Assembly: GCA_028284185.1 (NCBI GenBank)
Contig: JANQSG010000017.1
Location: 62,001 to 126,000, forward strand
DNA length: 64,000 bases
Direction: 5' to 3'
Source: Kangiella sp.
Lineage (GTDB): Bacteria > Pseudomonadota > Gammaproteobacteria > Enterobacterales > Kangiellaceae
Part shown: one piece after another, positions 1 to 64,000 of the stretch
How the letters are laid out: each line of letters opens with the position of its first letter
Numbering within the stretch: the first letter of the stretch is position 1
Made by a program: the position numbers and the translations under genes
Notes under the pieces: model-generated
The model's database searches: none
What the model saw: the letters and a program-made list of their open reading frames with translations, nothing else
Told to the model about the DNA's origin: nothing

Positions 1-140
<140 letters not shown>

Positions 141-151
141 CTAACATTAGC

Positions 152-1390
152 TCAAGATCTTACCTGCATACTGCGTTTATGCCAAACCAGTTGTTCTGCC
201 TGAGCCAAAATCTGACCAGTCCATGCTAATTGAGCTCGACCAACATCTGAAACCTGCTGGAATGACTGTTGCTTTAAAAAGCTTAAAACGCTTAATCCAC
301 TGGATCGATTGGCTGTCGCCAAAGTTGGTAAAGTATGATTAGGGCCAGCACAATAATCACCAAAAGCGACTGCACTATTTTCACCAATAAATAAAGAACC
401 ATAATGTTTAAGTTGCGGTGGCTCTATTCGCCTATCTATCAATAACAAATGTTCAGCCGCATACCGCTCTGAAAACTCGATCATCTGCTGCACATTATCT
501 GCCTGTAGCAAGATAATCTGTTGTCGTTCAACTAATTCCTGCAATTCACCATTATCCGCCAACTGTTCAGCTACTGTTTTTAGTAACTGCTGGTTATCCG
601 TGAGCAAAAGACTTACCGCTTGTGGATCATGCTCAGCCTGGGCAGCCATATCCGCAATAATCCATTCAATATTTTCTATTTTATTGGCTAAAATCAGCAA
701 CTCACTGGGCCCAGCAGCCACATCAATCGCAACCCGGTTTTGTAGTAACTGTTTGGCAGCATTGACATACTGATTTCCCGGGCCAACAATCATATGAACA
801 GGTTTAAGATCCTGATAGCCCAAAGCCATTGCGCCAATAGCTTGAGCGCCGCCAATACGAATAAAATCGGTAGCGCCTGCCAAACTCGCTGCGGCCAGAA
901 TAGCAGGATGATCCGAAGGTGAACAGGCGATGCGTTCTTCACAGCCAGAAACTTGCGCAGGAATCAAAGTCATAAGTGCGGTTGAAATCAAAGGAAAACG
1001 GCCGCCAGGAATATAGGCAGCAATTCGTTGTATTGGCTTATAGCTAAAACCAAAAACGCCTGCTTCGTCTTGATAAGACTGCTCAACCAGTTGCGCTTTT
1101 TGAAACTGACAAAATTTTTCAATACGGCCAGCAGCCTGCTTTATAGCACCTTTCAACTCATCTGATAAATCATATTCATCAAATGGCTTTAAGACTATTT
1201 TTTTAGGCTTAAAACCATCAAATTGCTCACTTAATTGAGTGATTTTTATATCTTTTTGCTCAACATCACAAGCTTCGATTTCTGATAACAATTGCTGAAC
1301 CAGCTGTAGCGTTTTATGGCTATCCTCAATGCCAGGGCGCTGCCACTGCATACAGTTCTTAAACTCGACAGGAAAAGATTTAGCTGGCAT
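152..1390 (-). CDS. hisD: HisD, histidinol dehydrogenase
   Basis: Catalyses the last two steps of histidine synthesis, oxidising histidinol to histidine with NAD. The family landmarks are present: the AGPSELLILA segment, the zinc-ligand region AAQAEHDPQ, the catalytic Glu-His pair in YAAEHLLL, the GDYCAGPNHTLPT segment and the C-terminal His in WHKRSM. The open frame extends further upstream. The ATG at 1390 (MPAKSF) is preferred because it overlaps the end of the preceding fusion gene by only 11 bases and gives 412 residues; the family is usually about 430, so the N-terminus is slightly short. It is the last his gene of the operon. Confidence 0.95.
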   Translation of the reverse strand: MPAKSFPVEFKNCMQWQRPGIEDSHKTLQLVQQLLSEIEACDVEQKDIKITQLSEQFDGFKPKKIVLKPFDEYDLSDELKGAIKQAAGRIEKFCQFQKAQLVEQSYQDEAGVFGFSYKPIQRIAAYIPGGRFPLISTALMTLIPAQVSGCEERIACSPSDHPAILAAASLAGATDFIRIGGAQAIGAMALGYQDLKPVHMIVGPGNQYVNAAKQLLQNRVAIDVAAGPSELLILANKIENIEWIIADMAAQAEHDPQAVSLLLTDNQQLLKTVAEQLADNGELQELVERQQIILLQADNVQQMIEFSERYAAEHLLLIDRRIEPPQLKHYGSLFIGENSAVAFGDYCAGPNHTLPTLATANRSSGLSVLSFLKQQSFQQVSDVGRAQLAWTGQILAQAEQLVWHKRSMQVRS

Positions 1391-2618
1391 TACGCGCCCC
1401 CAATTCATTAAGAATTTCCTGCGCCGATATCCCTTTGGCCTTGGCATTAACCAACGCAAAATAGAGTAAATCAGCGGCTTCCCAGCGAACCTCATCCTTA
1501 TCGACTGCCTCAATCAACTCCTGGCACTCTTCATTAAGTTTATCAATTTGTAATTGGGGCGAATCAAATAATTTGCGGGTAAAAGAGCTGCTGGAAAAAT
1601 TATCTTTTCGAGATTGCAACACCTTATCCAAAACAGTCAAATCAAAACAGGGACTTTGTGAAACAAAACAACTGTAACGATCATAATGGCAGGCATTACC
1701 CTGTTGCTTGACTCTAAAAATCAAACTATCACCATCACAATCGTAGTCAATATTCATCAGTTGTTGGCCGTTACCACTGGTTAAACCTTTTTGCCAAAGT
1801 TCATTGCGCGAGCGACTAAAATAAATACCTTTACGCTGCTGAATAGCCTGCTGTAATGATTCTTCAGAAGAATAAGCCAGCATCAAAATCTGATGGTTTT
1901 CGATATCCTGCACTATGGTCGGTATTAAGTCAGCTTTGGTAAAATCAAGACAAGTCATCAATGCTTCACTTAATTTAATTCTGCCGGTATAAACTGACAT
2001 GCCAATCTGACTATTGGCACCTAATTGATTAATTACTTTAATATCCTCAAGTTTGGTAATACCGCCGGCCACCGTTACCGGGATTTTGGACTGTGCAACA
2101 ACCTGTTTAATCCTTTTTTCATCAATGCCCTGCAATAAGCCCTCTTTTTTAACCTGGGTATATAAAAACTCACTGCAATTTGTTTGCAGCTCATCCATCA
2201 AATCCAAAACTTTAATTGCATCGGTCGCTTGCCAACCATGTGTAACCCAGTCATCGTCTTTAGCATCAATGGCAAAAATTAGCTGATTTTTAGGTAGCTT
2301 TTTAACAAAATCCTTACGACAAGAAGTGCCAATAATAATTTTTTTAGCTCCACAGGACAAATACTCTCTTGCCGTATCGTAATCACGAATACCGCCACCG
2401 ACACGACATGGATACTTGGCTATTAACTGCTTAATTAATGCTTTATTATCCCCTCGACCCAAAGCTGCGTTTAAATCAATAATGGCTACTTCACCATATA
2501 ATGAAAATTCTTCTAATAGCTCAAAAACATTATCTTTTTCGACTATTTTCCTGTCCGGATCGCCTTGTTGCAGTTGAACCGCTTTGCCATCTAATAGATC
2601 AATGGATGGGATTAACAT
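1380..2618 (-). CDS. HisA-HisI-HisE trifunctional fusion
   Basis: One 412-residue protein carries three histidine-pathway activities. Residues about 1-228 are a HisA-type (beta/alpha)8 isomerase with the catalytic Asp in PSIDLLDG and the phosphate-binding VGGGIRD and VAGGI segments. Residues about 229-330 are HisI (PRA-CH), with WQKGLTSGNGQ and the metal-site motifs DCDGD and CH...RYSCF. Residues about 331-412 are HisE (PRA-PH), with EECQELIEA and EAADLLY. In the HisA part the usual TDI segment that supplies the second catalytic Asp reads TQV, followed by KKEGLLQGID, which resembles the divergent and eukaryotic-type HisA group. The gene overlaps hisF by 7 bases. The domain calls are firm; full activity of the HisA part is inferred. 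Confidence 0.9.
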   Translation of the reverse strand: MLIPSIDLLDGKAVQLQQGDPDRKIVEKDNVFELLEEFSLYGEVAIIDLNAALGRGDNKALIKQLIAKYPCRVGGGIRDYDTAREYLSCGAKKIIIGTSCRKDFVKKLPKNQLIFAIDAKDDDWVTHGWQATDAIKVLDLMDELQTNCSEFLYTQVKKEGLLQGIDEKRIKQVVAQSKIPVTVAGGITKLEDIKVINQLGANSQIGMSVYTGRIKLSEALMTCLDFTKADLIPTIVQDIENHQILMLAYSSEESLQQAIQQRKGIYFSRSRNELWQKGLTSGNGQQLMNIDYDCDGDSLIFRVKQQGNACHYDRYSCFVSQSPCFDLTVLDKVLQSRKDNFSSSSFTRKLFDSPQLQIDKLNEECQELIEAVDKDEVRWEAADLLYFALVNAKAKGISAQEILNELGARNAS

Positions 2619-3388
2619 ACTCTTACCTCAATATTATTCTGTAATAATTCTTGTTTAACTTGTTGCACACTATATTCACCCCGATGAAACATGCCGGCAG
2701 CCAAAGCCGCATCACTGCCAGCCTCAAAAGTCTCAACAAAATGATAGGGTGCTGCTGCACCACCAGATGCAATCACCTGAATGGATAGATCACTAGCTAT
2801 GCGTTTCATTAAATCATTATCAAAGCCGGAACCAGTGCCATCTTTATGCATCGCCGTGAGTAAAACCTCACCAGCCCCTCTTTGCTGTACTTCATGCAGC
2901 CAGGCGAAAGCATCTAAATTGGTTTCTTTATGACCACCATTTATAAACACTTTATAGCTGCCGTTGTTCTGCTTATCCAAATCCACAGCCACCACCACAC
3001 ACTGGGCGCCAAAGCCCTGGCTGATCTGATTAATTAGTTCAGGATTTTTTACCGCAGCAGAATTAAGTGCAACCTTGTCAGCGCCGGCATTTAAAAAATC
3101 CGACACATCCTGATAACTGTTAAGACCGCCACCAACCGTAAAAGGAATGGATAAACTTTTGGCTACCTGAGTAACCGTCTCTAAAGCATTCGCTCTGTTT
3201 TCCAGCGTTGCCTTAATATCCAGAAACACTATTTCATCGGCGCCCTGCCGCTGATATTCTAAAGCCAGCTCAACCGGATCGCCCATATCTTTTAATCCTT
3301 TAAAGTTAACACCTTTAACTACTCGCCCATTAGCCACATCAAGACACACAATCACTCTAGGTTTAAGACCATTTTTTATATTAGACAT
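2612..3388 (-). CDS. hisF: HisF, imidazole glycerol phosphate synthase cyclase subunit
   Basis: With HisH it forms imidazole glycerol phosphate and AICAR from PRFAR. The 258-residue (beta/alpha)8 barrel shows PRVIVCLDVANGRVVKG with the first catalytic Asp, FTVGGGLNS, the second Asp in VAVDLD, LTAMHKDGTGSGFD and VIASGGAA. These are all standard HisF motifs and the length is normal. It overlaps hisH by 13 bases, consistent with coupled expression of the two partner subunits. Confidence 0.97.
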   Translation of the reverse strand: MSNIKNGLKPRVIVCLDVANGRVVKGVNFKGLKDMGDPVELALEYQRQGADEIVFLDIKATLENRANALETVTQVAKSLSIPFTVGGGLNSYQDVSDFLNAGADKVALNSAAVKNPELINQISQGFGAQCVVVAVDLDKQNNGSYKVFINGGHKETNLDAFAWLHEVQQRGAGEVLLTAMHKDGTGSGFDNDLMKRIASDLSIQVIASGGAAAPYHFVETFEAGSDAALAAGMFHRGEYSVQQVKQELLQNNIEVRVC

Positions 3389-3966
3389 TGCTTTAAAACC
3401 TCCTCACCCTGTTGCCCCGACTTTTCTGGATGAAATTGAAAAGCGGTCAGTGAACCTATCTGGATTGCTGCAACAAACTCCTCTCCATATTCAGCGTTAG
3501 CAATAACCTGTTGTGATTCTTTAACCGCAAAGCTATTCACAAAATACACGGTTTTTTGTTTATAAAATGCAAGCTCTGATTTGAGGTCACACCAACCAAC
3601 CATAGGTTGTTTCGGGCTATTTAGCCTGGTTACTTTACCCGCTAATAAAGATAAACCCTGGATACCGTCATCTTCTTCAGAAGATTCAAAAAAAATCTGC
3701 ATACCCACACAGATTCCAACAATATTTTTACCTTGCAAATACCAGTCTTTTATTGCTTGTTCCAATTGATTCTTACGTAAATTATTCATCACAGTTCCAA
3801 AGCGCCCCTGTCCAGGAATAACCATTGCAGAAAAATCCTGTTGTTCCAACTCTGTGGAATTTTTGACTAACACAGGTTCTAAATCGATGCGCCTCAGGCA
3901 AGCAAATAAACTAAATAAGTTTCCAGCTTTAGTGTCAATAACAGCAACTTTCTTTTGCTCGGTCAT
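3376..3966 (-). CDS. hisH: HisH, imidazole glycerol phosphate synthase glutaminase subunit
   Basis: Class I glutamine amidotransferase that supplies ammonia to HisF. The nucleophile Cys lies in GICVGMQIFFESSEE and the His-Glu pair of the triad is in FQFHPEKSG near the C-terminus. The length of 196 residues is normal. The ATG overlaps the hisB stop by 4 bases (ATGA arrangement), so translation is probably coupled. Confidence 0.97.
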   Translation of the reverse strand: MTEQKKVAVIDTKAGNLFSLFACLRRIDLEPVLVKNSTELEQQDFSAMVIPGQGRFGTVMNNLRKNQLEQAIKDWYLQGKNIVGICVGMQIFFESSEEDDGIQGLSLLAGKVTRLNSPKQPMVGWCDLKSELAFYKQKTVYFVNSFAVKESQQVIANAEYGEEFVAAIQIGSLTAFQFHPEKSGQQGEEVLKQCLI

Positions 3967-4556
3967 AAAACACCTTTTGAGCTGTTTTCAATAGCTACTG
4001 GTTGTAAAGCTTCTTTTAGAGCGAAGGCCAGACCTTTAAAACTAGCTTCAATCAAATGATGGTTATTATCAAAATATTCGGCTTTGATATGTAACGTCAG
4101 CTGAGCATTAATGGCAAAACTGTAAAAAAAGTGCGACCACATTTCTGTAGCAATATTACCCACCATTTCCCGCGTAAAGGGTAAATCGGTCAATGCATAA
4201 GAACGTCCGCAGACATCCACTGCAATCATTACCAGGCTAGCATCCATCGGTAACAATCTTTGACCATAGCGTTTAATTGCAGCCTCTTGTCGCCAAGCCT
4301 GATTCAAAGCCTGACCCAAACAAATAGCCACATCTTCAACCAGGTGATGGTCATCAACCTGCAAATCACCTTTGGCACACAAAGTTAAATCCCAACCTGC
4401 ATGCAGGGCAAGTTGCGTTAGCATATGATCAAAAAATGGTAATCCCGTATCGATTTTTAATTGCTGTTGACCATAAATATTGAGCTCTAACTCAATCTCG
4501 GTTTCCTTTGTACTTCTGTTAATCCTAATAGGTTTTGCGGTCTGTGATTGGCTCAT
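3963..4556 (-). CDS. hisB: HisB, imidazoleglycerol-phosphate dehydratase (dehydratase domain only)
   Basis: Dehydrates imidazole glycerol phosphate to imidazole acetol phosphate. The manganese-binding histidine motifs DDHHLVED and NNHHLIEASFK and the FFDHML motif are present in a 197-residue protein. This is the monofunctional form: it lacks the N-terminal phosphatase domain of the E. coli bifunctional HisB. The phosphatase domain fused to the upstream HisC probably fills that gap. It overlaps the hisC fusion by 4 bases. Confidence 0.97.
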   Translation of the reverse strand: MSQSQTAKPIRINRSTKETEIELELNIYGQQQLKIDTGLPFFDHMLTQLALHAGWDLTLCAKGDLQVDDHHLVEDVAICLGQALNQAWRQEAAIKRYGQRLLPMDASLVMIAVDVCGRSYALTDLPFTREMVGNIATEMWSHFFYSFAINAQLTLHIKAEYFDNNHHLIEASFKGLAFALKEALQPVAIENSSKGVL

Positions 4557-6265
4557 AGCAACACCTCCAATTGGTTGACATTTTCAATAATTAAATCGGC
4601 TCCTGCCGCCAATAAAGCGTCTTTGGTCATATCATTATTGGCAATACCGATAGCAATGACTTGCGCGGCTTTAGCAGCCTGCATATCGTCAGGTGCGTCA
4701 CCAAACATCCAACAAGTCTCCGCCTTGAAAAACTTTTTTGCCTTGTTAATGCCTTCCGGATCAGGTTTTGACAATTCCACATCATCATCACTGATCAAGA
4801 CGGTATTTTTAATATTCAATTTTTCCAAACCTTGCAGGGCCTCATTTTTAGGCCTGCCCGTTACCACCGCTGTATTTAAGGCTTTTCGTTTACCAGAAAA
4901 GACTCTATTAACTATCGCCTGGGTAATAAGCGGTTCTTCTTGTTCAGATAAGCCTTGTTGAGTGGCACTGCCTGAATAAAAACTTTGAAACTTGGCTACC
5001 ACTGATTCGAAATCAACTTTATAGCCTGATTCAAGAATAATCTGTTGAGCCAGTTTCCAATCATTATTAAAACCACCCCTTGAGCGCACTGCTAACAATT
5101 TATCTTGTGAAACCACTTCATTAGTAAAGGCCTTAACGGTTTCTATAATGCACTGATCATAGCTTTTTTGGGTATTGATCAAGACACCATCCATATCAAA
5201 ACATAACAATTGAGGTTCCAGAGCTAATTGCAAAGCCACTAATAATCTATCCAGATAATACGGAATCGTTATTCGTAGTGCCTGAATGTCATTATTAACC
5301 TCTGACAAACCCACTAACTGACTCTTAATCTGAATATCGTCTTGACGACAAGCAGCATCAATCAATTGGAGTTTTTGTCTCGCACCTTGTACAAAAACAA
5401 AATTTGCCTGACTATCAATAACTGATAATCCCTTATCTCTTAAGTAATTAGTAACCAGTTGTCGATTTTGTTTAACCTGCTGGCAATATGCTGTTACTTC
5501 CAAACGTGCGCTATCCGAAAAAGCCTGTTTGGCAAACTCAAGATTGGGGCTGGAAATATTAAATGGCATGGCCAAACTTTTAAATTGTTGAATAATTTTT
5601 GCTGCTCCCAATAAATAGCCAACTCTAATTCCTGCCAGACCATAAGCTTTAGATAGCGTTCGTAAAAGTACAATATTATCGAACTGCTCAATAAGTTTAA
5701 GGCTGGTTTGATCGTCACCGGTAAATTCAATATAGGCTTGATCTAAAAATATCCATGCACCTTTTTGTTGAGCATCATAAGCTGCTCTTTCTATCTGCTG
5801 CAGTGTTAGAGTTTCACCTGTTGGGTTATTAGGGCTGGTTAAAACTAAAACACTATCACTTTCCAGTGCGGCTAATGCTGCATCAAAATTTATAGTCAAA
5901 TCCTGATTGGCTTCAATCAATTCAGCATCCAGTTGCCAACTGTCTTTTCCTGCCCAATACTGGCTAAAGGCAGGTAACGGCAGAATGAGTTTTTTGTTTT
6001 GTAATCTAGTGAGTTTAAATAGTAATTCAATCGCTTCATCACCACCATTAGTCACTAATAATTGCTCTTCCGTCAGATTAAATCGTTGAGTAATCATTTT
6101 GCTCAAGGATGCTTTATCGGGATAAGCCCATAGTTTCTGCGCATCAATTTCGTTGCTTTTTAACCATGCTGGAAACTTATCCGAGCGTTCATTAAAGTCC
6201 AGTTTGAGCAATTTTTTATTCATAATGCTCAATAATACTGGCTGGTTTTCGAGTGATTTTTTCAT
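4553..6265 (-). CDS. hisC: HisC aminotransferase fused to a HAD-type phosphatase
   Basis: Residues about 15-350 are histidinol-phosphate aminotransferase (PLP fold I), with SPNNPTGE, the Asp in FLDQAYIEF, the PLP lysine in RTLSKAYGLAGIRVGY, and ALRITI near the end of the domain. Residues about 353-570 are a haloacid-dehalogenase-superfamily hydrolase, with the DxD nucleophile motif in LCFDMDGVLINT, TGRPKNEA, a conserved Lys in SKPDPEG and MFGDAPDD. Because hisB lacks its phosphatase half, the HAD domain is the likely histidinol-phosphate phosphatase; that is an inference from context. Start ATG at 6265 was chosen because AGGGG lies just upstream; a TTG two codons earlier is less likely. Confidence 0.92.
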   Translation of the reverse strand: MKKSLENQPVLLSIMNKKLLKLDFNERSDKFPAWLKSNEIDAQKLWAYPDKASLSKMITQRFNLTEEQLLVTNGGDEAIELLFKLTRLQNKKLILPLPAFSQYWAGKDSWQLDAELIEANQDLTINFDAALAALESDSVLVLTSPNNPTGETLTLQQIERAAYDAQQKGAWIFLDQAYIEFTGDDQTSLKLIEQFDNIVLLRTLSKAYGLAGIRVGYLLGAAKIIQQFKSLAMPFNISSPNLEFAKQAFSDSARLEVTAYCQQVKQNRQLVTNYLRDKGLSVIDSQANFVFVQGARQKLQLIDAACRQDDIQIKSQLVGLSEVNNDIQALRITIPYYLDRLLVALQLALEPQLLCFDMDGVLINTQKSYDQCIIETVKAFTNEVVSQDKLLAVRSRGGFNNDWKLAQQIILESGYKVDFESVVAKFQSFYSGSATQQGLSEQEEPLITQAIVNRVFSGKRKALNTAVVTGRPKNEALQGLEKLNIKNTVLISDDDVELSKPDPEGINKAKKFFKAETCWMFGDAPDDMQAAKAAQVIAIGIANNDMTKDALLAAGADLIIENVNQLEVLL

Positions 6266-6274
6266 GGACAACCC

Positions 6275-7123
6275 CTAAAGCACCTTGCGGATTGGAGTTT
6301 CCAGAATATCGGTAGCTCCGGCCATAATTAACTTTGGTAATAATTCTTTGGTTAACTTACGCTCAATCGCTGCCTTTATGGCAAAACCATCAGCATTATA
6401 GAGTTGACTCACGGTTGGTGAACGCATTGCTGGTAGTAAAGAAACAATGGTATCAATATTGTCTTTACTACAATTCATTTCCAACAGGACTCGCTGGCGC
6501 CCATTCATTACACCTCGCATTAACAATAACAAATCATCAATCTGCTTTTTCTTCCCGGGATCTTTTAACACCTGCTTATTAGCGATTAACTGAGTTGAGC
6601 TTTGCATGGCTGTACCGACTATCTTCAAACGATTGGCCCGAATAGTAGAACCGGTACTGGTATTGTCGATAATCATGTCGGCATCTTCTGGCGGGAAAAC
6701 CTCAGTAGCGCCATAAGCCCGAAACAACTTGTATTTAACACCAAGAGAATCCAGATAATTAGCAGCAATTTTTTTATATTCAGAAGCAACAAGAATTTGC
6801 CTTTGCTTTACCTGATCCCACTGCCAATCTTCCGGAATACAGGCCACCAGGCTTACGGGGTTAAAGCCAAGATCCTGTAATACTTCAACCTCTGCCTGCT
6901 GCTCAACAATCCAATCCATACCGGCAAAGCCAATATCGTGTTGACCCAATGCCACCATTTCAGGAATATTCTGACTTTTCAATAACTTAACTTCGATATC
7001 GCAACCAAATAAAGTTGGTCTGTAATTACGACTATCACCGATTAATGTTAGCCCTATATCTGATAAAAGCTCCGCTACCTTGTCATATAACTTGCCTTTT
7101 GGAATCACCATTTTTAATGCCAT
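6275..7123 (-). CDS. hisG: HisG, ATP phosphoribosyltransferase (long form)
   Basis: First, committed step of histidine synthesis, joining ATP and PRPP. The 282-residue length is the long hexameric form with a C-terminal ACT-like regulatory domain that binds histidine, so no HisZ is needed. The motif DMIIDNTSTGSTIRANRLK marks the PRPP-binding region. The ATG at 7123 is preferred over an upstream codon because a GGAGAG ribosome site lies just before it. It is the first structural gene after the double-attenuator leader. Confidence 0.96.
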   Translation of the reverse strand: MALKMVIPKGKLYDKVAELLSDIGLTLIGDSRNYRPTLFGCDIEVKLLKSQNIPEMVALGQHDIGFAGMDWIVEQQAEVEVLQDLGFNPVSLVACIPEDWQWDQVKQRQILVASEYKKIAANYLDSLGVKYKLFRAYGATEVFPPEDADMIIDNTSTGSTIRANRLKIVGTAMQSSTQLIANKQVLKDPGKKKQIDDLLLLMRGVMNGRQRVLLEMNCSKDNIDTIVSLLPAMRSPTVSQLYNADGFAIKAAIERKLTKELLPKLIMAGATDILETPIRKVL

Positions 7124-7160
7124 TTGTCTCTCCAACACTTGTATAAATTTTTATTTCAGT

Positions 7161-7197
7161 AACAAAAACCCCGTTGACCTTTCGGAGCAACGGGGTT
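7161..7197 (-). terminator. his attenuator terminator 2 (proximal to hisG)
   Basis: On the minus strand AACCCCGTTG (7197-7188) pairs with CAACGGGGTT (7176-7167), a perfect 10-bp stem, followed by a T-rich run. The upstream arm can instead pair with leader 2: AGCGACGG at 7241-7234 is complementary to CCGTTGCT at 7193-7186 (8 bp, one G-U). This is the mutually exclusive terminator/antiterminator arrangement of classical his attenuation. Confidence 0.88.
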
Positions 7198-7221
7198 GTA
7201 AAGATTCTTTTCAGCTAACCA

Positions 7222-7287
7222 TTAGTCATACCACCGTCGCTTTCGCAGTGTGTGATGATGATGGTGTAAGCTAACAATTCTCAACAT
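7222..7287 (-). CDS. His leader peptide 2 (21 residues, five consecutive His)
   Basis: A short frame starts at the ATG at 7287 and ends at TAA 7222. It reads MLRIVSL, then HHHHH, then TLRKRRWYD. An AAAGG ribosome site lies upstream. The His run is codons 8-12 and the antiterminator segment is codons 16-18. A ribosome stalled for charged His-tRNA would leave that segment free to pair with the terminator arm. It is the control peptide for attenuator 2 and is not expected to act as a protein. Confidence 0.88.
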   Translation of the reverse strand: MLRIVSLHHHHHTLRKRRWYD

Positions 7288-7320
7288 TCGATTTATTACC
7301 TTTAGTTTATTTGCCGTATA

Positions 7321-7349
7321 AAAAAACCCGCTTTGTCGGCGGGTTTTTT
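7321..7349 (-). terminator. his attenuator terminator 1 (distal, also downstream of ispD)
   Basis: The minus strand has A6CCCGC (7349-7339), a 7-base loop and GCGGGT6 (7331-7321), an 11-bp stem with a T tract; it could work in both directions. Alternative partners lie in leader 1: GGCGG (7403-7399) matches CCGCC (7342-7338), and GCTTTGT (7397-7391) matches ACAAAGC (7336-7330). Either pairing would break the terminator. It lies 33 bases after the stop of leader 1. Confidence 0.82.
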
Positions 7350-7381
7350 GTGTTCTTTATAAATATAAATCAGGTTATTTT

Positions 7382-7456
7382 CTATACACAACAAAGCACC
7401 GCCATCGAGCTTGCATGATGGTGGTCGTGATGTCTTTGCGAATAAACCGTTTTCAT
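7382..7456 (-). CDS. His leader peptide 1 (24 residues, HHDHHH)
   Basis: A short frame from the ATG at 7456 to TAG 7382 reads MKTVYSQR, then HHDHHH, then ASSMAVLCCV. Five His codons fall in six positions. The His codons overlap an arm (7425-7417) that can form an 8-of-9 base-pair hairpin with 7406-7398, the expected pause or protector hairpin. This frame is followed by terminator 1. The arrangement repeats that of leader 2, which supports a second genuine attenuator. There is no clear ribosome site before the ATG. Confidence 0.75.
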   Translation of the reverse strand: MKTVYSQRHHDHHHASSMAVLCCV

Positions 7457-7462
7457 AGCCCG

Positions 7463-7491
7463 ATTAAAACTTAAGTTTGTTAGTATTGCAA
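7463..7491 (-). promoter_or_regulatory. Candidate his operon promoter
   Basis: On the minus strand TTGCAA (7491-7486) and TTTAAT (7468-7463) are separated by 17 bases, a good match to a sigma-70 promoter. It lies in the 41 bases between ispD and leader 1. Transcription would begin almost at the leader 1 ATG, so leader 1 would be nearly leaderless. Alternatively leader 1 is translated from transcripts that read through from ispD. Only the motif is visible; use is inferred. Confidence 0.5.
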
Positions 7492-7497
7492 GACTTT

Positions 7498-8199
7498 TTA
7501 ATCACTTAATGAAATAGAAGCCAAAATAAGGTCCTCATGCTCAGTAACTTTAATATTTCGTTTGGAACCCGTCACTAACGCAGGATGATAACCTTGTGCT
7601 TCCATAGCCGAAGCTTCATCGGTAATGACAACGCCTTGTTCGACGGATAAGGCAATGGCATCTGCCAATGTTGTTACTGGAAAAAATTGCGGAGTTTGTG
7701 CCAACCAGATGGTTTCACGAGGAATAGTTTTATTAATGGTTTGTTGATTATTAGTGACTTTAACCGTATCGAAAGAGGGAACCGCCAAAATCACCCCATC
7801 AACAGAAGATTCCCGAGCGCGAATTAAATTGTCGATATGCAAACTATACAAGCAAGGACGAGCTGCATCATGCACCATTACCCAATCATTGCTCCCACCA
7901 AGCGCTTGGATTTTGGCTAAACCATTGGCAACAGAATCCGCTCTTTCAGTGCCACCTATAACAGTAACCACCTTTTCATGGTCTTTGATTGACAGCTTAG
8001 GCCAATGTTTATCTTCAGGGTGTAATACCACCACCACTTTATAAATAGAAAGGTGCTTTAAAAAATTGCTTAAGCTGTGTTCCAAAATGGTTTGATTACC
8101 GATGGTTAAATATTGCTTAGGCGTATCCGATCCCATTCTTGAACCAATCCCCGCCGCCGGGATCAAGGCCCAAATTTTTTCTGGCTGTTCTAGTGACAT
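7498..8199 (-). CDS. ispD: IspD, 2-C-methyl-D-erythritol 4-phosphate cytidylyltransferase
   Basis: Transfers CMP to MEP in isoprenoid synthesis. The CTP-binding loop IPAAGIGSRMG...TPKQY, GGTERADSV and VHDAARPC are all typical. The ATG at 8199 (233 residues) is preferred over an upstream TTG because IspD proteins normally start just before the WALIPAAG segment. It follows ftsB as in many gammaproteobacteria, but its usual downstream partner ispF lies 7.4 kb away on the far side of the his operon. Confidence 0.95.
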   Translation of the reverse strand: MSLEQPEKIWALIPAAGIGSRMGSDTPKQYLTIGNQTILEHSLSNFLKHLSIYKVVVVLHPEDKHWPKLSIKDHEKVVTVIGGTERADSVANGLAKIQALGGSNDWVMVHDAARPCLYSLHIDNLIRARESSVDGVILAVPSFDTVKVTNNQQTINKTIPRETIWLAQTPQFFPVTTLADAIALSVEQGVVITDEASAMEAQGYHPALVTGSKRNIKVTEHEDLILASISLSD

Positions 8200-8238
8200 T
8201 GTTTCTGCTCTATAAATCAAGCTCAAGTAGCTTGTTCT

Positions 8239-8523
8239 TTATCGTGATTCTTCTTTATTGAGAATACGGAAAAAAGTTTCATTCTCTTTTATCATTCCTA
8301 GCTGATAACGAGCTCGCTCCTCAACCGCATCAGTTCCTTTACGCAGATCTTTAATCTCAGCAAGTAACTTTTGATTGCGATTCGATAACTCCAGATTCTC
8401 CATTTTGATTTGCGTAATTTTAGTTTGCTGAAGTTTTCTTTGCTGAAACGAAGACTTCCCGAACCAAATTCGGTATTGAAGTGCCGCTAACATAACGACT
8501 AAGGCAATGGCTATCCACTTCAT
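8239..8523 (-). CDS. ftsB: FtsB, cell division protein
   Basis: A 94-residue single-pass membrane protein. A hydrophobic N-terminal segment (about residues 3-19) is followed by a charged coiled coil and the conserved C-terminal region with ERARYQLGMIKENETFFRI, typical of the DivIC/FtsB family. It acts with FtsL and FtsQ in the divisome. The position between eno and ispD is the standard gammaproteobacterial neighbourhood. Confidence 0.93.
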   Translation of the reverse strand: MKWIAIALVVMLAALQYRIWFGKSSFQQRKLQQTKITQIKMENLELSNRNQKLLAEIKDLRKGTDAVEERARYQLGMIKENETFFRILNKEESR

Positions 8524-8631
8524 CGGTTGTCTTCTTTAAACTCTGTATTTAACTGCTACTAAATTAAAGCATAAAGCCAAATCCAAAAAAAGCTTTCCAT
8601 TCCAGCTTTTATCAAATTTCACTTTATTAAA

Positions 8632-8654
8632 AAAGGGCTCCAAATGAGCCCTTT
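8632..8654 (-). terminator. Intrinsic terminator after eno
   Basis: AAAGGGCTC and GAGCCCTTT form a perfect 9-bp stem around a CAAAT loop. A T-rich run follows on the minus strand just past the eno stop. It separates eno from ftsB. Confidence 0.85.
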
Positions 8655-8657
8655 CGT

Positions 8658-9971
<1,314 letters not shown>

Positions 9972-10050
9972 TTACTGCTAACTTTCCGGTAAGTTGCTCT
10001 TTCTTACTAAATAAACTAAAACTTCTCTACTCTTGTAGGAATAACTAAAA

Positions 10051-10911
10051 CTACATTAAATTACCGCTACCAAAATCGGTAATGCTTTCTTCCACAAAGC
10101 CTGCTTTTTTCACCACTCGATCCAGTTCTTTCATGGTCGCTAACATTTCTTCAATACGGTACATGGGAAAAGAATTGGGGCCATCACACTTGGCCACAGC
10201 AGGATCCGGATGCGACTCCATAAAGACACCTGAAACGCCAGCGGCAATTGCTGCACGTGTCAAGACTGGAATTACTTCACGCAAACCACCCGATGATGAG
10301 CCTTGACCGCCTGGCAATTGTGCCGAATGGGTCGCATCATAAACAATCGGACAATCGGTTTCGCGCATAATGGATAAAGAACGCATATCAGAAACCAGAT
10401 TGTTGTAACCAAAGGAAACGCCACGCTCACAAATCATGACGTTTTCATTGCCTGTTTCACGTGCTTTATCCACCACATTTTTCATATCCCATGGCGATAG
10501 GAACTGGCCTTTTTTAATGTTTACCGGAATCCCCGGCTCACACACCTTACGAATAAAATTAGTTTGGCGACACAAAAAAGCCGGCGTTTGCATCACATCC
10601 ACCACATCCGCCACTTGCTGCATAGGCGTATCTTCATGCACATCCGTTAGCACCGGCACACCCACTTGTTCTTTAACTTTTTGCAGGATTTTCAGGCCTT
10701 TTTCCAAGCCAGGCCCACGAAAACTCTTACTGGATGAACGATTGGCTTTATCAAATGATGATTTATAGATATAGGGAATTTCCAGCTTATCGGTAATCTC
10801 TTTCATATAGCCGGCAGTGTCGATTGCCAGTTGTTCGCTTTCGATCACACAAGGGCCACAGATCAAGAAAAAAGGCTGATTTAATCCAACTTCCCAGTCC
10901 AGTAATTTCAT
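10051..10911 (-). CDS. kdsA: KdsA, 2-dehydro-3-deoxyphosphooctonate aldolase (Kdo-8-P synthase)
   Basis: Condenses phosphoenolpyruvate with arabinose 5-phosphate to make Kdo-8-phosphate for lipopolysaccharide. The 286-residue protein shows [61 protein letters not shown] and the C-terminal [16 protein letters not shown]. It is co-directional with pyrG, 30 bases downstream, as in E. coli relatives. Its presence confirms a Gram-negative outer membrane. Confidence 0.97.
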
Positions 10912-10941
10912 ATCAATACCTATTTTGTATTTCTTATCGTT

Positions 10942-13173
<2,232 letters not shown>

Positions 13174-13182
13174 TGCTATAAT
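13174..13182 (+). promoter_or_regulatory. Extended -10 promoter of the secreted-peptide gene
   Basis: TGCTATAAT is a perfect extended -10 element, about 30 bases before the ATG at 13215, with an AAAGGA ribosome site between them. No good -35 sits at the right distance; TTGACT at 13140 is too far away. Extended -10 promoters do not need a -35. Confidence 0.65.
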
Positions 13183-13214
13183 TTTGTAGCGATAAAAATA
13201 CAAAGGATATAATT

Positions 13215-13457
13215 ATGAAAATTTTGAAAAAAGTTTTATTAACCACCATAGTAGCGCTAACTATTGCTTTTACTTCAAGCAGTGCCAAAGCAGTTTCTGA
13301 AATTCAATATTTTGCAGATGCAGATGCAATTGCTGATATTGATATTATGGCAATTGCACCTTGGGTTGTAGTAGAACGTAGAATTCCAGTTTACGTTGAT
13401 GGGGTATTGGTAGGATATATCGTATATACAGCTTATGAATACGTAGCAGAGAAATAA
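13215..13457 (+). CDS. Small secreted peptide precursor (80 residues), unknown
   Basis: The precursor has a classic Sec signal peptide: the charged start MKILKK, a hydrophobic core, and a likely signal peptidase site after SSSAKA (about residue 26). The mature product would be about 54 residues. It begins with an Asp/Ala/Ile-alternating acidic stretch (ADADAIADIDIMAIAPW) and ends in an aromatic, valine- and tyrosine-rich part (VYVDGVLVGYIVYTAYEY). There is no Cys, no double-glycine leader and no known family that I recognise. It has a strong extended -10 promoter and ribosome site and is the first gene of an operon with a TraB-like protein and an ABC exporter. The likely role is a secreted signal, toxin or surface peptide. 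Confidence 0.75.
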   Translation: MKILKKVLLTTIVALTIAFTSSSAKAVSEIQYFADADAIADIDIMAIAPWVVVERRIPVYVDGVLVGYIVYTAYEYVAEK

Positions 13458-13469
13458 TATGTACCAGCT

Positions 13470-13490
13470 TGAGGGCTTACTTAGCCCTCA
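13470..13490 (+). terminator. Hairpin between the peptide gene and the export operon
   Basis: TGAGGGCT and AGCCCTCA form a perfect 8-bp stem with a TACTT loop, then TTTAAG. It ends 8 bases before the next ATG. The short T run suggests partial termination. It could also cover the initiation region of the next gene. Either would make the peptide more abundant than the transporter. Confidence 0.6.
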
Positions 13491-13498
13491 TTTAAGTT

Positions 13499-14326
13499 AT
13501 GAACTATAAGTTTTGTATCACTTTATTTTCACTTTTTTGTTTAGTTTCATCTGAATTGTGCTTTGGCTTATCTGTATATGAAATAAGGAAAGGCAAAAAA
13601 AAAGGTTATCTCTTACCCTCCATACATTACGGAGCCGAAGCCTCAAGTGAGAAGAAATTACTGCATTTGTTGCTTTCTAAGGTTCATTCAATTTATTTTG
13701 AGAAAACTGGCTCAGGTGTATTCAGTGTAGATATGGACTGTGATCGGAGTTGCTTGCTTAAAAACGATCTTGAATTAAGAGCCGATATAAAAGCTAAGTT
13801 CCTCTTGGATGAAAATGAACTTAGCAAACTAGAAACACTCAAAACCTGGTCGATAGCACTGTTCTTAAATTCGATGAGGGGCAAATCTAATACTGAATCA
13901 AAGCTTGGAATTGAGCAATTAATTCAAATGGTGAATATTGATTTTAGACATGAAGTCAATGGCTTAGAGACAAAGAATGAGATACTGAATCAATTTGACA
14001 AGTTATCAAAAAAGGCTCAAAGGGATTTGCTTAATGATGTTATCTATAAAAAAGGTAGTCAGAGAAAGATTAACTCTCAAATTATGCAAGAAAGTTACAG
14101 TGAGTATTGTAATCAAATAGAAGTGAAATTAGATTCTAGGCAAGAATTTAAGAAGTATTTGGTAGATGATAGAAATCTAAAGTGGGTAGAGTCAATAAAG
14201 GAAATGGATGCTAATGATACTCCATTAATTGTAGTAGGGGCATCCCACTTTTGTGGAAGCAATGGAATTATAGAATTGTTGAAAAATAATAACTACACAG
14301 TAAAAGAAATAAGTATAAATGGTTAA
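13499..14326 (+). CDS. TraB/GumN-family periplasmic protein
   Basis: A 275-residue protein with an N-terminal signal segment (about residues 1-23). The fold signature is the TraB/GumN (TIKI-like) family: an N-terminal motif GYLLPSIHYG with His43, a Glu in IYFEKTG, and the C-terminal motif VVGASHFCG with His250 near the end, followed by GIIELLKNNNY. In the family two GxxH motifs are proposed metal-protease residues. The first Gly is replaced by Pro here, while the second motif is intact. TraB/PrgY members in Enterococcus act on secreted peptide pheromones, which fits its position right after a secreted peptide gene. It overlaps the next gene by 8 bases and has only a weak ribosome site. Confidence 0.72.
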   Translation: MNYKFCITLFSLFCLVSSELCFGLSVYEIRKGKKKGYLLPSIHYGAEASSEKKLLHLLLSKVHSIYFEKTGSGVFSVDMDCDRSCLLKNDLELRADIKAKFLLDENELSKLETLKTWSIALFLNSMRGKSNTESKLGIEQLIQMVNIDFRHEVNGLETKNEILNQFDKLSKKAQRDLLNDVIYKKGSQRKINSQIMQESYSEYCNQIEVKLDSRQEFKKYLVDDRNLKWVESIKEMDANDTPLIVVGASHFCGSNGIIELLKNNNYTVKEISING

Positions 14327-15482
14327 AATTAGCAAAGAGCATAAAGCAATATTGATATTAATTTCACTTCAATTAATACTTCTAGCTTTTAATAAAATAT
14401 ATATTGGATACCATTCTAAATCACTAGCTAAAGCTGGTTTTGACAATATGGTAATTATTGAAGGAAATATTTTTGAGGAATCAGATGTAAAAAGTGTTCG
14501 GTTAACTACACATATGCCAATTTTTGATAAAGCCTCACTGGACGCGTTGTCTGCTATGCCGTATGTTAACTCAGCTTATGAAGTCAGTTATAAGTATTTT
14601 GACTTGGAGGTCGATGATAAAGAATATACTACTGTAAAAGTTATCGCTGCAAATAAGGATTTTCTGTCAACTCATATGTTATCGATGGATCCTAACAAAA
14701 AGATATTCATTGCAAGTGGTTACTTTGATGAGACTATTCCTGAAACCGTAACGCTGAAAACACCTAGAGGGATCAAGGAAACCTTAGTAAAATACAATAA
14801 AGATTTTATAGAAGATCCACAGGTGCTTGATTTTGAAGTTTTAGCATTCAAACCTAGCGAAGGTGAAATGTTAAATAAATTAATAGTTCTTGACCGAGAA
14901 TTTGCATATGAGAACTTCGCAACAGTGCTAATTGAGCCAACAGCTGTTTTTGTGAAAATTGACGACTCTGTCTCTAACGTTACAGGCAAGAAAATCATTG
15001 ATAAATTTATCTCAAACTCTTCTAATAGCGGTATTGATGGAATGGAATATGAAACCTTTCTTTCTCAAGACTATTTCAAATCGAGCATAGACATAAAAAT
15101 ATTAGAGAAAATTCAGACATGGTCGGGCTTTATCGTTCTCATACTAGTATTTGGTTTAACAATATTCTCTGAATTAGCTGCTTTCAATAGGAAGAGGCAA
15201 GAGGTTGCTATTCGAAAGATACATGGCCAATCGAACTTATCATCAGTTTATTACAGCTTAAAATCAAGCTTGTTAACGTTTATTGGAATAGGTATTGGTG
15301 TGATTGCAGTCACTACACTTACTATTTTCTTGATAACAAAGTGGCTGTCATTAGGCAATGCATTAACATTAAGTGAAGTAAGCATTTCAGTTATAGCTTT
15401 ACTGCTGACGGTAGTCTTCTCGAGTCTGTCCTATATTCTAAGTACAACAAGAAATATAGGGGTTATACTCTCTAATGACTAA
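14319..15482 (+). CDS. FtsX/MacB-like ABC transporter permease A
   Basis: 387 residues with the MacB/FtsX layout: one N-terminal membrane helix (about 10-28), a periplasmic domain of roughly 245 residues, then three C-terminal helices (about 276-298, 318-346, 352-374). The cytoplasmic coupling segment RKRQEVAIRKIHGQS is the hallmark of this permease family. Such permeases do mechanotransmission rather than direct pore transport, working on periplasmic substrates. It overlaps both neighbours by 8 bases, so expression is tightly coupled. The specific substrate is unknown. Confidence 0.85.
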   Translation: MVKISKEHKAILILISLQLILLAFNKIYIGYHSKSLAKAGFDNMVIIEGNIFEESDVKSVRLTTHMPIFDKASLDALSAMPYVNSAYEVSYKYFDLEVDDKEYTTVKVIAANKDFLSTHMLSMDPNKKIFIASGYFDETIPETVTLKTPRGIKETLVKYNKDFIEDPQVLDFEVLAFKPSEGEMLNKLIVLDREFAYENFATVLIEPTAVFVKIDDSVSNVTGKKIIDKFISNSSNSGIDGMEYETFLSQDYFKSSIDIKILEKIQTWSGFIVLILVFGLTIFSELAAFNRKRQEVAIRKIHGQSNLSSVYYSLKSSLLTFIGIGIGVIAVTTLTIFLITKWLSLGNALTLSEVSISVIALLLTVVFSSLSYILSTTRNIGVILSND

Positions 15483-16629
15483 ATATATTCAGATTATAAA
15501 AATAGTTACTGTAGTTTTGTTGCTCAGCTCTTGTGGAAGCAATGAGAACGATTCTGCTGTTGTTATTCCGACACATACTGTTTCACTCAGTGAAGCGGCT
15601 ACTTCAGAAATAGAGGCAATATGTACGGTTAGGAGCAATAATCCTTTAAAAATCTATTCAATATATGACGAAGTGATTGAAACCATTTATAAGGATAAAG
15701 GGGATGTAGTTAAAAAAGGAGAGATACTTTTTTCTTATCATAAAGACAATATCCAGAGTCAAATAAACAACTTAAAATTTGAACTAAAAAGGAAAGAAAA
15801 TAAATTAAGCTTTCTTAAAGGAGAGAGTTCGAGATTGCAACAAAAAATGACTTTGGTTCTTAATGGTTACAGTACCTATTATGATGATAATAAAGAAAGG
15901 TTAGAATCAACTAAAGAGAAATTCTTAGAGAAAATCAAGCAGCAATTACCAGAGTCTGTTGATTACATTAGAGCAAAAAACAATACATCAGATCTTATTA
16001 TTGAAATAGCCAGTTTGAAAAGTCAAATTAAGGACAAAGCTAAGCGGTTAGAAAGTTATGACTTTTACTCGCCAAAAGACGGTATCATTATTAACGCTAA
16101 TATCGCTCTTGGTAGAAGTGGTTCACAATCAGATCTGGGTTCTGACGAAAATTTCCTGTATTTAATTGGTGAGCCCACTAATTTAGAATCATTCTGTTCA
16201 GTTAATGAGTTACAAGCATTAGGAATTAATCTTGATGACTCAGTAAATATTAGTTTCCCATCTTTAACTGAGCAAGAGCCAATCAACGCTACTGTTGATA
16301 CAATTGATCCAGAGCTAAAAAGTGAATCCGGAATTACAAAACTTAGTTTCTCTGCCTCTTTTTCTGTTGATGATAAGAGTCGCGTTAGACCAGGAATGAG
16401 GGCGATTGCTAAAATAAAGCCTTCTTTGAATTCTAAAAGCGAGTCAATATATCTTCCTCTTTCGAGTGTTGAAAATGTGGATGGGGGCTTTGTTGTATAC
16501 AAAAAAGTTCAAGATCAATTTGTTAAAGTTGTAGTAACTGTAAAACGAACTAACAATGGCTATGAGCTTATGGATGGGCTAAATATTGGGGACTTGATTG
16601 CGAGTTATCCCTCTATGCTTGAGAATTAA
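15475..16629 (+). CDS. Lipoprotein membrane-fusion (MacA/HlyD-like) subunit
   Basis: 384 residues. The N-terminus has a lipoprotein signal with the lipobox LLSSC (Cys about residue 20), so it is anchored to a membrane facing the periplasm. A biotinyl-lipoyl-like half (VIETIYKDKGDVVKKGEILFSY) is followed by a long coiled-coil hairpin (about residues 95-200), the second lipoyl half (FYSPKDGIIINA) and a beta-barrel part with a VRPGMRAIAKIK segment. This is the adaptor of a tripartite exporter, linking the inner-membrane permeases to an outer-membrane channel. No TolC-like gene is nearby, so a housekeeping TolC would be needed. Confidence 0.86.
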   Translation: MTKYIQIIKIVTVVLLLSSCGSNENDSAVVIPTHTVSLSEAATSEIEAICTVRSNNPLKIYSIYDEVIETIYKDKGDVVKKGEILFSYHKDNIQSQINNLKFELKRKENKLSFLKGESSRLQQKMTLVLNGYSTYYDDNKERLESTKEKFLEKIKQQLPESVDYIRAKNNTSDLIIEIASLKSQIKDKAKRLESYDFYSPKDGIIINANIALGRSGSQSDLGSDENFLYLIGEPTNLESFCSVNELQALGINLDDSVNISFPSLTEQEPINATVDTIDPELKSESGITKLSFSASFSVDDKSRVRPGMRAIAKIKPSLNSKSESIYLPLSSVENVDGGFVVYKKVQDQFVKVVVTVKRTNNGYELMDGLNIGDLIASYPSMLEN

Positions 16630-16633
16630 AATA

Positions 16634-17287
16634 ATGATAAAAATAGAAAATCTAAATTTTAGTTATAAAAAAAACGTACCTGTATTAAAAAATATTAACC
16701 TTAACATTAATGCCGGAGAGTCTGTAGCAATTGTTGGCAAAAGCGGAAGTGGCAAAACGACGCTATTATCAATTATGGCAATATTATTGGATGACTATGA
16801 AGGCAATTACTCTTTTCATGATGAGAGTATTAATCAATTATCCAATAAAGAACGAGTTAAGTTTAGGGGCGAGAATATTGGGATAGTATTTCAGGGCTTT
16901 TACTTATTGCCGCATTTAACCGTGCTTCAGAATGTAATGCTGCCGCTTGATGGGTTGCAGTATTCAAAAGAGGAAAAAATAAACTTGGCACAAGAGTCAT
17001 TAAGTGCAGTTGGTATGGGAGAGTTTGTAGAATCATATCCGGACGAAGTCTCAGGTGGGCAAGCCCAAAGGGTTGCAATAGCTAGAGCCTTGGTGAGACG
17101 GCCATCTATTATTATGGGTGATGAACCTACGGGCAACCTGGATGAATCTAATTCCGATATGATAATTAAACTATTAAAGAAAAACACCAACAAAGACGGT
17201 ACGCTCATCGTTATTACCCACGACATGTCTGTGGCCGAGCAGTTTGATAGAGTGATAAGATTAAATAAAGGGGAAATCTCAAGTTGA
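16634..17287 (+). CDS. ABC transporter ATPase (LolD/MacB type)
   Basis: A 217-residue stand-alone ATPase. Walker A is GKSGSGKTT, the Q-loop region is GIVFQGFYLLPHLTV, the signature is VSGGQAQRVAIARAL, Walker B is IIMGDEPTGNLD and the H-loop is VITHD. This is the subfamily that powers FtsX/MacB-type permeases. The ATG at 16634, four bases after the preceding stop, matches the usual MIKIENL start; an upstream in-frame ATG would intrude into the preceding gene. The stop overlaps the TTG start of the second permease. Confidence 0.93.
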   Translation: MIKIENLNFSYKKNVPVLKNINLNINAGESVAIVGKSGSGKTTLLSIMAILLDDYEGNYSFHDESINQLSNKERVKFRGENIGIVFQGFYLLPHLTVLQNVMLPLDGLQYSKEEKINLAQESLSAVGMGEFVESYPDEVSGGQAQRVAIARALVRRPSIIMGDEPTGNLDESNSDMIIKLLKKNTNKDGTLIVITHDMSVAEQFDRVIRLNKGEISS

Positions 17288-18333
17288 ATCTCTTGAGGGC
17301 TTTTCAAAAACAGATTTTAATAAAGCCACTACCTTTTTATCTTGCAGCTTCCTTTTTGGTCTTGATTTCTGTGACATATTACTCATATGTTTTACAAGCA
17401 TCTGCTTTAGAGCAGCGTTTCAATAATGATACAGGGGAGATCTTATACAAAATCACTCCCCAGTATTTGTCTGATAAAGTTAATATTCATGATCCTTATA
17501 AATATGTTTTTGATGACTCAATAATTAGTTATCTGAATAACCAAATTGAAAATTTAAAAATCCTAATCGCTTATAAAAAACAAACTATTATTAATAATAG
17601 TACAAAGGTAAATTATTTTGTTAGCAACTTGGTTTCTGAGGGCTATTGCTCCTCTAATGTGCTACCTAATGTCAAAATACAGCTCGATAATAACACCTGT
17701 AACAATAAAGAGCTTATAGATTCCGGTATAAAAGAAGTGCTTGGAGTACAGGATTTTATCATTTTTGGGGTTAGTGATTTGTCCTCATTTAGTGCTAACG
17801 CTAAAGATATAAGTTATATCTTGCTAAAGCTCAATAAAAAGGAATATCCATTAAGAGTTGTCGAAGAGCTATTTTATACCTATCTGTCAAAGCTTCACTT
17901 ATATGATGTTCCAATATCGATCAAAGAGAGTTATGCGAGTATACAAAAAAGAGCCATTCAAGACAGTGTATTCTCTCAATATGAGAACTTTTTCAAGATA
18001 GCATTTATTTTAAGTATAGGTTTCTCTACATTTTTATTTCATCATAGTATTAAAAGGTTTGATAACTTAGAGTATGGTATAAGAAAAATAAATGGTCAAA
18101 GTGATGGTAAAGCATTTAGAACTTTGCTGCATAGACAATTATTGTTGTTATATACCCTGATCGGTGTCTCATTTTTATTCGCCCTTACAATTAACTACAT
18201 TATTTGGGCGGATATCCCTGAAAGAATATTCTATGATTTAGTCACAATAATGGCTATCATCTTGATATATTTAATTTACTCTTTTAGTCAATTACGCTCT
18301 AAAAACATATATTATTTAATTAACAATAGGTAA
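17284..18333 (+). CDS. FtsX/MacB-like ABC transporter permease B (divergent)
   Basis: 349 residues with the same topology as permease A: one N-terminal helix (about 16-36), a periplasmic domain of about 200 residues, then three helices (about 236-252, 278-300, 315-335). The segment EYGIRKINGQSDGKAF matches the coupling motif of the family. The two permeases share little other sequence, so the transporter is probably a heterodimer. A pair of Cys in the periplasmic domain (CSS...NNTCNN) might form a disulfide. The start is TTG, overlapping the ATPase stop. Confidence 0.78.
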   Translation: MNLLRAFQKQILIKPLPFYLAASFLVLISVTYYSYVLQASALEQRFNNDTGEILYKITPQYLSDKVNIHDPYKYVFDDSIISYLNNQIENLKILIAYKKQTIINNSTKVNYFVSNLVSEGYCSSNVLPNVKIQLDNNTCNNKELIDSGIKEVLGVQDFIIFGVSDLSSFSANAKDISYILLKLNKKEYPLRVVEELFYTYLSKLHLYDVPISIKESYASIQKRAIQDSVFSQYENFFKIAFILSIGFSTFLFHHSIKRFDNLEYGIRKINGQSDGKAFRTLLHRQLLLLYTLIGVSFLFALTINYIIWADIPERIFYDLVTIMAIILIYLIYSFSQLRSKNIYYLINNR

Positions 18334-18336
18334 AAC

Positions 18337-18972
18337 ATGAAGCCATTAATGATATTGATTTCCTTAGTATTTCTAGGGATAAGTACAGTAAAAGCAGAAG
18401 AACGCTATTTTGTAATCACACCAAAGTATAATAAAAGCTTCTATCCAATCAAAGCCATTGATTCACGGCCATTAGTTAAACACGTACAGAGTTTAAGTGG
18501 AGTAGGTAATTATTCTCTTATAGGTTTTGGGCAAGGCTTTTTTGAGCATAAAGGGAAAGAGACAAAGTCATTAATTATTTTAGTGCAAAATGGTTTTTGG
18601 GAGATGTTAAAAGGCCAGATTGAAGGTGAGAAAGGTTACGTTTTGTCTACAGAGCTATCAAATTACTTTGAAGATCCAAAATCTATTAATAAGAAAATAG
18701 AAGTCATCAAAGATGTGCTCGGAAAATCAGAGAAATACATTATTGAAAAACGATTGGTAACGGGTACATTGAAAGGACTAGAGGGTTTAAAAAAGATGTA
18801 TGGAAGCAAGTTAATATTTAAAGAAAAGGCAGGCCTTTCCTATAACAGCGAGCCTGTTCCAGTCTCAATTTTATTCGAAATTAACAATGATAAATTAACC
18901 TTAGATCAGATAGAGCAGTCTATAAAAGAATTTGATACGTTGGGATATAGTTTTCGTATTGTGCAAATGTAG
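18337..18972 (+). CDS. Secreted protein of unknown function, last gene of the peptide-export operon
   Basis: 211 residues with a signal peptide (MKPLMILISLVFLG...VKA, cleavage about residue 20) and no Cys or membrane segment in the mature part. I do not recognise the family. It starts 3 bases after the permease B stop and is clearly in the same operon, so it probably acts in the periplasm or outside on the same substrate, for example as an immunity or processing partner. That role is inference only. Confidence 0.7.
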   Translation: MKPLMILISLVFLGISTVKAEERYFVITPKYNKSFYPIKAIDSRPLVKHVQSLSGVGNYSLIGFGQGFFEHKGKETKSLIILVQNGFWEMLKGQIEGEKGYVLSTELSNYFEDPKSINKKIEVIKDVLGKSEKYIIEKRLVTGTLKGLEGLKKMYGSKLIFKEKAGLSYNSEPVPVSILFEINNDKLTLDQIEQSIKEFDTLGYSFRIVQM

Positions 18973-19071
18973 CTTCTTCATATAAAATTTGGCTTGTATG
19001 CTGTTAAAGCAATTTTAGCTTGATGTGTTTTGTTAAGAAGTGCATTAGGCTTTGTTAACTGGTGTGGATAA

Positions 19072-19365
19072 TTAACTTTCTTTAGGTGGCAAAGATCTGT
19101 CCAAGTCATCAATAGTTAAACCCTTTGATACCGCATTATTAGACCAGCGAACAAACTTATTCTAGTAGTTGGTTGTTTTCCTTGATAAGTCTTTCATTTC
19201 ACTCTGTAAGCTCCTGTATGCGTTTTTTAGCCAGACTAAAGGATACAAGAGAGCCATGAACCTTTCTTATGCGGCTTTTGGCTGTGTCCCAGGCAGATTT
19301 AATACGTGGGTGTTTTAACATTGCAGCTTTTGTGTATTGATGGGCAAGTTCATTTTCTGCTTATA
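19072..19365 (-). pseudogene. Degraded small coiled-coil protein of a recombinase module
   Basis: On the minus strand the reading frame gives ELAHQYTKAAMLKHPRIK, then a basic and coiled-coil part KKRIQELTE*NERLIKENN. After a frame change it gives KFVRWSNNAVSKGLTIDD and a natural stop at 19072. In-frame stops and at least one frameshift show it is broken. The short helical, Glu/Lys-rich build resembles small accessory proteins encoded next to site-specific integrases; the exact family is unsure. It is joined directly to the integrase remnant. Confidence 0.55.
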
Positions 19366-19583
19366 GATTTTTTTGAGTGTAACCACAGTTCAAACATTCC
19401 TAATAACCTGAGAACAGCGGCAGACGTTTTAGGTGATTTATGGTAGAATTCTATTGTGGTGAAGAGATTAGGCCAGAAGAAAGGCTGATTGTTTTGATCA
19501 ATCAGCACACTCATTTCTTCATTTGAACTATTATTGAAAGTGCGTACCTTAAAACCAATATGTAAACCTATTAAGTTTAGAAT
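19350..19583 (-). pseudogene. N-terminal remnant of a tyrosine-type recombinase/integrase
   Basis: The minus-strand frame reads VRTFNNSSNEEMSVLIDQ, then QPFFWPNLFTTIEFYH, then TSAAVLRLLGMFELWL and stops at 19350. This resembles the N-terminal arm-binding part of tyrosine integrases found in multi-gene recombinase modules (a conserved FWPNLF-like segment, then a helical core-binding start). All of the catalytic domain is missing; a deletion appears to have fused this piece to the accessory gene. No good start codon remains. The frame begins right after the msrA stop. It marks a past mobile element at the edge of the peptide-export operon. Confidence 0.55.
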
Positions 19584-20414
19584 CTAAACTAATAAATGTT
19601 GCCATTCTTTATGCCTTTGCAAATAACGCATCGTATAAGAACATACAGGCTTAACTTTTAAACCCATTCGTTCAATTTCTTTTAACGTCATTTTCATCAA
19701 TACCGAACCATAGCCTTTTCCTCGCAAGGAAACAGGTACTTCAGTGTAATCCAGTGACAGATAACCATCAAACTTAGAGTAACGTAGCAAGGCAAATTGA
19801 TTAGGTTCCAGCTCCACTAAAAACTGCTCTTTTTCTGCTTGATGAATGACTCTTGGTAATTCCTGTTCCAAGGTTTCAAGCAATTTATCAGCATGCTTTT
19901 GCCTTAATTTAGCGAGCTTTGGTTCAATAACTACTGAACAATAACGGTTTTCCGGATTACGCTTATAATAATCCTGATGATAATCTTCGGCGGGATAGAA
20001 CTTATCTAGCGCAACAACTTCAGTAATAATCGACTGCTCAAATAAAGGTGTTAATTCTTTAATCACTTGTTCAGCGATCTCTTTTTGGACTTGGTTATGA
20101 AAAAGAATTATTGAACGATATTGAGTCCCTATATCAGCCCCTTGACCATCTCTTTGTGTCGGATTATGGCTGGTCATAAAAACTTCCAGCAAATCCTGGT
20201 AACTTAAGATATCAGTATCAAAACTAATCTGAATCACTTCAGCATGACCCGTTGAACCACTACAAACTTTATTGTAATTAGGCTCTGGATCATGGCCTCC
20301 GGCATAACCTGAAACAACGCTTTCAACACCCTTAAGTTTTTGCATAACCGCTTCGACACACCAAAAACAGCCACCACCAAAGGTTGCAGTTTGAATATTG
20401 CCTGAGTTACTCAT
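19584..20414 (-). CDS. msrA: MsrA peptide-methionine (S)-S-oxide reductase fused to a GNAT-like acetyltransferase domain
   Basis: Residues about 8-165 are MsrA, with the catalytic Cys in FGGGCFWCVEA, GYAGGHDPEPNY, THNPTQ-like HNPTQRDGQGAD and DYHQDYYKRNP; it repairs oxidised methionine. Residues about 195-276 match the small GCN5-related family (E..QFALLRYSKFDGYLSLDYTEVP, LRGKGYGSVL, VCSYTMRYLQRHKEW). The role of the second domain is unknown. The ATG at 20414 is preferred because AAAGG lies upstream and it follows the mazG stop; an earlier start would overlap mazG. Confidence 0.92.
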   Translation of the reverse strand: MSNSGNIQTATFGGGCFWCVEAVMQKLKGVESVVSGYAGGHDPEPNYNKVCSGSTGHAEVIQISFDTDILSYQDLLEVFMTSHNPTQRDGQGADIGTQYRSIILFHNQVQKEIAEQVIKELTPLFEQSIITEVVALDKFYPAEDYHQDYYKRNPENRYCSVVIEPKLAKLRQKHADKLLETLEQELPRVIHQAEKEQFLVELEPNQFALLRYSKFDGYLSLDYTEVPVSLRGKGYGSVLMKMTLKEIERMGLKVKPVCSYTMRYLQRHKEWQHLLV

Positions 20415-20419
20415 TTCAA

Positions 20420-21226
20420 TCAACCTTTGGCTTGCTGCCACGCTAATTCAAGTTGCTCTAAAGACGCATCAGATACCGATAAGTTACGCATTGCTAAGAT
20501 CGTTTCTAATTCTCGGAAGCGAATTTCAAATTTTCGATTGGATTTTCTTAATGCAGTTTCTGCATCAAAATCCAAGTGGCGAGACAGGTTAACGCAGGCG
20601 AACAATAGATCACCAACTTCTTCTTCCATATTTGCTTTATCTTGATTCGCGATAGCTTGTTTTAACTCAGCAATTTCTTCTTCAATTTTTTCGATAACAC
20701 CATCAATATTTGGCCAGTCGAAACCATACCGACCCACCCTTTTTTGTATTTTTTGCGCCATTGAAAGTGAAGGAAAACCTTTTGGTAAATCATCCAATAA
20801 ACTTTGATTTTGATCGTTTTTTTGTTGACGCTCTAATTGTTTTTGTCGTTCCCAGTTACGTTTTAGTTCTTCATCTGAAGTATATTCCTGCTCAGCAAAC
20901 ACATGCGGGTGACGTCTTTCCAGCTTGTCCGCCATTTTCTGAGCAATTGACTCGAAATCGAAACGCCCTTCTTCCTGGCCAATTTGTGCATAAAAAATTA
21001 CCTGAAACAACAAATCCCCAAGCTCGCCATGCAACTCTTCATAATTTCCTTGCTCAATCGCATCGGCCACCTCATAGGCTTCCTCTAAAGTATAAGGAAC
21101 AATGGTTTGATAATTTTGTTTGCGATCCCAAGGGCAACCGGTTTCAGGATCGCGCAAAGCCTGCATAATTTTTAACAAGCGCTGGGTTTGTGGTAATTGG
21201 ACTTGTGATAAAATTGAATCAGCCAC
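20420..21226 (-). CDS. mazG: MazG nucleoside triphosphate pyrophosphohydrolase
   Basis: Hydrolyses NTPs to NMPs and pyrophosphate. The 268 residues contain two MazG repeats, each with an EExxED-like metal site: LRDPETGCPWDRKQNYQT...EEAYEVADAIE...ELGDLLFQV and EEIAELKQAI...EEEVGDLLFACVN. Downstream of relA it is also thought to moderate (p)ppGpp-related effects in E. coli. The start overlaps the relA stop by 8 bases, so the two genes are translationally coupled. Confidence 0.96.
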   Translation of the reverse strand: MADSILSQVQLPQTQRLLKIMQALRDPETGCPWDRKQNYQTIVPYTLEEAYEVADAIEQGNYEELHGELGDLLFQVIFYAQIGQEEGRFDFESIAQKMADKLERRHPHVFAEQEYTSDEELKRNWERQKQLERQQKNDQNQSLLDDLPKGFPSLSMAQKIQKRVGRYGFDWPNIDGVIEKIEEEIAELKQAIANQDKANMEEEVGDLLFACVNLSRHLDFDAETALRKSNRKFEIRFRELETILAMRNLSVSDASLEQLELAWQQAKG

Positions 21227-23453
21227 GCCGTCTCACCACATCAAAAACGTTAGGCAATTGCTTTAACAAGCCAATAATTTTTTGCAAATCATCTGCTGCA
21301 CTTAATTCCACTTCCAAATTAATCACTACTTTTTCATGGCGCTTGTGAGTATTCATATCAGTAATGGCAGCTTTCTCATTGGATAGCACCGTGGTTATAT
21401 CCTTGAGCAGGGCATTACGATTAAACGCATGAATGATTAAATCTACTGCATAATGATTACCTGATTCTGCTTCCCATTCCACAGTAATAATACGTTCAGG
21501 CTTATTCTTGATAGCATTTTTAGCATGAGTACAACTTTGACTGTGAATAACAATTCCACGGCCTTGAGTGATGTAACCAATAATCGGCTCACCCGGAACA
21601 GGCTTACAACATTTGGCAATATTGGTCAGTAGATCGCCAACTCCTGAAACGGAAATGTCACTCATGGATTTACGTCTGGATTTTTTGCGTAAAGTTGGAG
21701 TAATATCTTTGGCTTTTTCCGCTTGTGGTTGCTCTAGCTGAAACAATTCCCGCGCACGATTAATAACCTGGTTAATGCCCAAATCACCCGTACCGATTTT
21801 AGCTAACATCTCGACTTCTGCGGACAAATGCAGCTTTGATGCTAACTCAGCATAATCAATACCCTGCAAATTAATACGGCTTAATTCTTTATCTAAAAGC
21901 TCCTTACCTGCATTGGCATTATCTTCTTTATCCAGCTTATTAAACCATTGCTTAATTTTGGAGCGGGTGCGAGCTGCAGCAATATAGCCATGATAAGGAA
22001 CCAGCCAATCGCGACTCGGCGCCTCCTCTTTTTTGGTCATAATTTCAATCACATCACCACTTTTTACTTGATAAGTGAGTGTCACAATACGTCCACTGAC
22101 TTTAGCACCAATACAACGATGACCAACGGAAGTATGAATACGATATGCAAAGTCGATCGGGGTCGAACCTTTAGGCAAGTCAATCACTTTGCCACCAGGA
22201 GTAAAGGCAAACACCCGATCATCAGAAACCGAAGTTTGAAATTCCTCCATTAATTCATCAGGATTGGCATCAGCCAGTTCCGACTGCCATTCCAGCAGCT
22301 GACGCATCCAGGCAATTTTTTCATCCACTCCGGCTTTGGCAAGATTGGCACCTTCCTTATAGGCCCAATGCGCAGCGATCCCTTTTTCCGCCTCTTCATG
22401 CATTTGATAAGTCCGGATCTGAATTTCCAGAACTTTGCCTTTTGGTCCTAAAACCGCAGTATGAATCGAGCTGTAACCATTTTCTTTTGGCGTTGCTACA
22501 TAATCATCAAACTCTTTCGGAATATGTTGCCATTCACCGTGCACAATGCCCAAAGCGGCATAACAATCCTGAACTCGCTCTACCAAAATACGTACTGCTC
22601 GCACATCATAAATTTCTTCAAACGGCAGATTTTTACGCTGCATCTTTTTCCAGATACTATAAATATGCTTAACCCGCCCGGTAATCTCGCCCTTGATATG
22701 TTCTTGCTGCAGCTTTTCCGTCAATAAATTCAAAACATCTTCAATATACTGCTCACGTTCGACCCGACGTTCTTTGAGACTTTTGGCAATTTTTTTATAA
22801 GTCTCGGGTTCAAGATAACGGAAGGATAAATCCTCAAGCTCCCACTTTAACTGACCAATCCCTAAACGGTTGGCTAAAGGTGCAAAAATATCACGGGTTT
22901 CTCTGGCAAAAGACAACTGCAACTTGCGACTGGAGTTTTTGATATGACGTAATGAAATTACCCGATCCGCCAACTTAAGCAGCACTACCCGCGCATCATC
23001 TACCATCGCCAATAGCATCTTACGCAGGCTTTCCACCTGTTGAGAATCCTGCTCTACACCAGTCTGTTGCTGCGTCTCGTGTTGCAAAGCACGTATCGCC
23101 TCCATCTGACCCGCACCCTGCACCAGGTCCGCAATCGGCTTACCCACCTTATCCTGGATGGTCTCAATTTTAACCGCATCCGAAATCACTGCTGGCAATA
23201 AGATCGCCGCGGTTAAAGTATCCGAATCCGCATTAAAATGAGTTAACACCTCCGCCAACTCCAATCCCGCCGCCAAAGTATTCAATTTTAAAGTCGGTGT
23301 TTTCGACACATTCTTTTGCGCAAGCTCAACTGCCAAAGCCATCTTCTTCACAGCTTTGCCCGTCAAATCCAGCTGATTTAAAGCCAGCCAAGCCGCAAAC
23401 TCAAACTCGCCCCGCTCCACCAAATCAAAAATATCGTGATCTTTACGCTTCAT
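21219..23453 (-). CDS. relA: RelA, GTP pyrophosphokinase (ppGpp synthetase I)
   Basis: Makes (p)ppGpp in response to uncharged tRNA on ribosomes. The 744 residues contain a degenerate HD hydrolase region (LTAAILLPAVIS where a hydrolase would have the HD-ED motif), so hydrolase activity should be lost. The synthetase domain has EEIYDVRAVRILV, EFDDYVATPKENGYSSIHTAV with the EFDD motif of monofunctional RelA, and EIQIRT. Next come a TGS domain (about residues 400-460) and a C-terminal ACT domain (about 665-744). It forms an operon with mazG and probably msrA. Confidence 0.97.
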   Translation of the reverse strand: MKRKDHDIFDLVERGEFEFAAWLALNQLDLTGKAVKKMALAVELAQKNVSKTPTLKLNTLAAGLELAEVLTHFNADSDTLTAAILLPAVISDAVKIETIQDKVGKPIADLVQGAGQMEAIRALQHETQQQTGVEQDSQQVESLRKMLLAMVDDARVVLLKLADRVISLRHIKNSSRKLQLSFARETRDIFAPLANRLGIGQLKWELEDLSFRYLEPETYKKIAKSLKERRVEREQYIEDVLNLLTEKLQQEHIKGEITGRVKHIYSIWKKMQRKNLPFEEIYDVRAVRILVERVQDCYAALGIVHGEWQHIPKEFDDYVATPKENGYSSIHTAVLGPKGKVLEIQIRTYQMHEEAEKGIAAHWAYKEGANLAKAGVDEKIAWMRQLLEWQSELADANPDELMEEFQTSVSDDRVFAFTPGGKVIDLPKGSTPIDFAYRIHTSVGHRCIGAKVSGRIVTLTYQVKSGDVIEIMTKKEEAPSRDWLVPYHGYIAAARTRSKIKQWFNKLDKEDNANAGKELLDKELSRINLQGIDYAELASKLHLSAEVEMLAKIGTGDLGINQVINRARELFQLEQPQAEKAKDITPTLRKKSRRKSMSDISVSGVGDLLTNIAKCCKPVPGEPIIGYITQGRGIVIHSQSCTHAKNAIKNKPERIITVEWEAESGNHYAVDLIIHAFNRNALLKDITTVLSNEKAAITDMNTHKRHEKVVINLEVELSAADDLQKIIGLLKQLPNVFDVVRRRG

Positions 23454-23864
23454 TAACTAAATGATTATTAATTCTAGAAAAATTACTTGAACAGATGTTT
23501 TAACAAATATAAAAGAATATTCCTACCCCTACTCAAATCGTTTATTACTTTTCTTGCTTGCCCAAGAAAAGTAATCAAAAGAAAGGCACCCCAATCGTTA
23601 GGTGCTTCGCACTTCCCTCTTTCACCAAAGCCAATAAACGCGCCGTCAAACTCGACATCCTGTCTCGATTTGACTAAATTGGACTATCCATGCCCAATTT
23701 ACGCTATGGCTTTACTTCACTCGGCTAACTCAAAGGGGAGAATAAGCCACTTCACCAACAACTATTAACACACTGATATTTTATGCCAATCAATTTTTTA
23801 TCCTATAAGTCAGTATGTTAGAATTATATGCTGGTATTCTTACTGTTAGTGTGCATGGAGAATT
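23454..23864. repeat. Intergenic region with a hairpin repeat element
   Basis: About 410 bases without a convincing gene. ATTACTTTTCTTG (23544-23556) and CAAGAAAAGTAAT (23563-23575) form a perfect 13-bp hairpin, followed by CAAAAGAAAGGCACCCC. I recall near-identical stretches scattered in gammaproteobacterial genomes. The following 200 bases, through the stretch with AAACGCGCCGTCAAACTCG, look like the body of the same interspersed element. This memory-based identification needs a genome search. Confidence 0.5.
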
Positions 23865-24206
23865 ATGGAGTTAGCTAAATGGTTTGTAGCAAATAAAGAA
23901 TTAATAGCTTTTGTTGTTACATTTATCGGCGCCTTGTGGGCTGCATATAAATACTTTGACCTTAAAAATCGTGAAGAGCGAAGACATGACTATAAGGCAT
24001 ACCATGAATTAATTACAGCATTTGTTGACGGCCCCGCTTTAGAAAGGCAAATGGTAATTCTCTACGAGTTACGCAATTATCCTAGGTACTTTAATATCAC
24101 TAAAGAATTATTAGAGCACTTATTAGCTCGCATGCTTACTGAAAAAGCCGATGCACAATTAATAAAGCAAACAAAATCAACACTAGGTTATATAAATAAA
24201 CATTAA
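23865..24206 (+). CDS. Small membrane-anchored protein of unknown function
   Basis: 113 residues: one N-terminal membrane helix (about residues 12-30, IAFVVTFIGALWAAYKYF), then a charged, mostly helical cytoplasmic domain with YKAYHELITAFVDGPALE and MVILYELRNYPRYFN. A GGAG ribosome site precedes the ATG. It is the only plus-strand gene in this stretch and is flanked on both sides by repeats, so it may be acquired. I recognise no family with certainty. Confidence 0.65.
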   Translation: MELAKWFVANKELIAFVVTFIGALWAAYKYFDLKNREERRHDYKAYHELITAFVDGPALERQMVILYELRNYPRYFNITKELLEHLLARMLTEKADAQLIKQTKSTLGYINKH

Positions 24207-24325
24207 GCAAATTGCTTAAACGGAAAATTAACAGCAAGCGCAGGTTAGAGTGAAGAATAAACTCCAGCACCATCACTGAAACTTGTTAGGGTTCTCAAGC
24301 TCACCGCTAACCGACTTATACTGAA

Positions 24326-24447
24326 ACTCCTGTGGAAGCAGGAGTCCACCACAAAATTTCTGCATAATCTTTTTGTGGATCCCTGCTTTCGCAGGGATTT
24401 CAAAAGCATCTTACTATGCCTAATAAAAAGATTCCCGCTTCCGCGGG
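24326..24447. repeat. Cluster of three short palindromic hairpins
   Basis: Three small hairpins follow one another: ACTCCTG/CAGGAGT (24326-24345), ATCCCTGC/GCAGGGAT (24379-24398) and CCCGC/GCGGG (24434-24447), each with a 4-6 base loop often reading TTTC or TTCC. They share the pattern of a C-rich arm, CTTNCG and a G-rich arm, so they look like a small dispersed hairpin family. Their function is unknown; mRNA 3'-end stability is possible. Confidence 0.55.
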
Positions 24448-24507
24448 CGACCAAAGGAAGTGCCCATGGTGAATAACACCAATCCTTGAAAAAGTGATAC
24501 AAATTCT

Positions 24508-24605
24508 TTAGTTCGAGGCAAAGTATCGCTAAAAAGCGGAGCTTACCTAATTGGTAAGCGAGCAAGTTTTAGTGATGCTTTAACAAAGAAATAAAGGATT
24601 TTAGC
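24508..24605 (+). repeat. Structured interspersed repeat, copy 1
   Basis: It begins TTAGTTCGAGGCA and ends TTTAGCC. AAAGTATCGCTAAAA (24520-24534) pairs with TTTTAGTGATGCTTT (24567-24581) with G-U changes. Inside it GCTTACC and GGTAAGC form an apical stem. Copies 2 and 3 (24633-24732 and 58484-58588) have the same layout but different stem sequences, so structure is conserved over sequence. The architecture recalls ERIC elements. Confidence 0.65.
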
Positions 24606-24632
24606 CTCTCAGAACGAAAAGGAGATAAATTT

Positions 24633-24732
24633 CTTCGAGTACAAGGCAGAAGTTGTTGGGGGAGCGCAGGTTACCTTAATGGTAATCGAGCACCAGGCAA
24701 CAACTTCTAACGCAGTAATCGGAAAATTTAGC
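24633..24732 (+). repeat. Structured interspersed repeat, copy 2 (abuts the rlmD stop)
   Basis: It begins CTTCGAGTACAAGGC and ends AAATTTAGCC. AGAAGTTGTTG and CAACAACTTCT make a perfect 11-bp outer stem; GTTACC and GGTAAT make the apical stem. The right end overlaps the rlmD stop codon (24728-24730), so it lies in the 3' untranslated part of the rlmD mRNA. Confidence 0.65.
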
Positions 24733-26062
24733 CCTTTTCAAACAAAGCGATGGATTCTGTGTGGGTTGTGCCTGGAAACATATCCATAACTCCCGCTTTA
24801 ACTAACTTATAACCTTTTTCCTTTAACTCCCCTGCATCTCTGGCCAAAGTTGCCGGATTGCAGGACACATAAACAATACGCTCTGGATTAAAACGAGCAA
24901 TGTTCTGTACTACATCTAGCGCACCACTTCTTGGCGGGTCAATCAGAACTTTATTGAAACCTTGCTGTGCCCACTCTTCTGCCGTGAAGTCATCTTGCAA
25001 ATTGGTCGCGTAAAATTTTACATTATCAAGATTATTATGCTTAGCATTCATGCCACCACGTTTCACCATAGCCTCCGAGCCTTCCACGCCAACAACATTC
25101 TTAGCCACCGTTGCTAGTGGAATGGTGAAGTTACCCAGACCACAGAACAAATCCAGAATACGATCGTCATCTTTTGGTTCTAACCAGTCAATAGCTTGTT
25201 TGACCATCTGTTGATTAATGCTGGCATTAACCTGAGTAAAGTCCATTGGGTGAAACAATAACTCCGTATCAAAGGTATCAATTTTATAGGATAGCCATTC
25301 GCGCTTATCAGGCCCATACAGTAAATGCACCGTATCCGGACCTTTCGGTTGTAGATAGATATACAAACCATGCTCTTTACCGAACTCCGCCCAAAGCATT
25401 TTGTCTTTTTCTGTGAGTTCAACCAGATGGCGTACTACCAAAGCTACTTGATCATCGCCCATAGCTACTTCAAGCTGTGCAGTTTTGTTATTGGTATCGA
25501 GCTCGGAAATCATATTGCGCAAAGGCTGGATCAATTTTCCGACTCTTTGATCAAGCACTGCACAGGATTCTATTTGCGCCAGGAAATTACTCTTCTTCTC
25601 GCGAAAGCCAACCAGAGCGCCACCTTTTTTCGGTACATATTTCACACCCAAACGTGCCTTGCGACGATAACCCAAGACCTCTGCTTGCATCGGCTCAATC
25701 AGCTCATAATCTTCTGCCGCACCAAAATGTTTTAATTGTTCGACCAATACTGATTGTTTATGGGTAATCTGCGCAGAATTAGACATATGCTGCAAACTGC
25801 AACCGCCACAAATATCCGCATAAGTACAAGGTGGTATTACCCGATCATCAGAAGCCTGGTGAATTTCTACCGCCAAACCTTCATCAAACTTGCCGCGCTT
25901 TTCGGTATAAATAAATTCCACCTGCTCGCCTTTTAAGGCATTGTCCACAAAGGTGGTTTTGCCTTCAATAGCACAAATGCCTCGACCTTCGTGGGAAAAA
26001 GCATGAATGTTTGCCATGACCGGATCTTTGGGCAACGGCTTTCTACGACGTCTTCTTGCCAT
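24728..26062 (-). CDS. rlmD: RlmD, 23S rRNA (uracil-1939-C5)-methyltransferase
   Basis: SAM-dependent RNA m5U methyltransferase of the RumA/TrmA family, 444 residues. An N-terminal TRAM-like domain follows the basic start MARRRRRK. A Cys cluster CTYADICGGCSLQH carries an iron-sulfur cluster in the family. The methyltransferase motifs LDLFCGLGNFTIPLA, LIDPPRSGA and the catalytic Cys in YVSCNPATLARD are present. A TRAM domain plus iron-sulfur site fits RlmD better than TrmA. It lies next to relA as in many gammaproteobacteria. Confidence 0.95.
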   Translation of the reverse strand: MARRRRRKPLPKDPVMANIHAFSHEGRGICAIEGKTTFVDNALKGEQVEFIYTEKRGKFDEGLAVEIHQASDDRVIPPCTYADICGGCSLQHMSNSAQITHKQSVLVEQLKHFGAAEDYELIEPMQAEVLGYRRKARLGVKYVPKKGGALVGFREKKSNFLAQIESCAVLDQRVGKLIQPLRNMISELDTNNKTAQLEVAMGDDQVALVVRHLVELTEKDKMLWAEFGKEHGLYIYLQPKGPDTVHLLYGPDKREWLSYKIDTFDTELLFHPMDFTQVNASINQQMVKQAIDWLEPKDDDRILDLFCGLGNFTIPLATVAKNVVGVEGSEAMVKRGGMNAKHNNLDNVKFYATNLQDDFTAEEWAQQGFNKVLIDPPRSGALDVVQNIARFNPERIVYVSCNPATLARDAGELKEKGYKLVKAGVMDMFPGTTHTESIALFEKG

Positions 26063-26091
26063 ACATTATCTCTTTAGGTATAAACTTGGAG

Positions 26092-26862
26092 CTATTCTGT
26101 CCAGGCTTCTAGAAATTCGTTAAAGTGAGGCTGGTTTTGCTGTTGTAAATAATCGCGTAATTTTGTCGCTTCCAGTTGATAGTCACTTTCCGTTAAATTA
26201 CCGCGCATCATTTCAAAGCGTAAATAGACCAGATAAGTATTCAGCACATCGGTTTCACAGTAATCACGAATGGCTTTTAGATTGCCTTGATTATAGGTTT
26301 CCCACACTTTGGCACCACTCATGCCCATTTTGCCAGGATAACCAAGCATCGAAGCAATTTTATCCAATGGTGCATTGGCGCGACCATTATAAAGCGCTAA
26401 TAAATCCATTAAATCCGTATGCCTGGCTTGATAACGGTTCAAATAATTATTCCATTTGAATTGGCTATCAATTTCACCTTGATCCCAATATTTTTGCGCC
26501 ACTACATTGTGCTTCATGGCACGATAGTGCAAAACAGGTAAGTCAAAGCCGGAACCATTCCACGACACCAGAGTTGGGGTAAAGCGCTCAATACCATCAA
26601 AAAAACGTTGGATAATTTCCTTTTCATCAGCATTTTCATCGCCTAATGACCAGACTTTGACCTTATCCCCATACCGAAACACTGCTGAAATTGCCACAAC
26701 CTTATGCAAATACAATGGCTGGAAAGTGTTACCTGACTGCTGATAACGCATATGCTCCATCGCTGAAACCACATCTTCATCAGACAGATCTTCAAAATCA
26801 TTCAGCAGACGCCCAGTTTCAAAATCTGGAATCGTTTCAATGTCGAACACAAATATATTCAT
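26092..26862 (-). CDS. 3'-5' exonuclease, DNA polymerase B-like (DEDDy) family
   Basis: 256 residues matching the predicted exonuclease family related to the proofreading domain of family B polymerases. The DEDD motifs are visible: FVFDIETIPD (first Asp and Glu), LVSWNGSGFDLPVL (second Asp) and, near the C-terminus, YCETDVLNTYLVYLRFE. No polymerase domain is attached. It is 29 bases upstream of rlmD and co-directional. The substrate is not known from sequence. Confidence 0.9.
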   Translation of the reverse strand: MNIFVFDIETIPDFETGRLLNDFEDLSDEDVVSAMEHMRYQQSGNTFQPLYLHKVVAISAVFRYGDKVKVWSLGDENADEKEIIQRFFDGIERFTPTLVSWNGSGFDLPVLHYRAMKHNVVAQKYWDQGEIDSQFKWNNYLNRYQARHTDLMDLLALYNGRANAPLDKIASMLGYPGKMGMSGAKVWETYNQGNLKAIRDYCETDVLNTYLVYLRFEMMRGNLTESDYQLEATKLRDYLQQQNQPHFNEFLEAWTE

Positions 26863-26947
26863 ATATCACTATGTTTACTACTTGCATGCCTGTTTGGGGC
26901 AAGGTAGATTAGATTGGTCAAGCAGGCATTATAACCAAATTCAATTT

Positions 26948-27985
26948 ATGAAGTTATTAAAAATAACAAATAAATATTTATACCTCTTTAGGATTCACTC
27001 TAAAATAATACCTATTTTTCGCTATGTGCTCACCGCCGGTTTGTTATTTTTAATACCAGCTACACTTAAAGCCAACCCTCTGCAAAATCTGCCCGAAACT
27101 CAACCAACAAATTTGCGTATCTTATGGCTTAGCAAGCACCAAAAACCATCAAATGATAAAACTTTCAAAGGTTTTGAGCACCAGCTCAACAAATACCTAG
27201 CTAACAATATAACTTTTTTAAATGCAAATAACGCTGCTGATTCAGAACTGAATAATCAAAATAATTTTGACTTGGTTATAGCGGTAGGCGATAGCAACTG
27301 GCAAACAATCATAAAGCAAACGTCAAACTCTATTAAACTGGGATTGTTTTTAGGGCAACAGGAGTTTGAAAAGTGGACTCTAAATAAGCAAAAAAATCAC
27401 TATGGCATAAGTAAACAACAACCTGCTTACAGAATTTACTCTTTTATCAAAGCTCTTGAACTACCGAATATTCAAAGTGCCATCTTGTTTGAAAAAACAC
27501 AAGGCCAAAACAAAACACAATTTAGAGCTGCTGCTGAATCATTTCAAATTCCAAGCAAGATCATTACTATTGATAAAAACACGATTTTATTTCAGGTTGT
27601 TGAAGCTATCGAGCGTTGCTGCCGACTTTTATACATAAAGCAAGATGATTTAGGTAGCTCTCTGCAAAAGCAAAAATCGCTCTTAATGGAAGCTTACCGT
27701 AGAAAATTTATAACCATTAGTGATAATCCTATGTTATTGCAACATGGAGTTATGTTCGCAATACACTCCCAACCTCACCAAATAGGTATGCAAGCTGCTG
27801 ATATGGTTCATGCTCTTCTGCAAAACAAGGATATTAATCCATTTCAAGAACCTGCCAGGTTTGTGATAGAATCCAATTCAAATATTCGACAACTAGTGGG
27901 ATACTCCAAACAAACTTTAGGCGCTATTATTAATAGAACCAAACAATTCGAAAAAGAATTTTTGCAAGGAAATCTTTATGAATAA
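26948..27985 (+). CDS. ABC-type substrate-binding-like protein linked to the BarA kinase
   Basis: 345 residues. A membrane or signal segment (about residues 25-42, FRYVLTAGLLFLIPATLKA) is followed by a periplasmic domain of the ABC_sub_bind / TrpX-like type, with FDLVIAVGDSNWQTI and the C-terminal GVMFAIHSQPHQIGMQAADMVHALL. There is no transporter nearby. It overlaps the kinase gene by 8 bases, so it probably senses a ligand and passes the signal to that kinase. The ATG at 26948 is used because the longer frame has no ribosome site and would include upstream non-coding DNA. Confidence 0.82.
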   Translation: MKLLKITNKYLYLFRIHSKIIPIFRYVLTAGLLFLIPATLKANPLQNLPETQPTNLRILWLSKHQKPSNDKTFKGFEHQLNKYLANNITFLNANNAADSELNNQNNFDLVIAVGDSNWQTIIKQTSNSIKLGLFLGQQEFEKWTLNKQKNHYGISKQQPAYRIYSFIKALELPNIQSAILFEKTQGQNKTQFRAAAESFQIPSKIITIDKNTILFQVVEAIERCCRLLYIKQDDLGSSLQKQKSLLMEAYRRKFITISDNPMLLQHGVMFAIHSQPHQIGMQAADMVHALLQNKDINPFQEPARFVIESNSNIRQLVGYSKQTLGAIINRTKQFEKEFLQGNLYE

Positions 27986-30797
27986 ATGGGGAATTAGCCC
28001 TCGAATTTTAACATTGGCATTAACACCAACTTTTTTGGTAGCTTTGCTCTTGGGTGTTTTTTTCTTCAATAGCTATTCCCAAAAAGTTGATGAGTCATTG
28101 CAGCAAAGAGGCAATACCATAGCAGCGCATCTTGCACTCAGTAGTGAATATGACATCGTCAGCAGAAACTTCCCTAACCTGCAAGTCATCAGTAAAGCAG
28201 CGCGTGATAATGACAAAGATATTATGGCGATTGTTTTTTTTGATACCAATCATCGCATCATTTCATCCAGTGGTTCTGCTAATGATATCAAAAAAATATC
28301 GGTAAAGGATTTATCCAGTTTAACTAAATTAAACGATAACAATAATATCTTCAGAATCACTCAAAGCCACCAGGTCGAAGGCGGAAAAACATTTTACTCG
28401 CCAATTCTCTCCAGCGTTACTGCTAAAGGCATTCATTGGGATGAATCAGCAAACGCAAATGATAGCCATATTCTTGGTTACACTGCCATCTATTTAACTT
28501 CAGAGTTTTCTGCTATCGCTAAATATAAAGTGTTATTTGCAAGCATTCTTATTGTTTTTATCGGGTTGATTTTAGGTAGCTTTTTAGCACGCCGTATGGC
28601 AACAAGCGTCACTCAGCCTATAACTAAAATACTTAGTGGTGTTAATAAAATCAAAGAGGGGCATTTGAACACCCGGGTTTCGACACAGTCCAGTGCTGAA
28701 CTAAAACTACTAGAACAAGGCATTAATGCTATGGCTGAGCATATGGAGCATAATCAGGAAGAAATGCAACTGGCCATTGAGCAGGCCACCGCAGATTTGC
28801 AGGAAACTCTGGAAACCTTAGAGGTTAATAATCTGGAGTTGGATTTAGCCAGAAAACAGGCCCTGGAAGCCAGCCGAATTAAAACAGAATTTTTGGCCAA
28901 TATGGGACATGAAATCAGAACGCCCATGAATGGAGTTATTGGGTTCACTGAGCTACTGTTAAAAACTGAACTTAATAATAAGCAAAAAGATTTTTTGTTT
29001 GATATCAAGCGTTCAGCCACCAATCTTTTATCCATTATTGATGATATTTTAGACTACTCAAAAATTGAAGCCGGAAAAATGTCGCTGGAAAGGTATCCTT
29101 TCGATTTACGGGAATGTGTTGACGATGTATTCCGTATGCTTGGCCCCAATGCCAATAAAAAAGGACTCGAATTAGTATCTTTGATTTATTCTGATGTTCC
29201 CAAGTCTTTGCTTGGTGATCCTATTCGGATCAAACAGATTATTACTAACCTGATAAATAATGCTATTAAATTTACAAAATCTGGCAGCATCGAATTACTA
29301 GCTGAAGTTGAATCAGAAAACAGCAAAGAATTAACACTGAAAATACAAGTAAAAGATACCGGCATTGGCTTGAGTTCGGAGCAACAGAATCTCTTGTTTA
29401 AAGCCTTTAATCAGGCTGATGCCAGCACCAAAAGACTGTTTGGAGGAACTGGTTTAGGACTTGTTATTTCCAAGTCACTGGTAGAAAAAATGGGCGGCGA
29501 AATTAATGTTTCCAGCACCCCTTCTCAAGGTTCGACCTTCTGGTTTACTCTTAAATGTGAACGTGCAGAAGCTGCCGATACAGAGAATATCAGTTCTGCA
29601 TTTCTAAATAAAAAAACAGCACTAGTCTTTGACCCGCACCCTTCTACTCGTCTGTCGATTATTCATATGCTAGAAGAACATCAAATGTCCATAGGTAGTT
29701 TTGATGTAATTGAAGATCTGGCGACTGAGTTAGATCTTTATCAGCAAAGTGGAAAAAGTGTCGAAGTGGTTATCATCGGTGGCCAAACTTTCAGACGACG
29801 CCAACAACAATTGGAATATATCTGTAATAAAGCACAGAGTTTAAATTGCCCTGTGATTAGTTTCAGTACTTCACCGGATGCAGAGGCTTTGGAGCATCTG
29901 CAAGAACTTGGAGTGACCAGAACATTAAGAAAGCCTGTGACCCACCGAAACCTTTATAATGCACTACTGGAAACTTTAAGAGCTGAAAAAAAGGAACAGG
30001 AAACATCAGCAGAAAACCTCGACCTTAAAGCTTTAAAAGGCAGTTATGTGCTTGCAGTAGATGATAATGCGGCAAATTTACGATTAGTTAACATTTTCCT
30101 GCAAGAGCTTGGCATTTCTGTGGACACCGCTGAAAATGGAATTCAGGCCATTGCTTTAAGCAAAAACAAAGTCTATGACGCCATTTTTATGGACATTCAA
30201 ATGCCGGAAATGGATGGTTTGGAAGCCACTAGAACGATACGCGCCAACAAAACCAATAAAGCCACCCCCATTATAGCTCTTACCGCTCATGCGATGGCTA
30301 ATGAAAAGGAACAGTTGCTGGAAGCAGGTATGGATGACTATATGACCAAGCCAGTATCTGAAAAGGATTTGGTTAATATATTATTTAAATGGACCCAGAA
30401 TAATGCCGATACAGTTGAAGCAGAAACCATTGAATCAGAAAACAAAGAAGTTACTCTGGACTGGCAACTTAGCCTAAAACTGGCCAATAACAATACTGAG
30501 CTCGCTATCGATATGTTACGCATGTTAGTTGAATCCAATTTTGAAACCAGCAAACAAATTCATGCAGCTTATCAGGCCCAGGAATTTGAAAGCCTGTTAC
30601 ATCATGTACATAAATTACACGGTGCTAGCAGTTACCTGGGAACCCCAAAACTGAAACGTTTAAGTTCACAATATGAAACCAAATTAAAAAAACAGCTTTA
30701 TAACCAGCTAGAAGGCATTCATAGCGAACTCTTGATTGAACTCAATAAAATCAATTTAGAAGCAGAGCCTTATATTCGGGAAAGCGCCGCCGGATAA
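27978..30797 (+). CDS. barA: BarA/GacS-type hybrid sensor histidine kinase
   Basis: 939 residues with the complete BarA layout. A membrane helix (about 10-30), a periplasmic sensor domain and a second helix (about 185-205) lead into a HAMP domain. HisKA has the phospho-acceptor His about 311 in NMGHEIRTPMNGVIGF, and HATPase has the N, G1 and G2 boxes (LINNAIKFT, DTGIGLS, GTGLGL). A first receiver domain is degenerate, a second is intact with the acceptor Asp about 739 in FMDIQMPEMDG, and the HPt domain has His about 881 in HKLHGASSYLG. In E. coli BarA signals to UvrY to induce CsrB/C RNAs. The overlapping binding protein upstream is a likely sensory partner. Confidence 0.92.
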   Translation: MNKWGISPRILTLALTPTFLVALLLGVFFFNSYSQKVDESLQQRGNTIAAHLALSSEYDIVSRNFPNLQVISKAARDNDKDIMAIVFFDTNHRIISSSGSANDIKKISVKDLSSLTKLNDNNNIFRITQSHQVEGGKTFYSPILSSVTAKGIHWDESANANDSHILGYTAIYLTSEFSAIAKYKVLFASILIVFIGLILGSFLARRMATSVTQPITKILSGVNKIKEGHLNTRVSTQSSAELKLLEQGINAMAEHMEHNQEEMQLAIEQATADLQETLETLEVNNLELDLARKQALEASRIKTEFLANMGHEIRTPMNGVIGFTELLLKTELNNKQKDFLFDIKRSATNLLSIIDDILDYSKIEAGKMSLERYPFDLRECVDDVFRMLGPNANKKGLELVSLIYSDVPKSLLGDPIRIKQIITNLINNAIKFTKSGSIELLAEVESENSKELTLKIQVKDTGIGLSSEQQNLLFKAFNQADASTKRLFGGTGLGLVISKSLVEKMGGEINVSSTPSQGSTFWFTLKCERAEAADTENISSAFLNKKTALVFDPHPSTRLSIIHMLEEHQMSIGSFDVIEDLATELDLYQQSGKSVEVVIIGGQTFRRRQQQLEYICNKAQSLNCPVISFSTSPDAEALEHLQELGVTRTLRKPVTHRNLYNALLETLRAEKKEQETSAENLDLKALKGSYVLAVDDNAANLRLVNIFLQELGISVDTAENGIQAIALSKNKVYDAIFMDIQMPEMDGLEATRTIRANKTNKATPIIALTAHAMANEKEQLLEAGMDDYMTKPVSEKDLVNILFKWTQNNADTVEAETIESENKEVTLDWQLSLKLANNNTELAIDMLRMLVESNFETSKQIHAAYQAQEFESLLHHVHKLHGASSYLGTPKLKRLSSQYETKLKKQLYNQLEGIHSELLIELNKINLEAEPYIRESAAG

Positions 30798-30819
30798 GTT
30801 GTGCCTAAAATTTTTAAAG

Positions 30820-32163
30820 TTAAAGCTGCTGAATATTAATCCGATTATTTTTTATAAAATGCTCTAATGTATCTTTGGAAATCTTGCCAACCAATAAATT
30901 ATCTTCGCTCACGGCAACTAACTGAGTTGCAATAATTTTTCTTTCAATCGAATATTGAGCAGGCAAATCCAACTGTACCTTGTGGTAATTTGGCGTATAA
31001 CCAAAATAACGATGCTTGCCGTTAACCAATTCCTGAGAAGAGCTTTCCCATAAAATTTCAACGCTTGTACCCACTTGTTCTGCAAGTTGCTGGCACTTTA
31101 AAGTAGCCGCTAATTGATGCAAACTTCTGCTGCGTTCCTTCTTAATATCTTTAGTGACTTTATTCAGCAAACGTGCCGCTTTGGTTCCTGCTCGATCCGA
31201 GTAACTAAAAATATGAATATGTCCAAACGGTTGACTCGCTACAAAATCTAATGTTTCTTGAAATTCTGCATCAGTTTCACCAGGAAAACCCACAATTACA
31301 TCGGTAGTCACATTAAAGTTCGGTACATGACTTCTTGCCTCCTGGACCAATTCAGCAAAAGTTTCAGTTTTACAACGGCGCGACATTCGCTTTAATACCG
31401 AATCTGCTCCACTTTGGAGTGGCAAATGCATGTGTGGCATTAAACGTGGATTTTTAAATAATTCAAAAAAACTTTCACCCAAATCCCAAGGTTCTACTGA
31501 TGCAAAACGAATTCTTGGAATCTCGGTTTTGTCTAAAATGGTTTCTACTAACTGATATAAACTTGAACCTATGTCTGAGCCATAACCACCCACATGAACG
31601 CCAGCTAAAACAATTTCTAAAACTCCGGCTTGATGCAACTGATTAATCTCTTCAATCAAACTATCAATACTGCGACTGCGTTCTTCTCCACGAGCAACGG
31701 TAACGATACAATAAGTACAACGATAACGGCAGCCATCCTGAATTTTGATAAAAGCTCTTTCGCGATTACGACTGAACAATGGACTTTCACCAGGCTCAGT
31801 AGCAAATTCTGGCATCACAGGCACATCCAGAATGTCTTTAACTCTATCAATCAGAATATCCTTGTCACTATTGTCTATCACCAAATCTACGCCCATGATT
31901 TTTTCTAACTCTTGTGGCTCTAAGGAAGCATAGCATCCAGTAACCACCAAGCGAGCTCGGGGATTAATACGATGGAATTTACGGATCATTTGACGTGATT
32001 TACGGGCAGCTTCAGAGGTCACAGCACAACTATTAAATATCGCCAAGTCAGCGTTATCCACTTGGTTTACTAGACTGTAACCAATATTTTGGAAAGATTG
32101 CGCCCATGTTTGAAGCTCAGCTTCATTTAAACGGCAACCCAGTGAACTTAAATATACCTGCAT
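30820..32163 (-). CDS. mtaB: MtaB, tRNA (t6A37) methylthiotransferase
   Basis: Radical SAM methylthiotransferase of the MiaB family, 447 residues. The N-terminal UPF0004 domain starts MQVYLSSLGCRLNEAE with a cluster Cys and has SCAVT and TGCYA for the other two ligands. The radical SAM motif is CRYRCTYC. A C-terminal TRAM-like domain ends the protein. The GCRLN sequence and length match MtaB rather than MiaB or RimO. It converges with barA and stands alone. Confidence 0.93.
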   Translation of the reverse strand: MQVYLSSLGCRLNEAELQTWAQSFQNIGYSLVNQVDNADLAIFNSCAVTSEAARKSRQMIRKFHRINPRARLVVTGCYASLEPQELEKIMGVDLVIDNSDKDILIDRVKDILDVPVMPEFATEPGESPLFSRNRERAFIKIQDGCRYRCTYCIVTVARGEERSRSIDSLIEEINQLHQAGVLEIVLAGVHVGGYGSDIGSSLYQLVETILDKTEIPRIRFASVEPWDLGESFFELFKNPRLMPHMHLPLQSGADSVLKRMSRRCKTETFAELVQEARSHVPNFNVTTDVIVGFPGETDAEFQETLDFVASQPFGHIHIFSYSDRAGTKAARLLNKVTKDIKKERSRSLHQLAATLKCQQLAEQVGTSVEILWESSSQELVNGKHRYFGYTPNYHKVQLDLPAQYSIERKIIATQLVAVSEDNLLVGKISKDTLEHFIKNNRINIQQL

Positions 32164-32256
32164 GAATGTTATCCGCGTAAAGCAGCCACTAAAAGGAGCA
32201 GAGAATTAAAAACCTGAATTATAACTACTAATTAAAATTGTTTCACTCAAAACAAA

Positions 32257-32276
32257 AAAGCGCCCGCAGGCGCTTT
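32257..32276 (-). terminator. Intrinsic terminator after mscS
   Basis: AAAGCGCC and GGCGCTTT form a perfect 8-bp stem with a CGCA loop, then T-rich sequence on the minus strand, 16 bases past the mscS stop. Confidence 0.85.
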
Positions 32277-32292
32277 CCTCAAACCAATTAGC

Positions 32293-33132
32293 TTAGTCCT
32301 TGACCGTATGTAAATGTACATCAGTTTGCGGATAAGGAATCGAGATATTATTGGCATCCAGGGCTTTTTTGATTAGCTCCAGATTATCAAAATAAATACC
32401 CCAATAATCGTCCACTGCAGCCCAAACCCTTACCGTAAAGTTTACTGAGCTATCCGCCAGTTCCGATACCGCAATAAATGGTTCTGGATCACGATGAATT
32501 CTTTCGTCTTTATTGATCACTTCCATAATCACTTTTTTGGCTTGATCAATATCATCGTCATAACCAATACCGATTGAAAAATCTACACGACGACGACCTT
32601 GCGAACTATAATTGATGATCGAATCTGTAGAAATCGGCGAGTTAGGAATAATAATGGTTTTATTATCAGGCGTTTTTAAAATGGTGTTAAAAATCTGAAT
32701 TTCGTCAACCTTACCAATATGGCCCTGCGCTTCGATCACGTCACCAACTTTATAAGGACGGAACACTAACAACATAACGCCACCAGCAAAATTTTGCAGC
32801 GTGCCGGATAAAGCCATACCCACTGCCAAACCCGCACCACCAAGCAAAGCCACAAAAGTCGTCATTTCGACACCAAGCGTAGTGATTACAGTAATCAGCA
32901 GAACTATTTTTAACAGGATCTTAGTCAGGCTCAGAATGAAACGCTCCATAGTTTCATCCCAACTTTTCTTCTTAAATAAACGATCAAGCGCCGTAACGAT
33001 CAATCGAATCACCAGCGAACCAACAATAAATACTAATACAGCGGTTATTAAGTTTGGCATATAACTCATTGCCATTTGCCATGCTTTATCAGCAAAAGTA
33101 GTAATTTGCTCCTGATCTATAGGTAATTTCAT
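32293..33132 (-). CDS. mscS: MscS small-conductance mechanosensitive channel
   Basis: 279 residues: a short periplasmic N-terminus and three membrane helices (about residues 22-45, 66-88, 94-125). The pore helix carries the Gly/Ala-rich segment LGGAGLAVGMALSGTLQNFAGG typical of MscS, followed by the cytoplasmic beta and alpha/beta domains with PYKVGDVIEA and IPNSPISTDSIINYS. It protects against osmotic downshock. The ATG at 33132 is used because AGAGG lies 5 bases before it; a GTG two codons upstream would overlap that site. Confidence 0.94.
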   Translation of the reverse strand: MKLPIDQEQITTFADKAWQMAMSYMPNLITAVLVFIVGSLVIRLIVTALDRLFKKKSWDETMERFILSLTKILLKIVLLITVITTLGVEMTTFVALLGGAGLAVGMALSGTLQNFAGGVMLLVFRPYKVGDVIEAQGHIGKVDEIQIFNTILKTPDNKTIIIPNSPISTDSIINYSSQGRRRVDFSIGIGYDDDIDQAKKVIMEVINKDERIHRDPEPFIAVSELADSSVNFTVRVWAAVDDYWGIYFDNLELIKKALDANNISIPYPQTDVHLHTVKD

Positions 33133-33316
33133 TTCCACCTCTCAGAGATTTTATGGTTTTTAGTGGCGGCTATTCTAATTTTTCTGCTTCAAACGAGCAA
33201 GTCAGTAACGCTTAAAATTCTAAAAATCACAGCACTTTTACAATTTTTAACGACTAGTGCAAAGTTTTTACTACGGCTTGTGCTAGTATTTCAGAAATAG
33301 CTTAGTGAGGTATCCC

Positions 33317-33715
33317 ATGCTTAGAAAGTCCTTATTAGTAACCGGTTTTTTGACCTTGTCGGCTTGTGCCAGCATCAGCCCAACACAAGTAGATTCCAAA
33401 CTCAGTGCCTGGCAGGGACAAAGCATTAATACTTTGATCCAGGCCTGGGGTTTGCCCACCAGTGAGCGTGAAATTAATGGCATTAAGTATGCTGAGTGGA
33501 ATAGCCGTGAAATCAAACAACGCCCTGCGGTAAACATTGGTGTCGGTGGTTTCGGAAGTCATATTTTTGGCAGTATTGGTACCACCATTTTTGGTGGCAA
33601 TAAAGAAACCCACTGCCTAGTACAAGTCGGCTATAATGCGGATGGTATTGTCACCACCTCAAACTGGCAAGGTGATCCAGATGCCTGCGATGCCGCCATT
33701 CCAGAGAAACAATAA
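33317..33715 (+). CDS. Small outer-membrane lipoprotein, unknown
   Basis: 132 residues with a lipoprotein signal ending in the lipobox LSAC (Cys about residue 17). The mature part has WQGQSINTLIQAWGLPTSE, a Gly-rich stretch (NIGVGGFGSHIFGS) and a C-terminal HCLVQVGYNADGIVT. The build resembles small SmpA/OmlA-like lipoproteins; assignment is uncertain. The ATG at 33317 follows a GAGG ribosome site; an in-frame GTG at 33305 is less likely. It converges with recJ at a 7-base gap. Confidence 0.75.
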   Translation: MLRKSLLVTGFLTLSACASISPTQVDSKLSAWQGQSINTLIQAWGLPTSEREINGIKYAEWNSREIKQRPAVNIGVGGFGSHIFGSIGTTIFGGNKETHCLVQVGYNADGIVTTSNWQGDPDACDAAIPEKQ

Positions 33716-33722
33716 AAACCAC

Positions 33723-35438
33723 CTATTTAATTTTTTCAAGCTGTTGAATGATCAGTTGCAATTCAGGCTGATTGTAATAATCATTAATGCCCAGTCGATA
33801 AACCGCATGGATCTTATCGGCTTTATATTGCCAGCTTTGGGGGTCAACCCGAAAAGCGATGGCTGAAATGGGCTTCTCATCAGTCAATGTTTTTAGCAGT
33901 AGTTTTAAATGGTTCTGACCTACAATTTTTTGATCCAAAACCAAAAATTCACCATCAAATAATGGTTCTGGAAAAGCCTGACCAAAAGGTTCTAGCGTAT
34001 CCAATGCTTTGACCGATTCAAGATTAAATTCTTGGTCAGTCAATGATGCATCTGTCTCTATACAGTTTTCAATGCGTTTTCCTGTCAATAAATGATTTAC
34101 TGCCTGTTCAAACTTTTGCGTAAACTCTGGTAATTTGACCAGCTCAATAGATAAACCCGCCGCCATAGCATGACCACCAAACTTCCTAATCAAATTTGGA
34201 TTTTGTGCATCGACCAAAGCCAAAGCATCTCGGATATGCACTTCTTTAACCGAACGTGCCGAACCTTTTAACATCACATCGTTTTCATTGGCAAAAACAA
34301 TGCATGGTTTATTCACCTTTTCCTTGATCCGCGAAGCCAGCAAGCCAACCACTCCCTGGTGCCAATCGGCCTGATATAAACATAAACTATTATCAAAATT
34401 TTCTTCTAAAGTTTGCTCCTTTAAAATAGCCAGTGCCTGCTGTTGCATATCCTGCTCAACTTCCTGTCGATCCATATTCAAGCTATGTAATATCTGTGCA
34501 TATTCATTGGCTTTTTGTTTATCTGGTGCCAATAAACACTCAATTCCCAAACTCATATCATCAAGGCGGCCTGCTGCATTCAAACGCGGTCCAACAGCAA
34601 AACCCAAATCAGAACTGCTAACTTTATTTGGCTTTCTTTTGGCTAAAGTTAATAACTCCAAAATTCCAGGGCGGGCTTTTTGCGCTCGCATTAAACGCAA
34701 GCCATAGTGCACTAAAATTCGATTGTTATAATCCAGTGGCACCAGATCCGCCACAGTGCCTAAAGCAACCAGATCCAAATAATGGCTCAAATGAGGCTCT
34801 TGCAGGCGATTGTTTTCAAACCAATGCTGTTCACGCAAATAACTACGTAGTGCCAGCATTAAATAAAACAAAACCCCAACTCCGGCTAAATTCTTACTAG
34901 GGAATTCATCATCTGGCTGATTAGGATTAATAATGGCATCGGCTTCAGGCAACGAATCACCAGCTAAATGATGATCGGTAATAATTACTTTTATGCCATA
35001 AGTTTTAGCTAGCTTAACGCCCTTGATACTGGAGATTCCATTATCCACCGTAATGATTAAATCGGGTTGCTGCTCTTTGGCCACTTCCACCAACTCAGAT
35101 GATAGACCATAACCATAGTCAAAGCGGTTTGGCACCAGATAATCAATACACTTTGCACCGCATTTTTCAAGCACTAATTTGCACAAAGCAGAGCTGGTTG
35201 CACCATCAGCATCAAAATCCCCAACAATCAGTATTTTTTGGTTTTGACTAATGGTTTGGTATAAAATTTTTATTGCTTTATCAATGTCTTTAAGTTTATT
35301 GAAAGGCAACAAATTGGATAAACTGTAATTTAGTTCTTTCTCGGAGCTAATGCCTCGATTTGCTAGAACTCGCTCAACCAAACTAGCATTTTCGCTGATT
35401 GGGACTTGCGGCTGACGGTGCCGAATAATTTTATTCAT
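33723..35438 (-). CDS. recJ: RecJ, single-strand-specific 5'-3' DNA exonuclease
   Basis: 571 residues of the DHH/DHHA1 superfamily. The Mn-binding motifs are GDFDADGATSSAL, TVDNGIS and ITDHHLAGDSLPEADAIINP, with LGTVADLVPL and GPRLNAAGRLDD following. The C-terminal DHHA1 part has FGGHAMAAGLSIE, and an OB-like domain ends the protein. RecJ acts in recombinational repair and mismatch repair. The start overlaps the upstream amidohydrolase stop by 8 bases. Confidence 0.96.
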   Translation of the reverse strand: MNKIIRHRQPQVPISENASLVERVLANRGISSEKELNYSLSNLLPFNKLKDIDKAIKILYQTISQNQKILIVGDFDADGATSSALCKLVLEKCGAKCIDYLVPNRFDYGYGLSSELVEVAKEQQPDLIITVDNGISSIKGVKLAKTYGIKVIITDHHLAGDSLPEADAIINPNQPDDEFPSKNLAGVGVLFYLMLALRSYLREQHWFENNRLQEPHLSHYLDLVALGTVADLVPLDYNNRILVHYGLRLMRAQKARPGILELLTLAKRKPNKVSSSDLGFAVGPRLNAAGRLDDMSLGIECLLAPDKQKANEYAQILHSLNMDRQEVEQDMQQQALAILKEQTLEENFDNSLCLYQADWHQGVVGLLASRIKEKVNKPCIVFANENDVMLKGSARSVKEVHIRDALALVDAQNPNLIRKFGGHAMAAGLSIELVKLPEFTQKFEQAVNHLLTGKRIENCIETDASLTDQEFNLESVKALDTLEPFGQAFPEPLFDGEFLVLDQKIVGQNHLKLLLKTLTDEKPISAIAFRVDPQSWQYKADKIHAVYRLGINDYYNQPELQLIIQQLEKIK

Positions 35439-36675
35439 AATTTTTATTTAAAGACTGATCGAACAATCGACGACTTTCAAAAAGTTTTGCCGAAAAGTTC
35501 AAACCATTATGTTGCAACAAACGCTTTATCGCAAAATCAAATAATAGGCCATTATATTGTCTGATCAGATTTAAATCCTGATGCCACTTTATATCCAACA
35601 GACCATGATTGGTCAGGCGTTTTAGAGAAATTAACGGCATTACCGCAGGTAAGGGGTAATCACTACCATTGACTAATCTTGAATGCCAGTCGGTTCTTTC
35701 TAATAAAGTTTTTATTTTTTGCGGATCCCGATTAATTTGCAAAATAGCCGATAATTCTCCATAAAGATTTTCAGAATACTGTTCCATTAAACGACTGAAC
35801 AATGCAAAACTATCAGTCATCGGTTTGTTATTCTGATCAAGATCTTCGTTTTCCCCCAGAGTAGCGCAATGAGCCACCACTACCGTTACCTCATTATCCA
35901 AAGCCCGTCGCAGACGCAGTGGATTACCTAACTCTTGAGTATCAGAACCTTGTACTGCTTTTTCAGTGCCCGCATGACAGATCAATGGTAACTTCAACTG
36001 GGCCATTTTTTGATAAAAAGCATCACACTTTTTTGACAAAGGATCCATATTTTGCGCAGGCGGTAACCACTTAACGCCAACTGCGCCATGAGCTTTGGCC
36101 TTTTCCAATTCGTCAATGGCATCTGCTCGGTAAGGATGGATCGAAGCGACCCATTCAAATTGCTTCGGAAACTGCTGAGCTAATCGAGCTGGGTACTCAT
36201 TGGGTACATAAAAAGTACTTAACTCCGGAATGGCCTGACCATTTGCAGCATGGTGATAATCAAAAGCCAACAACATTATTTTTATACCCTGAGGCATATC
36301 TTCAAATAAACTCAAAAGGCGTTGGTAATAACTTATGTCCAATTGTTTTATATCAGCCACACAGGAAGCATTCATATAAAACTGGTATTGAATATGCTGC
36401 AACGGATGTGCCCAGCTCTGCATCTTGGGGTTGACCCAAATACCAGAATCTGAGTCGCCTAAGCCAACCGTATGTACATGGCTATCCCACACCATTTCAG
36501 GATCAATACCCTGCCAAATAGCCTGCCATAACTCTGACTCTTTAACCGCTTCCGGCAATGGCATCAAACAAGGATTCTTGATCCAGCCATCCCAGTGTTT
36601 TGATGCCCACCAATAACCAGTTCCGGCAAATACTCCTAACCCCACTAATCCTTTGACTAATTTTCTTCGCTTCAT
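35431..36675 (-). CDS. Amidohydrolase-family TIM-barrel hydrolase with an N-terminal export or anchor segment
   Basis: 414 residues. The N-terminus MKRRKLVKGLVGLGVFAGTGYWW is a basic segment plus a hydrophobic stretch, either a Tat-like signal or an anchor. The hydrolase domain carries the HxH metal motif in VWDSHVHTVG, GVKWLPPAQNMDP, a His in LICHAGTE and VVAHCAT, and a late Asp in LVNGSDYPLP, typical of amidohydrolase family 2. The substrate is unknown. It is translationally coupled to recJ by overlap, which may be fortuitous. Confidence 0.82.
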   Translation of the reverse strand: MKRRKLVKGLVGLGVFAGTGYWWASKHWDGWIKNPCLMPLPEAVKESELWQAIWQGIDPEMVWDSHVHTVGLGDSDSGIWVNPKMQSWAHPLQHIQYQFYMNASCVADIKQLDISYYQRLLSLFEDMPQGIKIMLLAFDYHHAANGQAIPELSTFYVPNEYPARLAQQFPKQFEWVASIHPYRADAIDELEKAKAHGAVGVKWLPPAQNMDPLSKKCDAFYQKMAQLKLPLICHAGTEKAVQGSDTQELGNPLRLRRALDNEVTVVVAHCATLGENEDLDQNNKPMTDSFALFSRLMEQYSENLYGELSAILQINRDPQKIKTLLERTDWHSRLVNGSDYPLPAVMPLISLKRLTNHGLLDIKWHQDLNLIRQYNGLLFDFAIKRLLQHNGLNFSAKLFESRRLFDQSLNKNYE

Positions 36676-36734
36676 TGATTAAAATCTTGCTATTATAGTA
36701 ATCACACAATCTCATAATGCGATTTTAAATTCCA

Positions 36735-37103
36735 GTGGAAATATCTCTCGATAGCTCAAATAGCCAGTATAAAATCCAAGCTTATGCTAACGGACGGATC
36801 CGCATTAATGGCAATGAGTATCAGCAACCACTTTTAGTGGGGTTAACCACATTAGAAACTAAACGTATTCCTAAAACTATAGAAGAGATTGACCGGGAAT
36901 TATTTTTAACATTAGAGTTATCCAGCTATGAAGCCGTTATATTAGGTACTGGAGAAACTTTAAACTTTCCCGATTGGCAATTATTGGAACAAGCTCAAAT
37001 ACTGGGCACACCACTAGAAGTTATGGCGACAGATGCCGCTTGCAGGACCTTCACCGTTTTAGCCAGTGAAGGCCGCAATGTTTTAGCTCTACTCTATCCT
37101 TAG
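36735..37103 (+). CDS. Mth938-like (DUF498) domain protein
   Basis: 122 residues of the small Mth938/NDUFAF3-like fold. Visible are YANGRIRINGNEYQQPLLV, AVILGTGETLNFP and GTPLEVMATDAACRTFTVLASEGRNVLALLYP, including the conserved MxTxxACRTfN-like segment. It begins with GTG at 36735. Such proteins occur singly in many proteobacteria; the bacterial role is not established. It stands alone between the amidohydrolase and dsbC. Confidence 0.85.
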   Translation: MEISLDSSNSQYKIQAYANGRIRINGNEYQQPLLVGLTTLETKRIPKTIEEIDRELFLTLELSSYEAVILGTGETLNFPDWQLLEQAQILGTPLEVMATDAACRTFTVLASEGRNVLALLYP

Positions 37104-37124
37104 TCTAGCTTTAAATTTAATAAA

Positions 37125-37886
37125 TTAGTGGGAGGCAGCTTGTTGTCGTAAGCGCATATTGTCCAAAGTCTGGATCATGATTTCTGCTGGTTGATAACCG
37201 CCAATCAAGTCACCATTTTCTAACACAATACTTGGAGTCCCGCCCAAACCAAACTTACGCACCAATTTCATATGCTCAGCAATGGGGTTTTTACAAGTAG
37301 CCTGGGAAAACTTTTGTTTGACTTTACCATTAGTCATTGCCGTTTGACGATCCTTCGAGCACCAGATGCCTTCTAACTTTTTCGCTGAAGAAGAGGCTAA
37401 GCCCGCACGTGGAAAGGCTAAATAGCGAATAGTGATACCACGATCCAGATAGTCCTGGCGCTCTCTATGCAATTTACGACAATAGCCGCAATCAATATCC
37501 GTGAATACGGTAATTACATGCTTTTCATTCGGAGCCTTAAAAATCACCATATCATCTTCCGATAATGCAGCAATATCGGCTTTACGCATAGGCGACTTTA
37601 AATTATTCCAGGCTGTAGTCTGCTCATGATTAAGATTAATGCGTTTTTCCATATCAATGGCTGTACCTTGAACAAAATAACGCCCGTCTTTAGTTATATA
37701 AATTAGATCACCATCAGCTTCTACCGCATAAAATCCAGGCAATTTACTATCGTTAATCAAATTAATATTAAGGCTTGGGAAACGCTTTTTCATGAGCTCT
37801 TTTATTTCCTGGCTAGTCAAATCGCCAGCTACAACCTGTCCAGCAAATAACCAAGCTAAACACCCAAAAAGCAAAAATTTCTTCAT
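37125..37886 (-). CDS. dsbC: DsbC, periplasmic thiol:disulfide interchange protein
   Basis: 253 residues: a signal peptide (MKKFLLFGCLAWLFAGQVVA), an N-terminal dimerisation domain, a linker and a thioredoxin-fold domain with the active site DIDCGYCRKLH. The cis-Pro segment is GTPSIV. It isomerises wrong disulfides of exported proteins. In many gammaproteobacteria dsbC is beside recJ; here an amidohydrolase and a DUF498 gene separate them. Confidence 0.94.
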   Translation of the reverse strand: MKKFLLFGCLAWLFAGQVVAGDLTSQEIKELMKKRFPSLNINLINDSKLPGFYAVEADGDLIYITKDGRYFVQGTAIDMEKRINLNHEQTTAWNNLKSPMRKADIAALSEDDMVIFKAPNEKHVITVFTDIDCGYCRKLHRERQDYLDRGITIRYLAFPRAGLASSSAKKLEGIWCSKDRQTAMTNGKVKQKFSQATCKNPIAEHMKLVRKFGLGGTPSIVLENGDLIGGYQPAEIMIQTLDNMRLRQQAASH

Positions 37887-38111
37887 AATTTAATAACCAT
37901 TAATACGCAATCTAAACAATAGAGTTTCTAATTGAAGCTATGTTTCAGTCATAACAAAACTTTACAAAACTGCAAAAAGGATCTGCTTCAAGACTAAATG
38001 AAGCCATTTTAAGGCTTTTGAAGCCAAAAGAGCCTCAATTTACAAACATTTACATCGCCTATCAAGCTTTAAATCAGTAAATAGGTAGAAAAGCAAAATG
38101 TTACAGTAAAA

Positions 38112-38129
38112 AGGAGGCTAAAGCCTCCT
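38112..38129 (-). terminator. Intrinsic terminator after the SRPBCC protein gene
   Basis: AGGAGGCT and AGCCTCCT form an 8-bp stem around a 2-base spacer. A T run follows on the minus strand. It lies 23 bases past the stop of the gene at 38152. The rest of the 265-base gap holds the dsbC promoter region and nothing else recognisable. Confidence 0.75.
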
Positions 38130-38151
38130 CTCAACTACTTTAATACAAAAA

Positions 38152-39183
38152 CTATTTCACTGGAAAATAAAGGTGAGTAATTAAATCCTTCTCAGCCGTA
38201 ACTGCCGGATCAGAAACATATTGTTCCCATATATTGCCATTAGGCTCCAGATTATTTTCAGCAACATATTGAGCCAGTTTTTCGTAGGATTTACCCATAC
38301 TCATATAGGATCCAATATGCACCAATTTAACCGCTTTACCTGAATATGACAGCTTAAATTGGATCTCACTCGAATCATCGGTTTCCATCGGTAAATCGAC
38401 AGGTAAGGCTGCTTCAAAAGCCCAAAAACCTTCTTCAGGGCTGCCACCAGTAGTAATAGCTAATGGAGCGCCGGCAAAATTCAGCTGTTTTTCAGCCATA
38501 AAAGTTACTAATTTGCCATATGACTCAGCTAAAGCTTTTGAAATTTTTTCACCATCCATATCGGCCTTATTGGCAAGATAGATCAAATTTTGTGCTTCAA
38601 CCATAACTTCTTCCGGCTGCTGCACCTTATCTGCAATCTCTTGGATTGGTTCAGGATCAGGCAAAGCTTCAACCTTAGTTTTAAGATTATCCAAACCCTT
38701 TTCGTACATACCACCAATAATAGAGTCCATCATTAAACCTAGATATTTTTCGATAGGTCCGTTAAGGCTGGTATCAAAATTCCAGGTTATCTTAGTGCCA
38801 GCCATAACTGGTTCCAACTTATAGTTAGCGTAAGCTGGAGCTTGACCATCAAAAACCAATTTTAATTTAATATCCGAGTAAGGATTTGACTCGATAATTT
38901 CCTGAGTACCTTTTCCAGTTTTGTCACCATGCCATGCCAAGATGCCGCCAACCCCAGATTCAGGACCAGTAATTTCATACTTGGCATCCGGCTCCATCTC
39001 AAACCAGGGAGACCATTGGTTAAAGTTACTGGTATTATTTAGATAATTAAATAACTTTTCCGGTGAAGTATCGATCACAGTGGAGCGCTCTACATGCGCT
39101 GCTTTTGGCAAGAAAAAGCTCACCGCAAACAAAATGCCGATTAACAGCGCCAAAAATATAAATAACTTTCTTAAAAAAGCCAT
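38152..39183 (-). CDS. Membrane-anchored SRPBCC/GyrI-like two-domain protein
   Basis: 343 residues. An N-terminal membrane anchor (about residues 4-24) precedes an SRPBCC (polyketide cyclase/START-like) domain of about 140 residues with SPEKLFNYLNNTSNFNQWSPWF. After a linker, the C-terminal part (about 195-343) resembles the GyrI-like effector-binding domain, with WAFEAALPVDLP and GKAVKLVHIGSYMSMGKSYEKL. Both parts usually bind small molecules. The ATG at 39183 (MAFLRK) has a GTAGGGAC ribosome site; the longer frame does not. Confidence 0.8.
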   Translation of the reverse strand: MAFLRKLFIFLALLIGILFAVSFFLPKAAHVERSTVIDTSPEKLFNYLNNTSNFNQWSPWFEMEPDAKYEITGPESGVGGILAWHGDKTGKGTQEIIESNPYSDIKLKLVFDGQAPAYANYKLEPVMAGTKITWNFDTSLNGPIEKYLGLMMDSIIGGMYEKGLDNLKTKVEALPDPEPIQEIADKVQQPEEVMVEAQNLIYLANKADMDGEKISKALAESYGKLVTFMAEKQLNFAGAPLAITTGGSPEEGFWAFEAALPVDLPMETDDSSEIQFKLSYSGKAVKLVHIGSYMSMGKSYEKLAQYVAENNLEPNGNIWEQYVSDPAVTAEKDLITHLYFPVK

Positions 39184-39270
39184 GTCCCTACCCCCAAACA
39201 TCGTTAAAAATCATAAGCTAGCACAATTATTTTATCTTGTTAATCGGCTACTTCCTGAATTTCAAAAATA

Positions 39271-39298
39271 AAAAAAGCAGCTCGAAAGCTGCTTTTTT
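39271..39298 (-). terminator. Intrinsic terminator after the barrel protein gene
   Basis: AAAAAAGCAGCT and AGCTGCTTTTTT form a perfect stem with a CGAA tetraloop and flanking A and T tracts. It should function in both directions and sits 18 bases from the gene stop. Confidence 0.88.
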
Positions 39299-39315
39299 TG
39301 TAAGATAAATCTCAG

Positions 39316-39900
39316 TTAGAAATCGAAACGAGCTGTTAATGCATAAATATTAACATCGCTTTCAAAGCTACCTTTCAAACCTAAAGAGAAGCTATCCGTG
39401 AAAAAATAACGACCTTCAAGGTTGATAAAAGTAGATGAATCATCAAGATCCAAATATTGAGCATTAAGGCCCCATTCAAAATTATCGGTAGCCATACCAC
39501 GGAAACCCAGCACTAAGTTAGCACCAGAATCATCCGCAGAAGAACCGATAAAACCTGCATTCACTTCTGTTTCAGCCTTTACATAACCTAATTCGGCAAT
39601 AAAATCAGTAGATGATGTTACTTCAGAGTGATAACCAAAATTAATTGTTGAAAAGTCAAAATCAACATCTACGCCTAATTCATCACCACTTGTACGAACA
39701 GTATCTAATTTTGCATACCAGTTATCATTAATACCAAATGAAAATCCTGCCCCAACTCCATCTGTATCAAAATTTATTACATCAATATCAGCTTTATTCC
39801 AACCGATAGTGAAGTTGTCATAACTTATATCACTAGCAGCTACACTAGATGAAAATATTCCTGCTAATGCTAACACTAATAGTTTTTTATTCATTTTCAT
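39316..39900 (-). CDS. Small outer-membrane beta-barrel protein
   Basis: 194 residues with a signal peptide (MNKKLLVLALAGIFSSSVAA). The mature protein is made of alternating, aromatic-rich beta strands and ends in ALTARFDF, the terminal Phe that signals BAM-dependent insertion. The length fits an eight-stranded barrel of the OmpX/OmpW-like type, and acidic loops (GVDVDFDFS, YLDLDDSS) suggest a marine surface. The ATG at 39900 follows GAGGACA; the longer frame has no ribosome site. The ligand is unknown. Confidence 0.82.
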   Translation of the reverse strand: MKMNKKLLVLALAGIFSSSVAASDISYDNFTIGWNKADIDVINFDTDGVGAGFSFGINDNWYAKLDTVRTSGDELGVDVDFDFSTINFGYHSEVTSSTDFIAELGYVKAETEVNAGFIGSSADDSGANLVLGFRGMATDNFEWGLNAQYLDLDDSSTFINLEGRYFFTDSFSLGLKGSFESDVNIYALTARFDF

Positions 39901-39999
39901 TGTCCTCTCTAAATTATTATGCTTAACCATTAAGCAACTAAGATCGTAGCAAAAGTGTCAAAAAAATAGACTGATAGAAATGTACAAAAATGTAACAAA

Positions 40000-40021
40000 A
40001 AAGCAGCCCTGAGGCTGCTTT
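40000..40021 (-). terminator. Intrinsic terminator after rplS
   Basis: AAAGCAGCC and GGCTGCTTT form a perfect 9-bp stem with a CTGA loop, then T residues on the minus strand. It ends the rpsP-rimM-trmD-rplS operon. Confidence 0.87.
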
Positions 40022-40044
40022 CTAACATATTGAAAAATAAGTAA

Positions 40045-40395
40045 TTACTTCTTATCCAATTTTTCTTTAATACGTGCAGATTTACCTGAACGCTCACGCA
40101 AGTAGTAGATTTTCGCTTGACGCACATCACCACGACGCTTAACCGTAATACTATCAACCAATGGGCTGTAAGTTTGGAATGTACGCTCAACGCCTACACC
40201 CGAAGAAATTTTACGTACTGTGAATGCAGAATTAAGACCACGGTTACGCTTGGCAATTACCACACCTTCATAGGCCTGTAAACGCTCGCGGTTACCTTCT
40301 TTTACCTTAACCTGTACAACAACAGTATCACCAGCACCAAAAGATGGTACTTCTTTAGTCATTTGTTCAGCTTCTAACTGATCGATAATGTTCAT
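40045..40395 (-). CDS. rplS: Ribosomal protein bL19
   Basis: 116 residues starting [12 protein letters not shown], with [35 protein letters not shown]-type sequence (shown by [14 protein letters not shown] and [13 protein letters not shown]) and the C-terminal [19 protein letters not shown]. The ATG at 40395 gives the standard length; the longer frame adds 11 unrelated residues. It is the last gene of the conserved rpsP-rimM-trmD-rplS operon. Confidence 0.97.
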
Positions 40396-40476
40396 GGCTG
40401 TGCTCCTCACTTGAGCTCTACTTTTCAATAGAATAAAAACTAATAATATTTGATGAACTGAGTCTAATAAAAAGAA

Positions 40477-41235
40477 TTATGATTCCAACTCATCGATAAA
40501 TTCTTGCAACAAAATTTGTTGTTCCTCGCTTAACGAGGCGCCGTCCAACAAATCTTTGCGTCTTAACCAAGTTCTGCCCAGAGATTGCTTCAGCCTCCAG
40601 CGACGAATTTTTTCGTGGTCACCAGTTAGCAATATGTTTGGAACCTGTTTGCCCTCAAATACCTCAGGGCGCGTATAGTGCGGATGGTCTAACAAAGTTA
40701 CTCCATCGCCACTAAACGAATCCTCAACCGCCGACTGCTCATGCCCGAGAACATCAGGCATTACGCGAACAACCGCGTCGATTACGGCCATAGCCGCAAC
40801 TTCCCCTCCACTAAGAACAAAATCGCCGAGAGAGATTTCCTGGTCGATTTCCGACTCAATCACCCGCTCGTCAACTCCTTCATAGCGCCCTGCTACCAGT
40901 AGCAGATTTGGCTTTTTTGCCAATTCCTGAACCAGCTTTTGATCTAACTTTTTACCTTGCGGTGAAAGATAGACTTTATGCACCGGTTCACCATCAATTG
41001 CCAATTTAGAATCGGCAAATCGAATCGCTTGGGTTAATGGCTCGGTCATCATTAACATGCCTGGCCCGCCCCCATAAGGTCGATCATCCACCATACGATG
41101 TTTATCACGAGTAAAGTCTCTAGGGTTAGTCACCTCAAACCCCACTTTACCTTTTTGAATGGCTCTGCCTACTACACCTTGTTTGGTTACCACATCAAAC
41201 ATCTGCGGAAACAAGCTGATCACATGAATATTCAT
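40477..41235 (-). CDS. trmD: TrmD, tRNA (guanine-37-N1)-methyltransferase
   Basis: SPOUT-class methyltransferase, 252 residues. The trefoil-knot motifs [12 protein letters not shown] and [15 protein letters not shown] and the early [14 protein letters not shown] are all present. It methylates G37 of several tRNAs to prevent frameshifting. The order rimM-trmD-rplS is the standard one. Confidence 0.97.
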
Positions 41236-41262
41236 TTGAAACAGCCCTTATACCCAATGCGT

Positions 41263-41787
41263 TTATACATAGTCAGTTTGCCAATCAACCGTGATTAATT
41301 TCTCGGTTAAATCCACCTTCATAACACTGTAATCCAGTACAAATGGGATCAGAATTTCTTCTTTTCCAACGGCTTTCACCACCAATACATCGTTTGCACC
41401 AGTTTCCATCAGTTTCTTAACTACACCAAAGTCTTCACCTTGCAAGTTAACCACTGATAATCCGATTAGATCACGCCAATAATAATCGTCGCCTTCTAAT
41501 TCAGGAAGTTGTGATTCATCAATGGCTAGCTCGTTACCGTGATAACTTTCTGCCAAATTACGATCATCACAATCTTTAATATGAGCAACGACAGTTTTGC
41601 CCTGCTCACGCCCATTGGTAATTTCAAGCGGTTGCCATTGGCCTTTTACTTTCATGTACCAGGGGTTATAGGAAAGAATATTTTCCTTTGGATCGGTATA
41701 AGAATAAACCTTAACCCACCCTTTGATGCCATATGCGCCGTTAATCTTGCCAACCACTAAAGGTTTGAAATTTTCCGGCAATGGCAT
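41263..41787 (-). CDS. rimM: RimM, 16S rRNA processing protein
   Basis: 174 residues with the N-terminal RimM domain (VVGKINGAYGIKGWVKVYSYTD) and a C-terminal PRC-barrel (YYWRDLIGLSVVNLQGEDFG, LIPFVLDYSVMKVDL). It assists 30S head assembly with S19. The ATG at 41787 is preferred; the longer frame starts with TTG inside the presumed ribosome site. It sits between rpsP and trmD, as expected. Confidence 0.95.
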   Translation of the reverse strand: MPLPENFKPLVVGKINGAYGIKGWVKVYSYTDPKENILSYNPWYMKVKGQWQPLEITNGREQGKTVVAHIKDCDDRNLAESYHGNELAIDESQLPELEGDDYYWRDLIGLSVVNLQGEDFGVVKKLMETGANDVLVVKAVGKEEILIPFVLDYSVMKVDLTEKLITVDWQTDYV

Positions 41788-41844
41788 TTTGCTCTCTACC
41801 AAGATTGGCTCTTAACCAAAATTCTTAATAAATCAAGAGCTAAA

Positions 41845-42090
41845 TTATGCAGCTGCGTTATCTTTCAACAACTTAGCAACACGAGCGCTTGGTTTTGCAC
41901 CTTGGCCAACCCAATGTTCAACACGCTCAGCATCAACGCGTAAACGCTCTTCTTGACCGCGAGCAACAGGGTTAAAGAAACCCACACGCTCAATAAAACG
42001 GCCATCACGCTTCATACGTTGATCAGCAACTACTAAGTGGTAAAAAGGGCGTTTTTTAGAACCGCCACGAGCTAAACGAATGACTACCAT
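41845..42090 (-). CDS. rpsP: Ribosomal protein bS16
   Basis: 81 residues starting [23 protein letters not shown], cut here as its key parts [15 protein letters not shown] and [13 protein letters not shown]. First gene of the rpsP-rimM-trmD-rplS operon. Upstream, ffh, its frequent neighbour, is separated by an accessory stretch of about 4 kb. Confidence 0.96.
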
Positions 42091-42240
42091 CGTTTAAATC
42101 CTCTATTTTAACTACAAAAAAGCCGTGAAAACGCCGTATTTTGGGGTTTTCAAAGACTTACAAATTTTTAAGAGCGCGAATTTTACATGAAAACCAGAGC
42201 TTTGGGAAATGCTTTTTGCTAACAAATAAAGGATATTTAC

Positions 42241-42311
42241 GTCATTACGAGCAGCATTGCGACGAAGTAATTTATTTAAGATTGCCGCATCACTCTGTGG
42301 CTCGCAATGAC
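42241..42311. repeat. Short dispersed palindromic element with 12-bp inverted ends
   Basis: GTCATTACGAGC (42241-42252) and GCTCGCAATGAC (42300-42311) are inverted repeats with one mismatch, and the interior carries GACGAAGTAA and AGATTGCCGC. I recall such sequences (GTCATTGCGAGC...GAAGCAATC...GCTCGCAATGAC) as a widespread non-coding repeat in very different bacteria. It lies between rpsP and the accessory segment. The rest of this 335-base gap should hold the rpsP operon promoter; no other feature was seen. Confidence 0.65.
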
Positions 42312-42425
42312 TGAAGGATATTATTTCCACTTTCAAAAATCTTGTTACAGTTTTTCACAGACCAAAACACCAATAAATGTTAAAATACCCTTATAAATCA
42401 AATAATTAATCTAAAAGGATACTCT

Positions 42426-42764
42426 ATGAATTACGTTTATATTGGCATGGCAGGCCATATTACCTGCATTGATAAATCCACTGGTAATGAAATCTGGCGC
42501 ACCAAACTAAAAAAAGGCAGCTCGCTGACCAATCTAGTCAAAGAAGGCAATCAAATTATTGCTTATTCCGGCGGTCACCTATTCGCTCTCAACGCCCTAA
42601 CTGGCGAGATCCAATGGAAAAATGAACTCAAAGGTCTTGGTTATAGCTACTGCATTATCGCTGGCTCTGAACAAACAACAGGAGCATCAGCCAGTGCCGC
42701 TTCAGCCCAACAAGCCGCTGCGGCTGCAGGAGCAATAACTGCAACAACTGCAGCTGGCTCTTAA
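42426..42764 (+). CDS. Mini PQQ-type beta-propeller protein (two blades)
   Basis: 112 residues without a signal peptide. Two repeats of the PQQ/quinoprotein type are seen: HITCIDKSTGNEIWRTKL and HLFALNALTGEIQWKNEL, separated by about 40 residues. A low-complexity tail rich in Ala, Ser, Thr and Gln (ASASAASAQQAAAAAG) follows. A full propeller needs six to eight blades, so this protein must oligomerise, bind elsewhere or be a remnant. The start has an AAAAGGA ribosome site. I know of no function. Confidence 0.75.
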   Translation: MNYVYIGMAGHITCIDKSTGNEIWRTKLKKGSSLTNLVKEGNQIIAYSGGHLFALNALTGEIQWKNELKGLGYSYCIIAGSEQTTGASASAASAQQAAAAAGAITATTAAGS

Positions 42765-42781
42765 CCAAGTTATTAAATAGA

Positions 42782-42810
42782 CTGCTCTTTTGAATCGATC
42801 AAAAGTGCAG
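42782..42810. repeat. Long palindrome after the mini-propeller gene
   Basis: CTGCTCTTTTGA and TCAAAAGTGCAG form a 12-base stem with one mismatch around ATCGA. No T run follows, so it is a weak terminator candidate. It may be a protein-binding site or 3' stabilising hairpin. The following 200 bases to the next gene show nothing else recognisable except the GTTATAC box at 43000. Confidence 0.5.
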
Positions 42811-43013
42811 CTCGCCTAGCTTCGATAACTTCTTAATGGGTTGATTAATAAGTAAATTTTAATTTTAAAAATTTAAATAACGAGATCCGCTAATCCTAAA
42901 AATACGACTGCAAGAAGTGCCATGGCATCTACAAAACTGACACTTCAAAAATATGTCCTTATAAATTAAGGTGTTACAATCGAATTCATGTATTACTATG
43001 TTATACGTAAAAA

Positions 43014-43406
43014 ATGTTAAACCATAGTGCAGAAGAAATAACGGAGCTAAAGCATATTGATCTTTGGGAATCATATGTCCTTGGCTGGGAGTGCGTTGAA
43101 GATAACCTCCATATAAATATCGAAGCGGTATTGCTGCCTGATCATGAAGCATATACAAAGCCAACTCCAGATTTATGGGCTTGCTACAAAAAAGGAACTC
43201 TACAATTTAAAGAAGTTTCATCTCTTGAGGGGTATGAAGAATTGAAATCGGATAGGCCTGCAACTGATGCAGCTGGAGAAAAGGACTATGGGCATATTGA
43301 AGAGTTTAATTTCACAAAGCTTGGTGACTACTACTTTCAAATTGAGTTAGCAGGTTTTTTAAAGTTCAAGGCAAAAGGGGTCAAATTTGTATACACAAAC
43401 GTATAA
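43014..43406 (+). CDS. Cassette gene 1: acidic protein of unknown function
   Basis: 130 residues, acidic, with no signal peptide or membrane helix and no family that I recognise. Features are ITELKHIDLWESYVLGWECVED and a C-terminal beta-rich YYFQIELAGFLKFKAKGVKF. GTTATAC lies 8 bases before the start. Its exact complement GTATAAC contains the stop codon. This is how integron cassettes end, with the stop inside the recombination site. A single gene in its own unit fits a cassette origin. Confidence 0.7.
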   Translation: MLNHSAEEITELKHIDLWESYVLGWECVEDNLHINIEAVLLPDHEAYTKPTPDLWACYKKGTLQFKEVSSLEGYEELKSDRPATDAAGEKDYGHIEEFNFTKLGDYYFQIELAGFLKFKAKGVKFVYTNV

Positions 43407-43472
43407 CAAGGCCAACCACAATCGCCCACAAAAAGCGCGGGCTGGACTCGCTATCGCTCGCCTGTGTTGGCG
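43401..43472 (+). repeat. attC-like recombination site 1
   Basis: It runs from GTATAACAAG (43401) to GTTGGCG (43466-43472). GCCAACCACA near the left end can pair with TGTGTTGGC at the right end with one bulged base. The centre CTGGACTCGCT...CGCTCGCC resembles the loop of many proteobacterial attC sites. A long imperfect palindrome with a bulge, between two small same-direction genes, is the attC signature. The end boxes deviate from consensus. Confidence 0.5.
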
Positions 43473-43488
43473 GCGGCTCCCATAGAGA

Positions 43489-44019
43489 ATGGACTACTTT
43501 ACTTACAATACGTATGCCGAAAATGTAAAAGCCGCCGAACACTTTTTGGCAATGGCAAATGAACACAAATTAGGGCAGAGGTGGAATTTGGTTGGCTCCG
43601 TTGTATTTTCTGCATTTTCAATAGAAGCTTTTCTAAATCACGTTGGAGAAGAGCAGGACGGAGCCTGGAAGGACTGGGATACAAAAAATCGACCAAATTC
43701 CGAAGCTAAACTAATGCGTCTGAATATAACATTAAATAAGAACTTGAAAGCTCAATTTACAGAGCTGTTCAAGCTCAGAGATATGGTCGCACATGGGAGA
43801 ACTATTACGGTTGCGAAAAATGTACGTAATCCACAAAATAACCTAAAAGGAGCCATAAATAACCTTTCTTCTGAATTCGAATCTAGAACGACTTTAAAGA
43901 AAGTAACAGAATTGGTGCTAGGCACAAAAAAAATTATTGAGTTTATTAATAATAGCACCCTAGAGTTATCAAATCACAAACTTTGGAGCATTGGTAGTGG
44001 CCGTCTCAGAACGTCATAG
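43489..44019 (+). CDS. Cassette gene 2: HEPN-like protein
   Basis: 176 residues, all-helical. The segment FSAFSIEAFLNHVG followed later by LFKLRDMVAHGRTI gives an RDMVAH motif (Arg, four residues, His), the Rx4-6H signature of HEPN domains, many of which are RNases in toxin-antitoxin and defence systems. No obvious antitoxin is adjacent. The stop codon TAG overlaps the GCCCAAC box of the next site. HEPN assignment rests on this motif and the helical pattern only. Confidence 0.65.
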   Translation: MDYFTYNTYAENVKAAEHFLAMANEHKLGQRWNLVGSVVFSAFSIEAFLNHVGEEQDGAWKDWDTKNRPNSEAKLMRLNITLNKNLKAQFTELFKLRDMVAHGRTITVAKNVRNPQNNLKGAINNLSSEFESRTTLKKVTELVLGTKKIIEFINNSTLELSNHKLWSIGSGRLRTS

Positions 44020-44092
44020 CCCAACAAAAGTGTCATGTACGCCCGCTAAAAGCGCAAGCTGGGATCTCCGGTCTCATATACTAGCGTTATCC
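44019..44092 (+). repeat. attC-like recombination site 2
   Basis: GCCCAAC (44019-44025) exactly fits the RYYYAAC box of attC sites. The site ends at GTTATCC (44086-44092), a near-match to GTTRRRY, giving 74 bases, a normal attC size. Inside, CCCGCT and AGCTGGG pair with one extra base, the type of bulge that orients integrase. The stop of the upstream gene is within the left box. Confidence 0.55.
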
Positions 44093-44148
44093 GCACCGAT
44101 GACTCGACAATCATTTTCGCTTGTTACTCAAACGATAAGGAGCCAAAC

Positions 44149-44514
44149 ATGAAGACCACGCATGAGCACGATGAACGAATTGCTAACCTGACTTTTGCTT
44201 CTGTCTATCCGTTTTATGTTGCGAAGATAGAAAAGAAAGGGCGAGCTATTGACGAACTTCATCAGGTAATTTCATGGCTTACAGGATTCAGCGAGGCCAA
44301 ACTGCAAGCTCTGATTGAAAATAAGGTTACATTTCGACAATTTTTCGCTGAAGCAACGGTCAATCCAAGTGCAAGTCTGATTACTGGTGTCATCTGTGGG
44401 TATCGAGTAGAAGAAATAGAAACTCCTTTGACCCAACAGGTTCGATACTTGGATAAATTAGTGGATGAGCTGGCAAAGGGACGCAAGATGGAAAAAATCT
44501 TGAGGACTTCCTAG
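44149..44514 (+). CDS. Cassette gene 3: DUF2200 family protein
   Basis: 121 residues that match DUF2200: [23 protein letters not shown], cut here to its parts [29 protein letters not shown] and [21 protein letters not shown]. Function unknown. An AAGGAGCC ribosome site precedes the ATG. It follows attC-like site 2. After the stop the boundary is blurred: GCTAACTAAT and ACCTAAC (44565-44571) hint at a degraded third site. Confidence 0.85.
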
Positions 44515-44673
44515 CGCAATGCTAACTAATAATAGAGCAAAGTAAAGTTGCCCTGCAGGCGGGCACCTAACCAAGCCTAAAGATTATTCTTTCTTAAATT
44601 AAGCTGTTCCAAACAGCTTAGTGTGTTATGTTTTGTGTACAGCTATTTATTCTAAAAAGGACACTCCATAAAT

Positions 44674-45984
44674 ATGAAAAGAAGAGATTTTTTAAATGCC
44701 TCCGTTAAGTCTGGCGCAACGGTAACCCTAAGTAGTTTACTATTTCAATTACAAGGCTGCTCCTTGCAAGATAAAAAATCCATTCGAGATCAGCATCAGT
44801 TAATAGACGATCCTAAGGAAATTTGTAATTTACCGAAAGACTTTAGCTACAAAGTTATTTCAACTATGGGCGAAACCATGTCCGATGGCTTAAAAGTTTC
44901 TGATTATCATGATGGTATGGGTTGTTTTGCAGGACCCGATGGTGGTGTGATTCTAGTGCGAAATCATGAAATTCGTACGGGTATAACTTACAATCCGGAA
45001 AGAGATAAACCCTCTCCTTTACCAGAATTTGCTTATGATTCAAAAGCCAGTGGCGGCACTGTTACCATTTACCTGGATAAGGATCTGAACCTTATCAAAC
45101 ACTACCAAAGTCTAACCGGAACCATTTTAAATTGTGCAGGCGGTACCACTCCCTGGGGCACCTGGATTAGTTGCGAAGAAGCTGGCGACGAAGGCTGGTT
45201 TATGGGCAAACGCCATGGTTATGTGTTCGAAGTTGACCCAACAAAGCCTATCCAAAAAGCTGAACCATTAAAAGCTATGGGCCGTTTTAATCATGAAGCC
45301 ATAGCGGTAGATCCGGAAACAGGCATTGTTTATCTGACCGAAGATGAAAAAACTGGCTGTTTTTATCGTTTTATTCCCAAAGTCAAAGACCAATTGAATC
45401 AAGGTGGTGAATTACAGGCACTGAAATTTGTTGATCCTTCGATTAAGCATACGACCTTTGATGGCTTAAGCTTAAACAAAAGCTATGCCTGTGAATGGGT
45501 AACGGTTGATGAGCCGGATCCTGAAGAAGATAATATACGTTTTCGGGCACAAGCCAAAGGCGCTGCAGTTTTCGTACGCGGCGAAGGCTTAAGCATCGAT
45601 CAAGATGGCATTTACTTTACCTGTACCGAAGGCGGTCAGGCAAATAAAGGCCAGGTTTTTTGTTATAAACCCAACTCAGATAACCTAACAGGGAATATCG
45701 AATTACTTTATGAATGCTCGGAAAACACTATTTTGGCCATGCCTGATAACCTCACGGTTAGTCCCTGGGGTGATTTAATTATCTGCGAAGATAATGGTCA
45801 TAAAGAGCAATTTATTGTTGGTCTGACAAAAGATGGTAATAGCTACGTGATCGCTTCCAATCGGCAATCCGAATGGGCTGGCGTTTGCTTCTCTCCTGAT
45901 GGTAAAACCATGTTTGCCAATATTCACAAACAGCCAGGAATGACGCTAGCCATACAAGGAGATTGGAGTCAATTACACACTTAG
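44674..45984 (+). CDS. PhoX-like (DUF839) Tat-exported protein
   Basis: 436 residues. A Tat signal MKRRDFLNASVKSGATV is followed by a hydrophobic stretch and a Cys (QLQGCS) that may be a lipobox. The PhoX propeller pattern is clear: DYHDGMGCFAGPDGGVILVRNHE, shown by GMGCFAG and VRNHE, then GTILNCAGGTTPWGTWISCEE, GRFNHEAIAVDPETG, YLTEDE, GAAVFVRGEG and NLTVSPWGDLIICED. The NCAGGxTPWGTWISCEE and NHE motifs hold calcium/iron ligands in PhoX phosphatases. It is likely a periplasmic or surface phosphatase. Regulation by phosphate is not visible. Confidence 0.87.
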   Translation: MKRRDFLNASVKSGATVTLSSLLFQLQGCSLQDKKSIRDQHQLIDDPKEICNLPKDFSYKVISTMGETMSDGLKVSDYHDGMGCFAGPDGGVILVRNHEIRTGITYNPERDKPSPLPEFAYDSKASGGTVTIYLDKDLNLIKHYQSLTGTILNCAGGTTPWGTWISCEEAGDEGWFMGKRHGYVFEVDPTKPIQKAEPLKAMGRFNHEAIAVDPETGIVYLTEDEKTGCFYRFIPKVKDQLNQGGELQALKFVDPSIKHTTFDGLSLNKSYACEWVTVDEPDPEEDNIRFRAQAKGAAVFVRGEGLSIDQDGIYFTCTEGGQANKGQVFCYKPNSDNLTGNIELLYECSENTILAMPDNLTVSPWGDLIICEDNGHKEQFIVGLTKDGNSYVIASNRQSEWAGVCFSPDGKTMFANIHKQPGMTLAIQGDWSQLHT

Positions 45985-45989
45985 TTAGC

Positions 45990-46015
45990 GTAGGGTGCGT
46001 CTTGACGCACCCTAC
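45990..46015. terminator. Bidirectional hairpin between the PhoX-like gene and ffh
   Basis: GTAGGGTGCGTC and GACGCACCCTAC are perfect 12-base inverted repeats around TT. The two genes converge here with 35 bases between their stops, so it can serve both. GGTGCGTCNNGACGCACC-type palindromes are also common dispersed repeats in bacteria. A T run is weak, so termination is probable but not certain. Confidence 0.65.
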
Positions 46016-46019
46016 TTTA

Positions 46020-47426
46020 TTACCTTCTTCTGAATGGCGGCATACCTCCACCAACACCACCAGGACCACCCATTCCAGGTGGTAACTTTCCTTGCATACC
46101 ACGCATCATTTTCATCATACCGCCCTTACCCTTCATTTTTTTCATCATTTTTTGCATTTGGGTAAATTGTTTTAGCAAACGATTAACATCCTGAATTTGA
46201 GTGCCGGAACCATTGGCAATCCGCTTTTTTCTGGAGCCTTTAATCAGCTCTGGACGAGCACGTTCTTTTGGGGTCATGGAATTAATAATTGCCATCATTT
46301 GACCAGTGGATTTATCATTCATGACCTTTTGTTTAGCTGCTTCCGGGATTTGCCCCATGCCCGGCAGCTTATCCATTAAACTCGCCATACCGCCCATATT
46401 CTGCATTTGCACCAGTTGCTCACGAAAATCTTCGAGATCAAAGCCTTTACCTTTAATAATTTTTCTGGCAACTTTTTCGGCTTTCTTCTTATCAACTTTA
46501 CGCTCAACTTCCTCAATTAAACTTAGGACATCGCCCATGCCTAAGATTCGGGAAGCTACACGCTCAGGGTGGAATGGCTCTAATTGATCCAACTTTTCAC
46601 CCATACCGATAAATTTAATTGGTTTACCGGTAATTTGACGGATCGACAATGCCGCACCGCCACGTGCATCACCATCGGCTTTGGTTAGAATAACACCCGT
46701 TAATGGCAAGGCATCATTAAAGGCTTTCGCTGTATTAACCGCATCCTGACCAGTCATGGAATCAACCACGAATAAAGTTTCCGTGGGTTCAATCGCAGTA
46801 TGTAGCGCCTTAATTTCGTCCATCATTGCTTCATCAATGGCTAGGCGTCCCGCAGTATCGATAATAATGACGTCGATAAATTGCTTACGTGCTTCCTCAA
46901 TCGCGTTTTTGGCAATATCAACTGGTTTTTGCTCGGTCGAGCTAGGGAAGAAGCTTGCCCCTACTTCGCCAGCCACGGTTTCTAACTGCTTGATTGCCGC
47001 TGGCCGATAAACATCAACAGATACCACCATCACCGATTTTTTTTCACGATTGATTAAAAGGTGTGAAAGTTTACCGGCAGAGGTTGTTTTACCTGCACCT
47101 TGTAAGCCTGCCATTAAAATTACAACGGGTGGCTTTGCAGCAAGGTTAAGCGAGTCATTTTCCTCGCCCATGGCTTTGATCATTTCATCATTAACAATCT
47201 TGATGAACTCCTGACCAGGATCGAGCGCTTTTCCAACTACGGTACCTACCGCTCGCTGTTTGATGGAAGCGATAAATTCGCGCACGACTGGCAGTGCAAC
47301 ATCCGCTTCTAGCAAGGCCATGCGCACTTCACGTAACGTATCCTTGATATTGTCTTCAGTAATTTTAGACTTGCCTTGAATGGCTTTGAGTGCACCGGAC
47401 AGGCGATCACTTAAACTTTCGAACAT
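46020..47426 (-). CDS. ffh: Ffh, signal recognition particle protein
   Basis: 468 residues: an N domain, a GTPase G domain (AGLQGAGKTTSAGKL, DTAGRLAID, TKADGDARGG, GMGEKLDQLEPFHP) and a methionine-rich M domain (about 330-430) that binds signal sequences and 4.5S RNA, with RIANGSGTQIQDVNRLLKQF. The C-terminus is Gly/Met-rich. It targets inner-membrane proteins co-translationally. The divergent CcsA-like gene upstream is the usual neighbour. Confidence 0.98.
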   Translation of the reverse strand: MFESLSDRLSGALKAIQGKSKITEDNIKDTLREVRMALLEADVALPVVREFIASIKQRAVGTVVGKALDPGQEFIKIVNDEMIKAMGEENDSLNLAAKPPVVILMAGLQGAGKTTSAGKLSHLLINREKKSVMVVSVDVYRPAAIKQLETVAGEVGASFFPSSTEQKPVDIAKNAIEEARKQFIDVIIIDTAGRLAIDEAMMDEIKALHTAIEPTETLFVVDSMTGQDAVNTAKAFNDALPLTGVILTKADGDARGGAALSIRQITGKPIKFIGMGEKLDQLEPFHPERVASRILGMGDVLSLIEEVERKVDKKKAEKVARKIIKGKGFDLEDFREQLVQMQNMGGMASLMDKLPGMGQIPEAAKQKVMNDKSTGQMMAIINSMTPKERARPELIKGSRKKRIANGSGTQIQDVNRLLKQFTQMQKMMKKMKGKGGMMKMMRGMQGKLPPGMGGPGGVGGGMPPFRRR

Positions 47427-47625
47427 AAACTTCCTCGTCCCAGGCTTTTATTGCCAGTATTTGCTTAATGACATTTATAAGCTATTGGGTATTCTAATAA
47501 TCTTTATCAATTGCCAGCTATTATAGCGGATCCCTTGAGATTTTGTGATACTATTTACGCCATGTTCAGGCTTGCTTTGAAAAATCAGGCGATGGCCTTG
47601 TGACCAATATGACGAAGAATAAAAC

Positions 47626-48423
47626 GTGCCAACACTTATCATCATTATTACAGCACTGAGCTACCTGCTTTTGGCTGGGTTTTTTACCCTTCATTTAAAA
47701 AATCCTCAACAAGGCTTGTCCAGCTGGAGCAAGATTTTACCTTTTGTACCAATTGGCTTGCACCTGTATCTGCTCTATCTCGCCATTGAAACTGACAGTG
47801 GGCAAAACCTGTCTTTATTCAACCTTTTATCATTGGTAGGTTTTATTATGGTGCTGATTGTTTCCGTTTACCGCATTCGGCATCAAACACCTCATCTCAT
47901 GCTCTATACCGCACTATTTGCCGCCATCAGCGTCTCATTAGGCTTGATCCCGCATAAAGAAGTTATTTTAAAATTAACCGGCGATGCTCTGAGTATATTT
48001 CATATCTGGCTGGCCATTATTAGCTTTAGTCTGTTATTAATGGCCTCTTTGCAAAGTGCTTTAGTGCTGATGTTGCATAAAAAATTACGTTCCAAACCAG
48101 CCTCCATTCATCCATTGTTACCACCCTTGCAGCAAATGGAACATTTTGCTTTTGATTTGGTGGTGGCAGGGATCATCACTTTAACACTGGCTCTATTGCT
48201 GGGCTTCTTCCTGCCTCCAGAAGTGATTAAAGAACAAGCCATGCATAAAATTATATTGACACTTCTGGCCTGGTTCAGCTTCTGTACATTAATCATCAGC
48301 TATAAGCTATCTAAAATTAGTGCCATACAATTTGCCCGATATACCTTGATTGCTTTTACTTTGCTAACTATTGGTTTTATTGGCACTAAATTCGTATTGG
48401 AATTTATTCTACAAAGAGGTTAG
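47626..48423 (+). CDS. CcsA/YpjD-like inner-membrane protein (CorE type)
   Basis: 265 residues with about eight membrane helices and a His in the helix IFHIWLAIISFSLLLMASLQSALV, typical of the cytochrome c assembly (CcsA-like) superfamily. It starts at GTG 47626. Located between ffh and the corB-like gene, as in other gammaproteobacteria, where the YpjD/CorE protein has been linked to Mg/Co efflux together with CorB and CorC. A haem-handling role is possible from the family. Confidence 0.82.
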   Translation: MPTLIIIITALSYLLLAGFFTLHLKNPQQGLSSWSKILPFVPIGLHLYLLYLAIETDSGQNLSLFNLLSLVGFIMVLIVSVYRIRHQTPHLMLYTALFAAISVSLGLIPHKEVILKLTGDALSIFHIWLAIISFSLLLMASLQSALVLMLHKKLRSKPASIHPLLPPLQQMEHFAFDLVVAGIITLTLALLLGFFLPPEVIKEQAMHKIILTLLAWFSFCTLIISYKLSKISAIQFARYTLIAFTLLTIGFIGTKFVLEFILQRG

Positions 48424-48426
48424 CGT

Positions 48427-49695
48427 TTGGAATCGCTTTCAACCAGCACACTGTTTATTATTTTAGGATTACTGCTACTGCTCTCGGCTTTCTTTTCAAG
48501 CTCAGAAACTGGCATGATGTCACTCAATCGCTATCGCCTTCGCCATCAGGCCAAACAAGGTGATAAAAGCGCCAAACGCGTTTCAGAAATGCTAAAAAGA
48601 CCCGATAAACTGCTGGGGCTTATTTTACTAGGTAATAATATTGTTAATATTTTAGCATCGGCCATTGCCACCCTTATCGCCATTCGTTTCTGGGGAGAAG
48701 GAGGCATTTTTGCCGCCACCTTGATGTTGACCTTTGTGGTATTGATTTTTGCCGAAGTCACGCCCAAAACTTTAGCTGCATTATTTCCAGAAAAAATTGC
48801 TTTTTTCGCAGCTCCTACTTTGAATTTTCTAGCAGGTATTTTCTATCCTGCAGTAAAGTTTATTAACTTCCTGTCCAATGGTTTATTGCGTATTTTTGGC
48901 GTTAGTCTGGCAGACGATAAAGGTGATGCTCTTAGCCAGGATGAGTTAAGAACGGTGGTTAATGAAGCCGGAGCTTTAATTCCCAGACGCCATCAAAATA
49001 TGCTATTAAGCATTTTAGATCTGGAAAATGTGACGGTTGATGACATTATGGTACCACGCAATGAAATTGCGGGCATTGATTTGAATGATGATATTGATTA
49101 TATCTTTGAGCAAGTTCGAAACTCAGTTCATACACGCTTACTGGTTTTCAGAGAAGAAGTAGATCAGGTACAAGGTTTTTTACATGCCCGTAATTTTGGC
49201 CGTGTTTTAGAAACTGAAGATGCAACGCCTGAAAGTTTATTGGATTTTTTAGATCCCATTTACTATGTGCCACAAGGAACACCCTTGCACACGCAATTAA
49301 TGAAATTTCAAAAAAAGCGGGATCGAATAGGTTTAGTGGTTGATGAGTATGGTGATATTGAGGGTTTAGTTACCCTGGACGATATTCTGGAAGAAATTGT
49401 CGGTGATTTCACTACGGAGATATCCACTATTCATAAGGAAATACAGCCTCAGCAAGATGGCTCTTATCTAGTGGATGCCACTGTAACCATTCGCGATCTG
49501 AATCGCACTACTAAGTGGGCTTTTCCAACACAAGGCCCAAAAACCTTGAATGGCCTGATTACAGAATATATGGAAACCATACCAGCTTCTGGAACCTGTG
49601 TGCGCCTTTATGGCTATCCCGTAGAAATTTTACAGGTCAAAGATAACTTGATTAAAAGCGTTCGTATCATTCCAAATTTATATAAAAGTATTTAA
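48427..49695 (+). CDS. CorB-like (HlyC/CorC family, CNNM + CBS) transporter
   Basis: 422 residues: an N-terminal CNNM/DUF21 membrane domain (about 1-180; FFSSSETGMMSLNRYRL), two CBS domains (about 200-320; VTVDDIMVPRNEI and RIGLVVDEYGDIEGLVTLDDILEE) and a C-terminal CorC_HlyC domain (about 340-420). It probably exports Mg2+ or other divalent cations. It starts with TTG, 3 bases after the upstream stop, and is in an operon with the CcsA-like gene. Confidence 0.9.
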   Translation: MESLSTSTLFIILGLLLLLSAFFSSSETGMMSLNRYRLRHQAKQGDKSAKRVSEMLKRPDKLLGLILLGNNIVNILASAIATLIAIRFWGEGGIFAATLMLTFVVLIFAEVTPKTLAALFPEKIAFFAAPTLNFLAGIFYPAVKFINFLSNGLLRIFGVSLADDKGDALSQDELRTVVNEAGALIPRRHQNMLLSILDLENVTVDDIMVPRNEIAGIDLNDDIDYIFEQVRNSVHTRLLVFREEVDQVQGFLHARNFGRVLETEDATPESLLDFLDPIYYVPQGTPLHTQLMKFQKKRDRIGLVVDEYGDIEGLVTLDDILEEIVGDFTTEISTIHKEIQPQQDGSYLVDATVTIRDLNRTTKWAFPTQGPKTLNGLITEYMETIPASGTCVRLYGYPVEILQVKDNLIKSVRIIPNLYKSI

Positions 49696-49697
49696 TT

Positions 49698-52178
49698 ATG
49701 ACTAATAGCAATAATTTGTTTTTCAAGCTTTATAAAAAAATCATTTTAGATCGGCCATTACTGTCAATTATCCTGGTTATTGCATTAACTATTATTGCAG
49801 CGACACAGCTTCCCAAATTTAGGCTGGATGCCTCTGGTGAATCTCTAGTCCTGGAAAATGATACTTCGCTGTCTTATTATCGTGAAGTCAATAAAAACTA
49901 CAGCTCCGATGATTTTTTAATTATCACTTGGCAGTCTTATGCTGGCTTAATTGCCCCGGACTCCCTAAATAGATTAAAAGAATTAACGAATAGGCTTGCT
50001 AAAATTGAGACCGTCGAAAATGTTAACAGTATTCTAAACGTACCTTTATTAAATGGCTTGACTCTCGATCCCGATTCTCTTACCGAAATCCCTACGCTTT
50101 CAGATAAAAATATAGATAAGAACCAGGCCTTAAAAGAATTTATCAGCAGTCCAATTTATAAAAATCTATTAGTTGGTGAAAATGGTGACACCAGTGCCAT
50201 CCAGATTAACTTTCAGCGCGATGAAAAATATTTTAGTTTGCTTGATGCCAGAGAAGAATTGCGCAAACTTGAATTAACTCAAACATTAAATGATGAACAG
50301 AAAAACCAATTAGAACACTTTGAGAAAGCGTTTGATGATTACAGTAAAATCACCTCAGCTAGAACTCGCAGTATCATAGAAGAAGTCAGAACTATTATGG
50401 ATGATTACCGAGATGTGGCCAAATTACATCTTGGCGGTATTTCCATGATCACCAATGATATGCTGGACTTTATACAGCACGATATCACCGTATTTGGTAT
50501 TGGTATTCTGTTATTTATCATGCTGGCTTTATTTGTATTTTTTGGCAAGTTACGTTGGGTCATTCTTCCCTTATTTGCCTGCCTTTCCACAGTAATAATT
50601 TTAGCTGGGCTGTTAAGTTATCTGGATTGGCGAATTACGGTTATTTCTTCCAATTTCCCATCTATCTTACTTATTGTTATTTTAGCCCTGTCAGTACATC
50701 TGGTCGTATTCTATCGGGACTACATCTCCCAACATCCTGAAAAACCGCGCAAAGAAAAACTTATTGCTACTGTAAGCCGCATGTTCTGGCCCTGTTTTTA
50801 TACCGCCATTACTACTATCGTTGCCTTTATTTCCTTATTGATTAGCGGTATTCGACCAGTTATCGATTTTGGCTGGATTATGACCATTGGTATTGTACTG
50901 GGCTTTGTTTTAACTTTTATTATTTTCCCCAGCTTTATCCAACTGATTAAAACAGATAAGCATCAAAGTGGAACCAGTATTACCTATAAAATTACTGGCT
51001 GGATTTATAAACTCTCTATTAGTTTTAAGCCCGTTATCTTTTTAGTAACACTGGGACTCATTTTTTTCAGTGTCTTTGGCATTGCCAAATTAAAAGTTGA
51101 AAACAGTTTTATTGATTACTTTAAGTCGGATACTGAAATTCACCAGGGGATGAAAGTTATCGATCAGGAGCTAGGCGGTACTACCCCATTGGATATTGTG
51201 ATCGATGCGGATTTAACCGCTAACGATGATGATTTTGAGGACGAGTTCGAAGATGAATTTGCTGATGAAGAGTTTGGCTCAGTTTATGATGCTGGCTACT
51301 GGTTTCAAATCAGCCAGCTAAAACAATTAGAAGGCATTCATGACTTTATTAATAGCCTCGAAGTTACCGGTAAAGTTCAATCATTAGCAACTACCGCTAA
51401 AGTGCTAAAACAAATGAATGGTGGCGATTATCCCGATCAGGTGACTTTAAGTCTGATCCACCAAAAAATGCCAGACTCGGTTAAAGCGCCACTGATGGAT
51501 CCTTATTTATCGGAAGATGGCAATCAAACACGTATTAATATTCGTGTGGAAGAAACCAATCCAAACTTAAAGCGAGCAGAACTGATTAATGCTATTCGCG
51601 ACCACATTGTGAATGAGGCCAATGTTAAACCGGAAAATGTTCATTTCACCGGAATGCTAGTACTTTATAACAATATGCTGGAAAGTCTTTTTAAATCACA
51701 AATTCTAACCATTGGTGCAGTTTATATAGCGATTCTATTGATGTTTTTAATACTCTTTAGATCCTTGTCATTAGCAGTTATCGCCACTATTCCCAATGCC
51801 CTTTCAGCAGCTATGGTTTTGGGTATTATGGGCTGGGCAGGCATTCCAATGGATATGATGACAATTACTATTGCCGCCATTGTTATTGGTATTGCGGTGG
51901 ATAATTCGATCCATTATGTGCATCGTTTTAAAACCGAGTTCCAAACGGATAACCATTATTTGGAAACCATGAGAAGATGCCACGCCAGTATTGGTAAAGC
52001 TATTTATTATACGGGGGTTACCGTGATTGCCGGCTTTGCCATTTTGGCCTTATCCGACTTTATTCCGTCTATCTATTTTGGTTTATTAACAGGTTTGGCA
52101 ATGGCAGTAGCGTTATTTTTAAACTTAACCCTACTGCCTTTAATGCTGGTTACAGTAAAACCACTCAAGAGCTCTTAA
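49698..52178 (+). CDS. MMPL/RND-superfamily exporter
   Basis: 826 residues in two similar halves, each with one helix, a large periplasmic domain and five further helices. In the first half, ILLFIMLALFVFFGKLRW and SVHLVVFYRDYISQ are in the helical core; in the second, GILVLYN-like GMLVLYNNMLESL and IGIAVDNSIHYVHRF match the RND proton-relay helix pattern. The second periplasmic domain has an Asp/Glu-rich insert (about residues 509-527). Relatives move lipids or sterols between membranes; the substrate here is unknown. It starts 2 bases after the corB-like stop and shares its operon. Confidence 0.86.
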   Translation: MTNSNNLFFKLYKKIILDRPLLSIILVIALTIIAATQLPKFRLDASGESLVLENDTSLSYYREVNKNYSSDDFLIITWQSYAGLIAPDSLNRLKELTNRLAKIETVENVNSILNVPLLNGLTLDPDSLTEIPTLSDKNIDKNQALKEFISSPIYKNLLVGENGDTSAIQINFQRDEKYFSLLDAREELRKLELTQTLNDEQKNQLEHFEKAFDDYSKITSARTRSIIEEVRTIMDDYRDVAKLHLGGISMITNDMLDFIQHDITVFGIGILLFIMLALFVFFGKLRWVILPLFACLSTVIILAGLLSYLDWRITVISSNFPSILLIVILALSVHLVVFYRDYISQHPEKPRKEKLIATVSRMFWPCFYTAITTIVAFISLLISGIRPVIDFGWIMTIGIVLGFVLTFIIFPSFIQLIKTDKHQSGTSITYKITGWIYKLSISFKPVIFLVTLGLIFFSVFGIAKLKVENSFIDYFKSDTEIHQGMKVIDQELGGTTPLDIVIDADLTANDDDFEDEFEDEFADEEFGSVYDAGYWFQISQLKQLEGIHDFINSLEVTGKVQSLATTAKVLKQMNGGDYPDQVTLSLIHQKMPDSVKAPLMDPYLSEDGNQTRINIRVEETNPNLKRAELINAIRDHIVNEANVKPENVHFTGMLVLYNNMLESLFKSQILTIGAVYIAILLMFLILFRSLSLAVIATIPNALSAAMVLGIMGWAGIPMDMMTITIAAIVIGIAVDNSIHYVHRFKTEFQTDNHYLETMRRCHASIGKAIYYTGVTVIAGFAILALSDFIPSIYFGLLTGLAMAVALFLNLTLLPLMLVTVKPLKSS

Positions 52179-52628
52179 TTAAGATTTGGGAGGTTTTCTC
52201 ATTTGCACGGTAAGCACATCACAAGGCGAACCGTGCAAGACACCACTCGCGGTAGTACCCAGCAATAACTCATAGCCTTTTTGACCATGAGTCCCTATCA
52301 CGATCAAATCGGATTTAAGCTCCAAAGCTACTGATTTAATAACACGACTCGCTTTACCAACTTCTATTTTAATCATTTTCTCAGGTATATCGAAACTTTT
52401 GGCCAGTTTATTTAGCCTGTCTTGAGCCGAAACCAACACTTTATTTTCAGCGTCTTTGACATCCGCCAGAACGCCAAAAGGAAATGCTGAAAAAAGACCA
52501 AATTCACTCGGTTCAATAGCATGCAATAGGACTATTTTGCCATTGGGCTTTAATAAGCTTGCGGCTTTCTTAATGATTTTCCGACTTTCTTTTCTTAAAT
52601 CAACTGCGACTAAAATTTTTGAGTACAT
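52179..52628 (-). CDS. Universal stress protein (UspA family)
   Basis: 149 residues with the UspA fold: KILVAVDLRKESRKIIKKAASLL at the N-terminus and the ATP-binding motif DLIVIGTHGQKGYELLLGTTASGVLHGSPCDVLTV, of which GTHGQKG and LLGTTASGVL are the key parts (GxxGx9G(S/T)). The ATG at 52628 follows a good AGGAG ribosome site and gives the normal length; the longer frame does not. Convergent with the exporter, with no gap between stops. Confidence 0.92.
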   Translation of the reverse strand: MYSKILVAVDLRKESRKIIKKAASLLKPNGKIVLLHAIEPSEFGLFSAFPFGVLADVKDAENKVLVSAQDRLNKLAKSFDIPEKMIKIEVGKASRVIKSVALELKSDLIVIGTHGQKGYELLLGTTASGVLHGSPCDVLTVQMRKPPKS

Positions 52629-52699
52629 ACCTGCTCCTTTTAAGCCTGTTTGAACTAGTTTATCAGTAATTGGTCCAAGCAAAATTGATATTTATCAAT

Positions 52700-53881
52700 T
52701 TATAAATCGACCCTTACCAAACTTGCCGAATTACGCGCTTTTTCCCGTGCTTCTTCAATGGTTTCAGCATAAGCCAAAGCAACGCCCATACGACGTTTAC
52801 CACTAACTTCTGGTTTACCAAATAATCGAATATGTGTATCAAGTTCAGAAAGTGCTTGTTCTAAGTTAGCAAAACTCACATTTTTTGACTCACCTTCAAC
52901 CAAAATAACTGCCGAAGCACAGGCCCCTCCCTGATGTATTACTGGAATCGGCAAACCCAAAATAGCGCGAGCATGCAAGGCAAACTCGGATAAGTCCTGC
53001 GAAATTAAGGTAACTAAGCCGGTATCGTGCGGTCTTGGCGACACTTCACTAAAAATAGCCTCATCACCCTTAATAAAAATCTCCACTCCAAAAATACCGT
53101 AACCACCTAAATCGTCAGTAATAGTTTTAGCCATTGTTTGTGCCTGTCGTAGTGCTTCATCGGACATTGCCTGCGGCTGCCACGACTCTCGATAATCGCC
53201 CTCTTTTTGAATATGGCCAATCGGCGCACAAAAGCTGGTACCAGAAACAGAACGAACTGTAAGCAAAGTAATTTCATAATCGAAATCAACAAAACCTTCA
53301 ATAATAATACGACCTTCACCAGTACGACCACCCTCTTGTGAATAATCCCAAGCTGTCCCTATATCATCATCAGTTTTAAGCGTAGATTGGCCCTTACCTG
53401 AACTACTCATGACTGGCTTGATCACACAAGGCAAACCAATTTCCTGCAGTGCTTCAAGATATTCTTCGTAAGTATCGGCAAACTTATAGGGTGACGTTTT
53501 TAAATCTAAGGTTTCTGCTGCTAAACGACGGATCCCTTCACGATCCATAGTAAGACGTGCCGCTCTTGCAGTTGGCACTACGTTAAAACCCTCTTGCTCA
53601 AGCTCTAATAATTTCTCAGTGGCAATGGCTTCAATCTCAGGAACAATCAGATCCGGTTTTTCCTGGTACACCAAATCCTGCAAAGCCTTGTCATCCAGCA
53701 TATTGATAACATAACTTTTATGGGCAACCTGCATAGCTGGCGCATTGGGATAACGGTCAACCGCAATAACCTCAACACCAAAACGTTGTAGTTCAATCAC
53801 TACTTCTTTGCCAAGCTCACCAGAACCGAGCATCATGACTTTCTTTGCACTGGAAGATAAGGGAGTACCAATGGTCGGCAT
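52700..53881 (-). CDS. purT: PurT, formate-dependent GAR transformylase 2
   Basis: ATP-grasp enzyme, 393 residues, that makes formyl-GAR from formate in purine synthesis. Motifs: [16 protein letters not shown] with the nucleotide-binding fold at the start, [52 protein letters not shown] and, at the C-terminus, [20 protein letters not shown]. Independent of purL and lies alone with divergent or unrelated neighbours. Confidence 0.95.
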
Positions 53882-53975
53882 AATTTTCTTAATCCAATTA
53901 CTATAAATTTTGTTTAGAGTTTACCAATAATTTTTCATGATAAAAACCGAATCGCTCAAAATACTGCAAGATCAA

Positions 53976-53999
53976 AAAAGGCCCCAACTGGAGCCTTTT
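53976..53999 (-). terminator. Intrinsic terminator after the BON-LysM gene
   Basis: AAAAGGC and GCCTTTT pair with one internal mismatch around a CCCAACTGGA-type loop. A T run follows on the minus strand, 21 bases past the stop. Confidence 0.75.
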
Positions 54000-54020
54000 C
54001 ATTCGATAATTCTATAGGTA

Positions 54021-54455
54021 TTAATCTAAAGGAATACGAATTTTTTGACCTGGGTAAATCAGATCAGGATTTTTAATGACTTCTTTATTCGCTTCAAAAA
54101 TTTCAGTGTAACGTGCGCCATTACCTAGAAATTTTTGCGCAATAGCCCAAAGCGTGTCGCCACTTTTGATCTCGTAAAACTCAACTTCTTTTTCCTGATC
54201 AGGAGCCTCAACGCCAGAAGTATCTACTTGAGTAACGCCTTCTACGTTACCCGCCATTAATACTGCTTTTTCAACAGCATCAGCAGAGCTGGCTTTGCCA
54301 GATAGTACCACTTTACCATCTTCGCCCATCTCTACATTCAAATCTTCAACGCCTGGGTTATCTTCTTCGATATGCTTTTTGATCTCCTCCTTAGGATCCT
54401 CATCATTACCAAAAAGTTTTTTACCCATATTATACGCAAAGTCAAATAGTCCCAT
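54021..54455 (-). CDS. kbp: Kbp/YgaU-like BON-LysM protein
   Basis: 144 residues: a short N-terminal segment, a BON domain (about 22-85; EEIKKHIEEDN...VVLSGKASSADAVEKAVLMAGNVEGVTQVD) and a C-terminal LysM domain (about 92-142; YEIKSGDTLWAIAQKFLGNGARYTEIFEANK and YPGQKIRIP). This combination and length match the cytoplasmic K+-binding protein Kbp of E. coli. No signal peptide, consistent with the cytoplasm. Confidence 0.9.
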   Translation of the reverse strand: MGLFDFAYNMGKKLFGNDEDPKEEIKKHIEEDNPGVEDLNVEMGEDGKVVLSGKASSADAVEKAVLMAGNVEGVTQVDTSGVEAPDQEKEVEFYEIKSGDTLWAIAQKFLGNGARYTEIFEANKEVIKNPDLIYPGQKIRIPLD

Positions 54456-54543
54456 TGTTATGTCCTCATGTTTTTAAAACTCATCCACTATATAAGTATT
54501 TTTTCTAAAAAACAAAGTTCAAATTCTCATATATGACAATATC

Positions 54544-55020
54544 TTACATTTGAGCTAACCGGTTTAGCATTTCACCTTCAAGACGATATCCCGTCCACTC
54601 AGTCTGAGCTTTGGCACCAAGTCGTTCATAAAAATCAATGGCTAATTGATTCCAGTCCAAAACCGCCCAATCCAGCCGCCCACAATTGTTATCAGCGGCG
54701 ACTCTAGCTAAAGCTTTAAACAACTCAAAGCCTACTTTTTGACTGCGGAACTCGGGTTTGACAAAAAAGTCCTCCAAATAAATCCCATGCTTGCCTAAAA
54801 AAGTAGAATAATTAAAGAAATATAAGGCAAACCCCGCTATTTGCTGCTCAACTTCTGCCACCAAAGCAAAAACTTTAGGATGTTCAGTAAACAGATCCCG
54901 TTGAATATCGTCAGCCGTAGCAATAGCAAACTCTTCAAGCTCCTCATACACTGCCAAACCCTTAATCAAATCAATAATAGCCTGACAATCAGCAGCTTTT
55001 GCAGGGCGAATAGTAACCAT
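54544..55020 (-). CDS. GNAT acetyltransferase, diamine acetyltransferase-like
   Basis: 158 residues with the GNAT fold and acetyl-CoA loop FRSQKVGFELFKALA. The segments GIYLEDFFVKPEFR, CGRLDWAVLDWN and AIDFYERLGAKAQTEW match spermidine/diamine N1-acetyltransferase-type enzymes. The substrate could be a polyamine or another amine. It lies 15 bases downstream of putP and may be in the same transcript. Confidence 0.87.
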   Translation of the reverse strand: MVTIRPAKAADCQAIIDLIKGLAVYEELEEFAIATADDIQRDLFTEHPKVFALVAEVEQQIAGFALYFFNYSTFLGKHGIYLEDFFVKPEFRSQKVGFELFKALARVAADNNCGRLDWAVLDWNQLAIDFYERLGAKAQTEWTGYRLEGEMLNRLAQM

Positions 55021-55035
55021 AGTTAAATTCCTGTA

Positions 55036-56538
55036 TTAACTTTCGTATTTTTTAAATTCATTACGGAACCAATCAAATTGATTAGAAGTTTTTTCATCAA
55101 CTTTAGTGAGTTTACTCGTTATAAAAATTGCCAACGAAGCCAGAATAAAACCAGGCAATAATTCGTACATATCAAAAATAGCTTGCTCCGTATATTTATC
55201 CGCCATTTCCCATAAAATAACGGTCAAAGCGCCCGTAACCATGCCTGCCAGCGCGCCCCAACGAGTCATTCTTTGCCACAACAATGAAATAATCACCAAT
55301 GGTCCAAATGCCGCACCAAAACCGGCCCAAGCATAACCCACCAAATCCTTAATCAAAGAGTTTTCATTCGTGGCCAAAAACACCCCTATTAAGGCAATTA
55401 AAATCACGCCAAAACGACCAACCCAAACTAATTCTTTTTCGCCAGCATCAGGCCGTAAAAAAGTTTTATACACATCTTCAGTTAATGAGCTGGTTGCGAC
55501 TAATAATTGCGAATCAATAGTACTCATAATGGCAGCCAAAATAGCAGCGAGTAAAAAGCCTGCAAACCAGGGGTTAAACAATACATTGGTTGCCAGCATA
55601 AAAACTTTTTCGCTGTCAGTGCCTGTTAATTGACTGAGCGCATTAGGATCATCAGCAAAATAACCAATCGCCGCTAAGCCAATAAACAAAGAACCGAATA
55701 AACTAAAAATCATCCAGCTCATACCAATACGGCGAGCATTTTTAATGGTTGATACATTATCAGCTCCCATAAAACGCGATAAAATATGTGGTTGACCAAA
55801 ATAACCTAAACCCCAAGCCTGCAGAGAGATAAAAGCAAACCAACTAAAATTTTCTGACCAGGCCAAGGCATCAGGCCGAACCTCTTCGATACGTGCAAAG
55901 ACATTACTCAGGCCATTCATTTCAACCACCATAGTGATAGGCGCAATCACTAAAGCCAATAACATCAAAGTACCCTGAAAAAAATCAGTCCAGCTGACCG
56001 CCAAGAAGCCGCCTAAAAAGGTATAAAATACGATGACGGTAGCACCAATTAATAGTGCTTGTTGGTAGTCAAGTTGAAAACTTTGTTCAAATAATTTAGC
56101 ACCACCAACCAGGCCAGAAGTCACATAAAAGGTGTAAAAAAGAATAATGACAATAGCCGCAGAAACTCTAAGGACTTTTGAATTATCATGAAAACGATTT
56201 TCAAAATAATCTGGTAAAGTCAAAGAGTTATCGGCTATTTCAGTGTACATACGCAAACGACCAGCAACCAGTAACCAATTTAAATAAGCGCCGACAATTA
56301 ACCCTAACGCGATCCAACCTTCAACCAGACCGGAAGCGTACAAGGAACCAGGAAGTGCCATTAACAACCAGCTACTCATATCGGAAGCACCAGCACTTAG
56401 TGCGGTAACACCAGGCCCCAAACTTCTCCCACCAAGAATATAATCGGATAAATTATTGGTTCTGCGATAGGCCCATAGACCAATCAAAACCATAAAAACC
56501 AGATAACCACCAAAAGTAATTAACGTTGCTGTTGGCAT
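55036..56538 (-). CDS. putP: PutP, sodium/proline symporter
   Basis: 500 residues with about 13 membrane helices of the SSS family. Key parts: LGGRSLGPGVTALSAGASDMSSWLLM, shown by GGRSLGPG and ASDMSSWLL with the sodium-site serines, FGQPHILSRFMGADN and ATSSLTEDVYKTFLR. It takes up proline as nutrient and osmoprotectant. No putA is in the window, so osmoprotection is likely a main use. Confidence 0.95.
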   Translation of the reverse strand: MPTATLITFGGYLVFMVLIGLWAYRRTNNLSDYILGGRSLGPGVTALSAGASDMSSWLLMALPGSLYASGLVEGWIALGLIVGAYLNWLLVAGRLRMYTEIADNSLTLPDYFENRFHDNSKVLRVSAAIVIILFYTFYVTSGLVGGAKLFEQSFQLDYQQALLIGATVIVFYTFLGGFLAVSWTDFFQGTLMLLALVIAPITMVVEMNGLSNVFARIEEVRPDALAWSENFSWFAFISLQAWGLGYFGQPHILSRFMGADNVSTIKNARRIGMSWMIFSLFGSLFIGLAAIGYFADDPNALSQLTGTDSEKVFMLATNVLFNPWFAGFLLAAILAAIMSTIDSQLLVATSSLTEDVYKTFLRPDAGEKELVWVGRFGVILIALIGVFLATNENSLIKDLVGYAWAGFGAAFGPLVIISLLWQRMTRWGALAGMVTGALTVILWEMADKYTEQAIFDMYELLPGFILASLAIFITSKLTKVDEKTSNQFDWFRNEFKKYES

Positions 56539-56555
56539 AGTGCCCCCACTGTGTA

Positions 56556-58124
56556 TTATTTAAAATAATTCTCTAAATACTGATCAAAACTAATCTGATC
56601 GTTTGTCTCAATTTCCTTTTGCCGTTGAATTGAAGCCTGAGCTTCTTCCACAAATAAGTGCCTTTTTGACTTATCCAGTGATTTTAGCAAAAACTCCTTT
56701 TTAAAATTTTCAGAAAGATCATACACAAAACCAAAATAGCCTTTTTCTGATTTCTTAAGTTGCTGCATAAACTGTCCTGAAAAAGTTTTTTCAGGAATTA
56801 GTGCCATTTCAATAACCCAATCCAAAGCTTGGGTATATCGACTGGAGTTAGAAGTTCGATCTAATAACCGAACAACTGGTTTCATTTGTTCAAAAATATC
56901 CAAAGCTGCCTGTTTTAAGGAAATCGAACGATTATGCATCAATAAATGCAAATCCGGCTTACGTCCAAAATTGACCACCCGACGAAAGTTTTCATCATTT
57001 TCTGCATTTTCACGTTCCGACAGATCTTTGCTTTCTTGCAATAAACAGAATAATAAAAAACAATCCAGGAAATCAATTTGCTGTTGACTGATACCTACAG
57101 CATCAAAAGGATTTAAATCCAGCGAACGCACTTCTACATATTGAACTCCACCACGCTGTAAAGCTTGAGTGGGTCGCTCACCACTATTGATCACTCTTTT
57201 TGGCCTAATCTTGGCATAATATTCATTTTCGATTTGTAACAAATTGGCATTAAGCTGGCGATATTCACCATCAACCTTAACACCTAATTCTTCATAGAAA
57301 TCGTCTTTGGTTCGAATGGCTTTTTCTAATGCCCCAATATAACTATCAATATGATTATGACAAATGGTGAATTTTGATTGAGCATTATTTTGATAGCCCA
57401 GATCACTCATACGCAACGAAGTAGCGTATTTACCCATCAAGGTACAGTCTGAATAATCTTCCAATAAAGAACCTGCACGTCCTTTCATAAAAGATTTACA
57501 AATAGCAGGTGAAGCACCAAATAAATAAGGTAATAGCCAGCAGTAGCGTAAATAATTTCGGATCAGACCCAAATATTCTTTTGAAATAAAATCAGATAAA
57601 AGGCCTTTATCCTGCTTAAAAGTCTGATACTCAGGCCAAAAATCTTCAGGCAACGAAAAATTATAATGAACCCCGGCAATAGTTTGCATATAGCGCCCAT
57701 AACGGTAGCCCAAACCTCGACGATAAATATGCTTCATCTGGCCCACATTAGAAGAGCCATATTCAGCCAAAGGCACCTCTTCTTCCTTAGTCATCACACA
57801 AGGCATGGAACCAGCCCACAGTACCTCATCCGCCATGCCTTGATACATAAAGTGATGAATATCGTACAACCACTTACGTGGTGCTTTAGGATCGTCAGAA
57901 ACGGGGGTGATCAGCTCAGGTAATGCCTCTGAATAGTCAGTGGTTAAATAACGATTGGTTAAAGCTGAACCCCAAGATTCAAGGTGAGCCCGTTTAGACA
58001 AATAACCATCCGGAGTAACACGCAAACTTTCTTTTTCTATCCCTCGATTTAGTCGCGTCAAAGCCTCAGCTTGATGGTCCTTAACAAAATTGAACGCTTT
58101 TTGATCCAATTGCGGTGTAAGCAT
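56556..58124 (-). CDS. gshA: GshA, glutamate-cysteine ligase
   Basis: First step of glutathione synthesis; proteobacterial-type (class 1), 522 residues. Motifs: GIEKESLRVT, LTTDYSEALPELITP, GVHYNFSLPEDFWP and VEVRSLDLNPFDAVGI. The length and start are typical. It stands beside putP with 17 bases between them, so the two may share a transcript. Confidence 0.96.
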   Translation of the reverse strand: MLTPQLDQKAFNFVKDHQAEALTRLNRGIEKESLRVTPDGYLSKRAHLESWGSALTNRYLTTDYSEALPELITPVSDDPKAPRKWLYDIHHFMYQGMADEVLWAGSMPCVMTKEEEVPLAEYGSSNVGQMKHIYRRGLGYRYGRYMQTIAGVHYNFSLPEDFWPEYQTFKQDKGLLSDFISKEYLGLIRNYLRYCWLLPYLFGASPAICKSFMKGRAGSLLEDYSDCTLMGKYATSLRMSDLGYQNNAQSKFTICHNHIDSYIGALEKAIRTKDDFYEELGVKVDGEYRQLNANLLQIENEYYAKIRPKRVINSGERPTQALQRGGVQYVEVRSLDLNPFDAVGISQQQIDFLDCFLLFCLLQESKDLSERENAENDENFRRVVNFGRKPDLHLLMHNRSISLKQAALDIFEQMKPVVRLLDRTSNSSRYTQALDWVIEMALIPEKTFSGQFMQQLKKSEKGYFGFVYDLSENFKKEFLLKSLDKSKRHLFVEEAQASIQRQKEIETNDQISFDQYLENYFK

Positions 58125-58483
58125 ATTGATATTATTAGAAATTTAGCAGTAATTAGTGCCCACAGTATGCCAGCTTTGGATGTTTTTTTTAAGTAGCAAA
58201 ATTCTACAAGGTAACAGCATAGACATATTCAAGGTATAGAGTCATTACAAATGGTTTCTTATTGACTCAAACTTCCTATGTAAGGATATGAGTTTAGTGA
58301 AAAATAAATCTATAGTTTAATGGTGAATTCACTAACTACAATGAAAAGATTGGACTTCATACTTCAGTTCAACCTACAGCTGCTTAAAATCAAGGTTTTC
58401 TTTGTTCAACTTTGTGTAATAAGAGTTTAACTGATGTTTTTTATTTTAAGTGTAAATTAAGCTCTAAAATTAAGATTTTTTGT

Positions 58484-58588
58484 TTAGTACGAGGCATGAA
58501 AAGGTTTTAAATGAGGCGTTTACTTTAGTAAATAACGAACTTTAAAACCTTTTTATAACAAAGTAATAAGCAAAAAAGATAGTTTTAA
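58484..58588 (+). repeat. Structured interspersed repeat, copy 3 (abuts the purL stop)
   Basis: It begins TTTAGTACGAGGCA and ends near AGTTTTAATT, directly before the purL stop (58589-58591). AAAAGGTTTTAAA and TTTAAAACCTTTT make a 13-bp outer stem; TTTACT and AGTAAA make the apical stem; TAACAAAGTAATAA follows as in copy 1. It shares the layout of the two copies near rlmD. The rest of the 464-base gap (58125-58483) holds the gshA promoter and nothing else I recognise. Confidence 0.65.
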
Positions 58589-61500
58589 TTAACCTACAAA
58601 TTTGCGGGCATTATAAAACATTCTCTGCCACCCACCATCTTCACTCCAATCATCCGGTCGCCACGAGTTTTGCACCGCACGCGCAACACGCTCTGGGTGC
58701 GGCATCATAATAGTCGCCCGACCATCTTCAGAAGTGAGGCCAGTGATACCGTATAATGAGCCATTGGGGTTAGCGGGATAAGTATCCGCAATATCGCCAT
58801 AGTTATTAATAAAACGGGCTGTAACCAAACCAGATTCATTGGTGGATTTAGCCAGTTCTGCCGATTTAAATTCAGCACGACCTTCACCATGCGATACTGC
58901 AATGGGTAAGCGCGAACCTTCCATGCCAGCCATAAATAATGATGGTGATTTAGCCACTTCCAACATGGCAACGCGCGCTTCAAATTGAGCCGATTGGTTT
59001 CTGACAAAATGTGGCCAATATTCAGTGCCAGGAATTAATTCTTTCAAATTAGACATCATCTGACAGCCGTTACAAATTCCCAAGCTGAAAGTATCATTGC
59101 GTTTAAAGAAAGCTTCAAACTCGTCGCGAGCTCGATTATTAAATAAAATGGATTTAGCCCAACCTTCACCAGCACCTAAAACGTCACCATAAGAAAAACC
59201 ACCACAAGCCACAGCGCCAATAAAGTCCTGCAAGCTAACCCGGCCCGACAAAATATCACTCATATGCACATCAATAGCCTCAAAACCAGCTTTGGTAAAA
59301 GCTGCTGCCATCTCTAACTGACTATTAACACCCTGCTCACGCATAATGGCAACTCGTGGACGAACACCGCTATTAAGCATTGGCATTGCAATATTCTCAT
59401 CCGGATTAAAACTTAAATTGGTGGATAAACCTGGATTATCGAGATCCAATTTAGCCGCAAACTCTTCTTCAGCACATTTAGGATTATCGCGCAACTTTTG
59501 CATCTCAAAAGTCAATCGTGACCAGATTTGGCGCAGGTCTTTCATTGAACGAGAAACAATTTTCTGCTCATCATTAGTAATTACCAATGATTGCGTATCC
59601 GCTGGCTGGCCAATAAAATGGGCAAACTCTGCTACCTGATTTTCCGATAAAATTGCTTCGACTTCGCTACGTTTATCTGCTGGGACCTGAATAATTGCCC
59701 CTAATTCTTCATTGAATAACAGTTCTTCGGTAGAGCCACTTAAAGTTGCAAGATCAATATTCAAGCCCGTATTTCCAGCAAAGCCCATTTCTACCAAAGT
59801 CGTTAATAAACCACCGTCTGAGCGGTCATGATAAGCGTAAGCCAAGCCTTGTTGGTTTAAGCTTTGTATTGCATTAAAGAAATTGTGCAAATCATCGGCA
59901 GAATCCACATTGGCTGGCGTTTTGCCTAATAATTTATAAACCTGAGTGAAGGCAGTTGCACCTAAACGATTTTTGCCACGACCTAAATCCAGTAACAATA
60001 ATTCGGTATCACTTTTGTCGGCTCTTAACTGTGGCGTTAGAGACTTACGCACATCAGTAACTGGCGCAAAAGCCGAAATAATCAAAGAGCTTGGTGCCGT
60101 TACGGATTTCTTTTCACCATTTTCATCCCATACGGTTTTCATGGACATGGAGTCTTTACCTACCGGAATGGTAATACCTAACTTTGGACATAAATCCATG
60201 CCCACCGCTTCAACCGCCTTATAAAGATTGACATCTTCACCTGGCGCACCTGCTGGTGCCATCCAGTTTGCAGATAAGCGAATTTTCTTTAATTCATCAA
60301 TTTTTGCCGCAGCGATATTAGTAATAGCTTCACCCACTGCCATTTTAGCAGCAGCAGCTGAATCTAATAAAGCTACTGGGGTGCGCTCACCCATCGCCAT
60401 GGCTTCACCAGTATAACTATTATGGGTTGAAGTGGTTACCGCACAATCGGCCACCGGCACCTGCCAGGGGCCCACCATTTGATCACGCGAAACCATACCA
60501 CCAACGGTTCTATCACCGATGGTGATCAGGAAAGTTTTATCAGCTACCGCTGGCAAGGCTAAAACGCGATCAATAGCTTCATTAATATCGGAAACCTGAG
60601 GTAATGCAGTCGATGGTGCCTTTAAGGTTTCGGCGGTTCGGTGCATTTTGGGTGGCTTGCCGAATAAAATATCCATCGGCAAATCCACTGGCTTATTAGC
60701 AAAATGTTCATCACTCAAGCCAAGGTGTAATTCTTCAGTCGCTTCACCGACTACTGCAAAGGGGCAACGCTCCCGCTGACAAATTTGCTCAAAATGCTCC
60801 AAGTTTTGTGGTGCAACCGCCAATACATAACGTTCTTGCGCTTCGTTACACCAAATTTCAACTGGCGCCATACCTTTTTCAGCGTTAGGTACGCGACGTA
60901 ATTCAAAACTACCGCCGCGTTCGCCATCATGTACCAGTTCAGGAATAGCGTTAGACAAACCACCTGCACCAACATCGTGAATAAACTCAATCGGATTACG
61001 ATCATCCAGTGCCCAACAGCGATCAATCACTTCCTGACAACGACGTTCCATTTCAGGGTTATCACGCTGCACCGAAGCAAAATCCAAATCTTCTGCACTG
61101 GAGCCAGAAGTCATGGAAGAAGCCGCACCACCCCCTAAACCAATCAACATGGCTGGACCGCCGAGCACAATGACTTTATAACCAGGCTTGATTTCTTTTT
61201 TCTCAACGTGCTGCTCACGAATATTACCCAAACCACCAGCAATCATGATGGGTTTATGGTAACCGCGTACTTCTGAACGCTTCTCAAAACCAAAGTCAAA
61301 ATCAAACTTTTCTTCAAAAGTACGGAAATAGCCATTTACTGCGGGACGGCCAAATTCGTTATTAAAACTGGCGCCACCAATCGGCCCTTCCAGCATAATA
61401 TCCAGTGCGGTGACAATTCGCTCCGGCTTGCCATAATCGGTTTCCCACGGCTGCTCATAACCAGGAATACGCAAGTTAGAAACACTAAAACCGGTTAAGC

Positions 61501-62497
61501 CCACTTTGGGCTTACCGCCAATACCGGTAGCACCTTCATCACGAATTTCGCCGCCAGAACCGGTTGAAGCTCCAGGATAAGGTGAAATGCAAGTTGGATG
61601 ATTATGGGTTTCCACTTTACACAAGACATGCACCGGCTCTAAATGATACTGATATTCATTGGTTTCAGGATTGGCAAAAAAGCGGTGCGCATTAAAACCT
61701 TCAAACACTGCCGCATTGTCTTTATAAGCGGATAACACCCCTTGCGAGTTATTGACATAGGTATTTTTGATCATTTTAAACAAAGACAAATCCTTGTCTT
61801 TTCCATCAATAGTCCAGGAAGCATTAAAGATTTTATGGCGACAATGTTCAGAATTGGCCTGAGCAAACATCATCAGTTCAACATCCGTTGGGTTACGTCC
61901 CAAACTGGTAAAGCTATCCACCAGATAATCAATTTCATCTTCCGCCAAAGCCAAACCAATTTCCGTATTGGCTGTTACTAAAGCTTCACGACCACCGGAT
62001 AAAATATCCACACTGGACAATGCTTTTGGGGTTTCCTGCACGAATAAAACTTCTGCCTGACTGTGTTCATCAAAAATTGCCTGAGTCATACGATCATGAA
62101 TTAGAGGTTTTAAACGCTCTGCGACCTGATCCTGAATGGCCTCACCATCCGGATTAATAAAATACACCGCAATACCGCGCTCGATACGTTCGATTTTGTC
62201 CAATCCGCAATTTTTCGCGATATCGGTAGCTTTGGATGACCAGGGAGAAATAGTGCCCGGACGCGGTACCACTATCATGCGACGTCCTGTATGTTCACTT
62301 GCTGGGCGCGTTGGTCCATATTCCAACAAACGTTCTAAAACCTGTAACTCATCCGCCGACAGTTCTGAGTGGGTATGCACATAATGTACATATTCACCAT
62401 AAATCTCGGCAACCCGGGGTTCAATGGTTTGAGTCTCTTTTAATAAACGGGCTTTTTGAAAGTCAGAATAAGCAGGATTACCGCGTAATATGAGCAT
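58589..62497 (-). CDS. purL: PurL, phosphoribosylformylglycinamidine synthase (single-chain)
   Basis: 1302 residues, the large single-chain form of proteobacteria. It has an N-terminal PurS-like region, a linker, two AIRS-type synthetase halves (with [36 protein letters not shown] and [13 protein letters not shown]) and a C-terminal glutaminase domain. The glutaminase has the nucleophile Cys about residue 1142 in GICNGCQMM and MPHPERV near the end. It converts FGAR to FGAM using glutamine and ATP in purine synthesis. It is divergent from mltF, the standard gammaproteobacterial arrangement. Confidence 0.98.
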
Positions 62498-62715
62498 AAA
62501 ATTCTCTACTGTTTGCTTGCAGTGGATGATGTCTAGCCGATGGTTATAGGTTTTAAGCCCAGCCCTTAGCTAAAGAGCGCAAATTTTACTCTAAAACACA
62601 GATTTTGATAAGCCCTGTACCCCTGATTTTACTTGATAAAAGACAAATTTGTACTTTTAAGAAGAATCCAAGCATAATAGAACAAAATTATCATAAGTCA
62701 TTGAATTATCAATAG

Positions 62716-64000
62716 ATGATCAAACGCCTATACCAGTTTTTACAATTATTCCTGATCACTCTGGCACTGATCCTGGTCACTAGTTGTGAAAAGAAGAGCA
62801 AAAGCCAGCTGGAGCAAATCCAGCAACGTGGTTTTATCAAGATTTATACCCGTATGGCCCCTACCACCATGTATATTGGCGATGGTGGTTTCACTGGTTT
62901 TGAGTTTGAACTGGTCAAACAGTTTGCTGATTTTTTGAATGTGGATGTTCAAATCACCACAGAAAATGATTTGGGCAAAATGCTCCAGGATCTGGAACGA
63001 GGCCATGCAGATCTGATTGCTGCCGGTTTAACCATCACTAAGGAACGTGAAAAGAGAATTCGTTTTGCTCCACCTTATCAGGATATTGTCAGTAAGCTGG
63101 TATATAAACAGGGACAACGCAGGCCTCGCGATTTTTCACAACTTGACGATGGCCTGATGGTTATGGCCAATTCTTCACACTCGGCAATTTTAAAACAGGT
63201 AAAACAAGCTTATCCAGAGGTTAGCTGGCAGGAATCCAGTAAATTAGGCGCGCCGGAATTATTGGAAAAAGTACTTGATGGCAGTATTAAATACACCATT
63301 GTTGACTCCAATGACTTGGAATTAGCACGACAAATTGAACCAGAGTTGGCAGTAGCTTTCAGCGCCTCCAAAACCCAGCAGTTGGCTTGGGCAATGGCTA
63401 AAACTAATGACGATAGTCTCTATGCTAAGTCTATAGAATTTTTCGCTAAAGTTAGAGCTAACGGTACTTTGGATTTCCTGCTTGAACGCTATTACGGTCA
63501 TTTGAAACAGTTCGATTATGTGGATAGCCGTGAATTCCACCGTGCTATTGATAGCCGCTTGCCTGAATTGAAGAATTATTTTATCGAAGCCGCACAAAAT
63601 GATCTCGACTGGCGTTTTTTAGCCGCTATGGGCTATCAGGAGTCCCATTGGAAAGCTGACGCCCGCTCGCCAACCGGTGTTCGCGGTTTAATGATGCTAA
63701 CCCAAAGTACCGCCAAGCAAATGGGTATCAAAAATCGACTCGATGCTGAGCAAAGCATTATTGGTGGCGCTAACTATTTCCGGTTAATGCAGAAGAAAAT
63801 ACCAAAACGTATTCAAAAACCTGATCGCAACTGGTTTGCACTGGCAGGATATAATGTGGGCTTTGGCCATTTGGAAGATGCTCGCCGGTTAGCCCAATCA
63901 CAGGGTGAGAACGCCGATAAATGGCAGGTGATTAAAAACTATTTACCATTATTACGACAAAAAAAGTGGTATTCCAAAACCCGATTTGGTTATGCCAGAG
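62716..64000 (+). CDS. mltF: MltF, membrane-bound lytic murein transglycosylase F (partial, C-terminus cut off)
   Basis: The frame starts at ATG 62716 and runs off the right edge after about 428 codons. The N-terminus is a hydrophobic segment with a lipobox-like TSC (residues about 17-19). A periplasmic substrate-binding-protein-like domain follows (about 25-265; GYTGFEFE-like GFTGFEFELVKQFA). The lytic transglycosylase domain starts about 290, with the catalytic Glu about residue 309 in YQESHWKADARSPTGVRGLMML. It cleaves peptidoglycan to anhydro-muropeptides. The 218-base gap to purL is the divergent promoter region. Confidence 0.95.
   Translation, partial: MIKRLYQFLQLFLITLALILVTSCEKKSKSQLEQIQQRGFIKIYTRMAPTTMYIGDGGFTGFEFELVKQFADFLNVDVQITTENDLGKMLQDLERGHADLIAAGLTITKEREKRIRFAPPYQDIVSKLVYKQGQRRPRDFSQLDDGLMVMANSSHSAILKQVKQAYPEVSWQESSKLGAPELLEKVLDGSIKYTIVDSNDLELARQIEPELAVAFSASKTQQLAWAMAKTNDDSLYAKSIEFFAKVRANGTLDFLLERYYGHLKQFDYVDSREFHRAIDSRLPELKNYFIEAAQNDLDWRFLAAMGYQESHWKADARSPTGVRGLMMLTQSTAKQMGIKNRLDAEQSIIGGANYFRLMQKKIPKRIQKPDRNWFALAGYNVGFGHLEDARRLAQSQGENADKWQVIKNYLPLLRQKKWYSKTRFGYAR

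Follow-up and report, generated by a model that had tools for sequence, protein, structure and literature searches.

The his operon of this Kangiella genome is most probably controlled by two complete ribosome-mediated transcription attenuators arranged in series, both of which would read the charging of tRNA-His. Attenuation by a histidine leader peptide is a textbook case in which each operon has a single unit, and the classical his leader possesses an ordinary 5′ UTR. Two tandem His-attenuator units in one his leader had been proposed for positions 7491-7161 of the minus strand by a sequence-only reading of the window, that is, the whole 64-kb stretch of DNA analysed here, and this arrangement was confirmed, with the leader frames, the terminators and a promoter located between ispD and hisG (Table 1). 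The translations likewise bear out the five His codons that had been counted in each leader frame (HHDHHH in the first and HHHHH in the second), and the intrinsic terminator noted after each frame is found at both T1 and T2 as a G+C-rich hairpin followed by a T run.

Table 1. Features of the his leader and its flanking genes in the window.
Feature	Coordinates	Strand	Details
ispD	end at 7498	minus	41 bases upstream of leader 1
his promoter	7463..7491	minus	-35 TTGCAA (7491-7486), 17 bases, -10 TTTAAT (7468-7463); starts right past the ispD end
Leader peptide 1 frame, MKTVYSQRHHDHHHASSMAVLCCV	7382..7456	minus	predicted, probably leaderless; ATG coincides with the expected transcription start or lies only a few bases from it
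Leader 1 His codons HHDHHH (segment 1, unit 1)	7415..7432	minus	
Unit 1 segment 2, TGGCGG, antiterminator strand	7399..7404	minus	
Terminator T1, unit 1	7321..7349	minus	hairpin -13.9 kcal/mol, then T run; segment 3 CCGCC 7342-7338
Leader peptide 2 frame, MLRIVSLHHHHHTLRKRRWYD	7222..7287	minus	upstream Shine-Dalgarno-like AAAGGT, -4.0 kcal/mol
Leader 2 His codons HHHHH (segment 1, unit 2)	7252..7266	minus	
Unit 2 segment 2, GCGACGG, antiterminator strand	7234..7240	minus	
Terminator T2, unit 2	7164..7197	minus	GAAA loop, G+C-rich hairpin -19.2 kcal/mol, T run; segment 3 CCGTTGC 7193-7187
hisG, first gene of the operon	6275..7123	minus	HisG PF01634 and HisG_C PF08029; Shine-Dalgarno GGAGAG 7133-7128, -6.4 kcal/mol

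From the frames, terminators, conservation and complementarity seen in the sequence, we infer a scheme of transcription start, translation, stalling, termination and unit independence in which each unit would work in the same manner. A ribosome stalled on the His codons would keep segment 1 off segment 2, the freed segment 2 would pair with segment 3 to form the antiterminator, and RNA polymerase would pass; when histidine is plentiful, the ribosome would run over segment 2, segments 3 and 4 would form the terminator, and transcription would end. Unit 1 would probably be translated from a leaderless transcript starting at the AUG, and unit 2 by internal initiation at a weak site. Under this scheme hisG would be reached only when both units are read through, hence the read-through chances would multiply, giving a lower leak in histidine plenty and about twice the logarithmic gain. 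Steeper control would thus be an arithmetic consequence, provided that the units are independent: with assumed rates and a leak of 5 percent per terminator, an illustrative calculation gives a range of ~20-fold for one unit vs 385-fold for two, independent units squaring the fold range and doubling the logarithmic gain, whereas one unit of ten codons would, in the same illustrative arithmetic with assumed rates, mainly shift the switching point instead. With two switches, expression of the genes should be confined to real histidine shortage, and their shut-off should be tighter than with one.

Downstream of the leader, Pfam matches indicate hisG, a hisC-HAD phosphatase fusion, hisB (IGPD), hisH, hisF, a hisA-hisI-hisE fusion and hisD, the gene names being presumptive assignments based on these matches. 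Five consecutive His codons are found at one place in the 64-kb window and in none of 100 dinucleotide shuffles, a pattern that misses unit 1 owing to the Asp inside its run; further matches to four His codons exist elsewhere in the same genome. A simple terminator scanner found T1 as a plus-strand match only, and T2 was absent from its list. The main support for a case beyond chance comes, above such shuffle tests, from conservation in other genomes.

We sampled 20 Kangiella genomes and found hisG in 19, the remaining one being 55 percent complete. Both units, with their His-rich frames, terminators and antiterminator strands, are present in 19/19 of these loci, so that the conservation of both His runs that had been called for in related genomes holds throughout the genus sample, and the interpretation as two full units in series is supported. 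In the Marinicella family, 26 of 33 genomes carry a Kangiella-type HisG at E <= 1e-40, and the 25 with readable upstream DNA comprise 14 tandem leaders, 10 single-unit leaders and one cut by a contig end (L062/L192). The latter contig starts inside a terminator ahead of a unit 2 and is probably tandem; it was counted apart in this tally and taken as tandem in the HisG tree. Duplicates were merged, e.g., by identical upstream sequence, L002 was replaced by L031, and L177 is a 20-base filler.

Across all 33 tandem loci, leader 1 contains 4-6 His codons and leader 2 contains 3-6. Pairwise comparison of the 19 Kangiella loci gave, for the final four His-stretch codons, 234 C/T third-base swaps vs 87 other differences in unit 1 and 211 vs 88 in unit 2, against 0 vs 498 (unit 1) and 20 vs 564 (unit 2) in codons 2-5, and 16 vs 425 (unit 1) and 0 vs 274 (unit 2) in the three codons past the His run, these being crude, non-independent counts in which silent means a C/T third-base swap only. 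The His codons thus appear to be under selection, differences within the His stretch being mostly CAC/CAT while neighbouring codons change otherwise. In leader 1 of one Kangiella relative (L014), a TAG stops the frame three codons early, with the His run and the antiterminator strand intact.

In each unit, a strand just downstream of the His codons could base-pair with the 5′ arm and loop of the terminator. The sequence-only reading had a leader segment pairing with the terminator arm of its own unit, and in the window this pairing reaches p = 0.025 for both units against 200 dinucleotide shuffles; a first pairing measure (500 dinucleotide shuffles) had given p = 0.17 for unit 1 and 0.012 for unit 2, and was weaker for some loci, the window's unit 1 among them. 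Over the 33 tandem loci, the antiterminator gain lies at p < 0.05 against dinucleotide shuffles for unit 1 in 21 and for unit 2 in 26 (16/22 and 18/22 in one set, 5/11 and 8/11 in the further Marinicella-family loci), and falls short of it in 12 and 7, respectively. The best duplex between segments 2 and 3 ranges from -10.8 to -18.3 kcal/mol in unit 1 and from -10.5 to -27.9 kcal/mol in unit 2. The complementary strands in most Kangiella are TGGCGG and CCGCCA for unit 1, and GCGACGG and CCGTTGC for unit 2. The seven-pair unit 2 helix forms standard pairs in 133 of 133 cells over the 19 Kangiella loci, varying at a single pair that appears as G-U, A-U or G-C, and for the unit 1 helix the paired share is 94.5% of 109 cells.

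Covariation of stems, proposed earlier as a check, is found in part. One pair of the T2 stem, in which 98.2% of cells are paired, is changed on both sides in 7/19 Kangiella loci, a level reached by 0/500 shuffles, which ignore relatedness. The 2:3 helices hardly vary within Kangiella, and the test is therefore uninformative on them there (470 of 500 shuffles as high for unit 1 and 440 for unit 2). Across clades, by inspection, segments 2 and 3 change together, as in CAACAG/CTGTTG of L205 and GGGGCT/AGCCCC of L022.

Folding by ribosome position had also been suggested, and when the folded RNA starts 12 bases beyond the middle His codon to mimic a stalled ribosome, segment 2 is computed to pair with segment 3 in 44/44 units, giving the 2:3 antiterminator. 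With the ribosome at the stop codon, the 2:3 pairing is absent and the terminator is formed in 44/44, by construction, as the covered RNA is omitted. In ribosome-free folds, the antiterminator scores above 0.5 in 4/22 loci for unit 1 and 14/22 for unit 2, and the hairpin between the His codons and segment 2 does so in 20/22 and 11/22; in the window, unit 1 is mixed (1:2 0.78, 2:3 0.54) and unit 2 closed (1:2 1.0, 2:3 0.0). An open default state of unit 2 in the absence of translation would agree with 14/22 loci, but is contradicted by the window and was not adopted. The cognate segment 2 beats that of the other unit on T1 in 16/22 loci and on T2 in 20/22, the window being an exception in that unit 2's segment 2 fits T1 equally to unit 1's own (-10.9 vs -10.8). 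Given that cognate pairing mostly beats cross pairing, the units would be largely, though not fully, independent on paper.

The two leaders appear to differ in how their translation starts. Transcription by sigma-70 polymerase starts ~7 bases past the -10 box, and in 21 of 22 tandem loci a promoter with TTGACA or a near form, a spacing of 16-17 bases and a TTTAAT-like box has its -10 ending 6-8 bases ahead of the leader 1 ATG. These two distances together would leave leader 1 with a 5′ UTR of zero to few bases; leader 1 is thus probably leaderless, a promoter-based prediction that was absent from the earlier reading. In the 22nd locus (L009) the script picked another site, and TTGCAT-17-TTAAAT at 6 bases fits by eye. 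A control scan upstream of leader 2 gave a mean promoter score of 5.6 vs 7.6 for leader 1, at distances scattered from 0 to 26 bases. The same promoter-to-ATG distance is found in 22/25 single-unit relatives (the exceptions being L055, L059 and L065), in a number of which the promoter scores no higher than the unit 2 background. Shine-Dalgarno complementarity over the 22 loci has a median of -2.7 kcal/mol for leader 2 vs -6.8 kcal/mol for hisG; leader 2 would require internal initiation, at a weak site.

The differing start modes lead to two further proposals. One, which we put forward tentatively, is that a leaderless frame 1 taken once the 5′ end emerges and an internally started frame 2 form a two-sample vote on histidine starvation; if true, a stalled ribosome would be seen twice from two independent initiations, and chance stalls and failed initiations would be rejected. 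The other is that the units respond to different signals, unit 1 to tRNA-His charging and unit 2 also to something else, e.g., the initiation of translation or the supply of ribosomes through its weak internal site, comparably to the mgtCBR leader with its two frames. Both the predicted start modes and, in a number of loci, the default ribosome-free folds differ between the units, as such a division would have it; however, with 3-6 His codons in both frames of 33/33 loci histidine is the simplest common signal, and unit 2 of the window does not show an open default, so that we regard divided signals as unlikely and keep to two units that both read tRNA-His charging.

The history of the pair was examined on a HisG tree of 63 rows, in which a clade of 44 (support 100/99) unites Kangiella with the Marinicella family; 34 of its rows are tandem, counting the cut L062, and 10 are single, all of the latter from the Marinicella family and nested inside tandem clades. 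The fewest changes in unit number on this tree are six, which are best read as one old gain and about five losses, the count alone being unable to tell gain from loss. A previous 50-row tree, rooted from outside, places the single-unit relatives beyond the same clade (99/99) and requires four changes. In Marinicella, L190 matches L189 (HisG 95 percent identical) through unit 1 and T1 and resumes just past T2; L190 has evidently lost unit 2 as a module, with the breakpoint at the shared ends of the terminators, the only loss examined at base level. The clade's single-unit members have, as judged by eye from promoter and peptide, retained the unit of the first kind. The earlier remark that recent duplication is not obvious is in accord with these data, and the pair is old. 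Since the HisG tree sets Kangiella beside another family and not its own, the his operon and its leader may have been transferred jointly between lineages. By eye, AAGAATT stands shortly before T1 in 11/19 Kangiella leaders (L003-L005, L008, L010-L016) and is absent in the window; it is also seen before T1 in some Marinicella leaders, and before T2 too in L011-L014. Its presence at both terminators is a possible trace of duplication or exchange between units.

Relatives keeping one unit, with the other decayed, had been named in advance as evidence against two functional units. No such case occurs among the 19 Kangiella loci, and in the Marinicella family 10/25 genomes are single, nested in tandem clades, the one checked pair being a clean deletion. 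It could still be argued that a single unit works, either unit 1 only or unit 2 only, the other being a relic or a plain terminator, given that these 10 genomes keep one unit (of the unit 1 kind, by eye) and that the ribosome site at leader 2 is weak. Relics would decay, however, and both His-rich frames and terminators persist in 19/19 Kangiella while the surrounding codons change, with the unit 2 2:3 helix paired in every cell, which makes one working unit quite improbable. That T1 is partly the terminator of the ispD operon, with unit 1 insulating his from read-through and unit 2 as the main his attenuator, is very improbable: ispD in the window does end close enough to leader 1 for T1 to stop ispD transcripts as well, but unit 1 possesses His codons and an antiterminator of its own and is preceded by a conserved promoter, the clade's single-unit members retain the first kind of unit, and all Kangiella loci keep unit 1, including three of 19 (L015, L040, L045) with no ispD match in the upstream flank examined and seven of 19 with ispD some 350 to 1,950 bases before leader 1. 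That both units stay with hisG where ispD is distant or not matched indicates that they belong with his and not with ispD.

Outside this clade, leaders with one unit prevail. A single unit is present in each of 19 further relatives (Pleionea, Aliikangiella and MAGs) with the same HisG type, and a survey of the DNA preceding hisG in 79 regions, 67 of them in the same order and 12 elsewhere in the class, revealed no two-unit leader; 72 of these regions were new, and seven (L099-L103, L105, L107) were already counted among the single-unit relatives. By a strict rule, 59/79 regions contain exactly one leader and 20/79 none, and a His-rich frame does emerge under a relaxed rule in at least five of the 20 (L100, L107, L114, L115, L172). 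The loose rule also yields an extra His-containing frame in some regions, none with a following terminator under the strict rule. Eleven regions of the class, picked for an open frame of >= 300 residues over HisG, plus L178, are without a His leader by the strict rule. A search of the class for Kangiella-type HisG at E <= 1e-60 in 369 genomes returned the own genome only. Left unscored for leaders were 28 distant HisG loci (L067-L073, L075-L095), L097 (without upstream DNA), and L214 and L215 (split hisG).

The enteric hisL attenuator (Rfam RF00514, His_leader) has, like these leaders, a His-run peptide, hairpins that compete and an intrinsic terminator ahead of hisG, and differs in having one unit instead of two. 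The general traits of amino-acid attenuators, namely a frame rich in codons for the operon's amino acid, a terminator before the first gene (22 + 11 loci, both units) and a computed antiterminator, are all present. At the gathering cut-off, Rfam reports nothing in the window. RF00514 at cut-off finds the classical leaders of three control loci (L157, L143 and L111; 3/3) and nothing in five loci of this group (L023, L031, L005, L058, L207; 0/5), that is, the model misses the his leaders of the group in 5/5 loci tried. A permissive run on the window gave 44 mostly chance matches, including unit 1 as His_leader at 31.8 bits vs a gathering cut-off of 49, with unit 2 not listed; the best leader family for unit 1 by E-value was Trp_leader at 35.8 bits (cut-off 41), ahead of His_leader.

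Several known systems resemble this arrangement in part. The leader of Salmonella mgtCBR contains tandem attenuators sensing ATP and proline, called a singular example by its authors, and as here a single operon has two short frames within its leader that act on it; it differs in having two signals, whereas both frames here carry His codons, each with its own intrinsic terminator (PMC3641672). The excerpt of another source mentions tandem attenuators only for Mg2+ transporters (PMC4974804). Tandem riboswitches and T-boxes likewise place two sensor-plus-terminator units in series for one ligand, and differ in that they bind the metabolite or tRNA directly, while the sensor here would be the translating ribosome (PMC12452182, PMC7583486); a digital, pseudo-cooperative response is expected for same-ligand pairs (PMC12452182), and how tandem T-boxes act is described as unknown (PMC7583486). 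In Sinorhizobium meliloti trpL, the attenuator transcript begins with the AUG of the leader peptide, comparable to the leaderless start that is predicted here, although this is a single Trp leader unit of an alphaproteobacterium (PMC7298713, PMC10117765). The rimP leader of several Gammaproteobacteria also possesses two tandem intrinsic terminators and a potential antiterminator, and the excerpt of that source names no leader peptide or amino-acid run (PMC2965389). A modelling study ties attenuator sensitivity to the number of regulatory codons (PMC1183508); evolution would in contrast have added a second race here, and not only a longer run. The series principle is thus already known from riboswitches and mgtCBR, and a series pair of amino-acid leader-peptide attenuators for the same signal is apparently new, no report of two same-amino-acid units in series being found among the literature matches listed, with most subscription journals outside the scope. 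An ermB study reportedly has two leader peptides upstream in translational attenuation, and work by Vitreschak from 2004 is said to treat attenuation in proteobacteria. A natural series pair kept genus-wide and frequent in a second family, with single-unit derivatives nearby, offers a ready experiment on the benefit of a second attenuator, which may lie in lower leak, a steeper response or noise rejection.

Several minor observations were made at these loci. In the operon of the window, HisA, HisI and HisE are fused in a single frame (1380-2618, minus strand; PF00977, PF01502, PF01503), and a HisC-like aminotransferase is fused to a HAD phosphatase (4553-6268, minus strand; PF00155, PF13419). 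Elsewhere in the same genome, by eye, trpE is preceded by aroF-like DNA without a Trp leader, and a gene with a LeuA domain lies behind ilv-like DNA. One Kangiella relative carries a TwoAYGGAY RNA match (L005:787-893, plus strand; 47.1 bits vs a cut-off of 43; clan CL00106) in the stretch separating the ispD match from the his leader; none was found in the window at the gathering cut-off. In a genome of another family (G049), the lone His leader upstream of hisG, ..HHHHHHTSVRRQRR (L104), has an end closer to that of unit 2 than to that of unit 1. Finally, six single-unit leaders (L019, L020, L021, L024, L025 and L026) have TATACAAC directly before the leader start, and five of the six have GTATATACAAC farther upstream; these shared elements look like a candidate operator, perhaps HutC-like.
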